Part shown: in pieces, positions 1-64,000 of the stretch | Layout: each line of letters begins with the position of its first letter | Numbering within the stretch: position 1 is the stretch's first letter | Source of the DNA: Deltaproteobacteria bacterium | GTDB taxonomy: Bacteria; Desulfobacterota; Desulfuromonadia; Geobacterales; Geobacteraceae | Length of the DNA: 64,000 nucleotides | Assembly: GCA_021848385.1 (NCBI GenBank) | Contig: JAJZUQ010000006.1 | Location: forward strand, 1 to 64,000 | Direction: 5' to 3' | Program-made: the position numbers and the translations under genes | Notes under the pieces: model-generated | Told to the model about the DNA's origin: nothing | Seen by the model: only the letters and a program-made list of their open reading frames with translations | Database searches by the model: none

Positions 1-107
1 AAGAAAGCGCATGCTTTGTAGTGAAGAACATCGGAAAGCCGTGTGCGGGAAAACCGCACGCACGGTTTGATGAGGGGGGGCAGGGTGAAACCTGTTCCCT
101 ACTCTAC
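1..107 (+). mobile_element. Group II intron, 3' end only (domains V and VI)
   Basis: Bases 33-70 fold as a domain V hairpin: the catalytic AGC lies at 37-39, the stem TGCGG/CCGCA is closed by a GAAA-type loop, and the outer stem is GCCGTG/CACGGT. It is followed by a G-run and a domain VI-like hairpin (GGCAGG/CCTGTT), then CCCTACTCTAC. The A at 101 sits 7 bases from a likely 3' splice site near 107, which fits the branch-point position. The maturase ORF, if present, would lie left of the window. Group II domain V is among the most conserved RNA folds, so the identity is fairly secure; the subclass is not determined. Confidence 0.75.
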
Positions 108-201
108 CCTTTTTGTGTCTTTTTGTGTTTTTGCTCCCTTTTTGCTTGTGTCCCCTTTTTGCTTTTTGATGCTTTTTGCCTTCTGAATTTCCGAATGGGA
201 A

Positions 202-243
202 ACGCCGTGCAGCCCGAGTTAAGGGGTGCACGGCGTTTTTTGT
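202..243 (+). terminator. Rho-independent terminator
   Basis: A 10-bp stem ACGCCGTGCA (202-211) / TGCACGGCGT (227-236) is followed directly by a T-run. It lies downstream of the intron tail, so it probably ended the transcript of the gene or operon the intron entered. I see no gene between 108 and 272. Confidence 0.75.
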
Positions 244-272
244 TGTCGTGTGACGAGGGGGGACCGCTACAA

Positions 273-578
273 TCATGCCGCCTTGTGTTCTTTCACCCAT
301 TCCTTGAGAGCAGCATCTATGCGGCTCTGCCAGCCACGGCCGCCAGCCTTGAAGAAGGCGATTATTTCGGAATCGAGACGGATCGAGACTGATGTTTTAG
401 GCTGGTCGGCTTTCGGGCGACCACGGGTTTTTAAGAGTTCGGCGGCGGCCTTTTCGCCAACGATTGCGGGGAGCACTTCGGACGCCGGGCGCATTTCCGC
501 GAAGTCCTTCGCGGTAAGTTCAGGAATGCTCAACTCGTCCTGCTCTTTCCGGGCACTATGTTCAGGATTTTTCTTCAT
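273..578 (-). CDS. brnA: BrnA-type antitoxin
   Basis: This 101-residue protein is the antitoxin half of a BrnT/BrnA type II toxin-antitoxin pair. BrnA proteins are ribbon-helix-helix DNA-binding proteins that neutralise BrnT and repress their own promoter. The C-terminal half shows the typical block KTSVSIRLDSEIIAFFK (about 61-77) followed by GRGWQSRIDAAL (80-91). I chose the ATG at 578, which overlaps the toxin gene by 17 bases, rather than the longer in-frame start at 632, because overlapping toxin-first order is usual for brnTA. GRPK near residue 53 suits a basic linker. Confidence 0.88.
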   Translation of the reverse strand: MKKNPEHSARKEQDELSIPELTAKDFAEMRPASEVLPAIVGEKAAAELLKTRGRPKADQPKTSVSIRLDSEIIAFFKAGGRGWQSRIDAALKEWVKEHKAA

Positions 579-831
579 AATGTTTTTCCTCGCGGGGGTT
601 GGCCTTGCGAAGTCCGATGATTCGGATTGCACTGCTTCGTGTGGTTAAAATCATCACATGGAGTCGCCCCATAATGGGGCCGACCGCTACATAACGAGGC
701 TCACCGTAATTTTTGCGGGTGTCGGGCTTGATATAAGCGCAAGACCAATCGAACCATTGGGCATCCGCGAAATCAACGCCATGTTTAGTAAGGTTTGCTT
801 CCCGCTTTTTGTCGTCCCATTCGTATGTCAC
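562..831 (-). CDS. brnT: BrnT-type toxin (RelE-fold ribonuclease)
   Basis: This 89-residue protein starts with the family signature: Y-E-W-D-x-x-K near residues 3-8 and N-x-x-K-H-G-V-x-F near 13-21. The middle has RYVAVGPIMGRL and the C-terminal part RIIGLRKANPREEKHY, with the conserved R and E/Y tail. BrnT folds like RelE and is a ribonuclease that stops translation. The start codon is GTG at 831. It is the first gene of the pair, and its promoter places the predicted transcription start on or next to this GTG, so the mRNA may be leaderless. Confidence 0.88.
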   Translation of the reverse strand: MTYEWDDKKREANLTKHGVDFADAQWFDWSCAYIKPDTRKNYGEPRYVAVGPIMGRLHVMILTTRSSAIRIIGLRKANPREEKHYEEKS

Positions 832-866
832 TGATTTATTGTATATACAATAAATTGCGAAGTCAA
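832..866 (-). promoter_or_regulatory. brnTA promoter with overlapping operator palindrome
   Basis: On the minus strand there is TTGACT (866-861), a 17-base spacer and TACAAT (843-838). A perfect 20-bp palindrome, TTTATTGTATATACAATAAA (835-854), covers the -10 box and part of the spacer. It is the natural site for repression by the BrnA-BrnT complex. Six bases separate the -10 box from the GTG start codon. Confidence 0.8.
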
Positions 867-1094
867 AATTTTTATAAGTTACAGCGGTACCTTCATTTTC
901 CCTCCGCTTTTCGCTCTTTCAGGGCGGCAAGCAGGCGGCCTCTCCAGTTGACAGTTTTCCAGTTTGATTGCATAATTTTGCATGTTTACAACGACCGGTG
1001 GCTTGCAGCAAGGCCTTGCATTGGCGACCTATGATGAGCATTTCAGCGCAATAAGTGGGCTTTTGCTTGCAGTCAGATGATGAGGAGACAAAAC

Positions 1095-1352
1095 ATGGCT
1101 ACCATGACATTGCGCGGCATAGATGACGCTACTTCCGGAGCACTGAAGGAAAAGGCCCGACGTGAGGACACCAGCGTCAATACCCTTGTGCTAAGGCTTC
1201 TCAAGGAATCTCTGGGGATCGAGAAGAAAAGGCGGAATGTGGTTTACGACGACCTTGACCACCTTGCCGGTACCTGGAGCGCACAGGACCTGGCCGAGTT
1301 CAATTGTGCTACGTCGGTTTTCGAGAAGGTGGATGAGGATATGTGGAAGTGA
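1095..1352 (+). CDS. Orphan VapB/FitA-like antitoxin
   Basis: This 85-residue protein has an N-terminal ribbon-helix-helix: MTLRGIDDATSGALKEKARREDTSVN, then LVLRLLKESLG. The C-terminal tail (DDLDHLAGTWSAQDLAEF ... VDEDMWK) resembles antitoxin segments that wrap a partner toxin. The ATG at 1095 is chosen over 1077 because a GAGGAG-type ribosome site (about 1082-1087) precedes it at good spacing. No PIN-domain or other toxin follows: the next bases are non-coding and then comes a convergent aminotransferase. It is therefore a solitary antitoxin, perhaps left from a decayed pair. It faces away from brnTA, so the two are separate systems. Confidence 0.7.
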   Translation: MATMTLRGIDDATSGALKEKARREDTSVNTLVLRLLKESLGIEKKRRNVVYDDLDHLAGTWSAQDLAEFNCATSVFEKVDEDMWK

Positions 1353-1432
1353 GGGCAGCAAAGGGGACAGGAAATATCGCTACTGTCCGGTAAAAATGGA
1401 TTGTGTAACTGCCTTCAGGGATGCACCCCAAC

Positions 1433-1460
1433 GGAAAGGCCTGCTTTGCGGGCCTTTTCC
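1433..1460. terminator. Probable terminator between convergent genes
   Basis: A stem AAAGGCC (1435-1441) / GGCCTTT (1451-1457) lies between the orphan antitoxin and the convergent aminotransferase. The flanking A and T tracts suit either direction but are short. Confidence 0.45.
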
Positions 1461-1474
1461 GCTTCTCTTTGTAA

Positions 1475-2653
1475 TCATTCAACCGGGAATTGCCGGAATC
1501 GCTCCACCGCTGCCGGTATCTCCTCCGCCCGTATGTTGCCGAAGGCGAGGCGCAGGTACCCTTCCAGTGCAGGGCCGAACACTTCACCCGGGAGGCAGAG
1601 GATCCCCGCTTCCCGGGCAAGGCGTCGCGCAACTTCGCGACCTGTCAGGTCGGGGAGGGGGTGGCGCACCCAGCCGAAGAAGGCGCCGCTGGCGACGAGC
1701 TGGAACGGGTTCCCCGGCCGGGAGAACTCGGACCGGAACAGGTCGTGCCGGCGCTCCATCATGTGCCGGTTGGTGGCGACCCAGTCATCCAGGTGCTCCA
1801 CGCCGTACTGTACCGCCAGCTGGGTCAGGCGTGGCTGGCAGACAACCATGGTGTCCTGGGCCTTGATGGCGTGGTGGATGAACTCCTCGGACGCGGCCAG
1901 GAGGCCTGCCCGGTAGCCGGTCAGGGCAAAGGTCTTGCCAAAGGAGATGATCTGGACGAAATGATCTCCCCAGTGCGGGTCATCGAACAGGTTGTGGGGA
2001 GCGGCGCCGCCGGGGATGAAGTCGCCATAGGTCTCGTCGAGCACCAGCGCGATGCCGCGTTGGGCGGCGAGGCGATAGAGTTTGTCGATTGTTTCAGGAG
2101 GTATGATTGCGCCGGTCGGATTGGAGGGAGAGACAAGCAGAATCGCCCGGGTCCGCTGGGTGATGAGGGCAGCGATTCCTTCCACCGAGGGAATGCCTTC
2201 TCTGGCCTCGATGAACGGGGCGTAGACCGGGGTTATGCCCAGGGTCTGGAGGGCCATGGGGTGATCGAAGTAGGCGGGGAGCTGGACGATCACCTCGTCC
2301 CCTGCCTTGCAGAGGGTCACCATGGCGAGCCAGAAGGCTTGACTGGCGCCGACGGTAAGGCATAGCTGGCCGGGAACGGGGCCTGCGCCATAGAGCCTTC
2401 GATAACGGGCGCAGATCGCCTCCCGCACCTCGGGCAGCCCTTCGTCGGGCGAGTATTTCGCTACCAGCGGGTCGTCGAGGAGCCCCTTCAGGTGCTCAGT
2501 CAACTCCCGTGCCGGCGGATAGTCGGGAATCGCCTGGCAGAGGTCGACGAGGGAGACGGGCGAATCGGCCGGCCGGTCGGCAAGCCATCCCTTCACCTCG
2601 GAGATGGGGGGGAAATGGACGCCTCTGATCTGGGGGGAAATAAGGAATTTCAT
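1475..2653 (-). CDS. PLP-dependent aminotransferase, class I/II
   Basis: This 392-residue fold-type I aminotransferase transfers amino groups with pyridoxal phosphate in the cytoplasm. Visible motifs are the asparagine loop LLVSPSNPTGAI, the aspartate block ALVLDETYGDF, and the PLP lysine in SFGKTFALTGYRAG, all in the usual order. The substrate cannot be told from sequence; aspartate-, aromatic- or alanine-type activity are all possible. The start at 2653 (MKFLIS...) is chosen over 2686 because similarity begins there. It lies downstream of hemB on the same strand but behind a strong terminator, so it is probably transcribed separately. Confidence 0.85.
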   Translation of the reverse strand: MKFLISPQIRGVHFPPISEVKGWLADRPADSPVSLVDLCQAIPDYPPARELTEHLKGLLDDPLVAKYSPDEGLPEVREAICARYRRLYGAGPVPGQLCLTVGASQAFWLAMVTLCKAGDEVIVQLPAYFDHPMALQTLGITPVYAPFIEAREGIPSVEGIAALITQRTRAILLVSPSNPTGAIIPPETIDKLYRLAAQRGIALVLDETYGDFIPGGAAPHNLFDDPHWGDHFVQIISFGKTFALTGYRAGLLAASEEFIHHAIKAQDTMVVCQPRLTQLAVQYGVEHLDDWVATNRHMMERRHDLFRSEFSRPGNPFQLVASGAFFGWVRHPLPDLTGREVARRLAREAGILCLPGEVFGPALEGYLRLAFGNIRAEEIPAAVERFRQFPVE

Positions 2654-2821
2654 GGCGGCTCCGTGTTGGGAATGGACTCCCCACAAGACTAGTGCATTAC
2701 CGCCCCGGCGTCAATCGGCATCCGGTCGGGACTTTTGCAAAAACCTTGCGATAAGTCCTCCATCCTCCCTCCCACACAAGGGATAAATAGTGGGGGCTAT
2801 TACAAGATACTCTGGTGGAAC

Positions 2822-2875
2822 AGAAAAGCCCCTCTCCTCCTGCTGATGGAACGGCAGGTAGAGAGGGGCTTTTGT
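2822..2875 (-). terminator. Strong terminator after hemB
   Basis: A perfect 13-bp stem AAAAGCCCCTCTC (2824-2836) / GAGAGGGGCTTTT (2861-2873) with an inner CCTGC/GCAGG stem lies 20 bases past the hemB stop. A and T tracts on both sides would let it work in either direction. It closes the tetrapyrrole operon. Confidence 0.8.
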
Positions 2876-2893
2876 CTCTGTTGTGACAGCCGG

Positions 2894-3907
2894 TTACGGG
2901 CAGCCGCAGGCGGTGGAGAGGGCGAGCTCGTACCCCTTGCGGATGAGTCGCGCCACGTCCTTGGCGTGGTAGGTAAGGATGATGTCGGCACCGGCCCGCT
3001 TGAAGCCGAGCATGGTTTCCATCACCACCCGATCCTCGTCGATCCACCCCATGTTGGCAGCGGCCTTGACCATGCTGTACTCGCCGGAGACGTTGTAGAC
3101 CGCCATGGGGAGGTCGAACTCGTTCCGGAGGTCGCGCAGGATGTCCAGGTAGGGGAGCCCCGGTTTGACCATGAGAATGTCCGCCCCTTCCTCGCTGTCC
3201 ATCCGGGCCTCCCGGATCGCCTCAAGGCGGTTGGCCGGGTCCATCTGGTAGGAGCGGCGGTCGCCGAACGCGGGGGTGGATTCAGCCGCCTCGCGGAACG
3301 GGCCGTAGTAGCCGGAGGCGTATTTGACGGCATAGCTCATGATCGGCAGATTGGCGAAGCCATTCTCGTCCAGGATCTCCCGGATCGCCATGACCCGGCC
3401 GTCCATCATGTCCGACGGGGCGACCATGTCGGCGCCGGCCCGGGCATGGGACAGGGCCTCCTTCGCCAGGAGCTCCAGGGTGGCGTCGTTTTCCACGTCG
3501 CCGTCCTTGATGATGCCGCAGTGACCGTGGTCGGTGTATTCACACATGCAGACGTCGGTGATGACCGCCAGCCCCGGCACCTCTTTCTTCAGCGCCCGAA
3601 TGGTCTCCTGGATGATGCCGTGCTCGGCGTAGGCATCGCTTCCCACCGCATCCTTCGTCTCAGGGATGCCGAAGAGAATCACCGCAGGTACCCCCAGCTC
3701 ATGCACCTCCTGGGCCTCGGCGACGATGTGCTCGATGGACTGCTGGTAGATGCCGGGCATAGAGGAAATCTCTTTCCTGATCCCCGTGCCGAAGGCGGAG
3801 AACATGGGATAGATCAGATCGTTGGTGGAGAGGGTGGTCTCGCTGACCATCCGGCGGAACACTTCTTTGCCCCTGATGCGGCGGGCACGAAACTGGGGAT
3901 AGAACAT
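2894..3907 (-). CDS. hemB: Delta-aminolevulinic acid dehydratase (porphobilinogen synthase)
   Basis: HemB joins two 5-aminolevulinate molecules into porphobilinogen in the cytoplasm. The protein has 337 residues, normal for the family. The zinc-site cysteines lie in [14 protein letters not shown] (C120, C122, C130), so this is the zinc-type active site. The two substrate-binding lysines are K195 (in YAVKYAS) and K248 (in LMVKPG). [14 protein letters not shown] is another family block. It is the last gene of the minus-strand tetrapyrrole operon and is followed by a terminator. A 216-base gap holding a palindromic repeat separates it from cobA-hemD. Confidence 0.97.
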
Positions 3908-3954
3908 AGAATCACTCCTTTAAACAGACGATTTGTCACTGACAAACAAAAACA

Positions 3955-4080
3955 CTGAACCGCAAAGACGCAAAGGGAGGGAAGGGGAAACCGCGGTGGA
4001 AGTTTTGCTGAATGGAAAGCACCATGAAGACTTACCCTGTATAAGGTTCCTTTGTGTCCTTTCCGTCTTTGCGGTGCGAA
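3955..4080. repeat. Intergenic inverted-repeat element, family B copy 1
   Basis: The left arm reads ACCGCAAAGACGCAAAGG and the right arm (4046-4080) reads CCTTTGTGTCC then GTCTTTGCGGT, its near reverse complement. It fills most of the cobA-hemD / hemB gap. A second copy is at 55039-55150. Confidence 0.8.
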
Positions 4081-4122
4081 GGTTATTCTGTTTATTGGTG
4101 GTCCATCTGTGACTTCGTTAGT

Positions 4123-5664
4123 TCATGCTTTGTTGCTGAAGTAGTTTACAATTTCTGCGGTCAAAGCTGCAAGGGTATATTCGCGGGGTTCGATCAGGAC
4201 TTCCAGACCGAGTTCGCGGCAGGTGCGGGAGGTGATCGGACCGATGGAGGCAACCGTAACCCCTCCCAGCAGTTTCAGGAAACGGTTTTCCCCCAGAAGT
4301 CCGGCCAGATTGCTGACGGTGGACGAGGCGGTGAAGGTGACGCAATCCACCCGGCGCTCTTCCAGTGCCATGAGAACCGGCAGGGGAACGCTGTCCGGAG
4401 CCAGGTTGCGGTAGGCGACCGGTGTCGCGACCTCGGCTCCCTGCTGCCGCAGGCCGACCGGAATGACGTCCCGGGCGCGGTCTCCTTTGGGGAAGAGAAT
4501 CCGCAGGCCGTGGATATCCATCTCTGCGAAGGCGGCGACGACTCCTTCCCCCTTGTAGTCCTCAGGGATCAGATCGGCCCTGACACCATGGGTCTGGAGC
4601 TGTTCGGCGGTTTTCGGCCCTACGGCGCAGACCCTACAGGGGCCGATGGCCCGGCTGTCGAGTCCCAGCCACTGCAGGCGGTCAAAAAAAGCGGTGACTG
4701 CGTTGCCGGAAGTGAAAACCAGCCAGTGGAAATCGGCCAGGCGGGCAATGGCATCATCAAGTCCGGTAAAGCTTTCCGGGGGGGCGATCCGGATGGTGGG
4801 ACATTCCAGTACCCGCGCTCCCCTGGCTTCCAGGAGCCGGGAAAATTCCCCCGCCTGGTCGGCGGCCCGGGTTACCAGAATCGTCCTGCCGAAGAGGGGG
4901 CGGTTGTCGAACCAGCGGAGTTTATCCCGCAGGGTTACCACTTCTCCCACCACGGTAATGGCCGGTGCCTTGAAACCGGTTTTGCGGGCTTTCTCGGCGA
5001 TATCGACCAGGGTGCCGATGAGGACCTCCTGGTCCGGCCTGGTCCCCCAGCGGATGAGCGCCACCGGCGTTTCCGGCGGGCGGCCGTGGGACAGGAGACT
5101 TGCCGTGATCTGGGGGAGGTTCTTGACCCCCATGTAGAAGACAATGGTGCCACTCCCGAGGGAGAGCCGCTCCCAGTCGATGGTGGAAACGTCCTTGTCA
5201 TGTCCCTCGTGTCCGGTGACGAAGGCGACGGAGGTGGTGAAGTCGCGGTGGGTAAGGGGGATGCCGGCGTAGGCGGCGGCGCCGATGCCGGCGGTGACGC
5301 CGGGAACGATCTCGAAGGGGATCCGGTGGGCGACCAGCGCCTCGCACTCTTCCCCTCCGCGACCGAAGACAAAGGGGTCCCCCCCCTTGAGCCGGGCCAC
5401 AATCTTTCCTTCCAGGGACTTCTGGACAAGGAGATCGTTAATCTGTGACTGCTCACGGTTGTGCGCACCACCTACCTTGCCGGCATAGATCAGCTCCGCA
5501 TCTGGACGGGCATGGCGAAGCAGTTCTTCGTTGGCCAGGTAGTCGTAGAGGATCACCTCGGCCCGGCCGATGCACTCCCTCCCCCGGACGGTGATGAGCC
5601 CCGGATCGCCGGGACCGGCGCCGATGAGGTAGACGAAACCGTTATTGAGTTGAGCATTGGGCAT
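4123..5664 (-). CDS. cobA-hemD: Fused uroporphyrinogen-III C-methyltransferase / uroporphyrinogen-III synthase
   Basis: This is a two-domain enzyme of 513 residues. Residues 1 to about 245 are the SAM-dependent methyltransferase (CobA/SumT): VYLIGAGPGDPGL at 11-23, then RLKGGDPFVFGRGGEE and VPGVTAGIGAAAYAGIPLTHR. From about 255 (FGRTILVTRAADQAGEF) to the end is HemD, which closes hydroxymethylbilane into uroporphyrinogen III. The fusion therefore makes the branch-point intermediate and sends part of it to precorrin-2 and sirohaem. The ATG at 5664 starts the methyltransferase fold; the longer in-frame start at 5772 would add repeat-derived residues. HemC and the precorrin-2 dehydrogenase lie in the same operon. 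Confidence 0.95.
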   Translation of the reverse strand: MPNAQLNNGFVYLIGAGPGDPGLITVRGRECIGRAEVILYDYLANEELLRHARPDAELIYAGKVGGAHNREQSQINDLLVQKSLEGKIVARLKGGDPFVFGRGGEECEALVAHRIPFEIVPGVTAGIGAAAYAGIPLTHRDFTTSVAFVTGHEGHDKDVSTIDWERLSLGSGTIVFYMGVKNLPQITASLLSHGRPPETPVALIRWGTRPDQEVLIGTLVDIAEKARKTGFKAPAITVVGEVVTLRDKLRWFDNRPLFGRTILVTRAADQAGEFSRLLEARGARVLECPTIRIAPPESFTGLDDAIARLADFHWLVFTSGNAVTAFFDRLQWLGLDSRAIGPCRVCAVGPKTAEQLQTHGVRADLIPEDYKGEGVVAAFAEMDIHGLRILFPKGDRARDVIPVGLRQQGAEVATPVAYRNLAPDSVPLPVLMALEERRVDCVTFTASSTVSNLAGLLGENRFLKLLGGVTVASIGPITSRTCRELGLEVLIEPREYTLAALTAEIVNYFSNKA

Positions 5665-5684
5665 GGGTAATAAAACCGAAGCTG

Positions 5685-5895
5685 TTAACCACAGAGGGCG
5701 CGGAGAAAATCGGAGGAAAGGCAAAATCTCAATCTGACCACGAATGTCACGAATGGGAACTGATAAAGGCAAAAATAAACGATTTAAGGTTTTATCCCCA
5801 AAAAGCCTTTGATGTCATTCGTGTCATCCGTGCAATTCGGTCAGGTTTCGCTTCCCTCTGTGCAATTCCGCAGTTACCCCGTGTCCTTGTGGTGA
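5685..5895. repeat. Intergenic inverted-repeat element, family C copy 1
   Basis: The left part has ACCACAGAGGGCGCGGAG and CCACGAATGTCACGAATG; the right part has CATTCGTGTCATCCGTG and CCCTCTGTGCAATTCC. The arms are nested inverted copies. It begins 13 bases past the hemC stop and ends about 20 bases before the cobA-hemD start. The related copy is at 62712-62882. Confidence 0.75.
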
Positions 5896-5907
5896 GAGCT
5901 TGTAAGA

Positions 5908-6864
5908 TCAGACAGGAATTTCTTTTTCCTGCGACACTTCCCGCTGATACACCTCGGCCAAGATGGCGTGGGCGCCGTCCTTCAGGAGCTGCTCGGCGAG
6001 GGTAATCCCCAGTTTTTCGCACTGGTCCGCCGGACCGCTGATGGTTCCCCGCACCGACTTCTTGCCGTCTACCGAGGCGACAAAACCGGTAAGGACAACC
6101 TCGCCGCCCTTCACGACGCCGTGGGCGGCGATGGGGACCTGGCATCCACCTTCGCAGCGCCAGAGGAGAGCCCGTTCGGCCCGGACTGCATGGCTTGTGT
6201 CCGGGTGGTTAAAGAAGGCGATGGTCGATTTGATCTCCTCATCGTCGAGCCGGCATTCGATGCCGAGGGCACCCTGGCCGATGGCCGGGATGGAGAATTC
6301 GGTGTCCAGATATTCAGCCACCGTGTCGGTGTAGCCGAGACGTTTGAGACCCGCGGCGGCGAGGATGACCGCGTCGAGCTTGTCCTCTTCCAGTTTCCGG
6401 ATGCGGGTTTCCACGTTCCCCCGGATGATGACCATCTCCAGGTCCGGGCGGACCTTGAGGAGCTGGGCCTGGCGCCGCAGCGCCGAGGTGCCGATGCGCG
6501 CCCCCTTCGGCAGGTCGGCAAACTTGACACCGCGGGATATGACGGCATCACGCGGGTCTTCCCGCTCGGTGATGCAGTGGAGGCCGAGCCCTTCGGGGAA
6601 TTCGGTCGGCACGTCCTTCATGCTGTGCACCGCGATGTCGATGTCGCCGCGCAGCATCGCCTCTTCGATCTCCTTGACGAACAGACCCTTGCCACCCACC
6701 TGGGCCAGGGGAACATCGAGGATCTTGTCCCCTATGGTCTTGATCTTCACCAGTTCCACTGTCATGCCGGGGTAGCGTTTCTCCAGTTCCGACTTCACCC
6801 AGTTTGCCTGCCAGAGCGCCAGTTGACTGGCGCGGGTTCCTATGCGTAACTGCTTTGGTGCCAT
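5908..6864 (-). CDS. hemC: Hydroxymethylbilane synthase (porphobilinogen deaminase)
   Basis: HemC polymerises four porphobilinogen units into hydroxymethylbilane, the substrate of the HemD domain encoded next. The protein has 318 residues. It begins with RIGTRASQLALWQ, has the catalytic aspartate in HSMKDVPTE (D84) and the arginine-rich stretch GTSALRRQAQL. C241 (in EGGCQVPIAAHG) carries the dipyrromethane cofactor. It is the middle gene of the operon, with repeat elements filling the gaps on both sides. Confidence 0.97.
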   Translation of the reverse strand: MAPKQLRIGTRASQLALWQANWVKSELEKRYPGMTVELVKIKTIGDKILDVPLAQVGGKGLFVKEIEEAMLRGDIDIAVHSMKDVPTEFPEGLGLHCITEREDPRDAVISRGVKFADLPKGARIGTSALRRQAQLLKVRPDLEMVIIRGNVETRIRKLEEDKLDAVILAAAGLKRLGYTDTVAEYLDTEFSIPAIGQGALGIECRLDDEEIKSTIAFFNHPDTSHAVRAERALLWRCEGGCQVPIAAHGVVKGGEVVLTGFVASVDGKKSVRGTISGPADQCEKLGITLAEQLLKDGAHAILAEVYQREVSQEKEIPV

Positions 6865-6896
6865 GCACTATCTCCTTTGAACAAAGATTCAATCAT

Positions 6897-7086
6897 ATTT
6901 AACAGGGATGTTCAGGATATACAGGATGAAATTTTTTATAACGATCAGTGCCGTTTAACAGTGATGTATTGAAGGGTGCTGCTGTAATCTTTTTGCAATC
7001 AAGGTGTGGCCTGCGTTCATGTGTATTTACAGAGTATAGGGTTCTAAGGGGCTATCCTGATTATCCTGAATATCCCCGTTAATTCC
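6897..7086. repeat. Intergenic inverted-repeat element, family A copy 1
   Basis: The left arm (6897-6930) contains TTAACAGGGATGTTCAGGAT; the right arm (7048-7086) contains ATCCTGAATATCCCCGTTAA, its reverse complement with few changes. It starts 4 bases past the hemA stop codon and lies in the hemA-hemC gap. A second copy is between gatA and gatB. Confidence 0.8.
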
Positions 7087-7089
7087 AGT

Positions 7090-8400
7090 TTACTCTTCCA
7101 GTTCTTCCAGTTCTTCCGTTTCTGGTTGCTGTGCCGCCATCTCCAGATCGAACAGGTTGCGGAGGGCGTCCACGTAAAGGTCGGTGCGTCCACCCTGCCC
7201 AGCCCGTTTGAGGAGGCTGGTCGGCTGGTGGAGGAGTTTGTTGACGATGGCGGCGGTGCATGCCTCCAGTCTCTTTTGCTCTTCCGGAGTAAGCTCCTTC
7301 CAGTTGGCAAGGGTCTTCTCAAGTTCTGCCCGTCGCACCTCCTCGAACTTGCCCCGGAGCGCAACGATGGTCGGGGTGGCGTCAAGAGTAGAGAGCCATT
7401 TAAAGAACTGGCCGATCTCCTGGTCGATGATGGTCTCGGCCTTCTGGGCTTCCCTGTTGCGCTGCTCCAGGTTGGTGGCCACCACCCCCTGGAGGTCGTC
7501 CATGTCGTAGAGGTAGACGTTGGGGACCTTGTTGACCCGGGAATCGATGTCCCGCGGTACCGCGATATCGATGAAGAACATCGGTTTCTGCCGGCGGCGG
7601 CGGATCACCTCTTCCACGTCCTTCGGGCCGATGATGTGGTGGGGAGCGCCAGTGGAGGAGAGGATGATGTCCGCCCTGTGGAGATGGTCGAACAGTTCTT
7701 CGAAGTTGACCGCCTTGCCGTCGAACTCTTCGGCCAGCTTCACGGCCTTTTCGTAGGTCCTGTTGGTGACCATGACGCCACGGACGCCGTTGTTGAGGAA
7801 GTGCTTGGCTGCAAGTTCACACATCTCGCCGGCGCCGATGAGCATGACGGTCTTGTCCGACAGGTCGCCAAATATCTTTTTGGCCAGTTCTACGGCGGCG
7901 AAGGAGACCGAGACGGCTGAGGATGCAATTTTCGTCTCGGTGCGGACCCGCTTCGCTACGGAGAATGCCTTGTGGAGAAAGCGGTTGAGGATGATGCCGG
8001 AACTCTTGTACTCGGCGGCGTAGCCATAGGCGGTCTTGATCTGGCCGAGAATCTGGGGTTCCCCTACCACCATGGAGTCGAGGCTGGCGGCGACCCGGAA
8101 GACGTGGCGAATGGCGGCTTCGCCATGGTAACTGTAGAGATGGGTCTCCAGTGTTTCCAGGGGAATGTGGTGGTAATCGGCCAGGAAGCGCTTGATGCGG
8201 GCTATGCCGCCCGCAATATCCCGGGTGGTGACGTAGATCTCCACCCGGTTGCAGGTTGAGACGATTATCCCTTCGTGGATGTCTTCCAGTGCCACCAGTT
8301 CCCGGAGCGGCTTCTCCATGTGGGCCGGGGCGAATGCCACTTTTTCCCGGATTTCCACGGTGGCGGTTTTGTGGGAAAGCCCCACGACGACGATGTTCAT
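7090..8400 (-). CDS. hemA: Glutamyl-tRNA reductase
   Basis: HemA reduces glutamyl-tRNA to glutamate-1-semialdehyde, the first committed step of C5-pathway tetrapyrrole synthesis. The protein has 436 residues. The catalytic cysteine is C50 in STCNRVEIY, the [14 protein letters not shown] block opens the protein, and [14 protein letters not shown] is the glutamate-binding region. An NADPH-binding motif [13 protein letters not shown] lies near 190, and a helical dimerisation domain follows. The C-terminus ends in an acidic [10 protein letters not shown] tail. It follows ccsB by 13 bases. Its C5-pathway role matches the absence of an ALA synthase here. Confidence 0.97.
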
Positions 8401-8413
8401 AACGTGATTGCCT

Positions 8414-9229
8414 CTACTTATAGCTGTGCAGCCCGGGGAGGAGCAGGTTAACCCCGAGGAAGGTGAACAGCATGACGAAAAATCCGATTATTGCCAGGAT
8501 GGCAGCCCGCCGGCCGCGCCAGCCGGTGGTGAGCCTGCCGTGGAGCAGGGCGGCGTAGATGAACCAGGTTATGAGGGACCAGGTTTCCTTGGGATCCCAG
8601 CTCCAGTACGTTCCCCATGCTGTCTCGGCCCAGATGGCCCCGGAGATGATGGCGAAGGTGAGGAGGGGAAAGCCGAAGGTGAGGCAGCGGTAGTTGATTT
8701 CGTCCAGGGTGTCCAGGGAGGGGAGCTTCTGGTACAGGGAGCCGAGTCGCTTGTTTTTCAGAAAACGTTCCTGAATCAGGTACATGATGGCGGCACCGAA
8801 TGCCACGGCGAAAGCGGCGTAGCCAAAAAAGGCCATGGAAGTGTGGACCAGCAGCCATTTGCTCTTCAGCGCCGGGTTGAGGGGGGCGATGGCGCTCTGG
8901 AAGAGGGTCGAGATGCCGAGGATGACCAGCGCCAGCGGGGTGACAAAGGAACCGAGGATGGATACCTTGTATTTCCGTTCAAAGGCGATGAACATGCCGA
9001 CGATGGCCAGGCTGAAGAAGGAGAGGGACTCGTGGAGGTTGGTGATGGGGGTGTGTCCCGCCTCCAGGTACCGGTCGAGGGTGAACATGCAGTGAATGAG
9101 GAAACCGCCGGAGATGACCCAGTGGGAGATGCGGCCAAGGGTCGGGCGTGGCTTGATGAGGTAGACGAGGTAGAGCAGGGTGGCCAGAAAATAGGCTCCC
9201 ATTGTCAGCTTGAAGAGCAGGGCGTTCAT
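8414..9229 (-). CDS. CcsB/CcsA-type cytochrome c biogenesis protein
   Basis: This 271-residue polytopic membrane protein belongs to the haem-handling family of system II cytochrome c maturation (CcsA/ResC; also called HemX beside hemA). The tryptophan-rich haem-binding motif [13 protein letters not shown] is at 205-217. Several hydrophobic helices surround it, and histidines such as H46, H66 and H129 are candidate haem ligands. It overlaps the upstream dehydrogenase gene by 4 bases, so the two are likely translationally coupled. Its place in a tetrapyrrole operon fits haem export and attachment to c-type cytochromes such as the one at 28.8 kb. The partner ResB/Ccs1 is not in the window. Confidence 0.88.
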
Positions 9230-9900
9230 GAGGTCTCCCGTTCCCGTATCCCGAGCTCGGCCAGGGTGAAGCCGGGCCCGAAGATATCCGCCAGAATTTG
9301 ATCCAGCACGGAGGGGGACCGGTTTTTAATCGCCTGTGGCAGATCGTGGTCGAGCAAGGCATTGAAAAGCTCTTTATTGTATGCGGTGTTACCCTTTTCC
9401 GTCAACAGCTTTTCACGGATTGCTCCGAGGAGCTCCAGGGCGGTGCCGTATTCCGGGCCGAACTGTTCCGCCAGTTCGGCCCGGAGCCGGGCAGCCAGGG
9501 CCGGGCTTTTGCCACTGGTGGAGATGGTGATGGTGAGGTCCCCCCGGCAGACGGTGGCCGGGGTGGTGAATGCGGAGATTTCCGGTGCATCCACGATGTC
9601 GGCCATGATCCCGCGGGTCTGTGCCTCATCCGCGACTGCCCGGTTTACGGCGGCATCGCCGGTGGCGGCAAATGCCAGGAATGCGCCATCCAGGTCGCCG
9701 CTACAATAGGTGCGTGATATGTGATCGATCCGCCCTTCCCGGCAAAGTTCTGCAAGTACGGGATCGAGGTCCGGTGCGATGACTGTCACTTGAGCGCCTG
9801 CAGCCAGGAGCCTCTCGCATTTGCGGGCGGCTACTGCGCCTCCGCCGATGATGACGGCATGTCTGCCGGTGAGGACGAGGTTGACCGGGTAGTACCGCAT
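9226..9900 (-). CDS. Precorrin-2 dehydrogenase / sirohydrochlorin ferrochelatase (CysG N-terminal type)
   Basis: This 224-residue protein matches the Met8p/SirC half of CysG, which oxidises precorrin-2 and may insert iron to give sirohaem. The NAD-binding start is YPVNLVLTGRHAVIIGGGAVAARKCERLL, followed by FAATGDAAVNRAVADEA and TISTSGKSPALAARLR, all standard for the family. It is the first gene of the operon: its promoter lies in the divergent region toward trxA, and its stop overlaps the ccsB start. The methyltransferase that makes its substrate is in the cobA-hemD fusion. A sirohaem enzyme that could use the product is at 13.2 kb. Confidence 0.93.
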   Translation of the reverse strand: MRYYPVNLVLTGRHAVIIGGGAVAARKCERLLAAGAQVTVIAPDLDPVLAELCREGRIDHISRTYCSGDLDGAFLAFAATGDAAVNRAVADEAQTRGIMADIVDAPEISAFTTPATVCRGDLTITISTSGKSPALAARLRAELAEQFGPEYGTALELLGAIREKLLTEKGNTAYNKELFNALLDHDLPQAIKNRSPSVLDQILADIFGPGFTLAELGIRERETS

Positions 9901-9958
9901 TAACTGCCTCCTTGAAGGTAATGTGACACACTTGGTTCACAGACCGGTACATGGCCCA

Positions 9959-9989
9959 TTTATAGCATCCCTGGGTGCAGTGGTGTCAA
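9959..9989 (-). promoter_or_regulatory. Likely sigma-70 promoter of the tetrapyrrole operon
   Basis: On the minus strand there is TTGACA (9989-9984) and TATAAA (9964-9959). The spacer is 19 bases, slightly long. It lies 59 bases before the first gene, in a 223-base divergent region shared with trxA. Confidence 0.55.
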
Positions 9990-10055
9990 TCAATTATCAC
10001 GGTGGAGGCGGGTTTTGCAGCGCTTCCGTCTAGGCCGGTGGAGGGGAATTACCCC

Positions 10056-10083
10056 TTGCATTTTTCCCCCGTATGGTTAATAT
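10056..10083 (+). promoter_or_regulatory. Likely trxA promoter
   Basis: TTGCAT (10056-10061), a 16-base spacer and TAATAT (10078-10083) lie about 40 bases before the trxA start codon. Confidence 0.6.
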
Positions 10084-10123
10084 TGGAACAATCCATATTA
10101 TGAGATTAAAGGAGAAACAGCGT

Positions 10124-10453
10124 ATGGCCAGCGAAAAGGTTTTTGCGTTCGGAGACAATAATTTCGACACTGAAGTGCTCCAGGCCGGAGTGCCGGTCCT
10201 GGTCGATTTCTGGGCAACCTGGTGTGCGCCCTGCAAGGCGATTGCACCCCTGATCGATGCCATTGCCGAAGAATACGACGGGAAGGTGAAGGTCGGCAAG
10301 GTGAACGTGGATGACAATCCGTCAACTCCCGGCAAGTATGGGGTTCGCGGCATTCCGACCGTAATCCTGTTCAAGGATGGCAAGGTGGTTGACCAGGTGG
10401 TGGGGGCGGTCCCCAAGGCCCAGCTGGAAGCGCTCATCAAGAAAGCCCTCTAG
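10124..10453 (+). CDS. trxA: Thioredoxin
   Basis: This is a 109-residue cytoplasmic thioredoxin. The redox pair is in [10 protein letters not shown] (C34, C37); the usual WCGPC has alanine in place of glycine, a common variant. The cis-proline loop is RGIPTVILF. The ATG at 10124 is used because AAAGGAG precedes it and the thioredoxin fold begins right after; the longer in-frame start at 10073 lies inside the promoter region. A second, exported thioredoxin-fold gene follows after 16 bases, so the two probably form one transcript ending at a strong hairpin. Confidence 0.95.
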
Positions 10454-10469
10454 GGGAAAGGCCGTCTGC

Positions 10470-10982
10470 GTGAAATTAACCAAGCTTTTCAGCCCCTGTT
10501 TCTCGCTGGTAGTTGCGGCGGTGCTCCTTTCGCCTGTTGGAGCCCAGGCCATACTGCAGAAGGGTGATCCGGCCCCTCCCATCAAGGTGACGACGACATC
10601 CGGCCAGCCGGTGACCCTTGCCAACTACCGGGGGTACGTCCTGGTCATGGATTTCTTTGCCACCTGGTGCATGCCCTGCCGTGACTCCATCCCCCATCTC
10701 AAGGATCTCTCCCGCAGGTTCGGCAAGCAGGGACTCCAGGTTCTCGGCATGAGTGTGGATGAGGGGGGGGACAAAGTCGTCAAGGAGTTCATTGCCAGCA
10801 AACGGCTCAACTATCCGGTTGCCCTGACCGACGAGGACCTGCAGACCGAGTATGGACTCCGTTCTGTACCGACCATCTTCATCATCAGCAAGAAGGGGGT
10901 CGTGGCGGAACGGTTTCAGGGGTTCAACGATGATATTGCCCGGAAGATGGAGACCCTGATCGTAAAATTGCTGGCTGAATAG
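10470..10982 (+). CDS. Exported TlpA/ResA-like thioredoxin-fold protein
   Basis: This 170-residue protein starts at GTG 10470, just after a GGGGAAAGG ribosome site. Residues 1-27 look like a signal peptide (KLTKLF, a hydrophobic stretch, then GAQA). The mature part is of the AhpC-TSA/TlpA type, with GDPAPPIKV near 32 and the active site FFATWCMPCRDS (C67, C70). LRSVPTIFII is the cis-proline loop. Such periplasmic reductases often keep apocytochrome haem-site cysteines reduced for system II maturation, which would fit the nearby ccsB, but this link is inferred. It is co-directional with trxA. Confidence 0.85.
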   Translation: MKLTKLFSPCFSLVVAAVLLSPVGAQAILQKGDPAPPIKVTTTSGQPVTLANYRGYVLVMDFFATWCMPCRDSIPHLKDLSRRFGKQGLQVLGMSVDEGGDKVVKEFIASKRLNYPVALTDEDLQTEYGLRSVPTIFIISKKGVVAERFQGFNDDIARKMETLIVKLLAE

Positions 10983-11012
10983 ATCGGGGAGATACCGAAA
11001 TGGTAGAAATGG

Positions 11013-11045
11013 AAAGGCGGCGCCGTGTCAGGCGCCGCCTTTTTT
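11013..11045 (+). terminator. Terminator of the trxA operon, overlapping the uvrC 3' end
   Basis: The stem GGCGGCGCC (11016-11024) / GGCGCCGCC (11031-11039) is followed by a T-run. The second arm and T-run are also the last codons of convergent uvrC (encoding KKGGA). Confidence 0.85.
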
Positions 11046-12869
11046 GCTTTCCGCAAGTGCTGCGTGGATGGTCTTTGCCAGTTCGCCGGTTACCCCCGAA
11101 ACGGCGGCAAGTTCTTCGATCGTTGCTTCCGTGACCCGTCGCAGGCTGCCGAAATGCTTGAGAAGCGCCTTTTTGCGGGCAGGGCCGACTCCCGGAATCC
11201 TGTCGAGACCCGAAGTCAGTGATGTCCTGCTCCGAAGGGTCTTGTGGTAGGTTATGGCGAAACGGTGTGCCTCGTCCCGGATGCGGGCCAGGAGCAGGAG
11301 GGGGGGGGAGTTCTGGCGGAGCACGACGGGGTTCTTCCTGCCAGGGAGGAATATCCGTTCATCGCTCCTGCTGATCTCGGTGGCCCCCATCTCCCGGGTG
11401 ACCCGGCTTTTGGCCAGTGATGCCGCCGCCACGTCTTCAATCCCCAGGTCACGGAGTACGGCGGTCAGTACGTTGAGCTGGCCGGGCCCGCCGTCGATGA
11501 TGATCAGGTCGGGAAGTCCTGCGCCTTCCTTTGCGCGACGGAAGCGGCGGGACAGGACTTCATGAAGCATGGCGAAGTCATTGGCGCCGGTGACGCTCCT
11601 GATGCGGTAGCGCCGGTAGTTGGCCTTGTCCGGCTTGCCGTCGGAGAAAGCGACCCCGCTTCCCACCGCTTCTCCCCCCTGGAGATTGGATATGTCGTAG
11701 CATTCGATGCGCTGCGGCAGGCGGGGGAGGTGGAGATGCTCCTGCAACGCGGCGAGAGTTTCCCGGGAATCGGCGGCGCGCTGCTCTTTTTCCCGTGCGG
11801 AGGTGGTGGCGTTCTTCTCTGCGAGCCGCACCAGTTCCAGCTTGGTGCCGCGAAGCGGGCGGGTGACGGTTGTCCGTTTCCCGCGCTTTTCCCCCAGAAA
11901 TTCCGCGAATGCCTCGCTTTCCGGCAGGGGGAGAGGAACGAGCAGTTCATCGGGGATGACAACTTCGCCGCCATAGTACTCGCTGAAAAATGAGGCGATC
12001 CCTTCGGCGTCGTCCAGTTCCCAGACAAGTGAATAGTTCCGGTTGCCAATCAGGCTGCCACCGCGGATGAAGAGGAGGGAGATCTCCATCCGGTTCCCAT
12101 CCCGGTGAAAGCCGACGACGTCCGTGTCACCGCCGCTGCTTACCATCTTCTGCTTTTCCACCGTGATCTGGATGGCATTAAGCAGATCCCGGTACCGGGC
12201 CGCAGTCTCGTATTTCTCATCCCCCGCCGCCGTTGCCATCCGCTGCCGTAACAGCCTGACCAGTTCGCTGCTTCTCCCCGACAGAAAGAGCACCGCTCCG
12301 TCCACGAGCGCTGCATAGTCTTCGTGGGAGATGAGCCCGTGGCAGGGTGCCGAACACTGCCTGATCTGATAAAAGAGGCAGGGTCGCCGACGGCGCCGGC
12401 AAGTCTCCAGCGGGTAATGGCGGAGGGGAAATATCTTGTAGAGCTGTTTCAGGACCTCCCGGGCAGCAGCGGCCGATGAGTAGGGGCCGAAGTAGCGGGC
12501 ACCGTCCCGGGGGACTTTGCGCACGATGCCAAGGCGGGGGAATTCCTCGGCTGGATCGAGGCGGAGGGAGAAGTAGGTCTTGTCGTCCCGCAGGTTGAAG
12601 TTATAGCGGGGGCGGTACTGCTTGATCAGGGTGTTTTCCAGGATGAGCGCTTCTTTTTCGGTGTCGGTGACGATCACCTGGATGTCCGCTACCCGCTCCA
12701 TGAGAAAACGGATATGGTACCGGGCATCGCGGGCGGCGGTGAAGTAGGAGCGGACCCGTTTTTTCAGCTCACGGGCCTTGCCGACGTAGAGCACCTGGCC
12801 GTCTTTCCCCTTCATCAGGTAGACACCGGGGGCGGATGGCAGATTGTCGATTCTGGTGCTGTCAAGCAT
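11028..12869 (-). CDS. uvrC: Excinuclease ABC subunit C
   Basis: UvrC makes both incisions in nucleotide excision repair once UvrB has marked the lesion. The protein has 613 residues. The N-terminal GIY-YIG nuclease is seen in [18 protein letters not shown]; a UVR domain that contacts UvrB is near [14 protein letters not shown]; the RNase H-like second nuclease has [18 protein letters not shown]; and tandem helix-hairpin-helix motifs ([17 protein letters not shown]) end the protein. The ATG at 12869 is preferred to an in-frame TTG two codons upstream. uvrB lies at 16 kb on the same strand but in a separate unit. The last five codons lie in a terminator hairpin of the opposite strand. Confidence 0.96.
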
Positions 12870-12962
12870 GGGCAAAGTATAGCGGTAATGTTTTCAGCTG
12901 CAAAGCACTTTCCCCGAAGTGGCGGTCTTCAATAGTTCTGTCAGTTGCAGAACCTATGGCCG

Positions 12963-13117
12963 TTGCAAGGTGTCTGTAGAGAGCGACTTTCTCCGAAGCG
13001 TTGTGGTTCTTGGCGAAATGGAGCGTACAACGGCCGGATTTTTAATTCCGGCCGTAGCGCAATGAGCCTTAGAGCCACAGAGTACGGAGAAACGGAGCGA
13101 ACGCGGATACCTTGCAA
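12963..13117. repeat. Intergenic inverted-repeat element with inner hairpin
   Basis: The outer arms are TTGCAAGGTGTC (12963-12974) and GATACCTTGCAA (13106-13117). Inside, CGGCCGGA and TCCGGCCG form a short-loop palindrome at 13031-13054. A degraded family C-like word (CCACAGAGTACGGAG) is at 13075-13089. It lies 42 bases past the sulfite reductase stop and before uvrC; no T-run follows the inner hairpin. Confidence 0.6.
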
Positions 13118-13158
13118 CTGCCGCATACAGACAGAATGTTTCCCGCACCGGTTTCCTG

Positions 13159-13830
13159 CTACTCCGCCGTTCCCAGTACCTCCTGCCGGAACTGTTCGAT
13201 GCCGATCTTCTCGACGATACTCCCCAGACGCTGCTCCTGGGGCCACTTCTTGTAGAGATCGACGATGCGGGCGATGATTGCCAGCACCTCTTCCTCGCCC
13301 GGTACGTTGTCCACGAGCATCTCCCCCAGGCGGGGACGGGCTCCGGCATTCCCCCCCACCAGGATGCGCCAGCCCTTGGGCGTTCCCATCACGCCGATAT
13401 CCTTGACCGCCGTTTCGGCGCAGGAGACCATGCAGCCGGAAACCCCCATCTTCATCTTGTTCGGGAGCTGCATGGCGTGGTAGATGGCGTCGATCTTCAG
13501 ACCCAGGGAAACGGAATCCTGGACACCCCGCTTGCACCAGGTGGTGCCGGGGCAGATCCTCACGCTCCGGACACAGAGGCCGATGGCTGCACCCGGTTGC
13601 TGGTCCAGGTCGGCCCAGATGGCATCCAGATCCTCTTCCTTAATGCCGAACAGGGCGATGCGCTGGGCCGAGGTGAGCTTCAGTTCCTTAACGCCGTATT
13701 TGTCGGCCACGTCGCAGATCTTGCGCAGGGCGTCCGTGGTGGTGATTCCTCCCGGGATGTGGGGGGCAATGGTGTAGGTTTCGCGATCCCGTTGCAGGAT
13801 TGCTCCCTTGGCGGCGATATCTTTTTTCAT
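13159..13830 (-). CDS. Small assimilatory-type sirohaem sulfite/nitrite reductase
   Basis: This 223-residue protein is about half the size of CysI or NirA. It has one ferredoxin-like half domain (TYTIAPHIPGGITTTDALRKI, LKLTSAQRIALFGI) and one sirohaem-4Fe4S domain with cysteines C93-x5-C99 (CPGTTWC) and C133-x3-C137 (CMVSC), the signature for a [4Fe-4S] cluster coupled to sirohaem. Its size matches the single-domain low-molecular-weight sulfite reductases known from Desulfovibrio. Start 13830 follows GGAGCAACCC; the in-frame start at 13881 is less likely. It ends a four-gene minus-strand set with an MFS carrier. Sirohaem genes are at 4-10 kb. Whether the substrate is sulfite or nitrite cannot be told. 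Confidence 0.82.
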   Translation of the reverse strand: MKKDIAAKGAILQRDRETYTIAPHIPGGITTTDALRKICDVADKYGVKELKLTSAQRIALFGIKEEDLDAIWADLDQQPGAAIGLCVRSVRICPGTTWCKRGVQDSVSLGLKIDAIYHAMQLPNKMKMGVSGCMVSCAETAVKDIGVMGTPKGWRILVGGNAGARPRLGEMLVDNVPGEEEVLAIIARIVDLYKKWPQEQRLGSIVEKIGIEQFRQEVLGTAE

Positions 13831-13910
13831 GGGTTGCTCCTCTTCGGTTGATTGATATTGTAGTGAACGAATTTGGGCCAAAAGGAACGAGGCGACGTGG
13901 GGGGTATGAG

Positions 13911-15152
13911 TCAGGTGTCGTGCTCTACCCGGCCCATGTCGGTGGTAATGAAGCGGGTGCAGAGAAAGCAGAAGCCCGAAGCCAGTGCGATCGTAATCGG
14001 CGTTACCAGCAGGGCGTTACGCAGTCCCCAACGGTCGGACAGCCAACCCAGCAGGGTCGGAGACACGGCGTCTCCCAGGGCGTGGATGAAGAAAATGTTG
14101 ACGGCAAAGGCCATGGCGCGGATTGCGTGGGGGGTGACGTTGACAATCACCGTATTGAGGGGGCCGGTGTTGAGAAAGAGGAAAAATTCGGCGCAGAACG
14201 TGGCGGCCAGGCAGCTTGTCAGGGAAGGGGTGAGGATGGCGTAGGCGGCTACGGGGGTGCCGAGCAGGAATCCCCACCCCGACACGAGCAGGTATCCCTT
14301 GGGAGTCTTCGACTGGCAGCGGTCGCCGAGCCAGCCCCCCGTCAGGGTGCCGGTAATGCCGGCCAGGACGGTGATGCCGCCGAAGAGCGTGTTCGCCTTT
14401 GCCACGTCCAGGTTGTGCATGCGGCAGAGAAAGGTGGGGAGCCACTGGGCGAGACCGCCGAGGGCGAAGGTCATGGCGGCCATGGCCAGGGTGTTGGTGA
14501 CGAAGGATCGGTTGGTGAAGAGGGCCGGGTAGTTTCGCTCAACGGGGGTGGTTGAGCCGGGTGAAACGGTCGTGGCGCCCCTGGCTGGCTCGTTGAGAAA
14601 CCAGACCGGCAGGGAGAGGATGAGCCCCGGCACCCCCACGAGGAGGAATGCGGTTTTCCATCCCAGATGCTGGCCGATAAGGCCGCCGAGGAGATAGCCG
14701 AGGGCGCTTCCTACCGGTATCGCCAGGTAGAAGTAGGCGAGTATCCTGCCGCGCCGCTCCTTGGGAAAGTAGTCGGCAAGCAACCCCGGGGAAACGGTTC
14801 CGAAGCTCGCTTCCCCGATACCGACTGCGGTGCGGGCGACCAGCAGGGTCCGGTAGCCGATCGCCACCCCGGCGCCGACGGTGGCGATGCTCCAGATGGC
14901 GAGCCCTCCGGCGGCGAGTCTGACCCGGTTCCACCGGTCCCCCATCCATCCCATGAACGGTGCCGCCACCATGTAGCAGACCATGAAGGCGCTCCCCAGG
15001 AGACCGAGGGCGGTGTCGGAGAGGTTCAGGTCGGCCTTGATCAGGGGGAAGACGGCATAGAGAACCTGCCGGTCGATGTAGTTGAGGAGGTTTACTGCCA
15101 GGAGCAGGGCAAGGGCATAACGGGGGGAGGTGGTTGGTTGCTGTCGGGTCAT
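13911..15152 (-). CDS. MFS transporter (spinster/hexuronate-like)
   Basis: This 413-residue inner-membrane carrier has about 12 hydrophobic segments. It starts with the typical ALALLLAVNLLNYIDRQVLYAVFPLIK; the loop-2 motif reads GWMGDRWNRVRL, and FPKERRGRILAYF is the family basic loop. It looks like the spinster/organic-anion branch of the major facilitator superfamily. The substrate cannot be told from sequence. The ATG at 15152 is the first that gives the conserved N-terminus. It lies 31 bases after the thiamine-binding-type gene and 80 before the sulfite reductase gene, so these genes are probably one transcript. Confidence 0.85.
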   Translation of the reverse strand: MTRQQPTTSPRYALALLLAVNLLNYIDRQVLYAVFPLIKADLNLSDTALGLLGSAFMVCYMVAAPFMGWMGDRWNRVRLAAGGLAIWSIATVGAGVAIGYRTLLVARTAVGIGEASFGTVSPGLLADYFPKERRGRILAYFYLAIPVGSALGYLLGGLIGQHLGWKTAFLLVGVPGLILSLPVWFLNEPARGATTVSPGSTTPVERNYPALFTNRSFVTNTLAMAAMTFALGGLAQWLPTFLCRMHNLDVAKANTLFGGITVLAGITGTLTGGWLGDRCQSKTPKGYLLVSGWGFLLGTPVAAYAILTPSLTSCLAATFCAEFFLFLNTGPLNTVIVNVTPHAIRAMAFAVNIFFIHALGDAVSPTLLGWLSDRWGLRNALLVTPITIALASGFCFLCTRFITTDMGRVEHDT

Positions 15153-15183
15153 GGTAGTTCTGCAGGGGAGGCCGTGCCGCCCC

Positions 15184-15483
15184 CTACAGTTTATCCTCCA
15201 CGGACCGGACCTTCCCGGCCATGGTATGGGCCAGCTTGTCGCGCCGGTCGTCGATCTTGATGAGGGTGGAGACCCGTACCGCGCCGGCGGCAAAGACCGA
15301 CTCCTGCATCTGCCGGATGACCCGGAGAATCTCGTCCAGGTCCCCTTCGAGTACGGTTCCCATGGGGGTGAGCTGATGGCTGATTCCGGACGCACGGGCG
15401 ATCCTGAGGCACCCTGCGACGTAGCGGGAGACCCCGGTGTCGGCAGTTCCGAGGGGGGTTATGCTCACTTCAACGACAGCCAT
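15184..15483 (-). CDS. MTH1187/YkoF-like thiamine-binding family protein
   Basis: This 99-residue protein shows the family pattern: MAVVEVSITPLGTADTGVS at the start, GISHQLTPMGTVLEGDLDEIL in the middle, and RVSTLIKIDDRRDK near the end. Known members are small ferredoxin-like proteins that form tetramers; some bind thiamine or HMP. A good AAGGAGG site precedes the ATG at 15483. It lies between a small Cys protein (11 bases upstream) and the MFS carrier (31 bases downstream), which suggests it serves uptake or sensing of that carrier's substrate, but this is inference. Confidence 0.85.
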   Translation of the reverse strand: MAVVEVSITPLGTADTGVSRYVAGCLRIARASGISHQLTPMGTVLEGDLDEILRVIRQMQESVFAAGAVRVSTLIKIDDRRDKLAHTMAGKVRSVEDKL

Positions 15484-15494
15484 GTCGACCTCCT

Positions 15495-15713
15495 TTACTG
15501 GCGGTACTTTTCGCACGGGCCGGTCCGTGACCCGGGCGGCGGGTTGGTGACGGTGTAGATTGTGCAGACCCCTTGATCGTTCTGGACGCACTCCAGAAAC
15601 GTGCAGACCAGGTAGGCCCGGTCGGCGGGACGGGTGAGGAGCTGGTCGAGCTTTTCCGCCACCTCGGGGTGGCTGCCGATGGTTACGGCTGCCTGCTGGC
15701 GTTTCTTGTCCAT
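15495..15713 (-). CDS. Small conserved-type cysteine protein, function unknown
   Basis: This 72-residue protein is not recognised. It starts MDKKRQQAAVTIGSHPEVAEKLDQLL, so the N-terminal half is helical and charged. The C-terminal half has four cysteines (CTFLEC, GVCTIY, GPCEKY) that could bind a metal or form disulfides; there is no signal peptide. It is the first gene of the set with the thiamine-binding-type protein, the MFS carrier and the sulfite reductase. The start at 15713 follows GGGAGGTACCC. Confidence 0.65.
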   Translation of the reverse strand: MDKKRQQAAVTIGSHPEVAEKLDQLLTRPADRAYLVCTFLECVQNDQGVCTIYTVTNPPPGSRTGPCEKYRQ

Positions 15714-15833
15714 GGGTACCTCCCGCTCCGGATCAGGTCGTATTGTTAGTACCAGAAACGGGCACAGTTTTCCATGCAAAAAATCGGGTTGCGTATTAGA
15801 ATTGAAGCTCTTTCAGGGGACATCGATCGTAAG

Positions 15834-15979
15834 GAAGAGCGGGGACTCTCCCTCCGGAAAGAGTCAAGCGTCACCGTCCATCTTCCAAATGAACCAAACC
15901 TTTATGCCAGGGGTTTCCCTTGAACTGTGAATGGCATTTTCTTGCGGGACTCTTTCCTCCGGGAGAGCCCCCGCTCTCC
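15834..15979. repeat. Long imperfect inverted repeat downstream of uvrB
   Basis: The left arm (15834-15865) contains AGAGCGGGGACTCTCC and GGAAAGAGTC; the right arm (15946-15979) contains GACTCTTTCC and GGAGAGCCCCCGCTCT. They pair over about 30 bp with an 80-base loop. It lies 18 bases past the uvrB stop. No T-run follows, so it is not a plain terminator. The rest of 15714-15996 shows no gene. Confidence 0.7.
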
Positions 15980-15996
15980 ATTCAGGTGGACTAGCA

Positions 15997-17991
15997 CTAA
16001 CGCAATGCCAGTTCCTGACTCTCCAGTTTCTTGATCCGGTCCCTCAGTTCCGCCGCCGTTTCGAAGTTCAACTCCTTCGCGGCAGCCAGCATCTCCTTGC
16101 GCAGTTTCTTCACCAGTTTCGGGATGTCCTGCAGTGGCACGTACTCTGTCTGGGGTTCGGCCGCGATGGGAATGGTGTAGTAGTCCTGTTCTTCCAGTGA
16201 TTCCAGGATGGAACTGAACCCTTTCCTGATGCTCTGGGGGGTGATGTCGTGCTCCAGGTTGTATGCCAGTTGCATTTCACGGCGCCGGGTGGTCTCGCCG
16301 ATACATTTCTTCATGGAGTCGGTGGTGGTGTCGGCATACATGATGACCCGGCCGGCGACGTTGCGGGCGGCCCGGCCGCAGGTCTGGATGAGGGAGCGGG
16401 CGGAACGGAGAAATCCTTCCTTGTCCGCATCGAGGATCGCCACGAGCGATACTTCAGGAATATCGAGTCCCTCCCGGAGGAGGTTAATACCGACGAGCAC
16501 ATCGAACTCCCCGAGCCGCAGGTCGCGGATGATCTGCATCCGCTGGATGGTGTCGATGTCGGAATGGAGGTACTTCACCTTGACGCCCAGTTCCCGGTAG
16601 TAGTCGGTGAGTTCTTCCGCCATCCGTTTCGTGAGGGTGGTGACCAGTACCCGCTCTCCTCTGGCCACTGTCTCCCGCACCACGTGGAGGAGGTCGTCCA
16701 CCTGTCCGGAGGCGGGGCGAATCTCTATCTCCGGATCCACCAATCCGGTGGGGCGGATAACCTGCTCCACAATGATCCCCTCTGCCTGTTTGAATTCGAA
16801 GTCGGCAGGGGTGGCGGAGACGTAGACCGTCTGGTTGAGTTTGGCGGTGAACTCCTGGAAGTTGAGGGGGCGGTTGTCCAGGGCTGACGGGAGACGGAAG
16901 CCGTAGTTGACGAGGGTTTCCTTGCGGGAGCGGTCCCCCCGGTACATCCCCCCCACCTGGGGGACGGTGATATGGGACTCGTCGATGAAAAGGAGGAAGT
17001 CCCGGGGGAAATAGTCGATGAGGGTGTAGGGGGGATCACCCTCATTACGGCCGTCGAAGTGACGGGAGTAGTTTTCGATCCCTTGGCAGAACCCCATCTC
17101 TTCCATCATCTCTATGTCAAAAAAGGTCCGTTGCTCGATGCGCTGTGCCTCAATCAGCATGTTTTGCGACTTGAACCAGCGGATTCGCTCTTCCAGTTCG
17201 ATGCGGATCTGCCCGATGGCCCGTTCCAGGGTCTCCTTTGTTGCAACATAGTGGGAAGCCGGGTAGATGGCGCATTTTTGGAGGCGTTGAATCACCTGTC
17301 CCCGCAACGGGTCGATCTCGCTGATCGTCTCCACGGTGTCGCCGAAGAACTCGATCCGGAGGGCCCGCTCGTCGTCGTGGGCCGGGAAGATCTCCACACT
17401 GTCACCCCGGACCCGGAAGGTGCCACGGTGGAAGTCGATGTCGTTCCGCTCGTACTGGATCTCCACGAGCTTTCGGAGCAGGTCGTCCCGCCCCACGTCG
17501 TCACCCTGGTGGAAGAAGATGTGCATCTCCTGGTACGCCGCAGGGGAGCCGATGCCGTAGATGCAGGAGACCGATGCGACGATGATGACGTCGCGGCGGG
17601 TGAGAAGGCTGCGCGTGGCGGAGTGGCGGAGCTTGTCGATCTCGTCGTTGATGGCGGAGTCCTTCTCGATGAAGGTGTCGGTGGTGGGGAGGTACGCCTC
17701 GGGCTGGTAGTAGTCGTAGTAGGAGACGAAGTACTCCACGGCGTTGTCGGGGAAGAGCTCCTTGAATTCACCATAGAGCTGGGCGGCCAGGGTCTTGTTG
17801 GGGGCGAGAACGAGGGCCGGCCGGTTGGTGCGGGCGATGACGTTGGCGACGGTGAAGGTCTTCCCCGACCCGGTGACGCCGAGCAGTACCTGGTGCCGAT
17901 CCTCGCGGAGAATGCCGGCAACGAGCTCGTCGATGGCACGGGGCTGGTCGCCGCAGGGGGTATGGTCACTGACCAGTGTGAAGGTGTCCAT
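15997..17991 (-). CDS. uvrB: Excinuclease ABC subunit B
   Basis: UvrB is the damage-verifying helicase-like subunit of nucleotide excision repair. From the ATG at 17991 it has 664 residues, normal for the family. Motifs are Walker [14 protein letters not shown] near residue 40, the beta-hairpin [12 protein letters not shown] that probes the strand, DESHIT (motif II), and [15 protein letters not shown] (motif VI). A C-terminal UVR domain, [24 protein letters not shown], binds UvrC. The reading frame stays open upstream to 18669, but the family N-terminus fixes the start at 17991. I saw no clear LexA box. Confidence 0.97.
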
Positions 17992-18091
17992 GGGATGGAT
18001 AGTACCATGCCGTGTACTCCTTTGCATGGAGAAAATGCCCCGCTCCGGAGCATGTGGATGGGGTCGTTGCGGGGTGCTGCTGTACCGGAGC

Positions 18092-18120
18092 TTGATTTTT
18101 CCCGCTGCCGGTGCGATACT
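18092..18120 (+). promoter_or_regulatory. Likely tatA promoter
   Basis: TTGATT (18092-18097), a 17-base spacer and GATACT (18115-18120) lie 30 bases before the tatA start codon. Confidence 0.55.
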
Positions 18121-18150
18121 TTTGCAAATTCTCAGCGTCGTGGAGGTCGT

Positions 18151-18342
18151 ATGTTTGGAATCGGCATGCCGGAACTGATTGTCATTCTTGTTATCGTCCT
18201 GGTCGTTTTTGGTGCGGGACGTCTTCCGGAGATCGGTGGCGCTCTTGGGAAGAGCATCAGGAATTTCAAGCGGGCCTCGGACGGCAAGGACGAGATCGTG
18301 ATCAATCCGAAGAAGGATGACGACCCGAAAAAAGAAGGGTAG
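18151..18342 (+). CDS. tatA: Twin-arginine translocase subunit TatA/TatE
   Basis: This 63-residue protein has the whole TatA plan: one N-terminal membrane helix ([14 protein letters not shown], about 8-21), the hinge [21 protein letters not shown] with the amphipathic helix, and a short charged tail ([10 protein letters not shown]). TatA forms the pore that exports folded proteins with RR signals; the hydrogenase small subunit at 34.9 kb carries such a signal. The start at ATG 18151 follows GTGGAGG. No tatB or tatC is next to it. Confidence 0.93.
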
Positions 18343-18575
18343 CCTCACTTTCGACGGTAGTGCAGTACACATATGTCGATGATTGTTCTCTCTGCCCCAC
18401 CTCTCCCCCTGCATCGTTTCCGCTGGCTGGTATCTTGCGGAGCGTTGTCTCGTCAAGTCTTTAATTAAAAGATTGCGTGATTTGTTTTTCCTGCCGAAGC
18501 CTTTACCCGGCTGCCGCACGTCAGAGAGCGGGCTGCCGAAGGCGGCTGAGGTTACGGTGACGTCGGAGAATTGCC

Positions 18576-18603
18576 TTGAAAAAGTGCCTGCGACTGATAT
18601 ACT
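18576..18603 (+). promoter_or_regulatory. Likely promoter of the histidine kinase gene
   Basis: TTGAAA (18576-18581), a 16-base spacer and TATACT (18598-18603) lie 104 bases before the kinase start. The rest of the 365-base gap after tatA holds only a short AT palindrome around 18459-18473 and no gene I can support. Confidence 0.6.
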
Positions 18604-18707
18604 TAGCCTTAATTCCCCCTGGCGGTGTTGTACCGTCATCCCGCCTGTATCTGCCGGCACTGCCGGCAATGGTTAATTAAAAAAATTGTCCTCCTGCGCA
18701 CGGGCCG

Positions 18708-20375
18708 ATGGCGGTGCCGGAGGGAAGTCCGCTATCGTGTCTGCTGGAGGCCTGCGTGGAGTTTGCGTGCTGCTGGACGAAAAAGGAGCTCGCCCCAGGG
18801 GATTGTCCCAACATTGGCGAGGGTGAAGAAGAGCTGCTCAGCGCCCACCGGCGACGGATTGTGGAGAAGTGTGTTGAATGTCCGCTGTTTGCCGACGACC
18901 TGCTCCGCTTCCAGGAGTCTGGTCATCCCCTGTCCGGGATTTTCTCCATCGTCATCAATGAACTCCTTGATCTTAAGTCCCAACTCCAGTCTCTGGGAGG
19001 GTTTCTCAACAGCAAAACGCGGGAGATCAAGTTCCTCCACGAATTGAGCCTGGTGTTGCAGACCTCCGTCGATCTGGACGAAGTGCTGTCGGTGGCGATG
19101 ACCGCCATTACTGCCGGCAAGGGATTTGGCATGAACCGGGCCTTTCTCCTGATGGCTGACAAGGAGCAGCAGGCGTTGCGCGGTTATCTGGGGGTCGGTC
19201 CGCGGACAATGGAGGAGGCGTGGCACATCTGGGAGGATGTCAACCAGTCCAACCTGACCCTGCGGGATATGGCCCGCCTGTTCCAGAAAGACAAGCTGTC
19301 GTCGGAGAAGGTGAAGTTCAATGACATCCTTGAACGGCTGACTGTGCCGCTCAGTGAGCAGCAGCATGTCTTCAACCGGGCGCTGCGGCAACGGAAACCG
19401 ATTCTCGTGGAGAATGCCTTTTCCAACCCGGACATCGACCCGGCCCTGGCCCAACTTCTGGGTGTGGATAGTTTTCTCGTCATGCCGCTCATCTCCCGGC
19501 ACCGTCGCATAGGGCTCATCATTGCCGATAACTGCATCACCCGCAAGCCAATCACGAACCAGGACCTGCAGTCCATGGAGACCTTCACCTTCCCCGTTGC
19601 CTTTGCCCTGGAACGCGCCTCGCTGTATGAACGCCTGCAGGTAGAGATCGACAAGCTCACCGCCGCCAATAGCAAACTCAAGGAGCAGCAGGAGCTGATC
19701 GTCAAGATGGAGAAGATGGCCCTGATCGGGCGGATTACTTCCAGCATCGCCCATTCCATCCGCAATCCGCTCATGATTATCGGCGGTTTCGCCCGCTCGC
19801 TTCTCAAGAATATTGAACAGGATGACACCAAGCGGAACTACCTGGAAACCATTGTTCTCCAGGCAAAACAACTGGAGGACGTGCTCGAAGAAGTCCTCAC
19901 CTATTCTGAATCGCTCCATCCCGCCCTGGATGCCTGGGACATCAACCAGCTTGTAATCAGGGTTCAGGATGAACTGTCCGGTCTCTTCGCCCAGCACAAG
20001 GTATCCTGTGTCCTGGAGCCGGAGTCGGAACTCCCCAAGGTTTCCATCGACTACCGGCAGATCTCGTACTGTATCAAGACCATCCTCACGAGCGCCCTGG
20101 AAACCATAACCGGCGAGGGGAAGATCGTCATCCGGACCTGGCGTGATGACGGGGTAGTGGTGGTGGCTATATCTGACAACGGCACACCGCTCCCGCCGGA
20201 GATGGTCAAGACGCTTACCACGCCATTCATCGTGACCCAGGAGTTGGGGGTCGGTATCGGTCTCCCCCTCTGCAAAATGATCCTGGAAAAGCACGGTTCA
20301 CCGTTTATCATCGAAAATTCTCCCGAGGGGGGGACGCAGTATATCATCAGGCTGCCGATCAAGGAGGGTATGTGA
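18708..20375 (+). CDS. Cytoplasmic GAF-domain sensor histidine kinase with Cys-rich N-terminus
   Basis: This is a 555-residue soluble kinase. Residues 1-60 hold seven cysteines (C11, C16, C21, C22, C33, C55, C58) in a metal- or cluster-like pattern. A GAF domain spans about 105-305, a short coiled coil (LQVEIDKLTAANSKLKEQQEL) follows, and the dimerisation box has the phosphorylated H349 in SSIAHSIRNP. The HATPase domain shows SDNGTPLP and GVGIGLPLCKMILEKHG. No membrane helices are present, so it senses inside the cell. The receiver gene starts 1 base after its stop. It lies upstream of the glycogen-type genes, which suggests but does not prove that it controls them. Confidence 0.85.
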   Translation: MAVPEGSPLSCLLEACVEFACCWTKKELAPGDCPNIGEGEEELLSAHRRRIVEKCVECPLFADDLLRFQESGHPLSGIFSIVINELLDLKSQLQSLGGFLNSKTREIKFLHELSLVLQTSVDLDEVLSVAMTAITAGKGFGMNRAFLLMADKEQQALRGYLGVGPRTMEEAWHIWEDVNQSNLTLRDMARLFQKDKLSSEKVKFNDILERLTVPLSEQQHVFNRALRQRKPILVENAFSNPDIDPALAQLLGVDSFLVMPLISRHRRIGLIIADNCITRKPITNQDLQSMETFTFPVAFALERASLYERLQVEIDKLTAANSKLKEQQELIVKMEKMALIGRITSSIAHSIRNPLMIIGGFARSLLKNIEQDDTKRNYLETIVLQAKQLEDVLEEVLTYSESLHPALDAWDINQLVIRVQDELSGLFAQHKVSCVLEPESELPKVSIDYRQISYCIKTILTSALETITGEGKIVIRTWRDDGVVVVAISDNGTPLPPEMVKTLTTPFIVTQELGVGIGLPLCKMILEKHGSPFIIENSPEGGTQYIIRLPIKEGM

Positions 20376-20376
20376 C

Positions 20377-20739
20377 ATGGCACGTTTACTCGTAGTGGAC
20401 GACGAAAGCAGCATCCGGCTGCTCTATTCCCAGGAACTTGCCGATGCAGGGTACGATGTGGTGACCGCCGGCAGCGCCGCAGAAGCGGTGACACAGCTTG
20501 AAGCGGGAGAGTTCGACCTGGTGGTCCTTGACATCAAGTTGAAGAATGAGAGCGGTCTCGATCTGCTGCAAAAGATCGTCAAGGAACGGCATGACATGCC
20601 GGTCATACTCTGTACCGCCTTCTCGTGTTACAAGGACGATTTCTCTGCCTGGCTCGCCGACGGTTATGTGGTCAAATCGAGCGACTTGCAGGAACTGAAG
20701 GATGAAATCAGGAAGGTGCTGGCTAAGAAAAACAGGTAG
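20377..20739 (+). CDS. Single-domain response regulator (CheY-like)
   Basis: This 120-residue receiver has no output domain. The acidic pocket is VVDDES (D8, D9), the phospho-acceptor D52 is in VVLDIKLKNESG, and the conserved threonine and lysine are in ILCTAFS and YVVKSSDL. It is probably phosphorylated by the kinase encoded just before it and must act through another protein, as CheY- and Spo0F-like regulators do. Its last codons and stop lie within the word CAGGTAGAGG, which is repeated downstream as part of a palindromic element. Confidence 0.92.
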   Translation: MARLLVVDDESSIRLLYSQELADAGYDVVTAGSAAEAVTQLEAGEFDLVVLDIKLKNESGLDLLQKIVKERHDMPVILCTAFSCYKDDFSAWLADGYVVKSSDLQELKDEIRKVLAKKNR

Positions 20740-20760
20740 AGGTATGCGTTCGCTTCGCTC

Positions 20761-20820
20761 ACAGGTAGAGGTAAAGTAACAGACTTGCCATTTCTTTACC
20801 TCTACCTTTGCCTTTACCTG
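20761..20820. repeat. Intergenic inverted repeat after the receiver gene
   Basis: The arms are CAGGTAGAGGTAAAG and CTTTACCTCTACC ... CTTTACCTG. The same word CAGGTAGAGGTA also spans the stop codon of the receiver gene (20733-20744). Confidence 0.7.
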
Positions 20821-20848
20821 CTATTTACATGACAAAGGAGTACATGCT

Positions 20849-23353
20849 ATGAAAGCCGTCATCATGGCGGGGGGCTTCGGCACCCGCATCCAACCCCTGA
20901 CCAACAGCCTGCCAAAGCCCATGGTTCCCCTGCTCAACCGCCCCATGATGCTCCATATCGTGGAACTGCTGAAGAAGTACGAGATCACGGACCTGGTGAT
21001 GCTTCTCTACCACCAGCCCCACATCATCAAAAATTTCTTCCGGGACGGTACCGATTTCGGCGTCAAGATAACCTATGTTACCCCCCTGGAGGACATGGGG
21101 ACGGCCGGGGCGGTGAAATGCGCCGAGAAGTACCTGGATGAGCGTTTCCTCATCATCAGCGGCGACCTGCTGACCGACTTCAACCTGCAGAAGGTGATGG
21201 ATTTCCATGAACACAACAAGGCGCTGGCAACCATCACCCTCACATCCGTGAAAGATCCCCTGCAGTTCGGCGTCGTCGTCACCAACAAGGAGCACCGGAT
21301 TACCCAGTTTCTCGAAAAGCCGGGGTGGGGAGAGGTGATTTCCGACACCATCAACACCGGCATCTATGTGCTGGAGCCGGAGATTTTCAAGTATATCCCC
21401 GCCGGGGAGAACTTCGACTTCTCCCAGGACCTCTTTCCGAAGCTGCTGGAAAACAGCGAGCCCCTGTTCGGCTTCACCGCCAAGGGTTACTGGCGGGACA
21501 TCGGCAATACCGACTCCTATCGCGAGGCGCACCACGACATCTTCAAGGGGCGGATCAACGTCAGGATCGACGAGCCGAAGGAGGATTTCGTCGGCCGCGA
21601 CCTGCGGCTGGGGGCGGATGTCCGTCTGGCCGATCCGTCCCATCTCCAGGGAACGGTGGTCATCGGCGACAACTCCCAGATCCTCGGCGAGGCTCATATC
21701 AAGGACTCGGTGATCGGCCGTAACTGCACCATCGAACCGGGGGCCAAGCTGAACCGCTGCGTGATCTGGGACAACGTATATGTCAAGAAGGGGAGCCGGC
21801 TGAATGACTGTGTCATCTGCAATAACGTCCGGATCGGCCAGGGGGTGATCATTGACGAGGGGGTCATCATCGCCGAAGAGACCTCAATCGGCGAGGAAGC
21901 GTACATAAAGCAGGACGTCAAGGTCTGGCCACGCAAGGTGATCGAGGCGGGAGCCATTGTGACCGCCAACCTCATCTGGGGAGAGAAATGGAAGAAGTCT
22001 CTCTTCGAGGGGGCGATGATCAAGGGGCTCACCAACGTGGAGCTGACCCCGGAATTCGTCGCCAAGCTGGGATGTGCCTACGGGACCTCCTTCCCCAAGG
22101 GGGGGTTCGTGCTGGCGGCGCGTGATGCCTACCTCGCATCACGGATGCTGAAGCGGAGTTTCATCGGTGGCATCCTCTCCGCCGGTGTCAATGTGCGGGA
22201 CCTGCTGATGACACCGTTGCCCATCGTCCGCTACAAGCTGAAGACCTTCGGCGAACAGGGAGGGATCTACTTCCGGCAGGCCGCCGACGATCCGGCCTCA
22301 ACCGAGATTATCTTCCTCGACAGCGATGGTCTCGATTTTTCCAGCTCAATGGGGAAGAACACCGAGCGGGTCTTCTTCAAGGAAAACTTCCGCCGCGCCC
22401 ACCATACGGAGCCGGGGCGCATCACCGAACTCCCCCAGGTCGTCGATTTCTACCGGGAAGGGATAGCCCGGGGGCTCGATCAGGCAGTCATCCGCAAGGG
22501 GAAGTTCAAGGTGGTCATCGACTTCAACCATTCGCCGGCCGGCCAGGTATTTCCCCCCATCCTCAACGACCTGGGGATCGAGGTCATCAGCCTCAATGCC
22601 TATGTTGACGAGGAACGGGGCTCCAAGACTACCGAAGAACGTCCCATAGGGCTGCAGCAGCTGGCCAAGATCGTTGCCACCCTGGAGGCAAACGCAGGCA
22701 TCTGGCTCAGTCCCTGCGCGGAGATGATCACCATGGTAGACGAACAGGGGGCGATCTACGAAGGGTCCGGGCTGTTGGAGCTGTTCGTTGCCCTGATGCT
22801 CAAGGCGGGGCAGAAGGGGACTTTTGCGGTGCCGGTCCATGCCCCCTCGACCGTTGAGATCATGGCCCAGGAGCGTGGCTGTGCTGTGGTCAGAACCAAG
22901 AGCAGCGAGCGGGCCATGATAGAGGCGACCCTTTCTCCGGAAGCGGTTATGGCAGGGTCGATGGATGGCCGCTTCGCTTTTCCCAGATTTCAGGCCGCTT
23001 TCGACGGCATGTTCGCCATCGGCAAGGCGATCGAGCTCCTGGCGGCGTTCGGCAAGCCCCTTTCCCAGGTCCTGATCGATGCCCCCCGGCGGGTCTTCCT
23101 CCAGACCGCCGTCCCCTGCGCCTTCGAGATGAAGGGGGGGATCATGCGCAAGATGAGTGAGGACAGCCTGGACAAGGAGGCCTCCTTCATCGATGGCATC
23201 AAGGTGCATTTCGGGCAGGACTGGGCGCTGATTCTGCCGGACCAGCATCTGCCGGTGGTGCACGTGGTTGCCGAGGCCAAGGAACAGAAGATGGCCCAGA
23301 AGCTTCTTGATGACTACCGGAAAAAGGTCGAAACGTGGAAAAAAGAACTTTAA
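20849..23353 (+). CDS. Sugar-phosphate nucleotidyltransferase fused to a phosphohexomutase-like domain
   Basis: This protein has 834 residues. Residues 1 to about 235 are a nucleotidyltransferase: AGGFGTRIQPLTNSLPKPMVPLLNRPM, then a GDLLTDF metal site. About 245-385 is a left-handed beta-helix of hexapeptide repeats (VVIGDNSQILGEAHIKDSVIGRN). The rest resembles a phosphohexomutase, but the catalytic TASHNP serine loop is replaced by ADDPAS near 477-482 and the metal loop DGDxDR by SPCAEM near 622-627. The mutase half therefore looks inactive. Similar fusions are labelled mannose-1-phosphate guanylyltransferases. Here it heads the glucan operon, so it may make ADP- or GDP-sugar for GlgA; substrate is unproven. 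Confidence 0.82.
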   Translation: MKAVIMAGGFGTRIQPLTNSLPKPMVPLLNRPMMLHIVELLKKYEITDLVMLLYHQPHIIKNFFRDGTDFGVKITYVTPLEDMGTAGAVKCAEKYLDERFLIISGDLLTDFNLQKVMDFHEHNKALATITLTSVKDPLQFGVVVTNKEHRITQFLEKPGWGEVISDTINTGIYVLEPEIFKYIPAGENFDFSQDLFPKLLENSEPLFGFTAKGYWRDIGNTDSYREAHHDIFKGRINVRIDEPKEDFVGRDLRLGADVRLADPSHLQGTVVIGDNSQILGEAHIKDSVIGRNCTIEPGAKLNRCVIWDNVYVKKGSRLNDCVICNNVRIGQGVIIDEGVIIAEETSIGEEAYIKQDVKVWPRKVIEAGAIVTANLIWGEKWKKSLFEGAMIKGLTNVELTPEFVAKLGCAYGTSFPKGGFVLAARDAYLASRMLKRSFIGGILSAGVNVRDLLMTPLPIVRYKLKTFGEQGGIYFRQAADDPASTEIIFLDSDGLDFSSSMGKNTERVFFKENFRRAHHTEPGRITELPQVVDFYREGIARGLDQAVIRKGKFKVVIDFNHSPAGQVFPPILNDLGIEVISLNAYVDEERGSKTTEERPIGLQQLAKIVATLEANAGIWLSPCAEMITMVDEQGAIYEGSGLLELFVALMLKAGQKGTFAVPVHAPSTVEIMAQERGCAVVRTKSSERAMIEATLSPEAVMAGSMDGRFAFPRFQAAFDGMFAIGKAIELLAAFGKPLSQVLIDAPRRVFLQTAVPCAFEMKGGIMRKMSEDSLDKEASFIDGIKVHFGQDWALILPDQHLPVVHVVAEAKEQKMAQKLLDDYRKKVETWKKEL

Positions 23354-23356
23354 CGG

Positions 23357-23432
23357 CAGTTCAATGTTCCGGGTCAACGTTCAACCTTATGTCCTGTCCC
23401 CGTGCTGACCTTGAACCTTGAACATTGAACCT
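23357..23432. repeat. Intergenic inverted repeat of GTTCAA words
   Basis: Words GTTCAATGTTC and CAACGTTCAA on the left face TTGAACCTTGAACATTGAAC on the right. It starts 4 bases past the stop of the preceding gene and ends 12 bases before the next start. Confidence 0.7.
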
Positions 23433-23444
23433 TAAGGGATTGCC

Positions 23445-25649
23445 ATGACCGAGCCGCTTTCCATAGTCTTTCTCTGGCATATGCACCAGCCTTACTACAA
23501 GGAGCCGGTACGTGGAGAGTATCTTCTTCCCTGGACCTATCTTCACGGGGTCAAGGACTACTACGACATGGCCGCCATTGTGGAGGAGACGCCCGGGGCG
23601 AAGGTGGTGTTCAATCTGGTGCCGTCGCTTCTTGAGCAGATACGCGACTATGCGGGGGGAACTGCCGTCGATCCCTTTCTGATACGGGGGAAGATGGCGC
23701 CGGCCGACATGACCGAAGAGGATCGGCTCTTTCTCCTGGAAAACTTCTTTTCGGCCAATCGCCAGCGGATGATCGAGCCCTACCCGCGCTATCTGGAACT
23801 CCTCTTCCTGGCGGGGGACGGTGCTGCAACGAAGCTCTCCGACCGGCTGCGCCATTTCCGGGAGCAGGAACTCATCGATCTGCAGGTCTGGTTCTTCCTT
23901 GCCTGGACCGGCGAGGCTGCGCGGCGCCGCTACCCCAACCTGCAGAAGCTCATTGACAAGGGACGACATTTTACGCCGGCGGACAAGGCGCTTCTCTTTG
24001 CGACCCATCGGGAGATTCTCAACGAAATAATCCCTCTCTACCGGCGTCTGCATGATGAAGGAAAAGCCGAGCTGGCCGTTTCCCCCTATTTTCACCCGAT
24101 TCTGCCGCTTGTCTGCGACATGAAAAGCGCACAGACGGCCATGCCGAAGGCGACCCTTCCCGCAACGCGCTTTCGCCACCCCGAAGATGCCCGCGCCCAG
24201 GTGAATGGAGGGATTGCCTACTTCAGGGATACCTTCGGATTCGATCCGACCGGCATGTGGCCTTCGGAGGGTTCGGTGAGCGATGAGGCCCTGTCCATTA
24301 TCGCCGAAAGCGGTCTGAAGTGGGCCGCAACCGATGAAGGAGTGCTTGTTCATACCCTTCCCGGCGGGCTTGGACCGGGCAGGGAGAATCTCTATAAGCC
24401 CTACGCCTTCCAGTCGGGGGACCGGCGGCTGGGCCTGTTCTTCCGGGACCACGCCCTCTCGGATCTGATCGGGTTCACCTACTCCCAGTGGGATGAAAAG
24501 CGGGCAGTGGGGGATTTCGTTGGCAGGTTGCTTGAGTTGCACCGGAGGACTCCCCACGCCCGGGTCGTGCCGGTCATCCTTGACGGTGAGAATGCATGGG
24601 AGTACTACCCGGAAAACGGCTACCCGTTTCTTTCCAGCCTTTATGGGGCAATAGCCGGTGAAAAGGGGTTGCGGATGGCAACGTTCACCGAGGCGCTTGA
24701 CCGGTCGGCTCCCCTCCACGTGCTCCCGCACATCCACCCCGGCTCATGGATCAATGCCAACTATGGTATCTGGGTCGGTCATCCGGAAGAGAACCTGGGA
24801 TGGGATTACCTGGCACGGGCCAGGGCTGCGGCTGTAGAGTGGAATAGCGAGGTCTCCGGCCTGCTGTCTGAGGGGGGAAGTGCCCTCGACCCGGCCGCGA
24901 AGGTCGATGACCGGCTCCGGCAGCTCTGCAGAGCTCTTTATGCGGCAGAAGGGAGCGACTGGTTCTGGTGGTATGGCGACGACCATTTCTCTCCCCACAG
25001 CGACCGTTTTGACGCCCTGTTTCGCAAGTACCTTATGCACATCTACACTCTGATCGGCCGTGAAATCCCGCAGGAACTATACCAGCCGATCAAGCAGAAA
25101 AGCCCGGCGGGCTTTGTGCGGGAGCCGGTGGCACTGATAACGCCAACCATCAACGGGCTGGTGATGGACTATTTCGAGTGGCTTGCAGCAGGGCTCTACG
25201 ACCTGACCAAGCAGGCGTCGGCCATGCATGCGGCGGAAAATCTCCTGCAGTCGTTTTTCTACGGTTTCGACCGCAAAAAGCTGTATTTCAGGATCGATGG
25301 AGTCTCATCCCTTGACCGTTCCCTCCATACCGGCGATATCCTCGGTATCCACCTCCTTACCGAACGGGAGTGGCGGATTACGATGAACCCAGCAGGGAGT
25401 GAAGGGAGATTGCAGTGCAAGGGTGAAGAGGGATGGCTTGATACCGGCACTGTCTGCCCGTGGAAGATCGCCCGGGTCTGCGAGGTAGCGGTCCCCATCG
25501 ATGTCATCAACCTGGTGCCGGGAGGGAAGCTGTTCGCGTATCTTACACTGGTACGAGGCCAGGAAGAGGTGGGGCGCTGGCCGACCGATGCCCCCATGGT
25601 GCTGAAATACGCCGGACCCGACATAGAACTTGAAAACTGGTTGATATAA
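23445..25649 (+). CDS. Glycoside hydrolase family 57 protein
   Basis: This 734-residue protein belongs to GH57, which acts on alpha-glucans (amylase, amylopullulanase or branching-enzyme types). The start IVFLWHMHQPYY is the first conserved block. The likely nucleophile is E275 (GMWPSEGSVSDEAL), and the likely acid is D380 (VVPVILDGENAWEYYPENG). WINANYGIWVGHPEENLGWDYL is another family block. There is no signal peptide, so it works on cytoplasmic polymer. About 300 C-terminal residues hold a helical region and a beta-rich tail. Its neighbours, galT-like and glgA, point to glycogen turnover; the exact activity is open. Confidence 0.87.
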   Translation: MTEPLSIVFLWHMHQPYYKEPVRGEYLLPWTYLHGVKDYYDMAAIVEETPGAKVVFNLVPSLLEQIRDYAGGTAVDPFLIRGKMAPADMTEEDRLFLLENFFSANRQRMIEPYPRYLELLFLAGDGAATKLSDRLRHFREQELIDLQVWFFLAWTGEAARRRYPNLQKLIDKGRHFTPADKALLFATHREILNEIIPLYRRLHDEGKAELAVSPYFHPILPLVCDMKSAQTAMPKATLPATRFRHPEDARAQVNGGIAYFRDTFGFDPTGMWPSEGSVSDEALSIIAESGLKWAATDEGVLVHTLPGGLGPGRENLYKPYAFQSGDRRLGLFFRDHALSDLIGFTYSQWDEKRAVGDFVGRLLELHRRTPHARVVPVILDGENAWEYYPENGYPFLSSLYGAIAGEKGLRMATFTEALDRSAPLHVLPHIHPGSWINANYGIWVGHPEENLGWDYLARARAAAVEWNSEVSGLLSEGGSALDPAAKVDDRLRQLCRALYAAEGSDWFWWYGDDHFSPHSDRFDALFRKYLMHIYTLIGREIPQELYQPIKQKSPAGFVREPVALITPTINGLVMDYFEWLAAGLYDLTKQASAMHAAENLLQSFFYGFDRKKLYFRIDGVSSLDRSLHTGDILGIHLLTEREWRITMNPAGSEGRLQCKGEEGWLDTGTVCPWKIARVCEVAVPIDVINLVPGGKLFAYLTLVRGQEEVGRWPTDAPMVLKYAGPDIELENWLI

Positions 25650-25662
25650 GACAGGAGGCTGA

Positions 25663-26688
25663 ATGTCAGAACTGCGCTGGGACCCCCTCAAGCTTCACTG
25701 GGTAATTATTGCCACGGAACGGGGGCGCCGTCCCCGTGACTTTTCCGTGGAGTCCGAAAACGGTGCCCAAACTAACTGTCCCTTCTGCTACGGTAACGAA
25801 GACAAGACCCCCCGGGAAATATTTGCCATTCGTCCCTCCGGACCACCAAACTCAGCGAACTGGCAGGTGCGGGTTGTGCCGAACAAGTACCCGGCCCTGC
25901 GGGTCGAGGGTGAGTTGAAGAGTCGCGGTTACGGCCTTTACGACGTCATGGATGGCATCGGTGCCCATGAGATCATCATCGAGACACCGGATCACGACCG
26001 TGGTCTGGCGGACCTGACTCCTGCCGAGATTACCGATGTACTCAAGGCCTATCGCGCCCGCTTTCTCGATCTGCGCCGGGACAGGCGGCTCCGCTATATG
26101 GTGCTGTTCAAAAATCACGGTACCCGCGCCGGGGCGACCCTCTCACATTCCCACAGCCAGCTCATCGCCGTGCCGCTCACCCCACCGGTCGCAGCGACTG
26201 AACTCCGGATCTGCCGGGAGTTTTACGCCACCAAGGAACGCTGCATATTCTGTGACCTCATTGACTTCGAAATATCCTGCGGCGACCGGATCGTGCGGGA
26301 GTTTGCCAATTACGTCATCATGACCCCCTATGCCTCCTGTTTTCCCTTCGAGCTCAGACTCTACCCGAAGCGCCACTCCCATGACTTTGCCCTACTGGGG
26401 GACGGGGACCTGGCGGAGCTGGCGGTGGCCATGAAAGAGATGCTTTTCCGCCTCAAGAAGGTTCTCAAGGACCCCCCGTATAACTTCATTCTCCATACGG
26501 CTCCTCCCACCCAGGATCGGCTGGGGAAACCGGAATACTGGGGTTCCATCGAGTACGACTACCACTGGCATATCGAACTGGTGCCGCGGCTTACCCAGAT
26601 TGCCGGGTTCGAGTGGGGAACCGGTTTTTTCATCAATCCGACGTCACCGGAAGATGCTGCTACGTTCCTCAGGGATGCGGAGATCTGA
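25663..26688 (+). CDS. galT: Galactose-1-phosphate uridylyltransferase family protein
   Basis: This 341-residue HIT-superfamily enzyme moves a nucleotidyl group between hexose phosphates. The N-terminus LRWDPLKLHWVIIATERGRRP and CPFCYGNEDKTP (zinc site) are typical. The active-site histidines are H162-S-H164-S-Q166; by comparison with E. coli GalT, H164 carries the uridylyl group. E. coli has a proline between the two histidines where this protein has serine. It starts 13 bases after the GH57 gene. No other Leloir-pathway gene is near, so in this operon it may act on glucose-1-phosphate nucleotides rather than galactose. Confidence 0.85.
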   Translation: MSELRWDPLKLHWVIIATERGRRPRDFSVESENGAQTNCPFCYGNEDKTPREIFAIRPSGPPNSANWQVRVVPNKYPALRVEGELKSRGYGLYDVMDGIGAHEIIIETPDHDRGLADLTPAEITDVLKAYRARFLDLRRDRRLRYMVLFKNHGTRAGATLSHSHSQLIAVPLTPPVAATELRICREFYATKERCIFCDLIDFEISCGDRIVREFANYVIMTPYASCFPFELRLYPKRHSHDFALLGDGDLAELAVAMKEMLFRLKKVLKDPPYNFILHTAPPTQDRLGKPEYWGSIEYDYHWHIELVPRLTQIAGFEWGTGFFINPTSPEDAATFLRDAEI

Positions 26689-26757
26689 GGTGCGACGTTC
26701 CGACGCAGGTGTCATCGGGATCATTCTCTCCCCTTTTCCCCTATGTGAGGCTCTGCA

Positions 26758-28215
26758 ATGAAGATCCTGTTTATTGCTTCCGAAGTTGCCCCCTTTGCCA
26801 AGACCGGCGGACTGGCGGATGTCACCGGCTCGCTCCCCGTTGCGCTCAAGCGCCTGGGGCACGATGTCCGCATCATCCTCCCCATGTACAAGACCGTTGG
26901 CGAAGGGACATTCCCGATCCACAAAGGGCGCAAGAGCGTGGAAGTCCACCAGGGAGAAACTCTTCACAAGGGATTTTTACGGCAGACTACCTATGCCGAC
27001 ATGCCGGTCTATCTGCTGGAAAACAGACAATTCTTCCAGCGGGACTACCTGTATGGGGCTCCTGAAGGGGACTATCCGGACAATCACCAGCGATTTGCCT
27101 TTTTCTGTCGGGGAGTGCTCAACCTGCTGAAACGGATGGATTTCCGTCCCGACCTGCTCCACTGTCATGACTGGCAGACCGCGCTGGTTCCCGTCCTGCT
27201 CAGGTCCGACGAGTACCGGCAGGACCCGTTTTTCATGAACACTGCGACCCTGTTTACCATCCACAACCTTGCCTACCAAGGGTTGTTCCCCAAGACCTCC
27301 CTTGCGGAAATGGGGCTCGACTGGTCATACTTCACCATCGACCGGCTTGAATTCTATAACCAGGTAAACCTCATGAAAGGGGGGATCCTGGCTGCCGATC
27401 TGGTAACAACGGTCTCTCCCACCTACTGCAAAGAGATTCTGTCTGCTGACCAGGGATGCGGTCTTGAGGGGGTGCTGGCAGAGCGCCGTGACGACCTGTA
27501 CGGAGTTCTCAACGGACTGGATACCGATGAGTGGGATCCGGCCACCGACCGGCAGATACTTAAGACATACACGTCGTCGACACTTGCGGGGAAGACAGTC
27601 AACAAGAAGGGGTTACAGAAGCGGCTCGGGCTGGACGTGGCGCCGGACATCCCCCTTATCGGCATGGTAACGAGGCTTGCATCCCAGAAGGGGATCGATC
27701 TGCTGGCAGATGTCCTTCCCCGCCTGGTGGGGGAGAACGTACAGTTTGTGCTGCTCGGTACCGGTGACGAAACCTATCATCGGCTGCTTGAAGATTTCAC
27801 GGCACATGGTTTCGGCAATATCTCGCTCAACATCGGTTACGATTCCGTATGCGCCCGACAGATCTATGCCGGAAGCGATATCTTCCTTATGCCGTCTCAT
27901 TACGAACCGTGTGGTCTCGGCCAACTTATAGCGCTCCGCTATGGAGCGGTTCCGGTGGTGAGGAAAACAGGCGGCCTGGCGGATACGGTGTTCGATGGAA
28001 GGGACGGGGCGCGGGAGCCCAACGGCTTCACCTTTGACGACTTCACGGCTGACGCCTTGTGGGAAGCAGTGCAACGGGCGTTGCAGGCTTACCGGGTGCG
28101 GGACGCCTGGAAAAAACTCGTCCGGCGCGGCATGAACCGGGATTATTCCTGGCAGCAGCCGGCCGGCGACTATGAGCGGCTTTATCGTGCCGCGCTGACT
28201 AAAAAGAGGATATGA
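26758..28215 (+). CDS. glgA: Glycogen synthase
   Basis: GlgA extends alpha-1,4-glucan chains from ADP-glucose. The protein has 485 residues and belongs to glycosyltransferase family 5. K15 in the N-terminal KTGGLADVTGSLP is the nucleotide-sugar contact. HCHDWQTALVP and TIHNLAYQGLFP follow, and the C-terminal half has MVTRLASQKGIDLL and the catalytic block SDIFLMPSHYEPCGLGQLIALRYG. It is the penultimate gene of the operon; only a 51-residue ORF follows, 3 bases after its stop. Confidence 0.96.
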   Translation: MKILFIASEVAPFAKTGGLADVTGSLPVALKRLGHDVRIILPMYKTVGEGTFPIHKGRKSVEVHQGETLHKGFLRQTTYADMPVYLLENRQFFQRDYLYGAPEGDYPDNHQRFAFFCRGVLNLLKRMDFRPDLLHCHDWQTALVPVLLRSDEYRQDPFFMNTATLFTIHNLAYQGLFPKTSLAEMGLDWSYFTIDRLEFYNQVNLMKGGILAADLVTTVSPTYCKEILSADQGCGLEGVLAERRDDLYGVLNGLDTDEWDPATDRQILKTYTSSTLAGKTVNKKGLQKRLGLDVAPDIPLIGMVTRLASQKGIDLLADVLPRLVGENVQFVLLGTGDETYHRLLEDFTAHGFGNISLNIGYDSVCARQIYAGSDIFLMPSHYEPCGLGQLIALRYGAVPVVRKTGGLADTVFDGRDGAREPNGFTFDDFTADALWEAVQRALQAYRVRDAWKKLVRRGMNRDYSWQQPAGDYERLYRAALTKKRI

Positions 28216-28218
28216 GGC

Positions 28219-28374
28219 ATGGCGCTGGAAAGGGATGACCTGGCGGAGTTGGAAAAGGAAGTCAGAAAGCTCCTCGATGACAACCGGAAGTTTCTTGAAC
28301 GGGTACTGGACGATAATTTCGAACCGGACGAGGCGGTAGAGAATGATGGGCCGGAGGTGACGGAGGAGCTGTAG
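28219..28374 (+). CDS. Very small acidic protein downstream of glgA
   Basis: This is an unrecognised 51-residue ORF: MALERDDLAELEKEVRKLL, then DDNRKFLERVLDDNFEPDE and an acidic tail. It starts 3 bases past the glgA stop and has a purine-rich site (GAGGATATGAGG) in front, so translational coupling is likely. The first 30 residues should form one charged amphipathic helix. The codon pattern resembles that of the neighbours. It could be a GlgA-associated or regulatory peptide, but no function can be assigned. Confidence 0.65.
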   Translation: MALERDDLAELEKEVRKLLDDNRKFLERVLDDNFEPDEAVENDGPEVTEEL

Positions 28375-28388
28375 CGCCAATGGATTGT

Positions 28389-28745
28389 TCATCCCAAAAA
28401 CGGCAATTAACGCGGAAAAAGCGGATAACCCTCTATTCGGCAGTTGAACACCGCCTGCACTCGTACTAAAGGGCTATTTCTGTAATTCTAGGTTCATTGC
28501 GCTGCATCCGATCAACTTACCCTGCGGGTTCGGACAGGATCGGCTGCGGACGCTTCATTTCACCAAGAATTACGACGAAATACCCTTCATGTACTCCTTC
28601 CTGCAGTATTCAACTGCCGTTTTCAGGATAACTTCTTGATAAGGGCGGATGAACCCCGTACTCCTGTTTCACCCAAAGGTTGAGGCCGGGATCCGCAGTT
28701 GTCCTGGTTTTTCCGATTTTTCTGCGTCCCGAATGCTTTTTCAGG
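28389..28745. repeat. Composite intergenic repeat E1 with nested palindromic insert
   Basis: The outer parts (28389-28431 and 28637-28745) match the element at 40576-40740 word by word: AAAACGGCAATTAACGCGG on the left and GGTTGAGGCC ... ATCCGCAGTTGTCCTG on the right. Between them lies a roughly 205-base insert whose arms, 28437-28491 and 28563-28624, are inverted copies (GGCAGTTGAA ... GTAATTCT versus AGAATTAC ... TTCAACTGCC). The right arm recurs alone at 51696-51762. It fills the gap between the glucan operon and convergent imcH. Confidence 0.8.
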
Positions 28746-28762
28746 TTGATAGATAGCAAGAA

Positions 28763-28795
28763 GAAAGCCCCCGGAGTTCAGACCGGGGGCTTTCG
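28763..28795 (-). terminator. Terminator after imcH
   Basis: Stem AAAGCCCCCGG (28764-28774) / CCGGGGGCTTT (28783-28793). It lies 41 bases past the cytochrome stop, with a T-rich tail on the minus strand, and could also end the glucan operon transcript. Confidence 0.75.
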
Positions 28796-28835
28796 TGCGT
28801 TCAGTGTCTGTAGGGGAGGGAATGCGCCGGATTGC

Positions 28836-30371
28836 CTACTTGCACCCTCCACCTGTCACGTCGCAGCCCTCCGCCATGTGGCAGTCGCTGCAGTTGGTCT
28901 TGTACAACTCGTTGCCGATATCCACCGGGTGGACGAACTCTTTGACCTCGGTACCGGCCGGGATATTCTCCTGTTTCTGCCCAAGGACGGTATGGCAAAG
29001 GTCACAGTTCTTGGAGATGATCCGCCCTTCGGCCGACTTGTGCTTGCCGTCGTGGCAGCGGAAGCATCCCGGCGAATAGAAGTGGCCGATGTTGTTCGGG
29101 TAGGTGCTCCACGATACCTTCATGGCGGGGAAGAAGTTCCGGCCGTAGATTTCCTGGATCTCCACGGTCGCTTTGCTGATCGCAGCCGCTTTCCCCTTGG
29201 CTACGGCGGGATAGTTCTTCTCGTAATATTCCGGAATAGCCTTGGCGATAGTGGCTTTTGCTTCTTTTGAGGTCTTGTACGGCCGGCTCAGGAGCTCTAC
29301 GGCGACTTTCTTGATAAAAGGGAGCGACTGGTCGATGTGGCCGGAGACAAAATTCTCGTCCATCTCCTGGCTCGGCGAACGGTAGATATGGGTCGGCCTG
29401 TTGTGGCAGTCGATGCAATCCATCCGGCGTTTATCTCCCTTGGCGATCTCCTCCCTGGTCAGAGGTTTTTCGGTGTCCATGAATTCGGTGATCGTGCCGT
29501 CTTTCCCCTTGACTGAAATATAGGGAATATCGAAACGTTGCCTATCCCTGGCGATATAGTTTACCTCGGTGCCGATATGCCAGTGAATCCCTTTGGCGTG
29601 GGGGCTTTTGGGGGATCCGCCGATGTTGATCAGCATGTTGATCTCGCGCGCCGTGTTGGTTTCATTGGGGGCATAGTGGTAGAAGACCTTCTGGCGTCCG
29701 GAGTAGAATTTTTCCGGCCAGTGGCAATGCTCACAGGTGTCTCGTGCCGGACGGAGGTTTGCTACGGGTGTTTCGATGGGGGTCGGGTAGGTGTGGAAAG
29801 CCACGGCATAGAGCTGCCGCAAGCCGGATATCTTGGCTTTCACATACCAGGCGGCACCGGGACCGACGTGGCATTCGACGCATTTGACCTTGGCATGGGG
29901 AGAGTTACTCCAGGCCGTGTGTTCCGGTTCCATGACCGTATGGCAGAGTTCGCCGCAGAAGGTGGTCGATTCGGTGAATTCATACCCCTTGAGTGAGGCG
30001 ATGGAGACGATAAGGACAAAGACGATGGATGCCACGATGAAGAAAATGAACAGGTGGCGCCTTCCGGGATCGTTCAGATCGAGTCGCGGATACTGGGGGA
30101 TTTCCTCCTCCAGTGAAATCATTCCTTCGATGATCGCTTTGCGGCGCTGGTTACGGACACGCCATGCACCAAGCGGTACGAGGATGAGGCCGACAATGAG
30201 CATGCCGGGAAAGATAAAATAGGTCAGAAGCCCGAGGTACGGGTTGTCGACGCCGGTCATGGCCTCATAGGAGAGGAAGACGATGATCAGGCAGGTGGAG
30301 GTCACCGCCAGTATCATGCCGATCATACTGATGATATTCCATGCGTATCCTGCAGTTTTTCTGATGGCCAT
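28836..30371 (-). CDS. imcH: Seven-haem inner-membrane cytochrome c, NapC/NirT family (ImcH-like)
   Basis: This 511-residue protein has three membrane helices (about 13-35, 46-68 and 107-128) and then a periplasmic multihaem part. Haem sites are C164VECH, C213EHCH, C319IDCH, C436FRCH, C456DLCH and C494SDCH, plus C139-GEL-C143-H144, which has three residues between the cysteines. The first four form a NapC/NrfH-type quinol oxidase region. Size, helices, haem number and the glgA neighbourhood match ImcH of Geobacter sulfurreducens, which moves electrons from menaquinol toward high-potential extracellular acceptors. It has its own promoter and terminator. Confidence 0.88.
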   Translation of the reverse strand: MAIRKTAGYAWNIISMIGMILAVTSTCLIIVFLSYEAMTGVDNPYLGLLTYFIFPGMLIVGLILVPLGAWRVRNQRRKAIIEGMISLEEEIPQYPRLDLNDPGRRHLFIFFIVASIVFVLIVSIASLKGYEFTESTTFCGELCHTVMEPEHTAWSNSPHAKVKCVECHVGPGAAWYVKAKISGLRQLYAVAFHTYPTPIETPVANLRPARDTCEHCHWPEKFYSGRQKVFYHYAPNETNTAREINMLINIGGSPKSPHAKGIHWHIGTEVNYIARDRQRFDIPYISVKGKDGTITEFMDTEKPLTREEIAKGDKRRMDCIDCHNRPTHIYRSPSQEMDENFVSGHIDQSLPFIKKVAVELLSRPYKTSKEAKATIAKAIPEYYEKNYPAVAKGKAAAISKATVEIQEIYGRNFFPAMKVSWSTYPNNIGHFYSPGCFRCHDGKHKSAEGRIISKNCDLCHTVLGQKQENIPAGTEVKEFVHPVDIGNELYKTNCSDCHMAEGCDVTGGGCK

Positions 30372-30448
30372 TAGATAATATCTCCTTATAAAAAACAGTT
30401 CGGCTGCATCGACGTTACAACCAATAGTGATGCCGAAACACCTTGCAA

Positions 30449-30477
30449 AATTACAACGCTGTTTCAGATTTTGTCAA
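30449..30477 (-). promoter_or_regulatory. Likely imcH promoter
   Basis: On the minus strand: TTGACA (30477-30472), a 17-base spacer and GTAATT (30454-30449). A ribosome site AAGGAG lies shortly before the ATG at 30371. The gap 30372-30700 is AT-rich and holds the two divergent promoters only. Confidence 0.6.
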
Positions 30478-30633
30478 ACATAAAAAATGTACGGCAAAAA
30501 ATAAATCTTGCTGATATGCTGAAAAACTTGCTAATATTTATCTCTTTTAATCTTATTTTCCACTTTTGGCTCCCGCTGTTCATCCCGCTTCCGACACCCC
30601 CGGCGTATGCCGCACGCTGCCATCGCCTCTGCC

Positions 30634-30662
30634 TTGACATTCCCCCCACTTTTTGCTAGCTT
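30634..30662 (+). promoter_or_regulatory. Likely promoter of the class V aminotransferase
   Basis: TTGACA (30634-30639), a 17-base spacer and TAGCTT (30657-30662) lie 38 bases before the start codon. Confidence 0.6.
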
Positions 30663-30700
30663 CGCGGCAGTACAGGCAACGTATGCAAAGGAGTTCCACA

Positions 30701-31768
30701 ATGAGGAAAAAGCTCTTCATCCCCGGTCCGGTTGAGGTCGCACCGGAAATACTGCAAGCCATGGCGACCCCCATGATCGGCCACCGCATGGCAGAGTATG
30801 CCGTCCTTCACAAGGGGGTGAAGGAGAAGCTCAAGCGGCTCCTTGAGACCGATTCAAGGGTCTTTCTTGCCACGTCGAGTGCTTTCGGTGTCATGGAGGG
30901 GGCTGTCCGCAACCTGGTGGGGAAGCGCTGCGCCAATTTCTGCAACGGCGCTTTTTCCGACAAGTGGCATGACGTTACCCGCCGTTGCTCAAAGGAGGCG
31001 GATGCGATCAAGGTGCCGTGGGGAGAGCCGATCACGCCGGAACTGGTGGATGCGACTCTGGCCACCGGCCGGTACGACGCCATAACCCTGATCCACAACG
31101 AGACATCAACCGGCGTCATGTCGCCGCTTCCCGAAATTGCCGCGGTACTGCGCCGCTATCCGGAGGTTGTGTCGATCATCGATACCGTATCATCCATGAG
31201 CGCCCTCCGCATTCCTGTTGATGAACTGGGTATCGACTGTTGCATCTTCGGGGTTCAGAAGGCCTTTGCTCTTCCTCCGGGGATGGCAGTATTCACTGCA
31301 ACCGACAAGGCCCTTGAACGGTGTAAATCCATCGAGGGGCGAGGATATTATTTCGATTTTCTCGAATTTGCCGCCGCCGATGAGAAAGACAACACCCCTT
31401 CCACTCCCTGTATTTCCCATATTTACGCCATGGACCTGCAACTGGACCGCATGTTTGCAGAAGGACTCGATGCACGCTGGGAGCGGCACCGGAAGATGGC
31501 CGATTACGTCAGGAAGTGGGTTGTCGAGCGGGGCTATGGCTTTTTCCCCGCAACAGATTACCGCTCCGTGACCCTAACCTGTGCGGCCAACACCCGCGGC
31601 GATGACCTGGGCACACTCAAGAAGCAGATGGGTGAGCGTGGGTACGCCTTTGACGACGGTTACGGGAAAATAAAGGGGAAGACGTTCCGCATTCCCCATA
31701 TGGGGGATATGCAGCTTGCCGATCTTGAGGAGTTCCTCTCAGTCCTGGATGAACTCATCACTATGTGA
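30701..31768 (+). CDS. Class V PLP-dependent aminotransferase
   Basis: This 355-residue protein is of the alanine-glyoxylate / serine-pyruvate aminotransferase type. It begins KLFIPGPVEVAPEILQAMATPMIGHR, typical of the family. NETSTGVMSPLPEIA and the aspartate IIDTVSSMSALRI are conserved, and the PLP lysine is in CIFGVQKAFALPPGMA. Physiological roles in related bacteria include serine synthesis or glyoxylate handling; the sequence does not decide. Start 30701 follows AAAGGAG; the longer in-frame start at 30653 lies inside the promoter. Confidence 0.87.
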   Translation: MRKKLFIPGPVEVAPEILQAMATPMIGHRMAEYAVLHKGVKEKLKRLLETDSRVFLATSSAFGVMEGAVRNLVGKRCANFCNGAFSDKWHDVTRRCSKEADAIKVPWGEPITPELVDATLATGRYDAITLIHNETSTGVMSPLPEIAAVLRRYPEVVSIIDTVSSMSALRIPVDELGIDCCIFGVQKAFALPPGMAVFTATDKALERCKSIEGRGYYFDFLEFAAADEKDNTPSTPCISHIYAMDLQLDRMFAEGLDARWERHRKMADYVRKWVVERGYGFFPATDYRSVTLTCAANTRGDDLGTLKKQMGERGYAFDDGYGKIKGKTFRIPHMGDMQLADLEEFLSVLDELITM

Positions 31769-31900
31769 TACGTCCTGTCGGAATGAATTATGCGGGAGAT
31801 GCTGCTTTTTTTTCTCGGATTAGCTGTTATAGTTTGTGGTAGCCGGCGGTTTGACCACAGCATAGCCGATGACCATTGAACACCAATCGAGGAGGTTCCC

Positions 31901-32074
31901 ATGAAATGTCCCCACTGTGGCGGGAGGAAGGCCGTAGAGATCGACACCCATTCGGAAGGGTTCTCAGCCGAGGCATCACCGGTGAAAGAATGTGGTAAAT
32001 GTGGTTTGATCTGGCGCGTAAAGGTAGTTGACGACCACACCGAGATTGACATCATCAAGCCCGCCAAGAAATAG
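31901..32074 (+). CDS. Small zinc-ribbon protein
   Basis: This 57-residue ORF has two cysteine pairs, C3-P-H-C6 and C31-G-K-C34, spaced like a rubredoxin-type zinc ribbon, and a charged tail (VVDDHTEIDIIKPAKK). GGAGG lies a few bases before the ATG. No DNA-binding or enzyme domain is attached. It is convergent with the rubredoxin gene. Function unknown. Confidence 0.72.
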   Translation: MKCPHCGGRKAVEIDTHSEGFSAEASPVKECGKCGLIWRVKVVDDHTEIDIIKPAKK

Positions 32075-32100
32075 CGAAATCCAAGTCGGTATGGTTCGCC

Positions 32101-32259
32101 TCAAGCCGGCTCGAACAGTTCTTTGCCTGCGCCGCAGACCGGGCAGACCCAGTCGTCGGGCAGGTCCTCGAAGCTGGTGTGCGGCGGTACGCCGTTATTC
32201 GGGTCGCCGTCGGCCGGGTCATACACGTACTGGCAGATTGTGCAGCGCCAACTTTCCAT
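32101..32259 (-). CDS. Rubredoxin
   Basis: This 52-residue protein is a one-iron electron carrier. The iron ligands are C6-T-I-C9 and C39-P-V-C42, and the fold-specific [40 protein letters not shown] is complete. In anaerobes such rubredoxins often serve oxygen- or peroxide-reducing enzymes; none is next to it here. Start 32259 follows GGAGGGAATAG. Confidence 0.95.
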
Positions 32260-32609
32260 GTCTATTCCCTCCTGTGAAGTAATGTTCCCCCCCCCTTGAT
32301 TCTCAAGGGTGAATGTGCGACGTGAACTCCCCCTGCCATCCTCCTCCTTCAGGGAAGGAGGAGAGGCCGTGTCGTGCGGTCGCGCAATTCTCAGCAATTC
32401 CTTCCCCCAAGTTACATCCCGCATTTCTCCCGGAATCAACTGGCGGCCCAACTGAATCGATTTCCACTGTAACACCGGATGTGGCTCTGTCAACAACCGG
32501 CCAGTGACATCAAATTTTCTGACTACGCGGAAAAACCGGATTTACGATAGAGGCATTCGGGGATGACAACTTGCCGCGCAGTAGATCGGTGTTCAGATTA
32601 AATTTTATT
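32260..32609. other. Long non-coding gap between rubredoxin and pckA promoter
   Basis: I see a short hairpin CTCCTCCTTC/GAAGGAGGAG (32340-32362) and a degraded repeat word CTACGCGGAAAAACCGGATT (32522-32541) like the E-family outer arm. No gene is supported. Confidence 0.5.
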
Positions 32610-32637
32610 TTGAGTTTACATAGTGTTGTGCTATTTT
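32610..32637 (+). promoter_or_regulatory. Possible pckA promoter
   Basis: TTGAGT (32610-32615), a 16-base spacer and TATTTT (32632-32637) lie in AT-rich DNA 52 bases before the start codon. Confidence 0.45.
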
Positions 32638-32689
32638 AGCGAAGCTAAAACTTTGCATGTACATTATCCAAAAAGGGAAGGGGAACGGC

Positions 32690-34540
32690 ATGGGGTACGA
32701 GGTTAAAAACGAGCAATTACTTAAGTGGGTAGAGGAGGTATCGGCTCTATGTAAGCCGGATAACATTCACTGGTGTGACGGATCGCAGGAGGAGTATGAC
32801 AACCTGTGTAATCTGCTCGTGCAGAGCGGCACGTTTCGGAAGCTGAATCCGGAGAAACGGCCCAACAGCTATCTCGCCTGCTCCGACCCGATTGACGTCG
32901 CCCGGGTTGAGGACCGCACCTTTATCTGCAGTCTTTCCAAGGATGATGCCGGCCCAACCAACAACTGGATGCCGCCGAAAAAGATGAAGGAAACCCTTAA
33001 CGGGCTCTTCAAGGGGTGCATGCAGGGACGTACCATGTATATCATCCCCTTCAGCATGGGCCCGTTGGGTTCCAATATTGCCAAGATCGGCGTGGAGATC
33101 TCGGACTCTCCTTATGTTGCCGTCAATATGCGCATCATGACCCGCATGGGCAAGAAGGTTATCGACGTCCTCGGCGACGGTGAGTTCGTTCCCTGTCTCC
33201 ACTCCGTCGGCGCACCGCTGGCCCCGGGGCAGAAGGATTCAACCTGGCCGTGCAACAAGGAAAAATACATTGTTCATTTCCCGGAAGAGCGGGCCATCTG
33301 GTCCTTCGGTTCCGGCTACGGCGGCAACGCCCTGCTTGGCAAGAAATGTCTCGCACTGCGCATCGCTTCAAAACAGGGTAAGGATGAGGGGTGGCTGGCC
33401 GAGCACATGCTCATCCTTGGCGTCGAGTCCCCCGCCGGCGACAAGACCTACGTGGGTGCCGCCTTCCCGAGCGCCTGCGGCAAAACCAACTTTGCCATGC
33501 TCATCCCCCCCAAGGGTTTCCAAGACAAGGGGTGGAAGGTTACCACCATCGGCGACGACATCGCCTGGATCAAGCCGGCCGCCGACGGCCAGGTATATGC
33601 CATCAATCCGGAGTACGGCTACTTCGGCGTTGCCCCCGGCACCAACTACAAGACAAACCCCAACGCCATGATCTCCTGCGAGAAGAACTCCATTTTCACC
33701 AACGTGGCTCTCACCGAAGATGGTGATGTGTGGTGGGAAGGGATTGACGGCGAAGTTCCGGCAAAACTGACCGACTGGCAGGGCCAGGAGTGGACTCCCG
33801 GCTGCGGCCGTCCGGCTGCTCATCCCAACGCCCGCTTTACCTCCCCTGCTTCCCAGTGCCCCTCCATCGACCCCGATTGGGAGAACCCCAAAGGGGTGCC
33901 GATGAGTGTCTTTATCTTCGGCGGTCGACGCAAGGATACCGTGCCGTTGGTCTACCAGTCTTTCAACTGGAACTACGGCGTCTACCTTGCCTCCACCCTC
34001 GGTTCCGAGACCACCGCCGCAGCGGTCGGCGCAACCGGCAATGTCCGCCGTGATCCCTTCGCCATGCTCCCCTTCTGCGGTTATCACATGGCCGACTACT
34101 TCGCCCACTGGCTGCAGTTCGGCCGCACCATTGCCAAACCGCCCTGCATCTTCAGCGTCAACTGGTTCCGCAAAGATGCCAACGGAAAGTTCATCTGGCC
34201 GGGCTACGGTGACAATATGCGCGTCCTGAAGTGGATCGTCGAGCGGGTGCAGGGCAAGGCCGGTGCTGTCGAATCCCCGCTGGGATGGATGCCACGCTTC
34301 GAGGACATGGACTGGGAAGGACTGGACATGCCCCGGGAGAAGTTCAACGATATGATGTCTGTTGACCGTGACGTCTGGCAGAACGAGATCCTCTCCCACG
34401 AAGAGCTGTTCGTCAAGATGTACGACAAGCTCCCCAAGGAGTTCCTTCACATCCGCGAACTGATCCTCTCCAGCCTCTGGCGTTCGCCGGAGCATTGGGA
34501 GCAGATCGGTGACGTCAACCCCGAGGGATGGAACGAGTAA
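32690..34540 (+). CDS. pckA: Phosphoenolpyruvate carboxykinase (GTP)
   Basis: PckA converts oxaloacetate and GTP to phosphoenolpyruvate and CO2, the main gluconeogenic step when growing on acetate. The protein has 616 residues from the ATG at 32690, which follows AGGGAAGGGGAA; an in-frame ATG at 32657 is less likely. The P-loop is [13 protein letters not shown]; other GTP-class blocks are [21 protein letters not shown] and [20 protein letters not shown]. The GTP class is clear from length and these motifs. Single-gene unit with a strong terminator. It would feed the nearby glycogen pathway. Confidence 0.96.
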
Positions 34541-34621
34541 GAGGCAATGATGTCCGGCCACGCCCCCTCTCGACTGCCGGGAGGCATAGTGTAACCGGGA
34601 CCGCATCTCTGTCGTTAACGT

Positions 34622-34674
34622 AAAAACCGGGTGGCATGTCTGGATATTTCCAGGCTGCCACCCGGTTTTTTTGT
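34622..34674 (+). terminator. Terminator after pckA
   Basis: Stem AAACCGGGTGGCA (34624-34636) / TGCCACCCGGTTT (34656-34668), inner stem CTGGA/TCCAG, then a T-run. Confidence 0.88.
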
Positions 34675-34932
34675 TTCATGTTCTGGACAACTGGCAGTTG
34701 TCAGTTACATTGACCTGAAAGGATATAGTGTTATTCCGGCTAACAGCGACAAATCTGTTGAAAAAACTTTTTGTGCGGTGCCTGTTCCCTATTAACAAAA
34801 TCATGATATTCTGTAAAACAGCGTTAAGCCCCTAATGAAACTTTGCATGATATGCTTTTGAGTTTGAATTAACTATTAGTGATTGTAAATTTGTATAAAT
34901 TAACATAACCCTGGCGTGAGGAGGAACTTCGC
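34675..34932. other. AT-rich upstream region of the hydrogenase operon
   Basis: The sequence is markedly AT-rich, with several possible -35/-10 pairs (for example TTGAAT at 34864 and TAAATT 16 bases later). I cannot choose one. No gene is supported. GTGAGGAGG just before 34933 is the ribosome site of the small subunit. Confidence 0.4.
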
Positions 34933-36063
34933 ATGGACTACGGGGATGGCAAGGGGAAAAGCAGGAATTCAGAACAGTGTTTTGACGTGCCGCGTTCACT
35001 GGCAGAAAGAGGTATTACCCGCCGGGACTTCATGAAGTTCTGTACCGCCATGTCGGCGGCCCTGGCGCTCCCGATGTCGCTGGTGCCGAGAATAGCCGCA
35101 GCGCTGGAGAATGACGGCCGGCCGTCTGTTATCTGGCTGGAGTTCCAGAGCTGCACCGGGGATACGGAAGCCCTGCTGCGGGCTGCAAATCCCACTATCG
35201 GGGAGATCGTCCTCGATGTCCTTTCCATCGACTATGCTGAAACGATCATGGCGGCCGCCGGCCATCAGGCAGAGGACGCCAGGATGAAGACCGTAAAAGA
35301 AGCCAGGGGGAAATACATCGCCATCGTTGAAGGGGCCGTTCCGATGAAGGACGGTGGCATCTACTGCTGCATTGGTGGCAGGTCGGCCCTCGACATTGTA
35401 CGGGAGGTCTGCAGCGGTGCTCTGGCCACCATAACGGTCGGCACCTGCGCGTCCTATGGGGGACTCCCTGCCGCGGCCCCCAATCCGACCGGAGCAGTCG
35501 GTGTCAAGGAAGCGGTGCCGGGTGCCACAGTGGTCAATCTCCCCGGCTGCCCCGTAAATACCGACAACCTGGTGGCCACCGTTGTCCATTTCCTCACCTT
35601 CGGCAAGCTCCCTGCCGTCGATGGTAAAGGGCGTCCCCTGTTTGCTTACGGCAAACGGATCCACGACAACTGCGAGCGCCGGCCCCATTTCGATGCGGGC
35701 CAGTACGTGGAGGTGTGGGGGAGTGAAGCCCACCGAAACGGTCACTGCCTCTACAAGATGGGGTGCAAGGGGCCGGAGACCTTCCATAACTGCCCGGTCC
35801 AGCGTTACAACGAGAAGACCAACTGGCCGGTTGGATCAGGACACGGCTGTGCGGGGTGTTCGGAGCCCCAGTTCTGGGATACCATGACCCCCTTCTACCG
35901 AAGGCTCCCCAACGTGCCGGGGTTTGGCATCGAGACGACCGCCGACAAGATTGGTGCCGGCCTGGCGGTTGCCACTGCTGCAGCCTTTGCCGCCCACGGG
36001 GTGGTCAGCGGGTTGCGGCATAAAGATGACGAATCCAAGGACGGAAAGGGGGGTAACCAATGA
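34933..36063 (+). CDS. hyaS: NiFe hydrogenase small subunit, Tat-exported
   Basis: This 376-residue subunit carries the iron-sulfur clusters that lead electrons from the NiFe site. Residues 29-60 are a twin-arginine signal (TRRDFMKFC, then a hydrophobic stretch), so the enzyme faces the periplasm. Cluster cysteines occur in LEFQSCTGDTEALLRA, GTCASYGG, LPGCPVNTDNL, HCLYKMGCKGPETFHNC and HGCAGCSEPQFWD. A C-terminal hydrophobic segment (GAGLAVATAAAFAAHGVVSG) anchors it in the membrane. Its last 4 bases overlap the large-subunit gene. Gene order matches the Hya operon of Geobacter. TatA at 18 kb could serve its export. Confidence 0.93.
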   Translation: MDYGDGKGKSRNSEQCFDVPRSLAERGITRRDFMKFCTAMSAALALPMSLVPRIAAALENDGRPSVIWLEFQSCTGDTEALLRAANPTIGEIVLDVLSIDYAETIMAAAGHQAEDARMKTVKEARGKYIAIVEGAVPMKDGGIYCCIGGRSALDIVREVCSGALATITVGTCASYGGLPAAAPNPTGAVGVKEAVPGATVVNLPGCPVNTDNLVATVVHFLTFGKLPAVDGKGRPLFAYGKRIHDNCERRPHFDAGQYVEVWGSEAHRNGHCLYKMGCKGPETFHNCPVQRYNEKTNWPVGSGHGCAGCSEPQFWDTMTPFYRRLPNVPGFGIETTADKIGAGLAVATAAAFAAHGVVSGLRHKDDESKDGKGGNQ

Positions 36064-37760
36064 CCAAAATAGTCGTAGACCCGATCACGAGGATAGAGGG
36101 GCACCTCCGCATCCAGGCCGAGGTGAACGGAGGGACCATTACTGATGCCTGGAGTTCCAGTACCATGTTCCGGGGGATCGAGTCCATACTCAAGGGGAGA
36201 GACCCGCGTGACGCCTGGTACTTTACCCAGCGTATATGCGGTGTCTGTACGACGGTCCATTCCATTGCCTCCATCAGAGCGGTTGAGAATGCACTGAACA
36301 TTACGGTTCCCCTGAACGCCGAGCTGATCCGTAACCTCATCATCGGCACGCAGCTGGTGCAGGACCATGTGATCCATTTCTATCACCTTCATGCCCTCGA
36401 CTGGGTAGACGTTGTTTCGGCATTGAAGGCCGACCCGGCCAAGAGTGCAGCCCTTGCCGCGTCCCTCTCCGACTGGCCCCTAAATTCCCCCACCTACTTC
36501 AAATCCGTTCAGGACAAGGTTGCTGCCTTCGTGAAGAAGGGGCGACTTGGCCCCTTTGGCAACGCCTACTGGGGGCACCCGGCCTATAAACTGCCTCCGG
36601 AAGCCAACCTGATGGCTACGGCCCACTACCTGGAGGCGCTGGACTGGCAGCGTGAGGTTATAAAAATTCATGCCATCCTTGGCAGCAAGAACCCCCATCC
36701 CCAGACCTTCCTGGTGGGAGGTATGGCAATTCCCATCGACCCCAATTCCCAGAACGCCCTCAATGCCGACAAAATAGCCGAAATTGGGGAACTGCTCGGG
36801 AAAGTGAAGCGGTTCGTGGAAAAGGTCTATATCCCCGACCTGTTGGCAGTAGCTTCATTCTACAAGGATTGGGCCGGCATCGGCGCCGGCGTCGGTAACT
36901 ACCTGAGCTACGGCGAATACCCGCTGGACAACAGCGGCAAACCTGAAAAGCTCTGGTTTCCCCAGGGGATCATTCTCAACCGTGACCTCACCAAGGTCCA
37001 TCCCATTGATCAGAAGAAGATCACCGAAAGTGTGGCCCACTCCTGGTACGAGGGGGGGAGTGCCGGCGTGCATCCCTATGACGGGCAGACCGAACCGAAA
37101 TACACGGGGCCAAAGCCTCCCTACGACATGATCGACACGAACGGAAAATACTCTTGGGTAAAATCACCCCGGTATGACGGGAAGCCCATGGAAGTAGGCC
37201 CCCTCGCCGTTATTCTCGTCGCCTACGCCTCGGGGCATGCCGGTGCAAAGGGGGCGGTCGACATGGTGCTCAAAAAACTCGGTGTCGGCCCTGAGGCGCT
37301 CTTCTCTACCCTTGGGCGCACGGCTGCCCGGGGGATAGAGTCCCTCCTGGTTGCAGAAGAACTCCCCAAGTGGCTCGACATGCTCGTGGCCAATATCAAG
37401 GGGGGAGACCTGGCAAGCCACAATGGCGAGAAGTGGGACCCGGCCAGCTGGCCGCATGAGGCAGCCGGCTTCGGCTGGCATAATGCGCCGCGTGGTGCGC
37501 TGGGGCACTGGGTGAGGATCAGGGACCAGAAAATTGAGAATTACCAGGCGGTGGTTCCCACTACCTGGAACGCCTCTCCCCGGGACGAGAAGGGGGAACG
37601 GGGGCCTTACGAGGCTGCGTTGGTCGGTACTCCCCTGGCCGACCCGGACAAGCCGCTGGAAATACTCAGGACTATCCATTCATTCGACCCGTGTCTCGCC
37701 TGTGCCGTCCACGTGGTCGATCCAGAGGGGAACGCAATGGTGGATGTCAAGGTCCTCTGA
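36060..37760 (+). CDS. hyaL: NiFe hydrogenase large subunit
   Basis: This 566-residue subunit holds the NiFe(CN)2CO site. The N-terminal ligand motif is RICGVCTTVHS (C60, C63); the C-terminal one is DPCLACAVH (C545, C548). The maturation protease cuts after H551, removing 15 residues (VVDPEGN...). It travels with the small subunit through the Tat pore as a folded pair. The 4-base overlap with hyaS suggests equal translation. Group 1 membrane-bound uptake type fits the partner cytochrome b and the Tat signal. Confidence 0.95.
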   Translation: MTKIVVDPITRIEGHLRIQAEVNGGTITDAWSSSTMFRGIESILKGRDPRDAWYFTQRICGVCTTVHSIASIRAVENALNITVPLNAELIRNLIIGTQLVQDHVIHFYHLHALDWVDVVSALKADPAKSAALAASLSDWPLNSPTYFKSVQDKVAAFVKKGRLGPFGNAYWGHPAYKLPPEANLMATAHYLEALDWQREVIKIHAILGSKNPHPQTFLVGGMAIPIDPNSQNALNADKIAEIGELLGKVKRFVEKVYIPDLLAVASFYKDWAGIGAGVGNYLSYGEYPLDNSGKPEKLWFPQGIILNRDLTKVHPIDQKKITESVAHSWYEGGSAGVHPYDGQTEPKYTGPKPPYDMIDTNGKYSWVKSPRYDGKPMEVGPLAVILVAYASGHAGAKGAVDMVLKKLGVGPEALFSTLGRTAARGIESLLVAEELPKWLDMLVANIKGGDLASHNGEKWDPASWPHEAAGFGWHNAPRGALGHWVRIRDQKIENYQAVVPTTWNASPRDEKGERGPYEAALVGTPLADPDKPLEILRTIHSFDPCLACAVHVVDPEGNAMVDVKVL

Positions 37761-37771
37761 GGGGGTGTGCC

Positions 37772-38440
37772 ATGAAACAGAGCCAGGAATGCCTGCATGA
37801 AGCGTATGTCTGGGAGGTGCCCGTCAGGGTCACCCACTGGGTGAATGTGCTCTCCATAGCCATTCTGTCCGTGACCGGCATCTATATCGGTTCACCGGTA
37901 ACGTTGGCGCTGACCCCCTCCGGGTATGACATGGGGTGGATCAGGTTTATCCATTTCACGGCTGGCTTTCTCTTTGCCATCAGCGTCGTGAGTCGAATCT
38001 ACTGGTCGTTCGTCAGTAACCGGTATGCCGGTTGGCGCGAGTTTGTCCCCTTCTTGTCCGCCGAAGGGCGCCGCAACATGTGGCGGATGTTTGCCTACTA
38101 TACCTTCATGAGCAGGAAGATCCCCCATCCGATCGGTCACAATGCCCTGGCGGGAGCGACCTACCTGCTGGTGTTTCTCCTCTATCTGGTCATGATTCTC
38201 ACCGGCTTCACGCTCTATTCGGAGCATGCGCCCCATGGCCCACTGCACGCGCTGCTGGGGTGGATGTTCGCCCACTTTTCAAATCAGGGAATACGGCAGA
38301 CCCACCATCTGACGATGTGGCTTCTCATTGGCTTCGCCATCCACCACATCTACAGCGCCTGGCTGATGGACGTGAAGGAGCGGGGCGGGGTTATATCAAG
38401 TATTTTCGGCGGCTACAAACCGGTGCAGGGAAGGGAGTAA
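37772..38440 (+). CDS. hyaB: Ni/Fe-hydrogenase b-type cytochrome subunit
   Basis: This 222-residue membrane protein binds two b haems and passes electrons from the hydrogenase to quinone. Four hydrophobic helices are visible (about 20-42, 60-82, 125-147 and 175-197). Candidate haem histidines are in RVTHWVNVLS, FIHFTAGFLF and HHLTMWLLIGFAIHHIYSAW. The ATG at 37772 is right for the family (EVPVRVTHW at about 15-23) and lies 11 bases past the large-subunit stop. Group 1 uptake hydrogenases use such a subunit. Confidence 0.92.
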   Translation: MKQSQECLHEAYVWEVPVRVTHWVNVLSIAILSVTGIYIGSPVTLALTPSGYDMGWIRFIHFTAGFLFAISVVSRIYWSFVSNRYAGWREFVPFLSAEGRRNMWRMFAYYTFMSRKIPHPIGHNALAGATYLLVFLLYLVMILTGFTLYSEHAPHGPLHALLGWMFAHFSNQGIRQTHHLTMWLLIGFAIHHIYSAWLMDVKERGGVISSIFGGYKPVQGRE

Positions 38441-38443
38441 GGG

Positions 38444-38926
38444 GTGTCTGTTCTCGTGCTCGGCATAGGGAACCTGATCATGGCCGATGACGGTATCGGC
38501 GTCAAGATCGTCCAGCGGCTTCAGCGTGACTACAGGTTCCCTCCCGAGGTTACGATCCTGGATGGCGGGACTCTGGGGTTGGACCTCCTGCCGTTCCTGG
38601 AGGGGGTGGAGCGGCTCCTCATGGTGGATGCGGTCGAAACCGGCTGGGAACCGGGGACGGTGGTGCGGCTTGAGGGAGAAGAACTCCCCGTTGCCCTCAA
38701 GACCAAGCTCTCCCCCCACCAGGTGGGACTGCAGGATCTCCTGGCCGTGGCGGAACTGCAGGGCTTTTCCCCGAAAGACATGGTGCTCTGGGGGGTGCAG
38801 CCGGCGATTCTGGATATGGGGATGGACCTTTCCTCGCCGGTGGCGGCCCAGATGGATACCCTTGTCGACCGGGTGCTTGCCGAGCTTGCCGGGTGGGGGG
38901 CAGGTGGACAGCCGATTGCCGGTTAG
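38444..38926 (+). CDS. hyaP: Hydrogenase maturation protease
   Basis: This 160-residue HybD/HyaD-type endopeptidase trims the large-subunit C-terminus after nickel insertion. The start VLVLGIGNLIMADDGIGVKIVQRL has the nickel-sensing glutamate position replaced by aspartate (usual is N-x-L-x-x-D-E-G). ILDGGTLGLDLLPFL carries the second conserved aspartate, and LSPHQVGLQDLL the conserved histidine. It starts with GTG at 38444, 3 bases after the cytochrome stop. A terminator follows, so the operon is four genes; other maturation genes (hypA-F) are elsewhere. Confidence 0.92.
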   Translation: MSVLVLGIGNLIMADDGIGVKIVQRLQRDYRFPPEVTILDGGTLGLDLLPFLEGVERLLMVDAVETGWEPGTVVRLEGEELPVALKTKLSPHQVGLQDLLAVAELQGFSPKDMVLWGVQPAILDMGMDLSSPVAAQMDTLVDRVLAELAGWGAGGQPIAG

Positions 38927-38959
38927 TCTCTGACTCGAACAGTTCCACGATTGTTATGG

Positions 38960-38995
38960 GCCCGTACCGGTATTTCCGGCCGGGCTGCTTTTTTG
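38960..38995 (+). terminator. Terminator of the hydrogenase operon
   Basis: Stem GCCCGTACCGG / CCGGCCGGGC around TATTT, then TGCTTTTTT. Confidence 0.75.
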
Positions 38996-39090
38996 AGGAG
39001 TACGGGAGGCGGATAGTGGTTGACGCGCCGAATACGGGGGGTGTATAACTCAAACCGGAAATGGCCGGAAACGTGGCGGGAGGCAGTCGG

Positions 39091-39282
39091 ATGGAAGAGG
39101 AAGGAAAACCGGTCGGGGTATCAGGACGGATCGTCGCCGGGTTGCAGATACTGATCGTTGTCGTGATTGTGGGGTTTGCCACCGTCCAGCTCTTCCTCGG
39201 CAACTTTGCGGCGGCGATGTCTACCTTTCCCCTGCTGATCATCTACTGGTTTTTTCTTACCGTCTGGCATAAGCGCTCCTAG
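39091..39282 (+). CDS. Small two-helix membrane protein
   Basis: This 63-residue protein is not recognised by family. It has a short charged N-terminus (MEEEGKPVG) and two hydrophobic segments (about 13-32 and 38-57), ending WHKRS. The ATG at 39091 follows GGGAGG at 7 bases; an in-frame ATG at 39061 has no ribosome site. The next gene, a membrane diguanylate cyclase, starts 30 bases later, so they may be co-transcribed. No function assigned. Confidence 0.6.
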   Translation: MEEEGKPVGVSGRIVAGLQILIVVVIVGFATVQLFLGNFAAAMSTFPLLIIYWFFLTVWHKRS

Positions 39283-39312
39283 CAATTCCGCTCACAGGGA
39301 GTTCTGACCGTC

Positions 39313-40545
39313 GTGCACCACCGCCTGCTGAAAAATTCAACATCGTTTGCCCTGCCGCTCATCCTGCTGGTTGCTGCATCCCTCGTGCTTCCCCGCATCT
39401 CCGCATTACCTCCATCGTGGCAGATGAACCTGGTTTCCGCTCCCTACTTTATCTTTGTCACCCTTCTTCTCTTGAGTTTCCACTTCAACCGCGGCCGGAT
39501 CTTCTGCGTCTCCCTTCTGCTCGGTGTTGCCTACTGGAGCTGTCGCACCTACCTTCTCCAGGGGCTGGTCGACTTCCGTGCCGGCATGATCTACCAGGGG
39601 TTGTCGGTACTTCTTCCGGTCAACATCACCCTCTTCTGTTTTCTCCGGGAGCGGGGGGTCCTCACGAATGCCGGACGGCTGCGCCTTGCTTTCCTTGCCG
39701 GCCAGGCGGCCTTGGTGGCCTGGTTCGTCCGTTACAATTACGTTGAGGTCCAGCAGTTTATCGGCAGGGAACTGGTCACCAGTGCTGTTCTCGATCGGTT
39801 CCTTCTCCCCCAGGTGGCGATCTTCCTCTTTATTGCCGGCGGGCTCCTCATCGCCGGGAAACTGCTCGTCAACCCATCCCCCCTGTTAAGTGGCATGTTT
39901 GGTGCCCTTCTCGCCGTGGGCGCATCATGCAACTGGCTCACCACGGAGTATCTCGTGCCGCTGTTCATGGGAACGGCAGGACTGCTCCTCATCATCAGTG
40001 TCGTCCAGGACTCCCACAACATGGCGTACCGGGACGACCTCACCGGCCTTCAGTCACGCCGTGCCCTCAATGAACAGCTGATGGGGCTGGGACGGCAGTA
40101 CGCCATCGCCATGCTCGACGTCGACCATTTCAAGAAATTCAATGACACCTACGGCCACGACGTGGGGGATCAGGTCCTCCGGATGGTGGCGAGCAGGATG
40201 CAGGGGGTCAAGGGGGGTGGTCGGGCGTTCCGGTACGGTGGTGAGGAGTTCACCATTCTCTTTCCCCACAAGGGTGTGGCAGATGCAACTCCCCACCTGG
40301 AGGAGGTCCGCAGGAGTATTGCCGACTACCAGATGAAAATCCGCAGCACCGAGCGCCCCAGCGACGGTCAGGAGGGGAAGAAACAGCGCGGCGCCGGCAA
40401 TGGCGACCAGACCGTCTCGGTTACCATCAGCATCGGCGTGGCCGACTGCTGCGACGGCTCCGCCACCCCCGAAGAAGTCATAAAGGCAGCCGATCAGGCC
40501 CTCTACCGGGCCAAGCACAAAGGACGCAACCAGGTCTGCGCGTAA
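39313..40545 (+). CDS. Membrane-bound diguanylate cyclase (GGDEF)
   Basis: This 410-residue protein makes cyclic di-GMP. About six N-terminal hydrophobic helices span residues 12-230. The GGDEF domain starts at YRDDLTGLQSRRAL; MLDVDHFKKFNDTYGH is the metal and substrate block, and the signature is RYGGEEF (309-313). The position of the inhibitory RxxD site is VKGG here, so product inhibition at that site is unlikely. An inserted, poorly conserved stretch (about 340-362) follows. The GTG start at 39313 is the first that includes the first helix. The signal sensed by the membrane part is unknown. Confidence 0.87.
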   Translation: MHHRLLKNSTSFALPLILLVAASLVLPRISALPPSWQMNLVSAPYFIFVTLLLLSFHFNRGRIFCVSLLLGVAYWSCRTYLLQGLVDFRAGMIYQGLSVLLPVNITLFCFLRERGVLTNAGRLRLAFLAGQAALVAWFVRYNYVEVQQFIGRELVTSAVLDRFLLPQVAIFLFIAGGLLIAGKLLVNPSPLLSGMFGALLAVGASCNWLTTEYLVPLFMGTAGLLLIISVVQDSHNMAYRDDLTGLQSRRALNEQLMGLGRQYAIAMLDVDHFKKFNDTYGHDVGDQVLRMVASRMQGVKGGGRAFRYGGEEFTILFPHKGVADATPHLEEVRRSIADYQMKIRSTERPSDGQEGKKQRGAGNGDQTVSVTISIGVADCCDGSATPEEVIKAADQALYRAKHKGRNQVCA

Positions 40546-40575
40546 ACCCTCCGTGTACCCGCCTCAATCTGCATT

Positions 40576-40740
40576 CAACCAAAAAACGGTAATTGTACGC
40601 GGAACAAGCGGAAACATCTGATGACGGCGGATTAACCCCGGATGTCAGATCTCACCCGAAAAGTTGGTTGAGGTTGGCCTGAATCCGCAGTTATCCTGAT
40701 TTTTTAGATTTTTCCGCGTTCCAACTTCTTTTTTCAAGTT
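40576..40740. repeat. Intergenic repeat E2 (uninterrupted copy)
   Basis: It matches the outer parts of the element at 28389-28745, without the palindromic insert. It is itself partly palindromic (ACGCGGAACAAGCGG on the left, ATTTTTCCGCGTTCC on the right). It begins 31 bases past the diguanylate cyclase stop. Confidence 0.75.
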
Positions 40741-40771
40741 CAACTTTCCTTTCGCAACAACCTGCCTGTTT

Positions 40772-40813
40772 TTGACCCACGTCATGCTCTTTTCCCCTCC
40801 TCCGCGTTATGCT
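40772..40813 (+). promoter_or_regulatory. FNR/CRP-superfamily type operator and -10 box (class II layout)
   Basis: The palindrome TTGAC-CCAC-GTCAT (40772-40785) has one mismatch in its second half-site. A -10 box, TATGCT, is at 40808-40813, giving a start site near 40820. The palindrome centre is then at -41.5, the usual class II activator position. There is no good -35 box, as expected for an activated promoter. TTGAC/GTCAA half-sites fit Hcp/nitrosative-stress regulators (HcpR-like) best; the exact regulator is inferred. Confidence 0.55.
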
Positions 40814-40838
40814 GACATCATCAAAGGAGGAGGAAACC

Positions 40839-41066
40839 ATGGAATTCAATCAGAATCTTGGCAATCAGGCGATCCAGGATGTCATCGCTACCCACCCCCC
40901 GATCGGCGACATTCTCAACCGCTACGACATCGGCTGCGTCACCTGCAAGGTGGGAATATGTCTCCTCAAGGACGTGGTCTCCATCCACGGCCTTTCAAAA
41001 GATGATGAGGCGAAAATAGAAGCGGAAATCAACTGCTATCTGGCAGACAACGGAAAAGGAGAATAG
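40839..41066 (+). CDS. DUF1858/ScdA-N-like small cysteine protein
   Basis: This 75-residue protein has the pattern HPPIGDILNRYDIGCVTCKVGICLLKDVVSIHGLSKDDEAKIEAEIN. That is the layout of the DUF1858 and DUF542 (ScdA N-terminal) domains, with C33, C36 and C41. DUF542 occurs at the N-terminus of RIC/YtfE/ScdA proteins that repair iron centres after nitric oxide; DUF1858 occurs with hybrid cluster proteins. AAAGGAGGAGG precedes the ATG at 40839. It heads a tight three-gene operon (gaps of 2 bases) that ends with a hemerythrin, the other half of a RIC protein. It probably acts in redox or NO protection, by inference. Confidence 0.75.
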   Translation: MEFNQNLGNQAIQDVIATHPPIGDILNRYDIGCVTCKVGICLLKDVVSIHGLSKDDEAKIEAEINCYLADNGKGE

Positions 41067-41068
41067 CA

Positions 41069-41527
41069 ATGAGTCATCCTGGTTGCGGCTGCCCCGGCAG
41101 CATGGCGCGTGTCATCGAAAGAAACGAAACGAACGGTAACGAAACGGCGGCACAGGCGCCGTCAGAACTGCGGCAGTGGCCGGTCCAACTCCATCTGGTC
41201 CCCACCACGGCACCCTACTTCCAGGAGGCCGACATCCTGGTCGCGGCCGACTGCGTGGCGTTCGCCCTGGGAAGTTTCCACCGTGACCTGCTCAAGGGCA
41301 AGGCGCTTGCCATTGCCTGCCCGAAGCTGGACGAAACCGGCACCTACGTTGAGAAGCTGGCCACTATCTTCCGTGAGAGCCGGGTAAAGAGAGTTACCGT
41401 TGCGATCATGGAGGTCCCCTGTTGCAGGGGTCTCGATGTCATGGTGAAACAGGCGGTTGCCCGGTCGGGGCGGGACATACCTCTGGAGACACTGATAATA
41501 GGCATTGATGGCGAGAGGAGGAACTGA
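41069..41527 (+). CDS. Iron-sulfur protein family member lacking the ferredoxin domain
   Basis: This 152-residue protein opens GCGCPGSMARV, then LRQWPVQLHLVPTTAPYFQEADILVAADCVAFALGSFHRDLLKGKALAIACPKLD, and MEVPCCRGL. These blocks match the C-terminal part of a common anaerobe protein that normally begins with two 4Fe-4S ferredoxin motifs; here that part is absent. Six cysteines remain (C6, C8, C62, C84, C118, C119). The gene is complete, with a start 2 bases after the previous stop. The biochemical role of the family is not established as far as I know. It is sandwiched between the two RIC-like genes. Confidence 0.72.
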   Translation: MSHPGCGCPGSMARVIERNETNGNETAAQAPSELRQWPVQLHLVPTTAPYFQEADILVAADCVAFALGSFHRDLLKGKALAIACPKLDETGTYVEKLATIFRESRVKRVTVAIMEVPCCRGLDVMVKQAVARSGRDIPLETLIIGIDGERRN

Positions 41528-41529
41528 AA

Positions 41530-42102
41530 ATGGCTGCGAAACGGGACATCACGACTGCACTGGTCGATGAGCACAGGCTGATACTGAGGATGCTGACAGT
41601 TCTGGAACGGAACGCCATCCTGACGAGGGAGGGGGCGCACCCCGACTACCGGTTCTACCTCGTTGCGGTGGACTTCATCAGGAACTTCGCGGACCGCTTC
41701 CACCACGCCAAAGAGGAGAATGTGTTGTTCGAGGCGCTGGTGGCAAACGGCATGCCGCGGCAGAACAGCCCGGTTGCGGCGATGCTGCTGGAGCACGATC
41801 AGGGACGGGCTTTCGTTAGTGCCATGGAAGAAGCGGCCCAGGCTGCATTGCGGGGGGAGCCGGGACAGGACGGGGTAATTGCCGCAAACGCCGTCGGTTA
41901 TCTGGAGCTGCTTCGGGAGCATATCTCCAAGGAAAACGAGATTCTCTATCCGCTGGCGGAACGGCTCATATCCGACACCATGCGGGATACCATTATAGCA
42001 GCCTATGGCGCGGCTGAAGCCAGGACGCCCGAAGGTTTCGCGGCGCGGTATGAGGAACTGGTGTTTCGTTGCGAGGGGGACGTGATCAATCAGGCTGCGT
42101 AG
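41530..42102 (+). CDS. Hemerythrin HHE domain protein
   Basis: This 190-residue four-helix protein has the di-iron ligands of the HHE family: H15 (VDEHRLIL), H58/H59 and E62/E63 (FHHAKEENVLF), H89 (LLEHDQGR), H131 and E135 (LLREHISKENEILYPLAE). Such domains bind O2 or NO-related species or supply iron, as in YtfE/RIC. It starts 2 bases past the preceding stop and ends at a strong hairpin. A short C-terminal extension (about 150-190) is unlike standard hemerythrins. It is likely cytoplasmic. Confidence 0.88.
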   Translation: MAAKRDITTALVDEHRLILRMLTVLERNAILTREGAHPDYRFYLVAVDFIRNFADRFHHAKEENVLFEALVANGMPRQNSPVAAMLLEHDQGRAFVSAMEEAAQAALRGEPGQDGVIAANAVGYLELLREHISKENEILYPLAERLISDTMRDTIIAAYGAAEARTPEGFAARYEELVFRCEGDVINQAA

Positions 42103-42128
42103 CTGACGGTTTGCTTGCATGACAGACG

Positions 42129-42162
42129 GGAAAGGGGAGGTCGATTGACCTCCCCTTTCTGC
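42129..42162. terminator. Bidirectional terminator
   Basis: Perfect 12-bp stem AAAGGGGAGGTC (42131-42142) / GACCTCCCCTTT (42147-42158) with a 4-base loop, between the convergent hemerythrin and lipoprotein genes. Confidence 0.85.
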
Positions 42163-42197
42163 ATCAATTGATGGGCAGTACTCCTGTCCACTGCCTC

Positions 42198-43280
42198 CTA
42201 TCTGTCCGAATGGGGCACGGCCGGCGGCGGAATCGGCATGGTCGTTGGAGCGCCGGCATCCAGTGATTCGGTTACCAAAGGTGCTGGTGCGGTGATTACC
42301 GGTTCGGCCGTCGTTTCGGCTCCCGCGGGAAGCGGGGTTTGGTGCGCCGGCTGTACCTTCTCAGGAACCGGTTGGCGGGCGGCTGGGGCAGGTTGCGGTG
42401 TGACTGGAGCGGGTTCCAATGCTGGCTGCTTCTGAGATTCCTGCGTCACCGCTCTCTTTTCCCCTTCACTGCCGTTGCCGAACAGATTGGAATCGGGGGT
42501 AAGGAGGGCAACCATCTTTTCGAACTGGTCGGCGTACAGGACGGAAACCTGATTCTTTGAGGAGAGGCTGGATGTCTGTGTCTTGTCGAAAGCCCTGCCG
42601 AGCCCCTCGATGGTCTTGAACCTGACCTCCACCTTGTCGGTGGCATTGGCCTTTGCCTCGTCAAAATTGGGGTACTGGAGGGCCAGCATCGGGGGGAAGG
42701 ATAACAGCCGCTGGCGGAAGTTGGGGTACTCCCAGAGCACGGTGCCGTCAGCATCAAGAATCTGGGCCGTCATGATGAGATAGTCGTAGTTGCTATCCAG
42801 GTAGGAGAGGAGGTTGCTGGAGCGGATCGATTCCTTTTTGGTTATGCCACTCACCACGACGACCATGACCGCATCTACACCGTTTTTCGTGATGTAATTG
42901 CGCAGTTCCTGCATCTTGAAGAAATACTTGTTGTAGATCACGCCGCCATCATCCCGCCGTTCGCGGCGGAATACCAGGTTCCCCATGAGCTGGTCGGGGT
43001 CGTCGGGGAGGAGTTGTACCGAAAAGTAGGCGCCGGTGTCCCTCAGCATGGCAACCAGTTCCTTTTCGTACCGGCGATTCGCCTCCTTGACGAGACCGAC
43101 GAGGGCATCCTTGTCCGGATACCGGATCTCCGAGTTGGCGTCGACCAGTAGCGGCGCCACGCCGAGCACCCTTACCTTGCTCGTGTAGGTGTCTTTCGGG
43201 ACATTGTAGTAATTGTGGGCACAGCCAAAGGTGAAGATGGAAATGATAACTACGGGGAGAAGCTTCAGCATCCTGTTCAC
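42198..43280 (-). CDS. Putative outer-membrane-type lipoprotein with Pro-rich tail
   Basis: This 360-residue protein has a signal peptide ending in a lipobox, IFTFGCAHNY, with lipidation at C20. The middle (about 35-240) is a mixed alpha/beta domain (VRVLGVAPLLVDANSEIRYPDKDALVG, VDAVMVVVVSGITKK, YDYLIMTAQILDADGTVLWEYPNF). The last 80 residues are rich in Pro, Ala, Gln and Thr, a flexible tail. I do not recognise the family. It is the last gene of a minus-strand pair with pgeF, 87 bases apart. Confidence 0.72.
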   Translation of the reverse strand: MNRMLKLLPVVIISIFTFGCAHNYYNVPKDTYTSKVRVLGVAPLLVDANSEIRYPDKDALVGLVKEANRRYEKELVAMLRDTGAYFSVQLLPDDPDQLMGNLVFRRERRDDGGVIYNKYFFKMQELRNYITKNGVDAVMVVVVSGITKKESIRSSNLLSYLDSNYDYLIMTAQILDADGTVLWEYPNFRQRLLSFPPMLALQYPNFDEAKANATDKVEVRFKTIEGLGRAFDKTQTSSLSSKNQVSVLYADQFEKMVALLTPDSNLFGNGSEGEKRAVTQESQKQPALEPAPVTPQPAPAARQPVPEKVQPAHQTPLPAGAETTAEPVITAPAPLVTESLDAGAPTTMPIPPPAVPHSDR

Positions 43281-43366
43281 AGCCAGGCCTCCTGGGGGAA
43301 TTGTCTCGGTGGCATCCGGGGCGTCGATGTGCCGTTATAGCAGAAATGGTGCGAAATGGCCATGGA

Positions 43367-44173
43367 TTAATCCCTGCCCTGCAGCATGATGAACCCCATC
43401 TGTCTTCCTGTATCGCCGCCGTCCCGCCGGTAGGAGAAGAACAGGTCGTGATTGCAGCTGACGCACTGTGTCGCCGTGCTGATGTTCTCCTCGGCAAGGC
43501 CGGATTCCAGGAGATGGCGCCGGTTGGCCGCTGCCAGGTCGAGCGCCCATTTCCCCTTCTCCATCTCCGTGGCGAACAGGTCCCAGCCGGCGCCCCCCTT
43601 CCTGAAGGCCTCCATGACCGGTCCGTCAACCTGGTAGCAACAAGGGCCGACGCCGGGACCGACTGCCGCCTGGATGTCGGCGGGGCGGCTGCCGAACATC
43701 TTCACGAGCGCCTCGACCCCCTTGTGGGCGATAAGGCCGGCGGTTCCTTTCCAGCCGGCATGGAGTGCCGCGACAGCATGCTGCACCGGGTCGAGGAGAA
43801 GAAGTGGCACACAGTCGGCCACGCAGACGCCGATCATCACGCCGGGCTGGTTGGTGACGATGCCGTCAGCTTCCAGTTTGAGAAAGTGGCTGTAATCCGG
43901 ATTGGGGGCGTCGAGCACCAGAAGGTCCACCCCATGGACCTGGTTGACGGTCACGAGTCGCTCCAGCCGGGTGCCGAAGGCCCGTGCCAGGACGCTCCTG
44001 TTTCCCTGGATGCTGTGGGGGGAGTCGAGGGTGTTGGTCCCCAGGTTGAGGGAGTTGTAAGGGGGACGGGAAACACCCTCATGACGGGTGGTGAACCCCT
44101 GGACCGCTATGCCTGTCTTCGCAAGATTCATCGGTTCCAGGTAGTGGACCTTGCCGGTTTTTTTCATTTCCAT
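43367..44173 (-). CDS. pgeF: Peptidoglycan editing factor PgeF (YfiH/laccase-domain family)
   Basis: This 268-residue protein belongs to the YfiH/LACC1 family. In E. coli the family edits mis-made peptidoglycan precursors; family members also act on purine nucleosides. Conserved blocks are FTTRHEGVSRPPYNSLNLG, VHGVDLLVLD, the zinc cysteine and histidines in CVADCVPLLLLDPVQHAVAALHAGWKGT, and GPGVGPCCYQV. The ATG at 44173 follows AAGGAG at 9 bases; two earlier in-frame starts are less good. rluD is just upstream, a common neighbour. Confidence 0.9.
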   Translation of the reverse strand: MEMKKTGKVHYLEPMNLAKTGIAVQGFTTRHEGVSRPPYNSLNLGTNTLDSPHSIQGNRSVLARAFGTRLERLVTVNQVHGVDLLVLDAPNPDYSHFLKLEADGIVTNQPGVMIGVCVADCVPLLLLDPVQHAVAALHAGWKGTAGLIAHKGVEALVKMFGSRPADIQAAVGPGVGPCCYQVDGPVMEAFRKGGAGWDLFATEMEKGKWALDLAAANRRHLLESGLAEENISTATQCVSCNHDLFFSYRRDGGDTGRQMGFIMLQGRD

Positions 44174-44254
44174 ACGATGGTACTCCTTGTCAGCCATTGT
44201 ATTTCGTAGGGGTGTCCCTGTGCGGCTTCCCAAGCCAGGTTACCCACCCTGCCT

Positions 44255-45223
44255 TCATATCGTGTCTGACGCGTGTGATGCTTCCAGATACGCAACGATT
44301 CGCTGCATGTCCGGCGGCAGGTCGGTGTCAAATTCCATGTATTCACCGCTGGTAGGGTGGAGGAAGCCGAGGGTCTTGGCGTGGAGCGCCTGGCGCCCCA
44401 TTTCGCGGATGAGTGTGCGCAACTCCGGGTCGCGAATGCCGGAGAGCCGGCCGGTGCCTCCATAGGTATCGTCTCCCAGCAGAGGGTGGCCAGCCTCGGA
44501 GAGGTGGACACGGATCTGGTGGGTTCGACCGGTCTCCAGCCGGAGCTTGAGCAGGGATACGCCGGCATAGCGTCCCAGGACCTGCCAGTGGGTCACCGCA
44601 TGCTTGCCATGGCGTGCCTTGCCGGACATCCGCTTCCGGTCCGTCGGATGCCGGCCGATGACCGATTCGATCCGTCCCTTGTCCGTCTTGGGAGAGCCGA
44701 AGATCAGGGCCAGGTAGATCCGCTTGATGGTATGTTCCTTGAACTGGTGGGCCAGTGACTGGTGGGATGCATCATGCTTGGCCACCACGATGACCCCCGA
44801 GGTGTCCTTGTCGATCCGGTGCACGATTCCGGGCCGAAGCTCCCCGCCGACACCTGACAGGTCATGACAATGGGCCAGGAGGGCGTTGACCAGGGTGCCG
44901 CTGCTGGTTCCTGCGCCGGGATGGACCACCATGCCGGCCGGTTTGTTGATCACAATCAGGTCCCGGTCCTCGAAAAGGACGGTGAGAGGAATCTCCTCGG
45001 GCGCGGGGGTGGCAGGCACCGGCGGGGGGATGGTGACGACGATCCGTTCTCCCCCCCTCAGCTTGACGGAAGGTTTCTGGACCGAACCCTCTACGGTCAC
45101 CATGCCGGTCTCGATGAGTCGTTGTGCTGCAGCCCGGGTGATCCCGCCGGTCAGCCGCGCCACCACCTGGTCAAGGCGGGCCGGTTCACTGTCCGGTTCA
45201 TAAGTGAATTCGTGTATTTCCAT
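44255..45223 (-). CDS. rluD: Ribosomal large subunit pseudouridine synthase D
   Basis: RluD makes pseudouridines in helix 69 of 23S rRNA. The protein has 322 residues: an S4 RNA-binding domain (RLDQVVARLTGGITRAAAQRLIETGMVTVEG, about 16-46) and the catalytic domain. The catalytic aspartate is D138 in IVHRIDKDTSGVIVVAKHD. LETGRTHQIRVHLSEAGHPLLGDDTYGG is another family block. The neighbour pgeF follows, as in many genomes. Confidence 0.93.
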   Translation of the reverse strand: MEIHEFTYEPDSEPARLDQVVARLTGGITRAAAQRLIETGMVTVEGSVQKPSVKLRGGERIVVTIPPPVPATPAPEEIPLTVLFEDRDLIVINKPAGMVVHPGAGTSSGTLVNALLAHCHDLSGVGGELRPGIVHRIDKDTSGVIVVAKHDASHQSLAHQFKEHTIKRIYLALIFGSPKTDKGRIESVIGRHPTDRKRMSGKARHGKHAVTHWQVLGRYAGVSLLKLRLETGRTHQIRVHLSEAGHPLLGDDTYGGTGRLSGIRDPELRTLIREMGRQALHAKTLGFLHPTSGEYMEFDTDLPPDMQRIVAYLEASHASDTI

Positions 45224-45245
45224 GGAGATTGTCCCGGCTTGAAAT

Positions 45246-45280
45246 AGAAGAAGGCGCGATTCCCTTAACCGCGCCTTCCC
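45246..45280 (-). terminator. Terminator upstream of rluD
   Basis: Stem GAAGGCGCG (45250-45258) / CGCGCCTTC (45270-45278), with a T-rich tail on the minus strand. It ends the transcript of the 87-residue gene. Confidence 0.7.
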
Positions 45281-45302
45281 TGAAATGGATGTTGTTGGAG
45301 AA

Positions 45303-45566
45303 TTACCAGATGGATGACTCGATCTTGCCGGCCCGCTTGATCAGGACATCCACCACGGCGAGCTCGAAAATGTTAGAGGAAGCCAGCTGGGGTTCGACAC
45401 GGGAAACGAAGTGCTGGCGACCCTCTTCCAGCTCTTCGTTCAGGATCTCGAAGATGTTGTCGTTCTTGATCCCCTGCTCCACCTTGTCCCGGTTGTAGAT
45501 GGCGACATCGGAGATGATGGCCCGGGCAAGGCGTCGTGCCTGTTCCGGCTTATCGATGAGACTCAT
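45303..45566 (-). CDS. Small conserved-type protein, function unknown
   Basis: This 87-residue protein is predicted mainly helical: MSLIDKPEQARRLARAIISDVAIYN, then KNDNIFEILNEELEEGRQHFVSRV. It has no cysteines, membrane helix or signal peptide. The second ATG (45566) is chosen because AAAGG abuts the first ATG and lies 6 bases before the second. It is a single gene between terminators. Function unknown. Confidence 0.72.
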   Translation of the reverse strand: MSLIDKPEQARRLARAIISDVAIYNRDKVEQGIKNDNIFEILNEELEEGRQHFVSRVEPQLASSNIFELAVVDVLIKRAGKIESSIW

Positions 45567-45682
45567 GGACATCCTTTCCCCTGCGGGCGTCAGCCGCCCT
45601 CGAATCAGTCCTGTATCTGGCGGTCCGGGGGATTATACACCAAGTATGTTGCCGTATGCCAGTTTTTTCCTCCACGCTGTGG

Positions 45683-47110
45683 TCAGCGGATGCGAAGAGG
45701 AAAGAATATGCTCGAATCACCGCGCTGTACCAGGAGTATCGCGCTCCCGCGCTGTTCCGCCTCTTTCATCGCCCGGCTGTAATCGGCCAGGTTGCCGACC
45801 TTTTTCTGGTTGACGGAGATAATGATGTCTCCCGGTTTAATGCCCGCCTCGGCTGCCGCGCCATCCTCCGCCACACTGCTGACGATGACACCGCTGAGGC
45901 CGCCGGCCTGTCTGTTACGGGGGAGCTCATCCACCGTGAGGCCGAACCGTCCGGTCTGGGCCTCTGTCGAACGCGGTTTGCTTGCCGATGCGCTGTCGGC
46001 GTTGCCTGTTGTCAGGGAGACCCTGAGGGGTTTGCCATCGCGGAAGATCTCTACCTCAACCTGCTGACCGACCGGTGTCTCAGCCACGATGAGCTGGAGC
46101 TGGCGGGAATCCTTGATCTCCTTGCCGGCGAATTTGAGGATGATGTCACCACGGTGGAGTCCTGCCTTTTCGGCCGGACTGCCGGCCATGATATCGCTTA
46201 TCAGCGCACCACGGGGTTTGTCGAGTTTGAACGACTGGGCGATTTCCTGGGTTACGGGCTGAATCGCCACGCCGAGCCAGCCGCGCGTCACGCTCCCTTT
46301 CTTGATGAGTTGCGCCACCACCTGTTTGGCCATGTTGACCGGGATGGCGAATCCGATCCCCTGACCCGCAGCCACGATTGCGGTGTTGATGCCGATTACC
46401 TCACCGTAGATGTTGAGGAGAGGACCCCCCGAATTGCCTGGATTGATGGAGGCGTCGGTCTGGATGAAGTCCTCGTAGGCCTCGATTCCCATGTTGGAGC
46501 GGCCGGTGGCTGAGACCACCCCGACGGTGACGGTCCGGTCAAGTCCGAACGGGTTGCCGATGGCGATGGCCCACTGTCCCACCTGGAGTTTGCTCGAGTC
46601 GCCCAGCACCGCGGCCGGAAGCGGGTTTTTGGCGTTGATCTTTATGACGGCGATGTCGGTCTTGGGATCGCTCCCCACCACCTTGCCACTGTATTCCTCT
46701 TCGTTGGAGAGTTTGACCTTGATGCTTTCGGCGTCGCGCACTACATGGTCGTTGGTGATGATATAACCTTCCTTGTTGATGATGAAACCGGAACCGAGGC
46801 TGTTCTCCCGGCGGTACTGGGGCTTGGGCTGGCGCTCGTCAAAGAAATCGTCGAAGAAGGGGGAGAATTCGAAGAGCGGCTGGACGAGTTTTTTCTTGCT
46901 GACAGTGGAGATGTTGACCACCGACGGATTGACCGCCTTGACCACGTTGGAGAATGCCTGCTGGCTTGCCAGGATATCCTTGGAAACCTCCTTGACCGGG
47001 GCTTCGGCCTGGCGTGACGATTCGGAAAAGAGAGGGGTCTCTTTCTTTTTGCAGGCAGCCAGCGGGAGCACAAGCAGCAACAGACAGATCGACATGCGGG
47101 ACCAGTTCAT
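45683..47110 (-). CDS. DegP/HtrA-type periplasmic serine protease, predicted lipoprotein
   Basis: This 475-residue protease has triad H122 (TNDHVV), D152 (KTDIAVI) and S227 (NPGNSGGPL). Two PDZ domains follow: the first around 275-370 (RGWLGVAIQPVT) and a shorter one near 400-470 (GGLSGVIVSSV, GIKPGDIIISV). The N-terminus (CLLLLVLPLAACKKKE) is a lipoprotein signal with lipidation at C20, whereas classical DegP is soluble. It starts at ATG 47110; the longer frame to 47284 lacks a suitable start context. It is divergent from a cupin regulator. Role: folding-stress proteolysis in the periplasm. Confidence 0.92.
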   Translation of the reverse strand: MNWSRMSICLLLLVLPLAACKKKETPLFSESSRQAEAPVKEVSKDILASQQAFSNVVKAVNPSVVNISTVSKKKLVQPLFEFSPFFDDFFDERQPKPQYRRENSLGSGFIINKEGYIITNDHVVRDAESIKVKLSNEEEYSGKVVGSDPKTDIAVIKINAKNPLPAAVLGDSSKLQVGQWAIAIGNPFGLDRTVTVGVVSATGRSNMGIEAYEDFIQTDASINPGNSGGPLLNIYGEVIGINTAIVAAGQGIGFAIPVNMAKQVVAQLIKKGSVTRGWLGVAIQPVTQEIAQSFKLDKPRGALISDIMAGSPAEKAGLHRGDIILKFAGKEIKDSRQLQLIVAETPVGQQVEVEIFRDGKPLRVSLTTGNADSASASKPRSTEAQTGRFGLTVDELPRNRQAGGLSGVIVSSVAEDGAAAEAGIKPGDIIISVNQKKVGNLADYSRAMKEAEQRGSAILLVQRGDSSIFFPLRIR

Positions 47111-47298
47111 GATAAAACCTCGTGAATACGTTGTGTTACGTCGGCTTTTTGAAAGGTTAGCCAAAATCTGCTGCAATGTCAATCCGCATTTGAGGCAGGG
47201 GTGAAAATCGCCCTTGACGTTGGGGCCCCTTTTGCATATACCTGAATTCTGAAGTCTTCTAGAGCAAGGAGTCTCTTGCCACATACAAGGAGCCGGGT

Positions 47299-47889
47299 GT
47301 GACGGATATTAAAACTGAACTGAAGGATCTGCGGCTGGGGGAAAAGATCAGGAGGCTCCGCCAGGAGCGGCGCTTTACCCTGCAGGAACTGTCCGAACTG
47401 TCGGGGCTTTCCAAGCCGCTTCTGTCCCAGATCGAAAACGACCAGGTGATGCCCCCCCTTGCAACCCTCCTGCGGATTGCAAAGGGGCTCAGGGTGGGGA
47501 TTCACTATTTCTTCGAGGAAGAGGGGGACCGGCAGAAATATGTTCTCGTCCGCGGAGAGCAGGTGGCGGCAACGCCGCGCCGCCCCAACAGCGATGTCAC
47601 CGGCGGCTACCTGTACCGGACCCTTGCCCCCGGAATCCGCCAGAAACACATGGAGCCGTTCCTTGTGGAGTTCGAACTTACCACCTGGGATGACAGCCAC
47701 TTCTACCGGCACGAGGGTGAGGAGTTCCTCTACATCGTTGAGGGTGAATTGGAGTTTCATTTCGGCAGCGAGATCATGCGCCTCCTGCCGGGGGACAGTG
47801 TCTACTACGATTCGTCGGAGCCCCATGGCTACCTCTCGGTGGGTGAGGTACGGGCAAAGGCGGTGGCGGTGCTTTATTCGAAGGGATGA
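47299..47889 (+). CDS. XRE-family regulator with cupin domain
   Basis: This 196-residue transcription factor has an N-terminal helix-turn-helix (IRRLRQERRFTLQELSELSGLSKPLLSQIENDQVMPPLATLLRIAKGL, about 15-63) and a C-terminal cupin_2 fold (FYRHEGEEFLYIVEGELEFHFG, LPGDSVYYDSSEPHGYL). Members sense small metabolites through the cupin pocket. It starts with GTG at 47299. It is divergent from the htrA gene (188 bases apart), which could be a target, but no operator is evident. Confidence 0.9.
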   Translation: MTDIKTELKDLRLGEKIRRLRQERRFTLQELSELSGLSKPLLSQIENDQVMPPLATLLRIAKGLRVGIHYFFEEEGDRQKYVLVRGEQVAATPRRPNSDVTGGYLYRTLAPGIRQKHMEPFLVEFELTTWDDSHFYRHEGEEFLYIVEGELEFHFGSEIMRLLPGDSVYYDSSEPHGYLSVGEVRAKAVAVLYSKG

Positions 47890-47920
47890 GGCAGGGACCG
47901 GGGATTGGTGAAAAGTGAAA

Positions 47921-47948
47921 AGGGGTGGCGCAGGCCGCCCCTCTTTTA
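47921..47948 (+). terminator. Terminator after the cupin regulator
   Basis: Stem AGGGGTGGC / GCCGCCCCT, then CTTTTATTTT. It overlaps the last bases of the convergent PilZ gene. Confidence 0.65.
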
Positions 47949-48266
47949 TTTTCTGCGCCCCAGAATGGCGGTGAACTCCTTGATGATCTGCAGTTCTTTC
48001 GGTCCGGGGTCAGTGAAGCGGAGTCCCATGCCGGCGGTCGGCTCCAGTTGGCTCCAGACCACCTCTGCTGTGATACTGACCGGTGCCGCATCCTTGGGGG
48101 TGAAAAACTGAAGCGTGACGACACGTCCAACCGGGAACGGTTCATCGGTGTTGATGCAGACCCCCCCCTCGGACAGGTCGAAGGTATGGAAACAGGAGGC
48201 GCTGTCCATTTCCACCAGCCAGCATCCAACCTGTACTGCTATCCGCTTGCACGCCCGCTCTTCCAC
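47946..48266 (-). CDS. PilZ-domain protein
   Basis: This 106-residue protein has a single PilZ-like barrel: RIAVQVGCWLVEMD, then FDLSEGGVCINTDEPFPVGRVVTLQFF and GMGLRFTDPGP. PilZ domains bind cyclic di-GMP through RxxxR and (D/N)xSxxG. Here DLSEGG is present, but the arginine motif is reduced (CKRIAVQ), so ligand binding is uncertain. It follows a 63-residue gene by 3 bases on the opposite side. Two diguanylate cyclases lie elsewhere in the window. Confidence 0.72.
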   Translation of the reverse strand: MEERACKRIAVQVGCWLVEMDSASCFHTFDLSEGGVCINTDEPFPVGRVVTLQFFTPKDAAPVSITAEVVWSQLEPTAGMGLRFTDPGPKELQIIKEFTAILGRRK

Positions 48267-48269
48267 GCT

Positions 48270-48461
48270 TTAGATCTCTTCGCAGTCGGCCGGGTCCCAG
48301 CTGTCCAACTGGCCGTTTTCCAGCTTCACCTGGATGGTGCCACCTTCAATGGTGCAGCCGAAGGAGAGACCTGTTTCGCCGGTCTTGAGGTTTTTCAGGC
48401 GGACCGGTTCGTCCTTGCGCTCAGTCCGGTTACATACGGCAACATGCTCGGATTCTTTCAT
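48270..48461 (-). CDS. Small conserved-type protein, function unknown
   Basis: This 63-residue protein is beta-rich: VRLKNLKTGETGLSFGCTIEGGTIQVKLENGQLDSWDPADCEEI. Three cysteines lie at 10, 36 and 60. AAAAGGAG precedes the ATG at 48461. The PilZ gene begins 3 bases after its stop, so both are probably one transcript. I cannot assign a family. Confidence 0.65.
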   Translation of the reverse strand: MKESEHVAVCNRTERKDEPVRLKNLKTGETGLSFGCTIEGGTIQVKLENGQLDSWDPADCEEI

Positions 48462-48553
48462 GGGGTGTCTCCTTTTGACCATTTCTCCAGAAATAGTAGC
48501 ACGGCACCGGGGCAATGCAAGCACGGGCACGGCATGCCGTACCCACTGCGGAA

Positions 48554-49147
48554 TTATATCTCCTCCCCGCTTTGCACCTGCACTTTGACCACCTGGACAC
48601 AGCGGTTTCCAGTCAGTTCCCGGTAGAGCCGGGAGAGGAATCGGACAGTCACCAGTTTGTGGATGGACGCCTGGGTCATGCGGTAGAGCCATTTGCGGAG
48701 TGGCGAGGGGTTGCTGCTGCCGAGAAGGAGAGGGGAGTAGTCGCTGAGCCGGAGGGTCACCTTGATGCCGTCAGGGGTGGGTTCAGCGAGGAAGGCCAGC
48801 TCCCCCCGCCCGCACTGGTCTCTCTGGACGAGCACCCCTCCGCGGATGGCGAGGGTAAGGATATCGTCTCCCTGGCGGAGGGGCGGATTGAAGCGAAGGA
48901 GAGCACAGGTCGTCCCGAGGAGCCGGAATTCGATCCCTGTCTCGGTCCGGGCCGGCCGGATCAGACCGAGGGTGAAGCGGCGGATGTGGACAAGATACCT
49001 CTCCAGCAACGCGACGGGGGTCAGCAGGGGTGCATGGACGGCAGGCATGACCATCCACTGGATGGAAAAGACCGCGGCACCCTCCAGGAGTACCTGCTGG
49101 CAGGCGATGGCGCTTTCCGGAAGCGGTTTTGTTTCCGTTGATTCCAT
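48554..49147 (-). CDS. Uncharacterised 197-residue protein
   Basis: Not recognised. It has no signal peptide or clear membrane helix; an aliphatic stretch VVIQWMVMPAV-like segment (near 28-44) and a beta-rich centre (GDDILTLAIRGGVLVQRD, IKVTLRLSDYSP) are visible. The C-terminal 50 residues (LRKWLYRMTQASIHKLVTVRFLSRLY) look amphipathic and basic, as in membrane-surface proteins. It lies 92 bases upstream of the 63-residue gene on the same strand. Function unknown. Confidence 0.65.
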   Translation of the reverse strand: MESTETKPLPESAIACQQVLLEGAAVFSIQWMVMPAVHAPLLTPVALLERYLVHIRRFTLGLIRPARTETGIEFRLLGTTCALLRFNPPLRQGDDILTLAIRGGVLVQRDQCGRGELAFLAEPTPDGIKVTLRLSDYSPLLLGSSNPSPLRKWLYRMTQASIHKLVTVRFLSRLYRELTGNRCVQVVKVQVQSGEEI

Positions 49148-49362
49148 TGCGTTAAGGTACTATGACCGGTAGTGATCGTCAATGGAATCGGGGGAGGTCA
49201 ACTTTTACTTCCACGTCTCGCCCCCTTGCTTTTCCATCGAAATGTGTACAATTAACCAGTGGCGGCGGTAAGGATAGGCCTTGCGGAAGAATAGAAAACC
49301 GCTTAGAATTACTTCACTTAATCGGATCAAATCATTTTATTCAAGTGGTCAGGGAGGAGCGC

Positions 49363-50019
49363 ATGAAGAAAAAGATCGGTGTGGTGCTTTCGGGGTGCGG
49401 GGTGTATGACGGCAGCGAGATCCATGAGGCGGTCTGCACGCTGCTTGCCATCGACAGGAACGGAGCGGAGGCGGTCTGCATGGCCCCCGACCTTGCGCTG
49501 GACGAGGTGAACCACCTGACGGGTCAAGCGACCGGCGCGAAACGGAACGTGCTGGTCGAGTCGGCCCGCATCGCCCGTGGCAAGATTCGCAATATCGCCG
49601 AGGTGAAGGCAACCGACCTGGATGCGGTCATTTTTCCCGGTGGTTTCGGGGCGGCCAAGAACCTCTGCAACTTTGCCGTGAAGGGGGCGGACGCGACCGT
49701 CCACCCCGAAGTGGCCCGGCTGTTGCGGGAGATAGCGGCGGCGAAAAAGCCGATCGGCGCCATCTGCATTGCCCCTGCCCTGATTGCTGCCACCCTGGGG
49801 AAGGAATACAAACCGAAGGTGACCATTGGCAACGATGCGGGGACTGCCGCGGCCATCCAACAGACGGGAAGCGAGCACGTCTCGTGTCCGGTCACCGAGT
49901 TTGTGGTGGACACGGCGAACAAGATTGTTTCGACCCCCGCTTATATGCTGGCCGAGCGGATTTCCGAAACGGCCGAGGGGATCGAGAAGACGGTAAAGGC
50001 GGTCATCGGCCTGATCTGA
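49363..50019 (+). CDS. elbB: ElbB-like isoprenoid biosynthesis glyoxalase (DJ-1/PfpI superfamily)
   Basis: This 218-residue protein belongs to the ElbB branch of the DJ-1/PfpI fold. It starts KKIGVVLSGCGVYDGSEIHEAV. The family cysteine is in the nucleophile elbow GAICIAPALIAA, with LDAVIFPGGFGAAKNLCNFA before it. E. coli ElbB shows glyoxalase activity; its link to isoprenoids is historical. Start 49363 follows GGGAGGAGC; the upstream in-frame region to 49162 lacks a ribosome site. Confidence 0.92.
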   Translation: MKKKIGVVLSGCGVYDGSEIHEAVCTLLAIDRNGAEAVCMAPDLALDEVNHLTGQATGAKRNVLVESARIARGKIRNIAEVKATDLDAVIFPGGFGAAKNLCNFAVKGADATVHPEVARLLREIAAAKKPIGAICIAPALIAATLGKEYKPKVTIGNDAGTAAAIQQTGSEHVSCPVTEFVVDTANKIVSTPAYMLAERISETAEGIEKTVKAVIGLI

Positions 50020-50153
50020 ACCCGTAATGCGTCAACGGGGAACTTTGCCCGCTGTTCCGGTCAGTTATGAACTTGAACTTGCCAGCCGGATGGAGGTTGG
50101 GGTAGAATCCGCTTCAAATGTAAAACAACATTAATGTAAGAAAGGAGTACGCA

Positions 50154-50753
50154 ATGAAAAAGATCTGTTTGTTTACCTGTCTTGCACTTGTTATTGCACT
50201 GACCACCGGTACCGCCATGGCCGATTCCATCAAGGGGAAGGTAGGGGTTACCGGCCGGCTCGGCTTTGTCGTTCCGAGTGATGGCGTTTATGCGAGCGGA
50301 TCAAACCTGAACGATTACCGGTCGAATGTCGGTATCGTCTATGGCGGTGGTTTTCTCTATGGGGTCGACCAGAACTGGGCCGCTGAGCTCGACATTACCA
50401 ACAGTCATTTCGACCTGGATCATTTTGGGGGTACCGGGCCCTCTGCCGATATGATCAACATCGCGATGGGGGCACAGTACCGCTTCATCCCCCAGGAAAA
50501 GCTCGTTCCCTATATCGGATTCGGACTCGATGTCCTGGTCAACGACCTGGATGGTTTCGATGTGGACCCTACGGTTGCGGCCCACGTTTCCGGCGGTGTT
50601 GACTATTTCCTCCGCAAGAACCTTGCCCTGACTGCCGAGGCGAAAATCGTCGCCGGACAGGAGGCTGATATCAAGTACAACGGCGATAGGGTGGGCCGTT
50701 TCAGTACCACCAATTTCAACACCACCTTCGGGGTCCGTTTCTTCTTCAACTGA
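50154..50753 (+). CDS. Outer-membrane beta-barrel protein (OmpA/OmpW-like)
   Basis: This 199-residue protein has a signal peptide (MKKICLFTCLALVIALTTGTAMA) and then alternating strands rich in Gly and aromatics (KGKVGVTGRLGFVVPS, YRFIPQEKLVPYIGFGLDVLV). It ends TTFGVRFFFN, a typical C-terminal barrel signal. About eight strands fit. AGAAAGGAG precedes the ATG. Single gene with its own terminator. Specific function unknown. Confidence 0.85.
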   Translation: MKKICLFTCLALVIALTTGTAMADSIKGKVGVTGRLGFVVPSDGVYASGSNLNDYRSNVGIVYGGGFLYGVDQNWAAELDITNSHFDLDHFGGTGPSADMINIAMGAQYRFIPQEKLVPYIGFGLDVLVNDLDGFDVDPTVAAHVSGGVDYFLRKNLALTAEAKIVAGQEADIKYNGDRVGRFSTTNFNTTFGVRFFFN

Positions 50754-50773
50754 GCAGACGTAGTTCCAGACTC

Positions 50774-50804
50774 AAAAAGGCGGCCTCACTGGCCGCCTTT
50801 TTTG
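50774..50804 (+). terminator. Terminator after the beta-barrel gene
   Basis: Perfect stem AAAAAGGCGGCC (50774-50785) / GGCCGCCTTTTT (50791-50802), then Ts. Its stem core is repeated at 51606-51633. Confidence 0.88.
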
Positions 50805-51142
50805 TCTCCTGAAGGGAACGTCCCCGTAGTTCCGAATATGTATGTATGAATTTTTTGCAGAAATGCATAAAGTTTGACCAGGATTTTGCATGTGTGCAAT
50901 CGGGGAGCTGGTAGGCGTGGGCCTTTATCCTTTGCCCGGGTTGGGGAGCGAGGAGCTGCTGCCGGTGAAAAAGAGCCTTAACACACTATGCATAATTTTT
51001 ATGTGCAGTATAATAATCGCATACATCATGCACCGGTGACCCCCTGTTTTCAGTCGGCACGATTTATGTAAAAGAGAAGATATCTCTTGCGGTTTCCGTC
51101 AGATAACGGAAGGCGCGACCAGCTGACAGGCGAGGTGATGAT
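50805..51142. other. Non-coding gap upstream of the 145-residue gene
   Basis: A good -10 box TATAAT is at 51009-51014 without a clear -35. A short hairpin TTCCGT/ACGGAA is at 51093-51110, and a GGCGAGGTG site just before the start. No gene supported. Confidence 0.4.
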
Positions 51143-51580
51143 ATGGATACCCGGACAATCGATGAGGCCATTGACAAGTATGTTCATGAACGGATGGAGA
51201 AGGGGAAAAAGAAGGCGGTCGAGCGGTTTCTCTCCTATGTCTACCTGCGGCACGGGGGGGAAGAATTTCGCGAGTACATGAAAAAGGTCGGAAGCCTCTC
51301 CCGCTACTACATGGACTTCCTCAGGGTGATGGAGAATCCCTTCCGGGGACCCGAGATGGCGTGGCTCGCATCCATGCTGGTCATCGGCGCATTCAGTTGC
51401 TACCTCATGAGCGTTGATGATGAAAAGTACGTGGGAATATGCATCTTCGCGGGGACTATCGTCCATGGGTGGGCGCTGATCCGCCTTGTGTTGAAGAAGT
51501 GGAGCGATGTCGGGGTGATGATCGCTATCTATCGGGAGATAGCGGAGATTGCCGACCACGAAATTTCAACCCCGGCTTGA
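51143..51580 (+). CDS. Uncharacterised two-helix membrane protein
   Basis: This 145-residue protein has a charged helical N-terminal half (EAIDKYVHERMEKGKKKAVERFLSYVYLRHGGEEFREYMKK) and two hydrophobic helices (about 74-92 and 97-115), followed by a charged tail. No known family recognised. It is a single gene between two near-identical terminators. Start 51143 follows GGCGAGG. Confidence 0.7.
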   Translation: MDTRTIDEAIDKYVHERMEKGKKKAVERFLSYVYLRHGGEEFREYMKKVGSLSRYYMDFLRVMENPFRGPEMAWLASMLVIGAFSCYLMSVDDEKYVGICIFAGTIVHGWALIRLVLKKWSDVGVMIAIYREIAEIADHEISTPA

Positions 51581-51605
51581 CGGGAAAAAGAGACGCAACG
51601 CAGGG

Positions 51606-51634
51606 AAAAGGCGGCCATCTGGCCGCCTTTTTTG
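51606..51634 (+). terminator. Terminator after the 145-residue gene
   Basis: Stem AAAAGGCGGCC (51606-51616) / GGCCGCCTTTT (51621-51631), then Ts. Confidence 0.88.
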
Positions 51635-51695
51635 TTTGGACGGGGGGATTAAATTTGATATAGTTGCACCTCTTTCCCATTACCATGGGGATTTC

Positions 51696-51762
51696 AGGAA
51701 GAATTACGACGAAATAGCTCTCATGTAATCATTCCGGCAGTATTCAACTGCCGTTTTCAGGT
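51696..51762. repeat. Solo arm of the E1 palindromic insert (E3)
   Basis: AGAATTACGACGAAATA ... CAGTATTCAACTGCCG matches 28565-28619 closely, followed in both by TTTTCAGG. The inverted partner arm is absent here. It lies between the terminator and gatA. Confidence 0.75.
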
Positions 51763-51794
51763 TGAATTGAATTTGATTCTAAGTGGAGAAAACG

Positions 51795-53247
<1,453 letters not shown>

Positions 53248-53252
<5 letters not shown>

Positions 53253-53497
53253 CAGGGATATTCAGGATAATCAGGATTAAAGGCGGGATTAACAGTCAAG
53301 GACAGGAAAACTGTCTCCTGTTTTGATTAGGACAGAAGCTGGCTTTTATCCCCCAAGTATCCGTTGGTACTTCTTTCTGCAGTATCTCGTCCGGAAGTAT
53401 GGGCACCCATAAACGAATTGATTAGGTTGATTTACAAATACAAAAAATTATGCAGGTTGGTCTCTTATCCTGAATATCCTGATTATCCAACTGTTAA
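53248..53497. repeat. Intergenic inverted-repeat element, family A copy 2
   Basis: The left arm TTTAACAGGGATATTCAGG... starts on the gatA stop codon (TAA 53250-53252). The right arm (53463-53497) has TTATCCTGAATATCCTGATT and ends CTGTTAA. The 180-base centre carries no gene. Confidence 0.8.
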
Positions 53498-53555
53498 AAG
53501 TATTCAGGTTTTATCCCGTTCATCGTCTCCATCCTTGTTACAAAGAGGTTTTAAA

Positions 53556-54995
53556 ATGAAATACCAAGCCGTCATCGGTCTCGAAGTCCACGTCCAGCTT
53601 CTTACCAACAGCAAGATATTCTGCGGCTGTTCGACAAAATTCGGCGCCCCCCCCAACTCCCAGACCTGCCCGGTCTGTCTGGGGCTCCCCGGCGCGCTGC
53701 CGGTGCTGAACAAGAAGGTGGTGGAGTTCGCCATCCGGGCGGGGCTTGCCACGAACCACTCCATCGCGCCCCGGAGCGTCTTCGCCCGGAAGAACTACTT
53801 CTATCCCGACCTTCCCAAGGGGTACCAGATCAGCCAGTACGAGCTCCCCATCTGCATAAACGGCCACCTGGACATCGAGGTGGAGGGGGATACCAAGAGA
53901 ATCGGTATCACCCGCATCCATATGGAAGAGGACGCGGGGAAGCTGGTCCATGCGGATGTTCCCGGCGTGGGTGACGATTCCTGCGTAGACCTGAACCGGG
54001 CCTGCACGCCGCTTTTGGAGGTGGTCTCCGAACCGGACCTGCGGAGCGCCGATGAGGCGGTGGCCTATCTGAAAAAGCTCCACCAGATCGTGGTCTACCT
54101 CGGTATCTGCGACGGCAACATGGAGGAGGGGAGTTTCCGCTGTGACGCCAACGTCTCCGTGATGCCGGTGGGGTCGGCTACCTTCGGCACCCGGGCGGAG
54201 ATCAAGAATGTCAACTCCTTCAAGTTCGTCAAGCAGGCGATCGAGTACGAGATCGAGCGGCAGATCGAGCTGATCGAGGATGGGGGGAAGGTGGTGCAGG
54301 AGACGAGGCTGTTCGACCCGAACAGCGGCACCACCCGCTCCATGCGGGGCAAGGAGGAGGCCCACGACTACCGTTACTTCCCCGACCCGGACCTGGTGCC
54401 GCTGGTCATCTCCGACGACTGGGTGGAGGACGTCCGCCTCTCCCTCCCCGAGCTTCCCGTCGCACGTCTCGCGCGCTACCAGGCGGAACTGGGGCTTCCC
54501 TTCTACGACGCGGAGGTACTGACCGCCAGCCGCGAACTGGCCGATTATTTTGAGGCGTGCCTTGCCCTCTACCCCCAGGCGAAGCCGGTGGCCAACTGGG
54601 TGATGGGGGAGGTGACCCGGGGTCTGAACGACAGCGGGCTCGCCATCACCGCCTGCCCGGTGACGCCGGAGCTGCTGGCTGAGCTCCTGAAACTTATCGA
54701 TGCGGGGACGATCTCCAACAAGATCGCCAAGACCGTCTTCGACGAGATGTGGCAGAGCGGCAAGGCGCCGGCGGCTATCGTGGAGGAGAAGGGGCTCGTC
54801 CAGGTCTCGGACACGGGGGAGATCGAGCGGATCATCGACGAAATACTCGCCGCCAACCAGGGGCAGGTGGAGGAGTTCCGCGGTGGCAAGGAGAAGGTCT
54901 TCGGCTTCTTCGTCGGCCAGGTAATGCGGGCCTCCAAGGGGAAGGCGAACCCGGCGGTGGTGAACGACCTGCTGCTGAAAAAACTCAAAGGCTGA
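53556..54995 (+). CDS. gatB: Aspartyl/glutamyl-tRNA amidotransferase subunit B
   Basis: GatB binds the mischarged tRNA and phosphorylates the carboxylate for amidation. The protein has 479 residues. It starts [23 protein letters not shown]; the metal-site cysteines include C-x-C (FCGCS) and [21 protein letters not shown]-type [11 protein letters not shown] and [13 protein letters not shown] are conserved, and the C-terminal YqeY-like helical domain ends [21 protein letters not shown]. The ATG at 53556 fixes the family N-terminus; the frame is open upstream to 53364 but is repeat-derived. Confidence 0.96.
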
Positions 54996-55038
54996 TTTAA
55001 CATCCACCACAGAGGCACGGATAAATAAGCAAATCGCT

Positions 55039-55150
55039 TTACCGCAAAGACGCAAAGGACGCGAAGGAATGCAGAGCGACTTCTTTAAGGGGTATGTCAG
55101 ACTCAAAATCTGGTGGGTTTTCTTTGCGTTCTTTGCGACTTTGCGGTTCA
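55039..55150. repeat. Intergenic inverted-repeat element, family B copy 2
   Basis: ACCGCAAAGACGCAAAGGA on the left faces TTTGCGTTCTTTGCGACTTT and GCGGT on the right. It lies 43 bases past the gatB stop; a family C-like word CACCACAGAGGCACGG lies between. Confidence 0.8.
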
Positions 55151-55183
55151 CTAATCAGTTTTTTCGTTTTACATGAGGTCTTT

Positions 55184-56224
55184 ATGTCTTTCCGTACGAT
55201 CGAATGGCGCGACGACAAGGTGGTGATGATCGACCAGACCCGGCTCCCTGGCGAAGAGGTGTACAACGAGTACAGCGACTTCAAGGGGGTGGCGGAGGCG
55301 ATCCGTGGGATGATCATCCGCGGCGCCCCTGCCATCGGTGTCGCGGCAGCCATGGGGGTCGCCCTGGGGAGCAGGGAGATCATCGCCGATACCCATGAGT
55401 CGTTCTACCAGCAGCTCTCCAATGTCTGCGATGTACTGGCCCGCACCCGCCCGACGGCGGTCAACCTGTTCTGGGCCATCGAGCGGATGAAGCGGGTAGC
55501 AGAGGCCCATCGCGACAAGGACCTGAACAGCATCCGCGCCATGCTCAAGGCGGAGGCGATCAGCATCGAGCAGGAAGACTTGCAGATCTGCCGGGCCATC
55601 GGCAGGAACGGTGCGGCGCTCATAAAAGAGGGCGCTACCATCCTCACCCACTGCAACGCCGGCGGTCTGGCCACAGCCGGCTACGGCACTGCCCTCGGCG
55701 TGATCCGTGCCGCCCATGAGGCGGGGAAGAATATCCAGGTGTTTGCCGACGAGACCCGCCCCTGGCTCCAGGGTGCGCGTCTCACCGCATGGGAACTGAT
55801 GAAGGACAACATCCCGGTGACTCTCATCTCCGACAACATGGCCGGTTTTTTCATGAAGAAAGGGGAGATAACCTGCTGCGTGGTGGGGGCAGACCGGATC
55901 GCCGCCAACGGCGACACCGCCAACAAGATAGGCACCTACAGTGTGGCGGTGCTGGCAAGGGAGAACGGCATCCCCTTCTACGTGGCGGCCCCCATCTCCA
56001 CCCTGGACCTGACCCTTGCCAATGGCGACGCCATCCCCATCGAGGAGCGCAATGCACGGGAGGTGACCCACATCCAGGGAGTCCCCGTGGCGCCGGAGGG
56101 GGTGAGGGTTCGCAACCCAGCCTTCGACGTCACCCCCGCCAAATATATCACCGGCATCATCACCGAAAAGGGGGTCGTGCGGGGTGATTACGAACGGGAG
56201 CTGAAGCGGCTGGTGGGGCAATGA
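55184..56224 (+). CDS. mtnA: S-methyl-5-thioribose-1-phosphate isomerase
   Basis: MtnA converts methylthioribose-1-phosphate to methylthioribulose-1-phosphate in methionine salvage. The protein has 346 residues. Conserved blocks are [13 protein letters not shown], the catalytic cysteine in [34 protein letters not shown], and the catalytic aspartate in [20 protein letters not shown]. Start 55184 follows GAGG. Its stop overlaps the glnE start by 4 bases. Other salvage genes are not in the window. Confidence 0.95.
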
Positions 56225-59200
56225 CCCGGGGTGCCGAGTTCGCCGCGGCTCTGGAGCAGGCCCTGACTGGTGAGCCGGCAGCGGAGAAGGACCGGCAGCT
56301 TGGCACGTTCCTGGAAAGTCATGGCTTTGCCTACGGCGCCCGCTCGGCCACCAACCTGCGCCTCCTGGCAGATGTCCTTCCCCCCGATACCCTGAAATCT
56401 GTCTCCATCGCCACACTTGCCACGGCACTCCCCGACATGGCGCTGAACGGCCTTGAGCGGATCAGCACCGTCGTCCCCCGCGACGAACTTCTGGCCGTCT
56501 GCAACAAAAAACAGAGCCTGAACCAGTTGATAACCATCTGCGGAGCCTCCCCCTTTCTGACCAACATCATCGGCCGGGACCCTGTCTTTTTTCACCAGCT
56601 TTTCAATGAACGCCAGATCAACCTCCGCCGCAGCGAAGCCGAAACACTTGCCGCCCTGCGTGCCCTTGCAGGGGAGACGGATGATTATCCCGCCATTTTC
56701 GGGGTTCTGCGCCGCTTCAAATTCGCCGAGATACTCCGCATCGCCGCCCGGGACCTGAACGGACTGGCCCCCCTGGAGGAGGTGACCGGCGAACTCTCTT
56801 CCCTGGCCGCTGCATCCCTTCAGATCGCCTACGAGGTCGCCCGACGCCGGCTCGTCATCGAGCATGGCGTGCCGCTCATGCAGACCCCCCAGGGGGAACG
56901 GGAAGCGGACCTGACCGTTATCGGCATGGGGAAATTCGGCGGCCGGGAGCTCAATTTTTCTTCGGACATCGACATCATCTACTTCTATTCCTCCGACAAG
57001 GGGGAAACGGCCGGCGTCCCCGACGGCCAGGGAGGGGTGAAGGGAAAGCTTTCCCTCCATGCCTTCTTCGTCAAGCTGGGAGAGATGGTTTCCAAGGCGG
57101 TTTCCCAGGTAACGGAAGACGGTTTCGTGTTCCGCGTGGACATGGGGCTGCGGCCTGAGGGAAAGAGCGGCGACATGGCCTGTTCCCTTCGCTCCGCCGA
57201 GGTGTACTACGAATCGTGGGGACAGTCATGGGAGCGTGCCGCCATGCTCAAGGCGCGGCCGGTCGCCGGCTCCATCGAGCTGGGTGAACAGCTGCTGCGT
57301 TCCATCGAGCCTTTTGTCTACCGCAAGTACCTGGACTACAACCTCGTGGAAGACATGATGGGGATGAAGAAGAAGATTGACGCCTCTCTCGCCCGATCTC
57401 AGGAGGGGGAATACAACATCAAGCTCGGTCGGGGGGGGATCCGGGAGATCGAGTTCTTCATCCAGGCCCTGCAACTGGTCTATGCCGGCAAGAATCCTTC
57501 GCTGCGCCAGAAAAACTCCCTGTTGGCGCTGGCCGGGCTGCTGGAGGCGCGCATCATTAATGAGGAGGATTGCAACGCCCTCCGTGAGGCCTATCGCTTC
57601 CTCCGCACCGTAGAGCACCGGATCCAGGTTGTTCAGGAGCGCCAGACCCACTCGCTTCCCCATAAAGAGGAGGAGATGAGGGCTCTCGCCCGACGATGCG
57701 GGTATATGCGCGTCGATGGTCTGGAGAAGTTCCGGCAGGTGCTGGAGGAGCATCGCACTGCGGTTTCCGTCATCTATGGCGGCCTGTTCCTCTCCCGGGA
57801 CGAGAAGCTGCGGGAGGAGGTTAATCCGGAGATCTATTTTTTCTTCGACCGGAATGCCGATCCGGACCTGATCAAGGACATGCTGGCGGAACGGCGCTTC
57901 GAAAGGGTCGATGCTGCTTATGACCACCTGATCCTCCTGCGGGACGGCCCCCCCCGGGCCAATCTCACCGAGCGGGCGCGGCGGCTTCTGGAAAAGATCG
58001 CCCCACTGCTCCTCCAGGAGATATTCGCCTCCCCCGACCCGGACATGTCGCTGACCAACCTGGAGCGGTTTCTCTGCGCCGTCGGTTCCCGTTCATCCAT
58101 TTATGCCCTGCTGGCGGAGAACCGGGAGATACTCAAACTGCTCGTTTCCCTGTTCGGAATGTCGGAATTTCTCGCGAAGATATTTTTCAGCCATCCGGAA
58201 CTGCTGGACAGCATGGTGTCCCGCTCCTATGCCACCTTCGTCAAGGAGAGGGAGGAGATAGAGACCGAACTGGCGGCTCTTCTGGAGCTGGCGGAGGACT
58301 TCGAGGAGCGGCTTGACGTATTGCGCCGATACCGCCACGAGGAATTCCTCCGGATCGGCATGAACGACACCTACGGCAAGTTGGGCCAGACCGAGATCGC
58401 CACCCAGCTTACCAACCTTGCCGATGTCTGTCTGGCTGCCGCCCACCGGATAGCGCAAGGGGAGCTGGCCCGGTTCGGCCGGCCGACCTGGACCGGTGCC
58501 GACGGAGTGGTGCGGGAAGCGGACTTCGCCGTGGTCGGCATGGGAAAGATGGGAGGGTACGAGCTCAACTACCACTCGGATCTGGACATCATCTATATCT
58601 ACGACCACCAGGGGATTACCGACGGCGAAAAGCAGGTGACCAATCACGAGTACTTCGCCAAGCTTGCCCAGAAGATCATCTCCATCCTCACCACCCAGAC
58701 CCGGGAAGGGTTCGTCTACAAAATCGACACCCGGCTTCGACCGTCGGGAAATGCCGGCCCGCTGGTAACGTCACTCGGTTCGTTCCGTGATTACCACCGG
58801 GAGGAATCCCAGCTCTGGGAGCGCCAGGCCCTCACCAAGGCACGGGTGGTTCTGGGAGGGAAACTGCTGGCGGAAAGCATCGGGGAGATCATCCGGCAGA
58901 CGGTGTATGGCGTCTGCGTAACCGAGGATGCCCGCCAGGAGATCCACCGCCTCCGGATGCGGATGGAAAACGAGATCGCCCGGGAGAGCGAAGGGAGTTA
59001 CAATATCAAGACCGGCCGGGGGGGGATGGTGGATGTGGAGTTCATCGTCCAGTACCTGCAGTTACGGTACGGCTGCAATCATTCCGAAATTCGCAGTTCG
59101 AGCACGTTGACGGCACTGAAGGGACTGAAGGGGGAAGGGCTGATCAGCGAGGAAGCTTTTGCCGTTCTCTCCCACGGCTACAAGTTCCTCCGCCGGCTGG

Positions 59201-59412
59201 AGAACCGCCTGCGGATCATCCATGACCATTCCATGAACGATCTCGGCGGGTCGCGGGAGTACCTGGACAAGCTGGCACGCCGTCTCGGGTATGATCCGAA
59301 GCTGAAGCATCCGGGGGACACCCTCATGCGGGACTACGAAGAGGTGACGGAGCAGGTGCGCCGGGTGTATGCGACGATCCTGGGAGAGGAATCAGAAGAG
59401 AGTGCCGGCTAA
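56221..59412 (+). CDS. glnE: Bifunctional glutamine synthetase adenylyl-transferase/removase
   Basis: GlnE adds and removes AMP on glutamine synthetase in response to nitrogen status through PII. The protein has 1063 residues, slightly longer than E. coli GlnE. The two nucleotidyltransferase domains are visible: [22 protein letters not shown] near 237-258 (removase) and [23 protein letters not shown] near 773-795 (transferase). LRPEGKSGD and [11 protein letters not shown] follow each. Helical linkers lie between. ATGA overlap with mtnA suggests coupled translation, an odd pair functionally. Confidence 0.96.
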
Positions 59413-59467
59413 TGGGGATTTGTGGTATTGTGCCACACAGGATTTTCAAAACCTATTGAGATATAGC

Positions 59468-59635
59468 TGACGGCGGAGCCTCGTCCGTTACGGTCGTGCC
59501 GTTCGCTACGGACCTTCACCCGAGTCAGTTCTGATGGGGCACGACGCTACATCCCGTTTCTTGCTCAGAGGATACTTCTGGCGGGTGTCCGCTGCCGCTC
59601 GGTCTCTTCCCTCCACTGCCGAGACTCCGCCGTCA
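59468..59635. repeat. Intergenic inverted-repeat element, family D
   Basis: TGACGGCGGAGCCTCG (59468-59483) faces CGAGACTCCGCCGTCA (59620-59635). The 136-base centre and the rest of the 350-base gap hold a short hairpin (AACCAATAAAATTGG near 59678) and no gene. Confidence 0.75.
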
Positions 59636-59762
59636 CCTACCGCTCATCGGATGAACTCCGAATTCAGGCCCAAAAGAAACCAATAAAATTGGCCTTTTCG
59701 ATTGGATTTATCGCTTTTATCTGCGTCAATCTGCGTTAACGTTCAAGGATGATTCCCGGAAA

Positions 59763-60419
59763 TTGAAAGACCGACTTTTGGAAATCTATGACCTGCTCCT
59801 GGCCCGCTATGGCCACCGCCACTGGTGGCCGGCGGAGACCCCCTTTGAGGTCTGCGTCGGGGCGATTCTGACCCAGAATACCAACTGGGGGAATGTGGAG
59901 AAGGCCATCGCCAACCTGAAGCGGGACGGGCTTCTCTCTCCCGAAGCGCTCCGTGACGTTCCGGTCGCGGTGCTGGCGGACGTGATCCGCCCTTCCGGGT
60001 TTTTCAACGTGAAAAGCATCCGGTTAAAAGCATTCGTGGCGCATCTGTTCGACCATCATGGCGGGAGCCTGGAGCGGATGTTCGCCGGGGAATGGCGGAA
60101 GCTGCGGGAGGAACTGCTGGGAGTGCCGGGAATCGGCCGGGAGACCTGCGATTCGATTCTGCTTTATGCCGGAGGGAAGCCGTCCTTCGTGGTGGATGCC
60201 TACACGAAGCGTCTCTTCTCGGCCCTTGGTCTCGTCTCAGAAAAGGCCGACTACGAAACGGTCCGCTCCCTCTTCATGGACAATCTTCCCGCCGACCACC
60301 GCTTCTACAACGAATACCATGCCCTCATCGTCCATCACGGCAAGGAACACTGCCGCAAGCGCCCCCGCTGCGCCGGCTGTCCCCTCCATGTCTGTCCTTC
60401 AGCCATTCATCTCCAGTGA
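59763..60419 (+). CDS. Endonuclease III-like DNA glycosylase (HhH-GPD, 4Fe-4S)
   Basis: This 218-residue protein excises damaged bases. EVCVGAILTQNTNWGNVEKAI opens the fold, the helix-hairpin-helix is LLGVPGIGRETCDSILLYAGG, and the catalytic aspartate is in FVVDAYTKR. The C-terminal cluster loop is C-x6-C-x2-C-x5-C (HCRKRPRCAGCPLHVC). The usual catalytic lysine site of Nth lies in GIGRETCDS here (threonine/arginine), so it may be a monofunctional glycosylase. No in-frame ATG is near; the best start is TTG at 59763 with AAGGA 13 bases before it. Its 3' end overlaps the convergent next gene by 21 bases. Confidence 0.85.
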   Translation: MKDRLLEIYDLLLARYGHRHWWPAETPFEVCVGAILTQNTNWGNVEKAIANLKRDGLLSPEALRDVPVAVLADVIRPSGFFNVKSIRLKAFVAHLFDHHGGSLERMFAGEWRKLREELLGVPGIGRETCDSILLYAGGKPSFVVDAYTKRLFSALGLVSEKADYETVRSLFMDNLPADHRFYNEYHALIVHHGKEHCRKRPRCAGCPLHVCPSAIHLQ

Positions 60420-61325
60420 CTCCACCCGGTTCCGGCCGTTCTTCTTTGCCCGGTAGAGTGCCTCGTCGGCATTCCGCAGCAGGGTGTCGACGGAGTCGAC
60501 TCGCGGGGAAGGAAAAGTCGCAACGCCGAGGCTGATGGTGACGTTAAGTGACTGGAGCCTTCCTGAAAAGATAATCTCTTCAATCCCCTTTCTCAGTCGC
60601 TCCGCGAACTGCAGAGCCTGGGCGGTGCCGGTATCCGGCAGGATCACAACGAACTCCTCGCCTCCGTAACGGGCGGCGGTGTCGTAGCGACGGATCAGGT
60701 CCCTGATGAAGGCAGCCACCATCGTCAGGACCATATCTCCCTCCTGGTGGCCATAGGTGTCGTTGACTTTTTTAAAATGGTCGATATCGGCCATTACCAG
60801 GGAGAATGATTCGTTTTTCCTGATGGAACGCGGGAATTCCCGTTCGAGGGCCTCCGTGAAGTAGCGCCGGTTGTTGAGGCCGGTCAGCGGATCGGTGTTG
60901 GAGAGTTCCGTAAGGAGTTCGTTGGACTTTTTCAGTGCGTCCTGAAGTGCCTTGATCTTGAGCTGCACCTTGACCCGCGCCACCAGTTCGCCGGCGTCGA
61001 AGGGCTTGGTGACGTAATCGCACGCCCCCTGCTCCAGTCCCCGGATTTTGAGATCCAGGTCTTCGCGGCCGGTCAGCATGATGACGGGGATGTCCTTAAG
61101 CCCCCCCTGCGTCTGCATCAGGGCCATGAACTTGAAGCCGTCCATGCGTGGCATCTCCAGGTCGCAGAGCACCAGGTCCGCGGGGTTGTCGAGGAGTGCC
61201 TTGAACCCATCGATACCATCTCCGGCCTGCCGGTACAGGTCGAAGAGAGCACATTTTTGCAGTGTCTGGATTATCTGGTCGCGGACGGTTTCCGAATCAT
61301 CAATGACGAGTACGCTGGTTGGCAC
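60399..61325 (-). CDS. Response-regulator diguanylate cyclase (REC-GGDEF)
   Basis: This 308-residue protein has a receiver domain (SVLVIDDSETVRDQ; phospho-acceptor D55 in LCDLEMPRMDG; T85 and K107 conserved) and a GGDEF domain. The signature is GGEEF at 221-225. An intact inhibitory RxxD site (R212-RY-D215) lies five residues before it, so it should be product-inhibited. Layout is like WspR/PleD with one receiver. The sensor kinase is not adjacent. It follows the Nudix gene by 21 bases. Cytoplasmic. Confidence 0.93.
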   Translation of the reverse strand: MPTSVLVIDDSETVRDQIIQTLQKCALFDLYRQAGDGIDGFKALLDNPADLVLCDLEMPRMDGFKFMALMQTQGGLKDIPVIMLTGREDLDLKIRGLEQGACDYVTKPFDAGELVARVKVQLKIKALQDALKKSNELLTELSNTDPLTGLNNRRYFTEALEREFPRSIRKNESFSLVMADIDHFKKVNDTYGHQEGDMVLTMVAAFIRDLIRRYDTAARYGGEEFVVILPDTGTAQALQFAERLRKGIEEIIFSGRLQSLNVTISLGVATFPSPRVDSVDTLLRNADEALYRAKKNGRNRVESLEMNG

Positions 61326-61346
61326 GGTATCCTTCCCCTTCGAGGG

Positions 61347-61928
61347 CTATTTCAACGCATCCCTTGTGCTATCGTGAAAGACCAGATCGAGGAACTGCTT
61401 GAGGATGGCGGCGGTGAGCCCCCAGATTTCGTCGTTGCCGAAGGTGTAGAAATGGACCGGATGCTGGCGCCCCTTCCAGTTCCAGTCCTCGGTCCGGAAG
61501 ATCTCCGGCCTGAGCAGGTGGGAGAGGGGGACTTCCAGTACCCTTTCGATCTCCCAAACGTTGATCCTGAGGGGGTAATCGGCGGGGAAGAGGCCGACGC
61601 AAGGGGTGACCAGGTAATTGTGGATGGAGTAGAAATCGTCCAGCACCCCCAGTATCTCCACGTCTTCCGGGGCGATTCCGACCTCTTCCCAGGTTTCCCG
61701 CAGGGCGGTCTGGATGAGGTCCGTGTCGTCAGGTTCGGCGCTGCCGCCGGGAAAGGATATCTCCCCCCGGTGGTGGTTGAGGTGCTCGGTCCGCTTGGTG
61801 AGGAGGACGTGGTATTCCCCCTGTTTGGGGAAGAGGGGGAGGAGCACCGCCGCCGGCACGGGTCCGGGGGCCATGGGTGCCCGGACATGGGCGGCCAGGG
61901 CGGTCTTTATGTGATCTTTCAGGTCCAT
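61347..61928 (-). CDS. Nudix hydrolase, probable CoA pyrophosphatase
   Basis: This 193-residue protein has the Nudix box GGSAEPDDTDLIQTALRETWEEVGI (key residues G, E, RE..EE), preceded by LNHHRGEISFPGGSAE, the pattern of the CoA-pyrophosphatase (NudL/NUDT7) branch. It hydrolyses nucleotide diphosphate linkages, here probably of CoA. It lies between rpe (85 bases upstream, with a repeat) and the REC-GGDEF gene. No metal-site loss seen. Confidence 0.88.
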   Translation of the reverse strand: MDLKDHIKTALAAHVRAPMAPGPVPAAVLLPLFPKQGEYHVLLTKRTEHLNHHRGEISFPGGSAEPDDTDLIQTALRETWEEVGIAPEDVEILGVLDDFYSIHNYLVTPCVGLFPADYPLRINVWEIERVLEVPLSHLLRPEIFRTEDWNWKGRQHPVHFYTFGNDEIWGLTAAILKQFLDLVFHDSTRDALK

Positions 61929-61938
61929 GGGAAAACCA

Positions 61939-62015
61939 GTGCGGAAGGCTGGAAGCGCGGAAGGCTTGAAGGAAAAGTCGAAAGACTTACTTCAGCGCTT
62001 CCGATCTTCCGCACT
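61939..62015. repeat. Intergenic inverted repeat after rpe
   Basis: AGTGCGGAAG ... GGAAGCGC (61939-61958) faces GCGCTTCC ... CTTCCGCACT (61995-62015). The right arm ends on the rpe stop codon (62014-62016). Confidence 0.75.
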
Positions 62016-62679
62016 AAAGCACTGTTTCCTTCGCTCGCCGCTTCAGTTCCGCGATGGTGGCGGCATAGTCCGGGCTGCCGAATACGGCGCTCCCCGCCAC
62101 GAATACGTCGGCACCGGCGTGGGCGATCCGGTCGATGTTGTCGGTCTTGACCCCGCCGTCGACTTCCAGTTCCGTCTCCAGGCCGCGCTTGTCGAGCATC
62201 CCCCGCAGGGCATGGATCTTGGGGAGGCATGCCTCAATGAACGACTGTCCGCCGAACCCCGGGTTGACGGTCATGAGCAGAACCAGGTCAAGTTCTTCCA
62301 GAAGGTATTCCAGGACGTTGAGGGGGGTTGCCGGGTTGAGGGAGACGCCGGCTTTCTTCCCGAACGACTTGATGAGCTGAACTGTCCGGTGCAGATGGTG
62401 GGTCGCTTCGGCATGCACCACGATGATGTCGGAGCCGGCCTTGGCGAAGTCGGGGATGTAGCGGTCGGGATTCTCTATCATCAGGTGAACGTCAAGGGGA
62501 AGGTCGGTAACCCGCCGCACTGCTTCCACCACCAGGGGGCCGATAGTGATGTTGGGGACGAAATGGCCGTCCATGACGTCAATATGGATATAGTCGGCAC
62601 CAGCTGCCGCCACGGTCCGCACTTCGTCGCCAAGGCGGGCGAAATCGGCGGAGAGGATGGATGGGGCGATCTTTTTCAT
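62014..62679 (-). CDS. rpe: Ribulose-phosphate 3-epimerase
   Basis: Rpe interconverts ribulose-5-phosphate and xylulose-5-phosphate in the pentose phosphate pathway. The protein has 221 residues and a TIM-barrel fold. Blocks: [38 protein letters not shown] (metal His and Asp), [30 protein letters not shown] and [13 protein letters not shown]. The ATG at 62679 is set by the conserved N-terminus. rsmB lies upstream on the same strand, as in many genomes. Confidence 0.97.
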
Positions 62680-62711
62680 GTACGACCTCCGAAAGGGGAA
62701 AAATCTGTTTT

Positions 62712-62882
62712 CTACCACAGAGAACGCGGAGGAACGTGGAGGAAAAACCAGAAACGACCACGAATTACACCAATCATCACGAATTGAATCAAAACCATGT
62801 GGCCATGGTTTTATTCGTGTTATTCGTGGTTAAAAAATGTTTTTGACGTTCTCCGTGTTCCTCTGTGCCCTCTGTGTAAAGG
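62712..62882. repeat. Intergenic inverted-repeat element, family C copy 2
   Basis: Outer words ACCACAGAGAACGCGGAGG and CTCTGTGCCCTCTGTGT, middle words CCACGAATTACACC and TATTCGTGTTATTCGTGG, and a central AAAACCATG/CATGGTTTT form three nested palindromes. It begins 10 bases past the rsmB stop. Confidence 0.85.
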
Positions 62883-62891
62883 CTTTTGGTG

Positions 62892-64000
62892 TTATGTTTT
62901 TCTCAGACGTGCGGCGAAGAAGCCGTCCATGCCGTGCCGGTGGGGCCAGCTTCGGAAGTACCCCTGCTCGGTGAACAGTTCCCGGCGGTCAGGGAAGAGT
63001 TCACGCAAATCTTCTAGCACAAATCCGCTCTGTTCGGAAAGAAAATCCTCGATTACCGCCTCGTTTTCCTCCCTGTCGGTGCTGCAGACCCCGTAGAGGA
63101 TGGTCCCCCCCGCCGGGAGGATCCGGGCGGCATTGCGGAGGATCGTCTGCTGGGTCCGGGCCAGGGCGATGATGTCGGCAGGGCTTTTCCACCACTTCCC
63201 CTCAGGATTACGGCGGATAACGCCGAGGCCGGAGCAGGGGGCATCCACGAGGATGCGGTCGAACCGCTCCCCCGCCAGTGGGGTCAGGGTCTTGGTGGCA
63301 TCGATAGAGCGTGTGGTAATGGTGCTTACGCCGAGGCGTCTTGCGGTTTCCTCGACCAGGCGGAGCTTGCGGGCGCCGATATCGCTGGCGAGTATGGTGC
63401 CACTGTTCCCCATGAGCTGGGCCAGATAGGTTGTCTTTCCCCCGGGGGCCGCACAGAGGTCGAGGATGCGCTCCCCCGGCGCCGGATCCAGGAAAATTGT
63501 CGCCAGCTGTGATGATTCGTCCTGAACGGTGAAGAGTCCCTCCCGGAAGCTGTCCAGTCTCCCGATGGCTACCGGACTGACGATTCGCAGGCCGTCGGGT
63601 GAATAGCGGCAGAAGGTGGTGTCGGCACCTTCCGCGGAGAGGCGGGTTTGCAGCTCGTCACGGCTTGACCGGAGCGTGTTGACGCGGATGGTGAGGGGTG
63701 CCGGTTCGACCATGGCCCGGGCAAGGGATTCCGCTTCCTCCATCCCCAGCTGTTCCAGCCAGCGAGCGGTGAGCCACGCCGGTTCGGACCAGGCGGCGGC
63801 CAGGTAGGCGGCCGGTTTTTTCACGGGATCGGGAAAGCGGATGTTCTGCCGTTCCCGATCGGTCTGACGCAGCACGGCGTTGATGAAACCGCTGGCGCGG
63901 GGTGCCAGGGTCTTGGCCAGTTCCACGGTGGCGTGGACTGCCGCGGCAGTCGGAACCCGGTCCAGGTAGAGGAGCTGGTAGATGCCGAGGCGGAGCAGGA
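62892..64000 (-). CDS. rsmB: 16S rRNA (cytosine-C5)-methyltransferase RsmB, 5' part outside the window
   Basis: RsmB methylates C967 of 16S rRNA. The frame is open to the window edge; translation from the edge reads LRLGIYQLLYLDRVPTAAAVHATVELAK, the end of the NusB-like RNA-binding domain, so 5' codons are missing. The SAM domain shows ILDLCAAPGGKTTYLAQ, the catalytic-region cysteine in VDAPCSGLGVIRRNPEGKW, and ILYGVCSTDREENE (PCS/CS motifs). The two catalytic cysteines are present. An internal ATG at 63926 is not the true start. Confidence 0.93.
   Translation of the reverse strand, partial: LLRLGIYQLLYLDRVPTAAAVHATVELAKTLAPRASGFINAVLRQTDRERQNIRFPDPVKKPAAYLAAAWSEPAWLTARWLEQLGMEEAESLARAMVEPAPLTIRVNTLRSSRDELQTRLSAEGADTTFCRYSPDGLRIVSPVAIGRLDSFREGLFTVQDESSQLATIFLDPAPGERILDLCAAPGGKTTYLAQLMGNSGTILASDIGARKLRLVEETARRLGVSTITTRSIDATKTLTPLAGERFDRILVDAPCSGLGVIRRNPEGKWWKSPADIIALARTQQTILRNAARILPAGGTILYGVCSTDREENEAVIEDFLSEQSGFVLEDLRELFPDRRELFTEQGYFRSWPHRHGMDGFFAARLRKT

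Follow-up and report, generated by a model that had tools for sequence, protein, structure and literature searches.

A conserved three-gene operon with a RIC-like hemerythrin and a predicted HcpR-type promoter, probably for nitrosative stress, in Geobacter-type anaerobes

Comparison of gene content and upstream regions across related genomes suggests that three small genes in the window, the stretch of 64 kb of DNA analysed here, are likely to form an HcpR-activated nitrosative-stress operon of Geobacter-type anaerobes. The host (G000) is a Geobacterales genome of 3.26 Mb with an assembly that is 94% complete. The genes occupy positions 40839-42102 of the + strand, encode products of 75, 152 and 190 amino acids and are separated by gaps of 2 bases each (gene 1/2 and gene 2/3), so that the coordinates and gaps of the original prediction were correct. 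The features of the locus are the following:

40772 to 40785, + strand: HcpR-type activator palindrome TTGACCCACGTCAT, centred at 40778.5, upstream of gene 1
40808 to 40813, + strand: -10 element TATGCT, its first base 29.5 bases from the palindrome centre
40820, + strand: predicted transcription start, an A after C, 41.5 bases from the palindrome centre
40839 to 41066, + strand: gene 1, 75-aa DUF1858/TIGR03980-like cysteine protein
41069 to 41527, + strand: gene 2, 152-aa stand-alone FrdX C-terminal domain without ferredoxin clusters
41530 to 42102, + strand: gene 3, 190-aa hemerythrin-fold protein with RIC-type di-iron ligands
42129 to 42160, + strand: probable terminator hairpin 3' of gene 3 (RNA fold -27.2 kcal/mol, z -5.12)

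The start codon of gene 1 was placed at the ATG at 40839, which is preceded by AAAGGAGGAGG, because the ATG of a longer reading frame at 40809 would overlap the -10 element. The hairpin behind gene 3 has 14 bp and was not listed by a simple terminator scan owing to its short T run. The upstream neighbour is a GGDEF protein gene ending at 40545. Promoter and hairpin make the three genes a predicted self-contained transcription unit, and the gene order, whose conservation in other genomes had been suggested as a check, is conserved among the relatives. Cultured carriers of the operon include Geobacter sp. AOG1 and Geomobilimonas luticola JCM 17780 (L003/L004). Elsewhere in the window, an apparently complete [NiFe] hydrogenase operon is predicted at 34933-38926, with genes for the small and large subunits, a cytochrome b and a maturation protease.

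Conservation of the promoter

In the window, TTGACCCACGTCAT agrees with the TTGACnnnnGTCAA-type HcpR palindrome at nine of ten positions. Taken alone, the palindrome is as frequent as chance would have it, both in the 64-kb window (one match with one mismatch allowed, 1.69 expected) and genome-wide (85 sites per strand, where the reversed control had 105). Single-sequence statistics being at chance level, a comparison across relatives was needed, and these were collected from genome contigs and from 141 whole genomes belonging to the host's order.

The pattern TTGA[CT]N4[AG]TCA[AT] occurs in all 66 distinct upstream regions of the relatives and in 0.08% of shuffled regions. It mostly lies 60-72 bases 5' of the start codon, and its degeneracy is confined to positions 5, 10 and 14. 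TAnnnT follows at a constant distance, its first base 29.5 bases from the centre, with frequencies of 0.98 for the first T, 0.97 for the A and 0.98 for the last T, and the start is marked by C-1 (0.82) and A+1 (0.89), although the species behind these 66 regions are related and hence not independent. The same geometry, shifted by one base at most, is found in other families of the class. In two genomes (L011/G012 and L014/G011) gene 1 has been displaced, and gene 1 and genes 2-3 each carry their own copy of the promoter. The proposal of a class II site, with the palindrome at -41.5 from the start deduced from TATGCT, is borne out by this fixed geometry, which supports the palindrome and -10 element as a predicted class II activator site. 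That the genes are a cluster of unrelated function behind a fortuitous palindrome is hardly credible: the chance-level counts for the palindrome alone, in window and genome, would suit such a reading, but the invariant site and spacing in the 66 regions and at the split loci refute it.

The HcpR regulon and its candidate regulator

An FNR-like HcpR palindrome, wyTTGACnnnnGTCAArw, was predicted in Geobacter and Desulfuromonas by Rodionov and colleagues, whose predicted delta-proteobacterial regulon includes hcp, frdX, nrfHA and others, with mention of hemerythrin-like genes (PMC1274295, PMC545781). We scanned the host genome with a composite promoter pattern (site, 21-23 bases, TAnnnT), which occurred seven times, against once for the reversed control. 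The matches with the following positions precede genes of interest:

C33:12278: before hcp (PF03063; TIGR01703)
C13:45530: before ygbA-frdX (PF11756, NF007714)
C72: before the three-gene operon
C87: before the gene of a 235-aa protein, adjoining a NorC-like cytochrome gene
C97: before a PAS protein gene

The matches at C15 and C32 are probably due to chance, since no NO-related gene lies downstream of them. The ygbA-frdX operon recurs across the order with the same kind of site. Two relatives (L131, L152) have the operon, RIC and hcp clustered within 10-12 kb, and in another (L195) hcp is just upstream of the operon.

The promoter type common to hcp, ygbA-frdX and the operon, all in one genome, fits the published HcpR (NO-response) motif. 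Of the NO- or oxygen-responsive system originally envisaged, the tie to nitrosative stress and HcpR was retained and the oxygen part was not. A literature search found no study of the three-gene operon; HcpR control of hemerythrin-like and frdX genes had already been predicted, so that the operon was largely anticipated, whereas the available part of the published description contains neither the set of three genes and its fused forms nor the exact class II spacing.

Two further families under this promoter type were observed in the host. The C87 protein belongs to a family of about 235-250 aa (G000:C87, L048:3337-4041) with a signal-peptide-like start, the motif CHCFTDRSYDPxHP and no Pfam match, whose gene stands just upstream of gene 1 in L131, L140, L152 and L153. 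The other is a small stand-alone PAS protein (G000:C97:76448; L050 4533-4985), whose gene adjoins RIC in relatives (L152 12168-12614) and which is possibly an NO or redox sensor of the same regulon.

A search of the host at E<=1e-8 gave a single CRP/FNR homologue, encoded at C13:38510-39220, and its orthologue is present in each of the 103 good genomes of the order. Its recognition helix carries the residues S-E (SETLSR), which PMC1274295 reports for TTGAC-type HcpR. It has a single cysteine and thus no FNR-type Fe-S site. Against curated families the best match was FtrB, at 108 bits, under the cut-off of 211. A second weak CRP-like match, at C4:34539, was rejected as it lies in a GntR regulator; in an assembly that is 94% complete a second regulator could be missing. 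We infer that the C13 protein is the best candidate for the HcpR-type regulator of the operon. For many Geomonas-like genomes (g6) the alignment of its orthologue runs through one stop codon, probably by extending beyond a natural gene end that lies slightly earlier.

An oxygen-response operon, with an FNR-type regulator at the site and a protein 3 that binds or senses O2 like a bacteriohemerythrin, is an unlikely alternative. In many relatives the site is a hybrid, TTGAC...ATCAA or TTGAT...GTCAT, that stands midway between the HcpR palindrome and the FNR box TTGATNNNNATCAA, and O2 carriers have the hemerythrin fold too; yet the host's one detected CRP/FNR homologue contains a single cysteine, the co-regulated genes are hcp and ygbA-frdX, and protein 3 keeps the RIC ligand set of four His and two Glu, described below.

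The three proteins

Gene 1 was found in 94 of the 141 genomes of the order, and its motif C33-x2-C36-x4-C41 (CxxCxxxxC) is invariant in 66 sequences. It matches TIGR03980, the hybrid-cluster-protein-associated redox disulfide domain, over residues 12-39 (E 8.8e-5; 22.5 bits, below the cut-off of 44.95) and DUF1858 weakly (E 0.11; 13 bits, below 32.2), and it lies near hcp in several genomes. It differs from both families in scoring below the curated cut-offs and in its extra invariant third cysteine. The protein lacks the RIC motif DfCCgG and stays under every family cut-off. Aligned with the N-terminal domain of RIC by hhalign, its profile reached a probability of 2%, which exceeded all 20 column shuffles and was not significant. 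Of the suggestion that gene 1 is DUF1858/ScdA-N-like, the first half thus has a weak DUF1858/TIGR03980 match behind it, and for homology to ScdA_N a comparison of sequence profiles is not by itself proof.

Gene 2 had been taken for a new middle component of unknown role, which it is not. It has one paralogue in the host, a 244-aa protein at C13 that combines two 4Fe-4S motifs with a C-terminal domain; gene 2 is 55-56% identical to the latter and has the same cysteines. Its own cysteines C6, C8, C62, C84, C118 and C119 are invariant or conserved at 0.98, it carries the motifs CxCPG or CPG, AADC, CPKLD and EVPCC of the FrdX C-terminal Cys-domain, and gene 2 or the FrdX paralogue is present in 132 of the 141 genomes. 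The C13 paralogue has a ferredoxin domain and its gene lies behind an HcpR-type site, which is how FrdX was defined in 2004/2005, and we name it FrdX on the strength of this definition. Gene 2 shares the C-terminal domain but not the N-terminal 2[4Fe-4S] ferredoxin domain of FrdX, and at the level of sequence it is a putative FrdX minus its ferredoxin domain.

No Pfam or NCBIfam model covers the gene 2 domain, and a sequence search against solved structures gave no match. The AlphaFold model shows a small alpha/beta core (pTM 0.68) for which fold searches found no clear relative by Foldseek (E no better than 4e-3) and uninformative VIA matches to unrelated alpha/beta proteins (Z at most 7.3). 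Knock-down of frdX, an HcpR target in C. difficile, sensitises that bacterium to NO (PMC12915319). In L206 three elements stand in a row, namely an frdX gene, an interrupted gene 1-3 coding stretch with the look of a fusion, and gene 2, so that the full and the short FrdX both flank the di-iron unit.

Gene 3 encodes a hemerythrin fold, as had been recognised (Pfam PF01814, E 1.7e-19), and its nearest solved relative by sequence is YtfE (E 0.013). The ligands H15, H58, E62, H89, H131 and E135 are all conserved at 1.00 in 65 sequences and correspond to the di-iron ligands H84, H129, E133, H160, H204 and E208 of YtfE (PMC9268430), H58 to E135 being matched by alignment and H15 by its position in the first helix. 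The bacteriohemerythrin (O2 carrier) set consists of five His, an Asp and a Glu, and the gene 3 residues match the RIC set instead, as compared by ligand list only. Against the RIC family TIGR03652, however, the protein scores 20.3 bits, with a cut-off of 204.7. The di-iron site of gene 3 is thus predicted to be RIC-like, yet the protein is not a RIC by family score.

Relation to RIC and proposed role

Genes 1 and 3 are fused in four loci (L019, a Lentisphaerae MAG, and L207-L209, three genomes from a different family of the phylum), where they encode a single chain of 263-290 aa and gene 2 comes next. The fused proteins keep GCVxC...C, and an HcpR-type palindrome precedes three of the four loci. 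Genes 1 and 3 also occur without gene 2 in two more genomes and in two relatives from the class. Fusions and loci without gene 2 together indicate that genes 1 and 3 are the core pair. In a model of the gene 1-3 fusion the N-terminal part folds into four helices, and the Cys motif sits between helices two and three, as in domain A of YtfE (PMC9268430). The best fold matches of the di-iron part are PF0695 (3cax, Z 16.2) and NMB1532 (2p0n, Z 15.8), and YtfE is not among them.

RIC exceeds its cut-off in 67 of the 141 genomes. It occurs together with the operon in 57, the operon occurs alone in 37, RIC alone in 10 and neither in 37; this corresponds to an odds ratio of 5.7 towards co-occurrence, a value inflated by shared ancestry. 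In L150, RIC lies 45 bases behind gene 3 on the same strand. The idea of the operon as a replacement for RIC was rejected on this co-occurrence, and the operon is predicted to work beside RIC and not in its place.

These results also bear on a true split RIC, in which gene 1 would be ScdA_N and gene 3 the di-iron domain, doing the job of RIC where RIC is absent. RIC is missing from the host, in its 94% complete assembly, and from two of its three congeners, and the fusions, with helices and Cys motif placed as in YtfE domain A, speak for such a reading; we nevertheless regard it as quite improbable, given the 57 genomes that have both, the odds ratio, the L150 locus, the CxxCxxxxC motif of gene 1 where RIC has DfCCgG and the 20 bits of protein 3 against a cut-off of 205. 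What survives of the original notion of a split RIC is that genes 1 and 3 together resemble RIC/YtfE/ScdA (TIGR03652): they share its six di-iron ligands, its Cys-rich helical and hemerythrin domains, fused in some lineages, and its nitrosative-stress setting. The natural fusions in two lineages support, by domain content, a RIC-like module split in two. In the literal sense the notion fails, since RIC is a single chain with a DfCCgG ScdA_N domain while the operon has two chains and CxxCxxxxC and coexists with RIC.

For the nitrosative-stress operon, we propose that NO or other reactive nitrogen species (e.g. from nitrite) would be the signal, and that an HcpR-type regulator of the CRP/FNR family would bind TTGACCCACGTCAT and activate the class II start at about 40820. 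Proteins 1 and 3 would most likely act as one working unit, like the two domains of RIC. The di-iron site of protein 3 may bind NO and/or give iron to damaged Fe-S proteins, with protein 1 controlling access, electrons or iron transfer. Protein 2 would most likely take the part that the C-terminal domain has in FrdX, a redox or cluster task, and the ferredoxin half of the FrdX encoded elsewhere may feed it. More tentatively, and as something we hold to be possible but somewhat doubtful, proteins 1 and 3 (in one or two chains) and protein 2 could constitute a distinct ancient module of anaerobes, a three-part complex for NO handling or Fe-S repair that works beside Hcp and RIC with electrons from FrdX.

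One predicted NO-response switch would link three poorly understood families, namely DUF1858/TIGR03980, the FrdX C-terminal domain and a RIC-like hemerythrin. The fused, split and displaced versions of the operon that have kept the promoter are natural experiments. With FrdX protecting C. difficile from NO, the stand-alone core domain beside a di-iron protein makes its function directly testable. Geobacteraceae are described as notable nitrate-ammonifying N2O producers (PMC11633192), and NO handling matters in such N2O-producing members of the family.
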